This document shows positions 1 through 6,606 of a DNA stretch of 6,606 bases, one piece after another. The translations under genes were made by a program, and so were the position numbers. The notes under the pieces were generated by a model. It saw nothing but the letters and a program-made list of their open reading frames with translations, ran no database searches and was not told where the DNA came from. Origin of the DNA: Planctomycetota bacterium (GTDB taxonomy: Bacteria > Planctomycetota > UBA8108 > UBA1146 > JAJFFE01); NCBI GenBank assembly GCA_020425835.1, contig JAGQRC010000214.1:1-6606 (forward strand). The letters are read 5' to 3'. Positions within the stretch are counted from its first letter, which is position 1. Every line of letters begins with the position of its first letter.

Positions 1-179
1 TCGTACAGTCGACCGCCGGGCCAGGGTTCGAGGATCATGCGCGACGGCGGCGAGGTGACGTGGAAGTCCCGTCTCCACCAACTCGGCAGCTCATCCACGA
101 GGCTCCGCCACACTCGATCGGGTGCGGCGGCGATTTCGAACTCCAGATCGATCCGGTGGACTCCAGCCGATTCGCTCAC
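1..179 (-). CDS. SRPBCC / AHSA1-like protein, 5' part only
   Basis: The gene begins with GTG at 179 and runs off the left edge, so only about 59 N-terminal residues are visible. They read SESAGVHRIDLEFEIAAAPD, then RVWRSLVDELPSWW, then a stretch ending EPWPGGRLYE. The order of a first beta strand, an APxxVWxxL helix start, a tryptophan-rich helix and then a ligand-pocket strand is typical of the START-like SRPBCC fold of the AHSA1 (activator of Hsp90 ATPase homologue) family. Its start codon overlaps the stop of the ArsR gene by four bases (GTGA), which implies translational coupling. ArsR-SRPBCC pairs are common in bacteria and the SRPBCC partner is usually a small cytoplasmic protein of uncertain ligand. 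The function here is not determined. Confidence 0.75.
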   Translation of the reverse strand, partial: MSESAGVHRIDLEFEIAAAPDRVWRSLVDELPSWWRRDFHVTSPPSRMILEPWPGGRLY

Positions 180-619
180 GCGTCCACTCCTTCTCCCTGT
201 CTCGCTTCCCTTTGTTCCCCCGCCCCATCTTCCGTGGCGGAAGCCCGCTGCGACTCGATGTGTTCGGCCAATCGACGAAAACGTTCGACTCGGTCCTTGG
301 CGTACGGCGAGACCCAGCGGTCCACGATCTCGACGAGGGGGACCGGATGGAGGACGTTGATCCTGCGTCGCCCCTCGCGGCGGACGAGCACCAGACCCGC
401 TTCGACGAGCCGTTCCAGGTGCTTCATCACGGCGGTCCGCGCGAGCCAAGGAAACTCCGCACACAGCTGAGCCGTGGATCTCGGCCCTTCGCGAAGTCGG
501 TCGAGCATCTGGCGCCGCGAGCCGTCGGCGAGGGCGAGCCAGATGCGATCGTCCTCCGCGAGGAGCCGCGCGCGAGGGTCATCCTTCTTCCGCCCGTCGC
601 GGGCCCGTCCGTCTCTCAT
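176..619 (-). CDS. ArsR/SmtB-family winged-helix repressor
   Basis: This 147-residue protein carries a winged helix-turn-helix at about residues 27-108. The ArsR signature ALADGSRRQMLDRLREGP is followed by the recognition helix region LARTAVMKHLERLVEAGLV and the wing VRREGRRRINVLHP. The end of the domain, VDRWVSPYAKDR, resembles the ArsR subgroup that is co-transcribed with SRPBCC proteins. No CxC metal-binding cluster is visible: the one Cys (53) is in the HTH, so a metal sensor is unlikely. The C-terminal 25 residues are charged and look disordered. The basic N-terminal 20 residues are longer than usual. The start at 619 is the only ATG before the domain, and an operator-like inverted repeat sits immediately upstream, so autorepression is likely. 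The gene ends in TGA overlapping the next start. Confidence 0.88.
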   Translation of the reverse strand: MRDGRARDGRKKDDPRARLLAEDDRIWLALADGSRRQMLDRLREGPRSTAQLCAEFPWLARTAVMKHLERLVEAGLVLVRREGRRRINVLHPVPLVEIVDRWVSPYAKDRVERFRRLAEHIESQRASATEDGAGEQREARQGEGVDA

Positions 620-622
620 GAC

Positions 623-642
623 ATGTCACCATATAGTGACAT
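623..642. promoter_or_regulatory. Inverted-repeat operator upstream of the ArsR gene
   Basis: Perfect 7-bp arms ATGTCAC and GTGACAT are separated by CATATA, whose centre ATAT is itself symmetric. The element ends 3 bp before the ArsR start codon and overlaps both the likely ribosome-binding sequence (GGTGA on the minus strand) and an AT-rich patch that could serve as a -10 region. ArsR-family dimers bind such AT-centred dyads, so this is probably the autoregulatory operator. It might also affect the divergent redoxin promoter, but that start lies almost 300 bp away. Confidence 0.7.
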
Positions 643-789
643 ATTGATCGAGCAAGCCTGCTGTTCGAAAACCACGATCGTCTCCGCGATCTCGACACTC
701 CGGGACGGACGGGCGAGACTCCCACCCCTCCGCCGTTCCGGCGCACGCGGGATCTCGGTCCACCCGAACCTCGTTGCAAGCGAGCCGGT

Positions 790-816
790 CCCCCGAGACT
801 CCGTCGGGGGCTCTTT
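790..816 (+). terminator. Terminator-like hairpin upstream of the redoxin gene
   Basis: The arms CCCCCGA (790-796) and TCGGGGG (804-810) form a perfect 7-bp stem around a 7-nt loop and are followed by CTCTTT. On the plus strand this resembles a weak intrinsic terminator, yet no plus-strand gene precedes it. It could be an attenuator in a long redoxin leader, the end of an unseen short transcript, or a block on readthrough into the redoxin gene. Confidence 0.4.
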
Positions 817-830
817 CCCGAATTCGGAAA
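814..830. promoter_or_regulatory. Imperfect palindrome in the redoxin upstream region
   Basis: The arms TTTCC and GGAAA flank a core containing the symmetric GAATTC, giving a near-perfect 17-nt dyad (TTTCCCGAATTCGGAAA). It lies about 100 bp before the redoxin start. It could be a transcription-factor site or, in RNA, a small hairpin adjoining the preceding terminator-like stem. No regulator is identifiable from the sequence. Confidence 0.3.
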
Positions 831-916
831 ACTAGAACTCTCCCGGCGCGTTCGATCGAGTCGGACGCGTCGAGAACTGCGCGACGGGGGCGGGTGCCCT
901 CGCGCGACCTCCCGTG

Positions 917-923
917 AAAGGAG
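917..923 (+). promoter_or_regulatory. Ribosome-binding site of the redoxin gene
   Basis: AAAGGAG lies 4 nt before the ATG at 928. It is a strong Shine-Dalgarno match and fixes the start, which also gives a complete signal peptide. Confidence 0.8.
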
Positions 924-927
924 CGTC

Positions 928-1560
928 ATGCTTCGAGTGACGTTAGGGGCGATCCTCGTTCTGATCGGCGCGATCGGAACGACCGCGGCGGACGAACCCG
1001 CCAAGGAGAAGGACGCCAAGAAGTCGGAAGCCCAGATCAAGGGCTACGAGCAGCTCAGCCTCAAGGACCTCGACGGCAAGGTCGTGACCGCCAAGGATCT
1101 GAAGGGCAAGATCGTCGTCTTCGAGTGGATCGAGCCGATGTGCCCGACCTGCCAGCGGCACGCCAAAGAGGGTTCGATCAACCACTTGGTGGCGAAGTAC
1201 AAGGACAAGAAGGACGTCGTGATCCTCGGCGTCTGCACCAGTCGGAACACCGACGTGGAGGGAATGAAGGCCTTCGCGAAGGAGCGTGATCTCAAGTACC
1301 GAATCCTGATGGACCCGACCGGTGCTGTCGGTCGCATGTTCGGTGCGCAGAAGACGCCCCACATGTACGTCGTGAAGGATGGCGCCAAGCTGTACGAGGG
1401 TGCTCTGGATGACGACGCTCGAGGATCGAAGTCGGAGAAGGAGAGAGTGAACTACATCTCCAAGGCTCTGGACGAGATCCTGGCGGGCAAGAAGGTCTCG
1501 ACCCCGTCGACCAAGCCCTATGGCTGAAACGTCAAATATCCGCGCCAGTCTGGCGCCTGA
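928..1560 (+). CDS. Exported redoxin (peroxiredoxin-like/thioredoxin-fold), probable selenoprotein with C-terminal Sec
   Basis: Residues 1-21 form a signal peptide (MLRVTLGAILVLIGAIGTTA, then A), followed by a lysine-rich linker and a thioredoxin fold at about residues 40-187. MCPTCQRH gives a CxxC pair at Cys72/Cys75, and KTPHMYV supplies the cis-proline strand. Family resemblance is to the peroxiredoxin-like redoxins that from memory close with a motif such as PYGCSVKY. Here the reading is KPYG, TGA (1525-1527), NVKY, then six residues to a second TGA at 1558. The stop falls exactly at the motif Cys and the motif resumes after it, so the TGA is read as Sec at residue 200 of 210. A hairpin suited to SECIS follows. 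The likely role is thiol/selenol redox or peroxide reduction outside the cytoplasm. Stopping at the first TGA would give 199 residues lacking the conserved tail; a fresh nonsense mutation is the main alternative. Confidence 0.85.
1525..1527 (+). other. Recoded UGA, selenocysteine 200 of the redoxin
   Basis: This in-frame TGA occupies the Cys position of the family's PYGC-type C-terminal motif. The codons after it (AAC GTC AAA TAT) still encode the expected V-K-Y portion, and the frame closes ten codons later. Coding constraint past the TGA argues that it is translated. Confidence 0.78.
1542..1556 (+). promoter_or_regulatory. Candidate SECIS hairpin of the redoxin gene
   Basis: A perfect 6-bp stem, GCGCCA/TGGCGC, closes a GTC loop (or AGUCU if the last pair opens). 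The loop starts 20 nt after the UGA, inside the spacing known for bacterial SECIS elements, and begins with G as they usually do. The loop recalls the GGUCU of the E. coli fdhF element. No U-run follows, so it is not an intrinsic terminator. A lower stem could form between TCA (1532-1534) and TGA (1558-1560). Confidence 0.7.
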
Positions 1561-1566
1561 TCGACC

Positions 1567-1607
1567 CGGGCGGTGTTTCCCGCACGTCGATCGGGAAGCA
1601 CCGCCTG
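1567..1607 (+). terminator. Hairpin terminator after the redoxin gene
   Basis: Bases 1567-1582 pair with 1592-1607 through 16 consecutive pairs, two of them G-U, around a 9-nt loop, and a short pyrimidine-rich tail (CTTCGCC) follows. The hairpin begins 6 nt after the second TGA (1558-1560), which fits a coding region that ends there. The U-tract is weak, so termination may be partly factor-dependent. The hairpin could also block convergent transcription from the minus-strand operon. Confidence 0.7.
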
Positions 1608-1707
1608 CTTCGCCTGTTCCACTATTCCGCGGCGAGCGAGTTTCGGACTTCGACGACCGATCTCTATGGAGCTGACGCCCAACGAGCCGCGGCCCGGCGA
1701 CGACCTC

Positions 1708-1947
1708 TCAATCGGTGACCCGATTGGGTCGCAACGTCGCTCTCAGACGATCGACCTCCCCCGTGTCGACCCGAGCATACGCCTCGGCATGCCCCTCCCC
1801 TTCCGATCGGAACCCGGTCGGCGTCGCCTCCATGCCCCACTGCGCCAGCGTCTGACGTAGATGCTCCAAGAAGTGGAGGGCCTTCGGAGCGCCATCCGGG
1901 CCGAAGAAGTCCCAATGGAACGTCTGCGAGTCGGAGGAGTTCGTCAT
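1708..1947 (-). CDS. Small protein of unknown function, 79 residues
   Basis: I do not recognise this gene. It encodes MTNSSDSQTFHWDFFGPDG, then a helix rich in H, L and E (APKALHFLEHLRQTLAQWG), then a turn and a charged C-terminal part ending LRPNRVTD. There is no Cys, signal peptide or membrane segment, so it is predicted to be soluble and cytoplasmic. The pattern of aromatic strand, long helix, Gly-rich turn (TGFRSEGEG), and an alternating strand AEAYARVD suggests a small alpha/beta fold. The start at 1947 has AGGG 6 nt upstream and lies 49 nt after the TlpA-like gene, so it is probably the last gene of that operon. Longer readings through upstream starts would overlap the TlpA gene and give implausible arginine-rich sequence. 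Confidence 0.7.
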   Translation of the reverse strand: MTNSSDSQTFHWDFFGPDGAPKALHFLEHLRQTLAQWGMEATPTGFRSEGEGHAEAYARVDTGEVDRLRATLRPNRVTD

Positions 1948-1996
1948 CGTCGACCCTGCGCGTCGGCGTCGGTAGGCCGCACCACGAACGAAGCAC

Positions 1997-3358
1997 TCAC
2001 TTCGCCGGCTCTCCGGTGAGTGTCTTGGCGAGCGCCTCCAGGGCTTCGGGCGTCGCGGCGCCCTGCTGCGCCTTGCGGACCACACCCTTCCGGTCGATCC
2101 AGACCGTCGCCGGCAGTCGAACCGCACCGTAGTCCCGCACCGCGACGTCGGCACCACCGATCGCCATCGCGTGCTCCACCTTCTCCTTGGCCGCGAAGCT
2201 TCGCGCTTCCGCCTCGGATCCGCTGGTCGCGTTGATCCCGATGATCACCAGGCCCTTGTCCGCGTAGTCTCGATGGAGTCGGGTCAAGTGCGGAGCCTCC
2301 GCACGACAGAGATGTCACGTGAACGAGTAGAAGAACAGCAGGATCACCTTCCCCTGCAACTCGCCGAGCGCGTAGGGCTTCCCGTCGATGCCCCGGAGAT
2401 CGAAGCTGGGAGCCGGAGCCCCCTCGAGCTGGGCGAAACGCACGAGCGGATCGCTCCCCCCCCGCGCCTTCGAGAGCAGTGTCCGTCGCAGCCAAGGCAC
2501 GGCCGGCAAGTACGGTGAATCGTCGTGTTGAGCGACGAACTGCTCGAGAGCCTCGAGCGCGTCGTCGCCGCCGGGGGCATCGCCGAAGTTCCCCGGGAAC
2601 GCCTGGCGCGCCAGCGGTTCGAGCGCGGCCAACCCGGAGATGAGCGCGTGTCGCTGCGTCGAGTCCACCGGCTGGTGCTTCAGCTCACGGGCGCGTACTT
2701 CGCGTCGAGTCTCGACGGTGCGCCGCTCCGTACCCTTCCGGGAACGCAGCACCTCGACCACCTCGAGCACGCGAAACGTGTCGCCGTCCAACCGATAGGT
2801 CTGGGTGCACTCGTCGACGGTGCTCGTCATGGAGCCCGCGGACTCCTCGACCCCCGCCGCCAGCTTCCGCTCGTAGAGGACGCTGCTCGCATCATCGGGG
2901 TGGGCGTCGGATCGGTACTCGACGTCGACCTTCCGCCGCAGGCCCGTTCGGGGCCAGAGCGTCCGCTCGCTACCGCTCGCGTATGCCTCCACGCGATCGC
3001 GAGGAATCTCCCGGGACACGAGGAGAGGCGCGATCAGACTGACGAGCCGACCTCGCGGACTCTCGAGAGGGAAGATCCAGCGCCCCTTCGCATCACGACG
3101 CGCCTCACCGATCGGAATGTCGTACGGCCGCTGATCTCCGGCGTCGTCGACGACGAGGATCAGTCGGAGGGCGCCGCGCGGCTCGGCCAACACGTGGACG
3201 TCGACCTCGAAGCGACTCTGCTTCTCGGTCTCGGTGTCCCCCACCTTCGTTCGTTCGTCGATCGTGATCTCGAATCGAGAGGTGGATTCCGCTTCCTCCG
3301 CGCTCCCGACGCGAGGAAGCAGAGCGACCAAGACCACGAGAATCGAGACCATGCGCAT
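1997..3358 (-). CDS. Exported TlpA-like thioredoxin with UxxC active site (probable selenoprotein), long N-terminal region
   Basis: The protein has 453 residues if the TGA at 2317-2315 is read as Sec. Residues 1-20 form a signal peptide ending VGSA, which chose the ATG at 3358 (AGGT 7 nt upstream) over an in-frame GTG 78 bases earlier. Residues 21-312 are an acidic and arginine-rich region of unknown fold. From about 313 a TlpA/AhpC-TSA domain begins: APAPSFDLRGIDGKPYAL, GKVILLFFYSFT, U348, HLC351, RAEAPHLTRLHRDY, GLVIIGIN, and the cis-Pro416 strand RLPATVWIDRKG. In the family the active site reads FWATWCPPC, so U348 replaces the attacking Cys and C351 is the resolving Cys. The domain on both sides of the TGA is complete and in one frame. 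Its likely role is a thiol/selenol oxidoreductase in the periplasm. It is second in an operon after the VWA-like gene. A nonsense mutation would be the alternative. Confidence 0.88.
2288..2304 (-). promoter_or_regulatory. Candidate SECIS hairpin of the TlpA-like gene
   Basis: On the minus strand GTGCGGA (2304-2298) pairs perfectly with TCCGCAC (2294-2288) around a GGC loop. The 17-nt hairpin starts 10 nt after the UGA and its loop begins 17 nt after it. The minimal E. coli fdhF element is described as a 17-nt upper stem-loop about 11 nt from the UGA, so size and position agree closely. The bulged U of the fdhF stem is absent. Confidence 0.75.
2315..2317 (-). other. Recoded UGA, selenocysteine 348 in the TlpA active site
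   Basis: The TGA sits precisely at the first Cys position of the thioredoxin CxxC motif, giving T-U-H-L-C-R. The resolving Cys and the whole second half of the fold follow in the same frame without another stop until 1999-1997. Cys/Sec exchange at this exact residue is the classic signature of a redox selenoprotein. Confidence 0.85.
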
Positions 3359-3402
3359 CGAGCGGACCTGCCAGACGACTCGGGGGGGGTCGAATCGATC
3401 GA

Positions 3403-3434
3403 GGTCCGAGCGCGACGATCGGCGTGCTCGGACC
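3403..3434 (-). other. Intercistronic hairpin between the VWA-like and TlpA-like genes
   Basis: GGTCCGAGC and GCTCGGACC form a perfect 9-bp stem that extends inward by a G-U and two G-C pairs to 12 pairs, leaving an 8-nt loop (3415-3422). It occupies the 114-nt gap between the two minus-strand genes. No U-run follows, so it is more likely a processing, stability or partial-attenuation element than a full terminator. A run of eight C on the minus strand (3382-3389) follows shortly after. Confidence 0.5.
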
Positions 3435-3472
3435 ACGATGGAAGGAGAGCACAGGTGGGAACCGACGGAGAC

Positions 3473-4171
3473 TCACTGAGCCAACGTGAAGGTCCCGCCA
3501 TTGGCTTGTGCCAACTGCACCCAGAAGACTTCCTCTCCGATCCCGGGAAACTCGGGATAGAAGATCGTGTCGATCGGTATGTGGTGGTAGTTGGCGCCGG
3601 TGATCTCGGTCAGACACTCTTCGGGGTAGTTCGGGCTGAACGTCTCGGTCCAGCAGAACGGCAATCGGTTCCCGAGGAAGAGCATGCGTCGATTCGTGGC
3701 GGGTGTCGAGTTGGCGATCGACACCGTCGTCACGCCGGCGTCGAGAACACAATGACTCTCGATGGCAGGCAGCGAGTCCATCCAGGCGATCGCGGCAGCC
3801 TTGTTGGCGCCCGATGCGCGTTTCGCCTTCCAGGACCAGACGTAGGTCGTGGTGTTGTACGCGACCATCGAGAAGCGGGTACGAGCGGTGAGTTGAGAGA
3901 GCGCATTGCGAATCTCGAGCTTGACCAGCTCGAATTGCGTCGTGCTCCCTCAGAAGTCGTAGGCGGGGAAGCAGAAGAAGAACGCGTCCGCAGAGTACTC
4001 CGCGCCCCAGAAGAGGATGGACTCTGGTGTGTCTTCCTCCTCCTGGCTGGAGTTCGCCGCCGCTCTGGGAAGGTCGAGAGGCCGCGCCCCCGACCGACTG
4101 GAATCCGCCCCCCACACGAAAGCCAAGGCCGAAGCCGCGATCCCGAACGAGAAGAAGAGCGCTCGAAGCAC
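3473..4171 (-). CDS. Exported von Willebrand A-like protein, probable selenoprotein (Sec in the MIDAS-like motif)
   Basis: The protein has 232 residues if the TGA at 3952-3950 is Sec74. The GTG start at 4171 has AAGGAGG 4 nt upstream and opens a signal peptide (MLRALFFSFGIAASALAFVW), followed by a Ser/Glu-rich linker. From about residue 60 the sequence follows a VWA fold: strand ADAFFFCF, then YDF-U-GST, helix FELVKLEIRNALSQL, strand RFSMVAYN, helix KAAAIAWMDSLPAI, strand RRMLFLGNRLPFC, and the C-terminal FWVQLAQANGGTFTL, a common closing motif of bacterial VWA proteins. D72-F-U-G-S76 aligns with the metal-binding D-x-S-x-S. The later MIDAS Thr and Asp seem lost (ESHC, LGNR), so metal-dependent ligand binding is doubtful. 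Other Cys are at 67, 141, 173 and 186. It is the first gene of the operon with the TlpA-like selenoprotein, a possible redox partner. Two separate short genes or a pseudogene are the alternatives. Confidence 0.75.
3915..3933 (-). promoter_or_regulatory. Candidate SECIS hairpin of the VWA-like gene
   Basis: On the minus strand TCGAGCT (3933-3927) pairs perfectly with AGCTCGA (3921-3915) around the loop GGTCA. The loop starts 23 nt after the UGA. With one bulged G (3914) the stem extends by AAT/ATT to ten pairs. GGUC at the loop start matches the loop of the E. coli fdhF SECIS, whose G and U are contacted by SelB. Confidence 0.78.
3950..3952 (-). other. Recoded UGA, selenocysteine 74 of the VWA-like protein
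   Basis: The TGA divides one continuous VWA-like reading frame. The sequence upstream supplies the signal peptide and first strand; the sequence downstream continues the first helix (TTQFELVKLEIRNAL) with no start codon until residue 102. Splitting here would leave both pieces without a complete fold. Confidence 0.72.
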
Positions 4172-4437
4172 ACTTCCTCCTTCCGCAGCGCGTGAGTGAT
4201 TCGACGACGCCGGGTGCCTTGTTCGTCAAGGTCCTTCGTCAGTGACACCTCGTGGTGACACGGCTCTCGTCAGTCGCACTGCTGTCGCAGTCGCGACTGT
4301 TCTCGTCAGTCCCACTGCTCTCGGCAGTGACGGCTGGCTCGTCGACGACGCCGTGAAGCCCGCTCACGCAATGACCATCCCCCCCCGGGGACGTTCCCCA
4401 GCCGACTAGCATGCCGGTCGACCGAAGATCGAGCGAG
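4172..4437. other. Intergenic region upstream of the VWA-TlpA operon
   Basis: This gap holds the Shine-Dalgarno sequence AAGGAGG of the VWA-like gene (4176-4182), a degenerate tandem repeat (4236-4337) and a GGGGA/TCCCC dyad near 4387-4399. A minus-strand frame across the repeat could give a Ser/Asp/Glu-rich peptide, but no usable start or homology supports it. The operon promoter should lie here, though no clear -35/-10 pair is visible. Confidence 0.45.
4236..4337. repeat. Degenerate 36-bp tandem repeat with internal palindrome
   Basis: Copies at 4266-4301 and 4302-4337 match at 20 of their first 22 bases (CTCGTCAGTC, then CACTGCT and TCG), then diverge by a one-base indel. The octamer TCGTCAGT recurs at 4236, 4267 and 4303. 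The first copy holds the perfect 12-bp palindrome CAGTCGCGACTG (4288-4299). GTGACAC occurs twice just to the left, near 4243 and 4256. The array lies 65-170 bp upstream of the VWA-like start. Confidence 0.55.
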
Positions 4438-4438
4438 C

Positions 4439-4477
4439 AAAAACCTGCCGAAGCTGGAACTCGCGACCGGTTCGGCA
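4439..4477 (-). terminator. Intrinsic terminator of the 163-residue gene
   Basis: On the minus strand TGCCGAA (4477-4471) pairs with TTCGGCA (4452-4446) across an 18-nt loop, followed by GG and five T (4443-4439). It lies about 30 nt after the TGA at 4510-4508. The stem plus T-run is a normal Rho-independent terminator, and it separates this gene from the VWA-TlpA operon on the same strand. Confidence 0.7.
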
Positions 4478-4507
4478 CCTCCCGCAGGGGATCGCTCCCG
4501 GCGGTCG

Positions 4508-4999
4508 TCATCCCCCGGCAGAATCGATGCGCGTGAATCGAGAATGGCGTGGAGCCATGTCCAGCCCGTGCAGATCCCGGCCCTCGACGAACGAGAAGAA
4601 GGTCGGGCCGACGAAGTCCGCGTGTTTCAGCAACGACCCCGTGTCGGCGCACTGCACGTGCTTGGTCCCGTAGTCCTCGTCCGGGTCGATTTCCGGGGCT
4701 CGGATGAGCTCGCGCAGGTAGAGCTCGATCGGCCGACGTCCCTGGAGATCCTCGCGACACGTCACGTTCCACAGGGCTGCGAGGCTCTCCTCGTGCACTC
4801 CGGGTCGCGCCGAGTTGGAGAAGTGCGCGACGAGCTCGTCGAACCGCTCGACCGATTGGAACAGGGCCTGGAGATGATCCACGCTATGGCCGAATGCCGC
4901 TTCCAGCTCGGCGCCGACACGGCGACGAACATCGTCCTCGTGATCTGCGAGGTCGAACGCACTGCCCGCGGAGTGGTGCGGTATCCTCCGATGCCACAT
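4508..4999 (-). CDS. Unknown protein, 163 residues
   Basis: I do not recognise this gene. The protein is acidic and mostly helical in appearance, with segments GAELEAAFGHSVDHLQALFQ, SVERFDELVAHFSNSARPG, LAALWNVTCREDLQG, RPIELYLRELIRAPEIDPDE, and a more strand-like end with KHVQCADTGSLLKHADFVG, PTFFSFVEGRDLHGL. There is no signal peptide or membrane segment. Third codon positions are rich in G/C on this strand, which supports it over the overlapping plus-strand frame. The start at 4999 has GGAAAGG 6 nt upstream; an in-frame ATG at 5038 would add 13 residues but has no good ribosome site. Further upstream extension would run into the divergent protease gene. It ends in TGA and has its own terminator, so it is probably transcribed alone. 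Confidence 0.72.
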   Translation of the reverse strand: MWHRRIPHHSAGSAFDLADHEDDVRRRVGAELEAAFGHSVDHLQALFQSVERFDELVAHFSNSARPGVHEESLAALWNVTCREDLQGRRPIELYLRELIRAPEIDPDEDYGTKHVQCADTGSLLKHADFVGPTFFSFVEGRDLHGLDMAPRHSRFTRIDSAGG

Positions 5000-5089
5000 G
5001 GACGACCTTTCCAGACGGGCAGCCTCTCCGCGCTCCATGATCCGGGTTCCGAGGCCCGCCGCAACGTAATCGACCCGTGGGAGTGAGAC
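5000..5089. promoter_or_regulatory. Divergent promoter region of the 163-residue gene and the protease
   Basis: These 90 bases separate two divergent starts. They contain GGAAAGG for the minus-strand gene (5012-5006) and GGGAG for the plus-strand gene (5079-5083, 6 nt from the ATG). Both promoters must lie here or inside the opposing genes; none can be assigned by eye. Confidence 0.45.
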
Positions 5090-6606
5090 ATGCGAGTCTC
5101 CGGCGCTTTCGGAACGGCGATCATCGCGGGAGTGCTCCTCGCGGCGAACCTCCTCGCTCTCGGCGGGGAGCCGAGCGGCCGACGGATGGACGGCGACCCG
5201 GAACCCCTTCGCCCTCGATCGCCGAGTCCGAGTCGATGGAGAGATCCCCGATCCTCGCGGACGTTCGGCCGCCGGCACCCGAGCCTCGTCGCCCTTCGGT
5301 CGAGCACCGGGTCTCCGTCCTGGTTCGGGACCTTCGATCCCCAGCACCATCGCCCTCGCTGCGTCTACGGTGCCGGCGTGGACCTGAGTGATCCGCTCAC
5401 CGAGGCGCCGGCGGTCATCGCGCGCCGGATCCTCGACGTCCATGTCGAGTGCTTCGCACTCGCCCCGTCATCGTTCCGTTTCGCCCGCGAATCGGTCCGT
5501 GGTCCGATCCACGTCGTCCACTTCGTCCAGGTCTTCGACGGTCTTCCCGTTCGAGGGAGCCGCGCGGACGTGACGCTGCGTCGCGTGGACGATGGGTCGG
5601 GTTCCCACTGGGTCTGGAACCGGCTCGATCTCGAGGCGATCGATGCGGCGCCACGGCCTCTCGTCGGCTTTCGTTCCCCGGAGGAGGCGATCGCGCGCGC
5701 ACAGGCCATCGTGGTCGGGGCGGTGGATGTCCGCGCCCCGCGGCTCGAACTCCTTCCGGTCCCCTCGTCGAACGCGTCCGATGGGAACTGGACGGGACGC
5801 CCGGTCTACACGATCGAGGTCCGCACCGAGCACCCGGTGGCGCTGCGGCGCCTGCACCTCGACGCGCGAACACTGGAGTGTTGCGCCAATGTCGACACCA
5901 CGTGCGATCTCGACGTGGTCGGTCACGCCGAGGGATGGGGATCCCCGGAGCTGTGGCCCGATCTCCCCACCCAACCGCCGGTGCTCCAACCGCTCGCGGG
6001 GCTCCAGATCGTGGTCCCGGGATTCGGAGAGACGATCACCGACGCGCTCGGGAACTTCGTCGTGCCGGGCGGCGGGACCGATCCGGTCGACCTGTGGGTC
6101 GGTCTCCAGGGCCCGTTCGTCCAGGTCCAGAACGCGTCGGGACCGGAGGCGACCGTCGCCGCGACGCTGCTCCCCGGAACTCCGTCGACACTGACCTTCG
6201 GCGCATCGTCGAACGCCACCGAGATCGCTCAGATCAACGGCTTCGTCCATACGAACATCGCGCACGACTTCCTCGCGACGCTCGCACCGAACTCCGCTCT
6301 CGACATCCCTCTGCCCTGCGTCGTCAACGAGTCGACGGGGGGCTGTGTCGCCTACTACTCCGACGGCGAGATCCACTTCTCGGTCGCCGGTGGGGCATGC
6401 GTCAACACCGCGTACTCGACCATCGTCTACCACGAGTACGCCCATGCGATCCTCGACCTCGAGCACGGTTTCGATCCCGGCTCCTACCACGAGGGCATGG
6501 CCGACGCATACTCGGCGCTCCTCACCGATGACCCGAACGTCGGCCTCGCCTACGAGTCCGGACTCGTGCTCCGCAATGTCGATACGCGGGACCGGGGCTA
6601 CCCGGA
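5090..6606 (+). CDS. Secreted gluzincin-type zinc metalloprotease, 5' part (C-terminus beyond the window)
   Basis: An open frame starts with ATG at 5090 and continues for 505 codons to the window edge. Residues 1-26 form a signal peptide (MRVSGAFGTAIIAGVLLAAN), followed by an Arg/Pro/Ser-rich linker. About residues 138-165 (GPIHVVHFVQVFDGLPVRGS) resemble the FTP/PepSY-type propeptide of M4 and M36 proteases. About residues 303-350 (LAGLQIVVPGFGETITDALG, NFVVPGG) look like a small beta-sandwich inserted ahead of the catalytic part. The zinc site is HEYAH at 448-452, with Glu468 in HEGMADAYS as likely third ligand and Glu449 as catalytic base. The likely role is hydrolysis of extracellular protein. 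Family assignment among M36-, M4- or related gluzincins is uncertain because the rest is missing. It is divergent from the unknown 163-residue gene and has no internal TGA. Confidence 0.85.
   Translation, partial: MRVSGAFGTAIIAGVLLAANLLALGGEPSGRRMDGDPEPLRPRSPSPSRWRDPRSSRTFGRRHPSLVALRSSTGSPSWFGTFDPQHHRPRCVYGAGVDLSDPLTEAPAVIARRILDVHVECFALAPSSFRFARESVRGPIHVVHFVQVFDGLPVRGSRADVTLRRVDDGSGSHWVWNRLDLEAIDAAPRPLVGFRSPEEAIARAQAIVVGAVDVRAPRLELLPVPSSNASDGNWTGRPVYTIEVRTEHPVALRRLHLDARTLECCANVDTTCDLDVVGHAEGWGSPELWPDLPTQPPVLQPLAGLQIVVPGFGETITDALGNFVVPGGGTDPVDLWVGLQGPFVQVQNASGPEATVAATLLPGTPSTLTFGASSNATEIAQINGFVHTNIAHDFLATLAPNSALDIPLPCVVNESTGGCVAYYSDGEIHFSVAGGACVNTAYSTIVYHEYAHAILDLEHGFDPGSYHEGMADAYSALLTDDPNVGLAYESGLVLRNVDTRDRGYP

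Follow-up and report, generated by a model that had tools for sequence, protein, structure and literature searches.

Three predicted selenoprotein genes at a planctomycetal locus: a VWA-TlpA pair with an altered metal site and a separate redoxin

The DNA analyzed here is a stretch of 6,606 nucleotides from a contig of a Planctomycetota bacterium, called the window throughout. Three of its genes carry an internal in-frame TGA. The redoxin gene (928..1560, forward strand), assigned by Pfam PF08534 (8.8e-16) and by homologs, encodes 210 residues; its internal TGA (1525..1527, forward strand) falls on residue 200 in the context TKPYG-U-NVKY, and a second TGA at 1558-1560 ends the frame. The TlpA/ResA-like gene (1997..3358, reverse strand), assigned by Pfam PF00578 (2.1e-19) and by homologs from the same class, encodes 453 residues if the ATG is taken as the start, a GTG further upstream at 3436 being possible too. 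Its internal TGA (2315..2317, reverse strand) is residue 348, the first position of a UxxC motif (SFT-U-HLC), and its terminal TGA lies at 1999-1997. The VWA-like gene (3473..4171, reverse strand; 232 residues, GTG start) was delimited from the frame read through its TGA, from homologs and from a predicted VWA fold; the TGA (3950..3952, reverse strand) is residue 74 in the context PAYDF-U-GST, and the terminal TGA is at 3475-3473. The VWA-like and TlpA-like genes follow each other in the same direction with a gap of 114 bp, and the redoxin gene is convergent to both. By eye, signal peptides seem to be present on all three proteins. The claim of the initial annotation, a single in-frame TGA in each of three exported-looking genes, stands.

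Around these genes, short CGTCAGT/CACTGCT-like repeat units were seen by eye at 4200-4340, upstream of the VWA gene. The gene at 5090-6604 continues past the contig end; its product looks exported, contains an HEYAH motif of the HExxH type, might be a metallopeptidase and has no Pfam match at 0.001. At the other end lie an ArsR-type regulator (176-619, PF12840) and next to it, at 3-176, the seeming start of a SRPBCC-type protein, recognized by eye and without a Pfam match.

Standard gene calls truncate all three genes at the TGA, and the proteins P0001, P0009 and P0020 are the resulting pieces of the window. The nearest relatives also look truncated: P0002 and P0003 start within 30 residues past the VWA site, and the redoxin proteins P0021-P0024 end right before the Sec/Cys site. 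The window redoxin combines a Redoxin domain with a C-terminal PYG(C/U)xVKY tail and thus belongs to the GCxVKY redoxins. In the search for related redoxin proteins, Cys occupies the site in 52 of 68. Another 14, not counting the window's own, have the preceding Gly as their last residue (P0021-P0024, P0027 and nine of P0068-P0079); P0087 was also retrieved and is without such a tail. The proposal that each TGA replaces a Cys-like residue therefore holds for the redoxin and for the VWA-like protein (Cys in 17 of 18 paired relatives), while the TlpA-like protein has a single Cys homolog among 18 pair loci.

SECIS-like hairpins were searched for with a simplified test that allows no bulges, based on the bacterial rules in the legend of Fig. 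2 of PMC13188914: an unbroken stem of at least 4 pairs, a loop of 3-9 nt with G in loop positions 1-2, a spacing of 16-37 nt from the TGA and a hairpin energy of -7.5 kcal/mol or lower. All three internal TGAs pass and none of the three terminal ones does (energies 0, -3.4 and 0); across the window, 13 of 112 TGA triplets pass, including the three internal ones. The VWA-like hairpin (3914..3934, reverse strand) has an 8-bp stem, the loop GGTCA, a spacing of 23 nt and an energy of -10.7 kcal/mol, and the 60 nt starting at the TGA fold at -28.6 kcal/mol. The TlpA-like hairpin (2288..2304, reverse strand) has a 7-bp stem, the loop GGC, a spacing of 17 nt and -9.9 kcal/mol. The redoxin hairpin (1542..1556, forward strand; 6-bp stem, loop GTC, spacing 20 nt, -8.7 kcal/mol) directly precedes the terminal TGA with its 3' end.

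At the aligned sites of the window and 20 fetched loci, the test is passed by 22 of 23 TGA codons vs 0 of 18 Cys codons. This count includes three redoxin sites and many closely related TlpA rows and omits 13 rows in which the site holds some other residue. The sole TGA miss is the redoxin L086, and three of the omitted rows, Met codons of one kin group (L076, L077, L083), score just -7.5. Furthermore, in the 18 Sec sequences of the TlpA-like family (the Cys sequence L074 being excluded), codons +3 to +9 show a synonymous-codon identity of 0.98 in 6 columns vs 0.47 in the 51 other conserved columns, a constraint under the hairpin that was reached in none of 20000 resamplings. Among redoxin sites, the window included, 16 of 18 pass (the misses are L006 and L011) against a background of 7.9% of 4328 TGAs in the redoxin loci; the single Cys redoxin encountered scores -3.7.

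As a stop-codon control, the pattern T-x-[PS]-Y-G-(TRR)-x-V-K-Y was scanned over the genome contigs and gave 20 matches, comprising 17 TGA, 1 TAA and 2 TGG. Judged by eye, the upstream frame is a redoxin in 16 of the 17 TGA matches, the remaining one (L005) being cut off by a contig end, and the frames upstream of the TAA and the two TGG matches are not redoxins. Ten of 18 redoxin genes (L001, L003, L008-L010, L012, L014, L017, L019 and L020) have their terminal stop, TAG in nine and TGA in one, inside the apical loop of the hairpin, and this position may be the reason why TAG is the terminal stop in 16 of the 17 matches in genome contigs. The stem sequence of these hairpins varies between genomes with pairing retained.

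The machinery for Sec insertion was sought in the genomes of relatives. A tRNA-Sec is present in 16 of the 16 genomes with a TGA redoxin (E 1.6e-13 or better), and SelB is above its cut-off in 15 of them. In the class of genome G016, to which the window probably belongs judging from its homologs, tRNA-Sec was found in 26 of 29 genomes (misses: G018, G032, G034) and SelA likewise in 26 of 29 (misses: G018, G019, G039). A threshold of E <= 1e-10 was adopted for tRNA-Sec because at E <= 0.001 the search matches all 14 control genomes; at the stricter value only E. coli and M. jannaschii match. Exactly one in-frame TGA was counted by hand in 43 of 100 AhpC-TSA matches from eight genomes of the class, and TAA or TAG in none, so the anticipated Sec richness is borne out in the relatives. 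The density of selenoprotein genes in the window is thus less odd than the initial annotation held. Selenoproteins have also been reported in two Porphyra-associated planctomycetes (PMC4807772). Some details of these genomes deserve mention: the SelA match of G023 contains one TGA and one TAA; G018, at 2.2 Mb probably incomplete, has a TGA TlpA with hairpin, yet neither tRNA-Sec nor SelA was found in it; some redoxin or TlpA-like matches in G028, G029 and G030 have two TGAs in frame, a pattern that a UxxU site could produce; and G016, which contains L020, is a MAG labelled Proteobacteria that falls into the same class as MAGs labelled Planctomycetota.

Taken as ordinary stops in split or decaying genes, the TGAs would end each frame as the standard code has it. 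Such an origin is very improbable, given three frames without frameshift or any stop besides the internal and the terminal TGA, a sequence beyond the VWA TGA that is 69 and 64% identical to P0002 and P0003, the hairpins, the stop-codon control and the Sec machinery of relatives; pseudogenization, the outcome that would have spoken against the original proposal, finds no sign in the intact frames and the conserved downstream VWA sequence. A code in which TGA is read throughout as Trp or another residue would account for the many in-frame TGAs of relatives, and it is more improbable still: all three window genes end in TGA, relatives carry Cys rather than Trp at the TGA sites, and most of them have tRNA-Sec, SelA and SelB. 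The stop, pseudogene and TGA-as-Trp readings were dropped on account of the codon control, the hairpins and the clean frames. That all three TGAs behave like Sec codons is supported, and the three genes most likely encode true selenoproteins, with predicted Sec insertion, in a bacterium whose lineage is rich in Sec.

The VWA-like protein of the window has no Pfam match at 0.001 and is predicted to adopt the VWA fold. At the loop where the metal site (MIDAS) would carry DxSxS, the only part of that site considered here, it has PAYDFUG instead. Its paired relatives share PAYxF(C/U)G at this former DxSxS loop, with a Cys codon at the TGA site in 17 of 18 and TGA in one (G017:C66, CAYEF-U-G). VWA paralogs on other contigs of the same genomes have DKSCSM or DRSCSM with Met at the site in 16 of 16 full rows, and four rows from outer genomes have Thr (three) or Met (one); three fragment rows of the alignment stop short of the site. 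Two more Cys are invariant in the paired proteins (C141 and C173, numbered as in the window protein). In a tree of 27 rows, the window groups with P0002 and P0003 with support 100/100, and the other Sec rows are placed too uncertainly for the origins of Sec to be counted. A remote paralog in G030 (L050:1718-2317, contig C213) has an in-frame TGA in the context FVGEGTT-U-PARQ, followed by a hairpin (spacing 23, loop GGTCG) that closely resembles that of the window; it is counted as a hint only because of its very long branch and because its TGA lies one column off the site. A profile scan of the genome contigs with the VWA alignment returned no relatives, and structure searches with the VWA-like model matched VWA domains of many functions, by which no function is indicated.

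The TlpA-like protein consists of about 300 N-terminal residues without a Pfam match, followed by an AhpC-TSA domain (PF00578, 70.1 bits against a cut-off of 26) with a CxxC-type active site, which reads UHLC in the window and UGxC or CKEC in relatives. At its TGA site, 17 of 18 paired relatives have TGA and one (G017:C66) has Cys. The protein scores 56.4 bits against NF041054 (WAxxUGC_long), below the curated cut-off of 300. A homolog search restricted to the best 7995 candidates by common words found no close relative apart from the window.

When an alignment of the paired VWA proteins was searched in 392 sampled genomes of the phylum, scoring the best candidates of each genome (at most 7), 18 VWA loci reached at least 330 bits, in 17 genomes of one class; the next match had 225 bits, and rare pairs in other groups may have escaped this sampling. 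A TlpA-like match adjoins the VWA gene (same contig, within about 2 kb) in all 18, which do not amount to 18 independent events because they come from one subclade and most are close kin. The two genes are co-directional in the window and in both loci of G017 and divergent in the rest. Across this set the use of selenium is reciprocal: Sec in TlpA goes with Cys in VWA at 17 loci, and Sec in VWA with Cys in TlpA at G017:C66; in the window, Sec (TGA) is found in both. The existence of a conserved two-gene pair is therefore supported, and the part of the original neighborhood claim that concerned VWA and TlpA stands at these 18 loci. No pathway is indicated by the genes that flank the pair.

The best overall explanation, to which we assign a probability of roughly two in three, is that the window holds three selenoprotein genes, two encoding an extracytoplasmic VWA-TlpA redox pair and the third an independent Sec redoxin. 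Proteins of the TlpA/ResA type deliver electrons to extracytoplasmic thiols. The TlpA-like protein would accordingly be a thioredoxin-fold thiol/selenol oxidoreductase of the UxxC type, and in its partner the replacement of DxSxS by PAYxF(C/U)G would place one reactive Cys/Sec at the metal's former position. Most likely a transient selenenylsulfide (or disulfide) forms between the TlpA-like enzyme and this residue, which the enzyme would keep reduced. Direct thiol/selenol exchange would fit the conserved Cys/Sec in the former metal loop and the Sec/Cys swap between the genes, and the same reciprocal exchange strengthens the suggestion that the TlpA-like enzyme has the VWA protein as its substrate or partner. 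At the surface, the VWA protein would work as a thiol/selenol reductase, a peroxidase or a redox-switched binding protein, acting on an outside substrate and being reset by TlpA. In the redoxin, the C-terminal Sec probably acts as the resolving partner of the protein's own CPxC site. What computation shows is the TGAs in frame with their SECIS-like hairpins, the conservation of the gene pair, the swap of Sec and Cys and the missing DxSxS loop; we infer that electrons pass between VWA and TlpA and in which direction, what the VWA protein does and what the redoxin tail is for. A bolder version is offered tentatively, with the odds somewhat against it: the metal-binding VWA domain would have become a redox enzyme, its MIDAS loop turned into a selenol/thiol site that is functional only with a dedicated TlpA, selenium would shift between the partners with at least one Se needed in their bond, and such a pair would not have been described before.

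The Cys/Sec of the VWA loop could instead be structural or a metal ligand, as part of a loop disulfide, as a ligand for a soft metal or as an anchor of the fold, with TlpA only forming or isomerizing disulfides, for which the invariant C141 and C173 could provide a need. Sec is seldom retained for a structural role. Here it stands at the loop of the window protein and of G017:C66, and the remote G030 paralog, with a SECIS-like hairpin of its own, has it about one column away; together with the exchange of Cys and Sec between the partners, this makes a structural or ligand role unlikely. Slightly less likely again is that the TlpA-like, VWA-like and redoxin proteins act as one selenium-dependent envelope system, the local three-gene redox module seen by the initial annotation. 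The three genes fall inside 3.2 kb, their products all look exported, and another redoxin paralog is found within about 4 kb of the VWA-TlpA pair at 11 of 18 pair loci (L068-L072, L076-L078, L080, L083, L084). That paralog is not a selenoprotein, having Met at the tail residue in nine of these loci, Ser in L070 and Thr in L072. A redoxin match with one TGA above 187 bits occurs in 16 of the 29 genomes of the class and lies on a different contig from the pair in 16 of 16, the contigs of the pair being short (6-8 kb) in some cases and longer than 100 kb in others; G017, with two pair loci, has no such match. In the window itself, the redoxin gene is convergent and therefore not co-transcribed with the pair, and a neighboring Sec redoxin is not very surprising since Sec genes are frequent in the related genomes. 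A module that extends to the redoxin is not supported. The preferred reading treats the Sec redoxin as an independent selenoprotein and a member of a separate, wider selenoprotein family.

A VWA selenoprotein and a GUxVKY redoxin are both missing from Table 1 of PMC13188914, which puts its own total at 119 families or subfamilies, and from Table 1 of PMC9312934; the VWA-like, TlpA-like and redoxin proteins have no NCBIfam match above cut-off. TlpA selenoproteins as such are already known, and Table 1 of PMC13188914 lists a UxxC 'Prx-like thiol:disulfide oxidoreductase' and a 'UGC-containing TlpA disulfide reductase family protein'. With the TlpA/ResA-like selenoproteins given in PMC13188914 and NF041054, the window protein shares the AhpC-TSA domain and a Sec in the active-site motif; it differs in its roughly 300 N-terminal residues, for which Pfam has no match, in having UHLC rather than UGC and in adjoining a special VWA protein, as in 18 of 18 homologous loci. 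The Planctomycetota VWA proteins of the VWA_3 family (PF13768; P0004-P0008) resemble the window protein by sequence kinship and by the predicted VWA fold, whereas PAYxF(C/U)G replaces DxSxS in the latter, Sec is present in the window and in G017:C66, and the window protein lacks a Pfam match. The redoxin agrees with Redoxin/AhpC-TSA proteins of the GCxVKY type in domain and PYG(C/U)xVKY tail and differs by Sec in place of Cys; the 'Redoxin family protein' entry of PMC13188914 has UxxC, unlike the GUxVKY of the window. Like the selenoprotein operons SAO and Tso, as presented in PMC13188914, the VWA-TlpA pair consists of adjacent selenoprotein genes presumed to cooperate, but it is made up of different protein families, in two genes with reciprocal Sec/Cys use.

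If true, Sec at the metal site of a VWA protein would extend selenoproteins to a fold beyond the thioredoxin kind, and the VWA selenoprotein would show a route from a binding domain to a redox domain. The reciprocal swap of Sec and Cys between paired genes amounts to a natural experiment on the reasons for keeping selenium.
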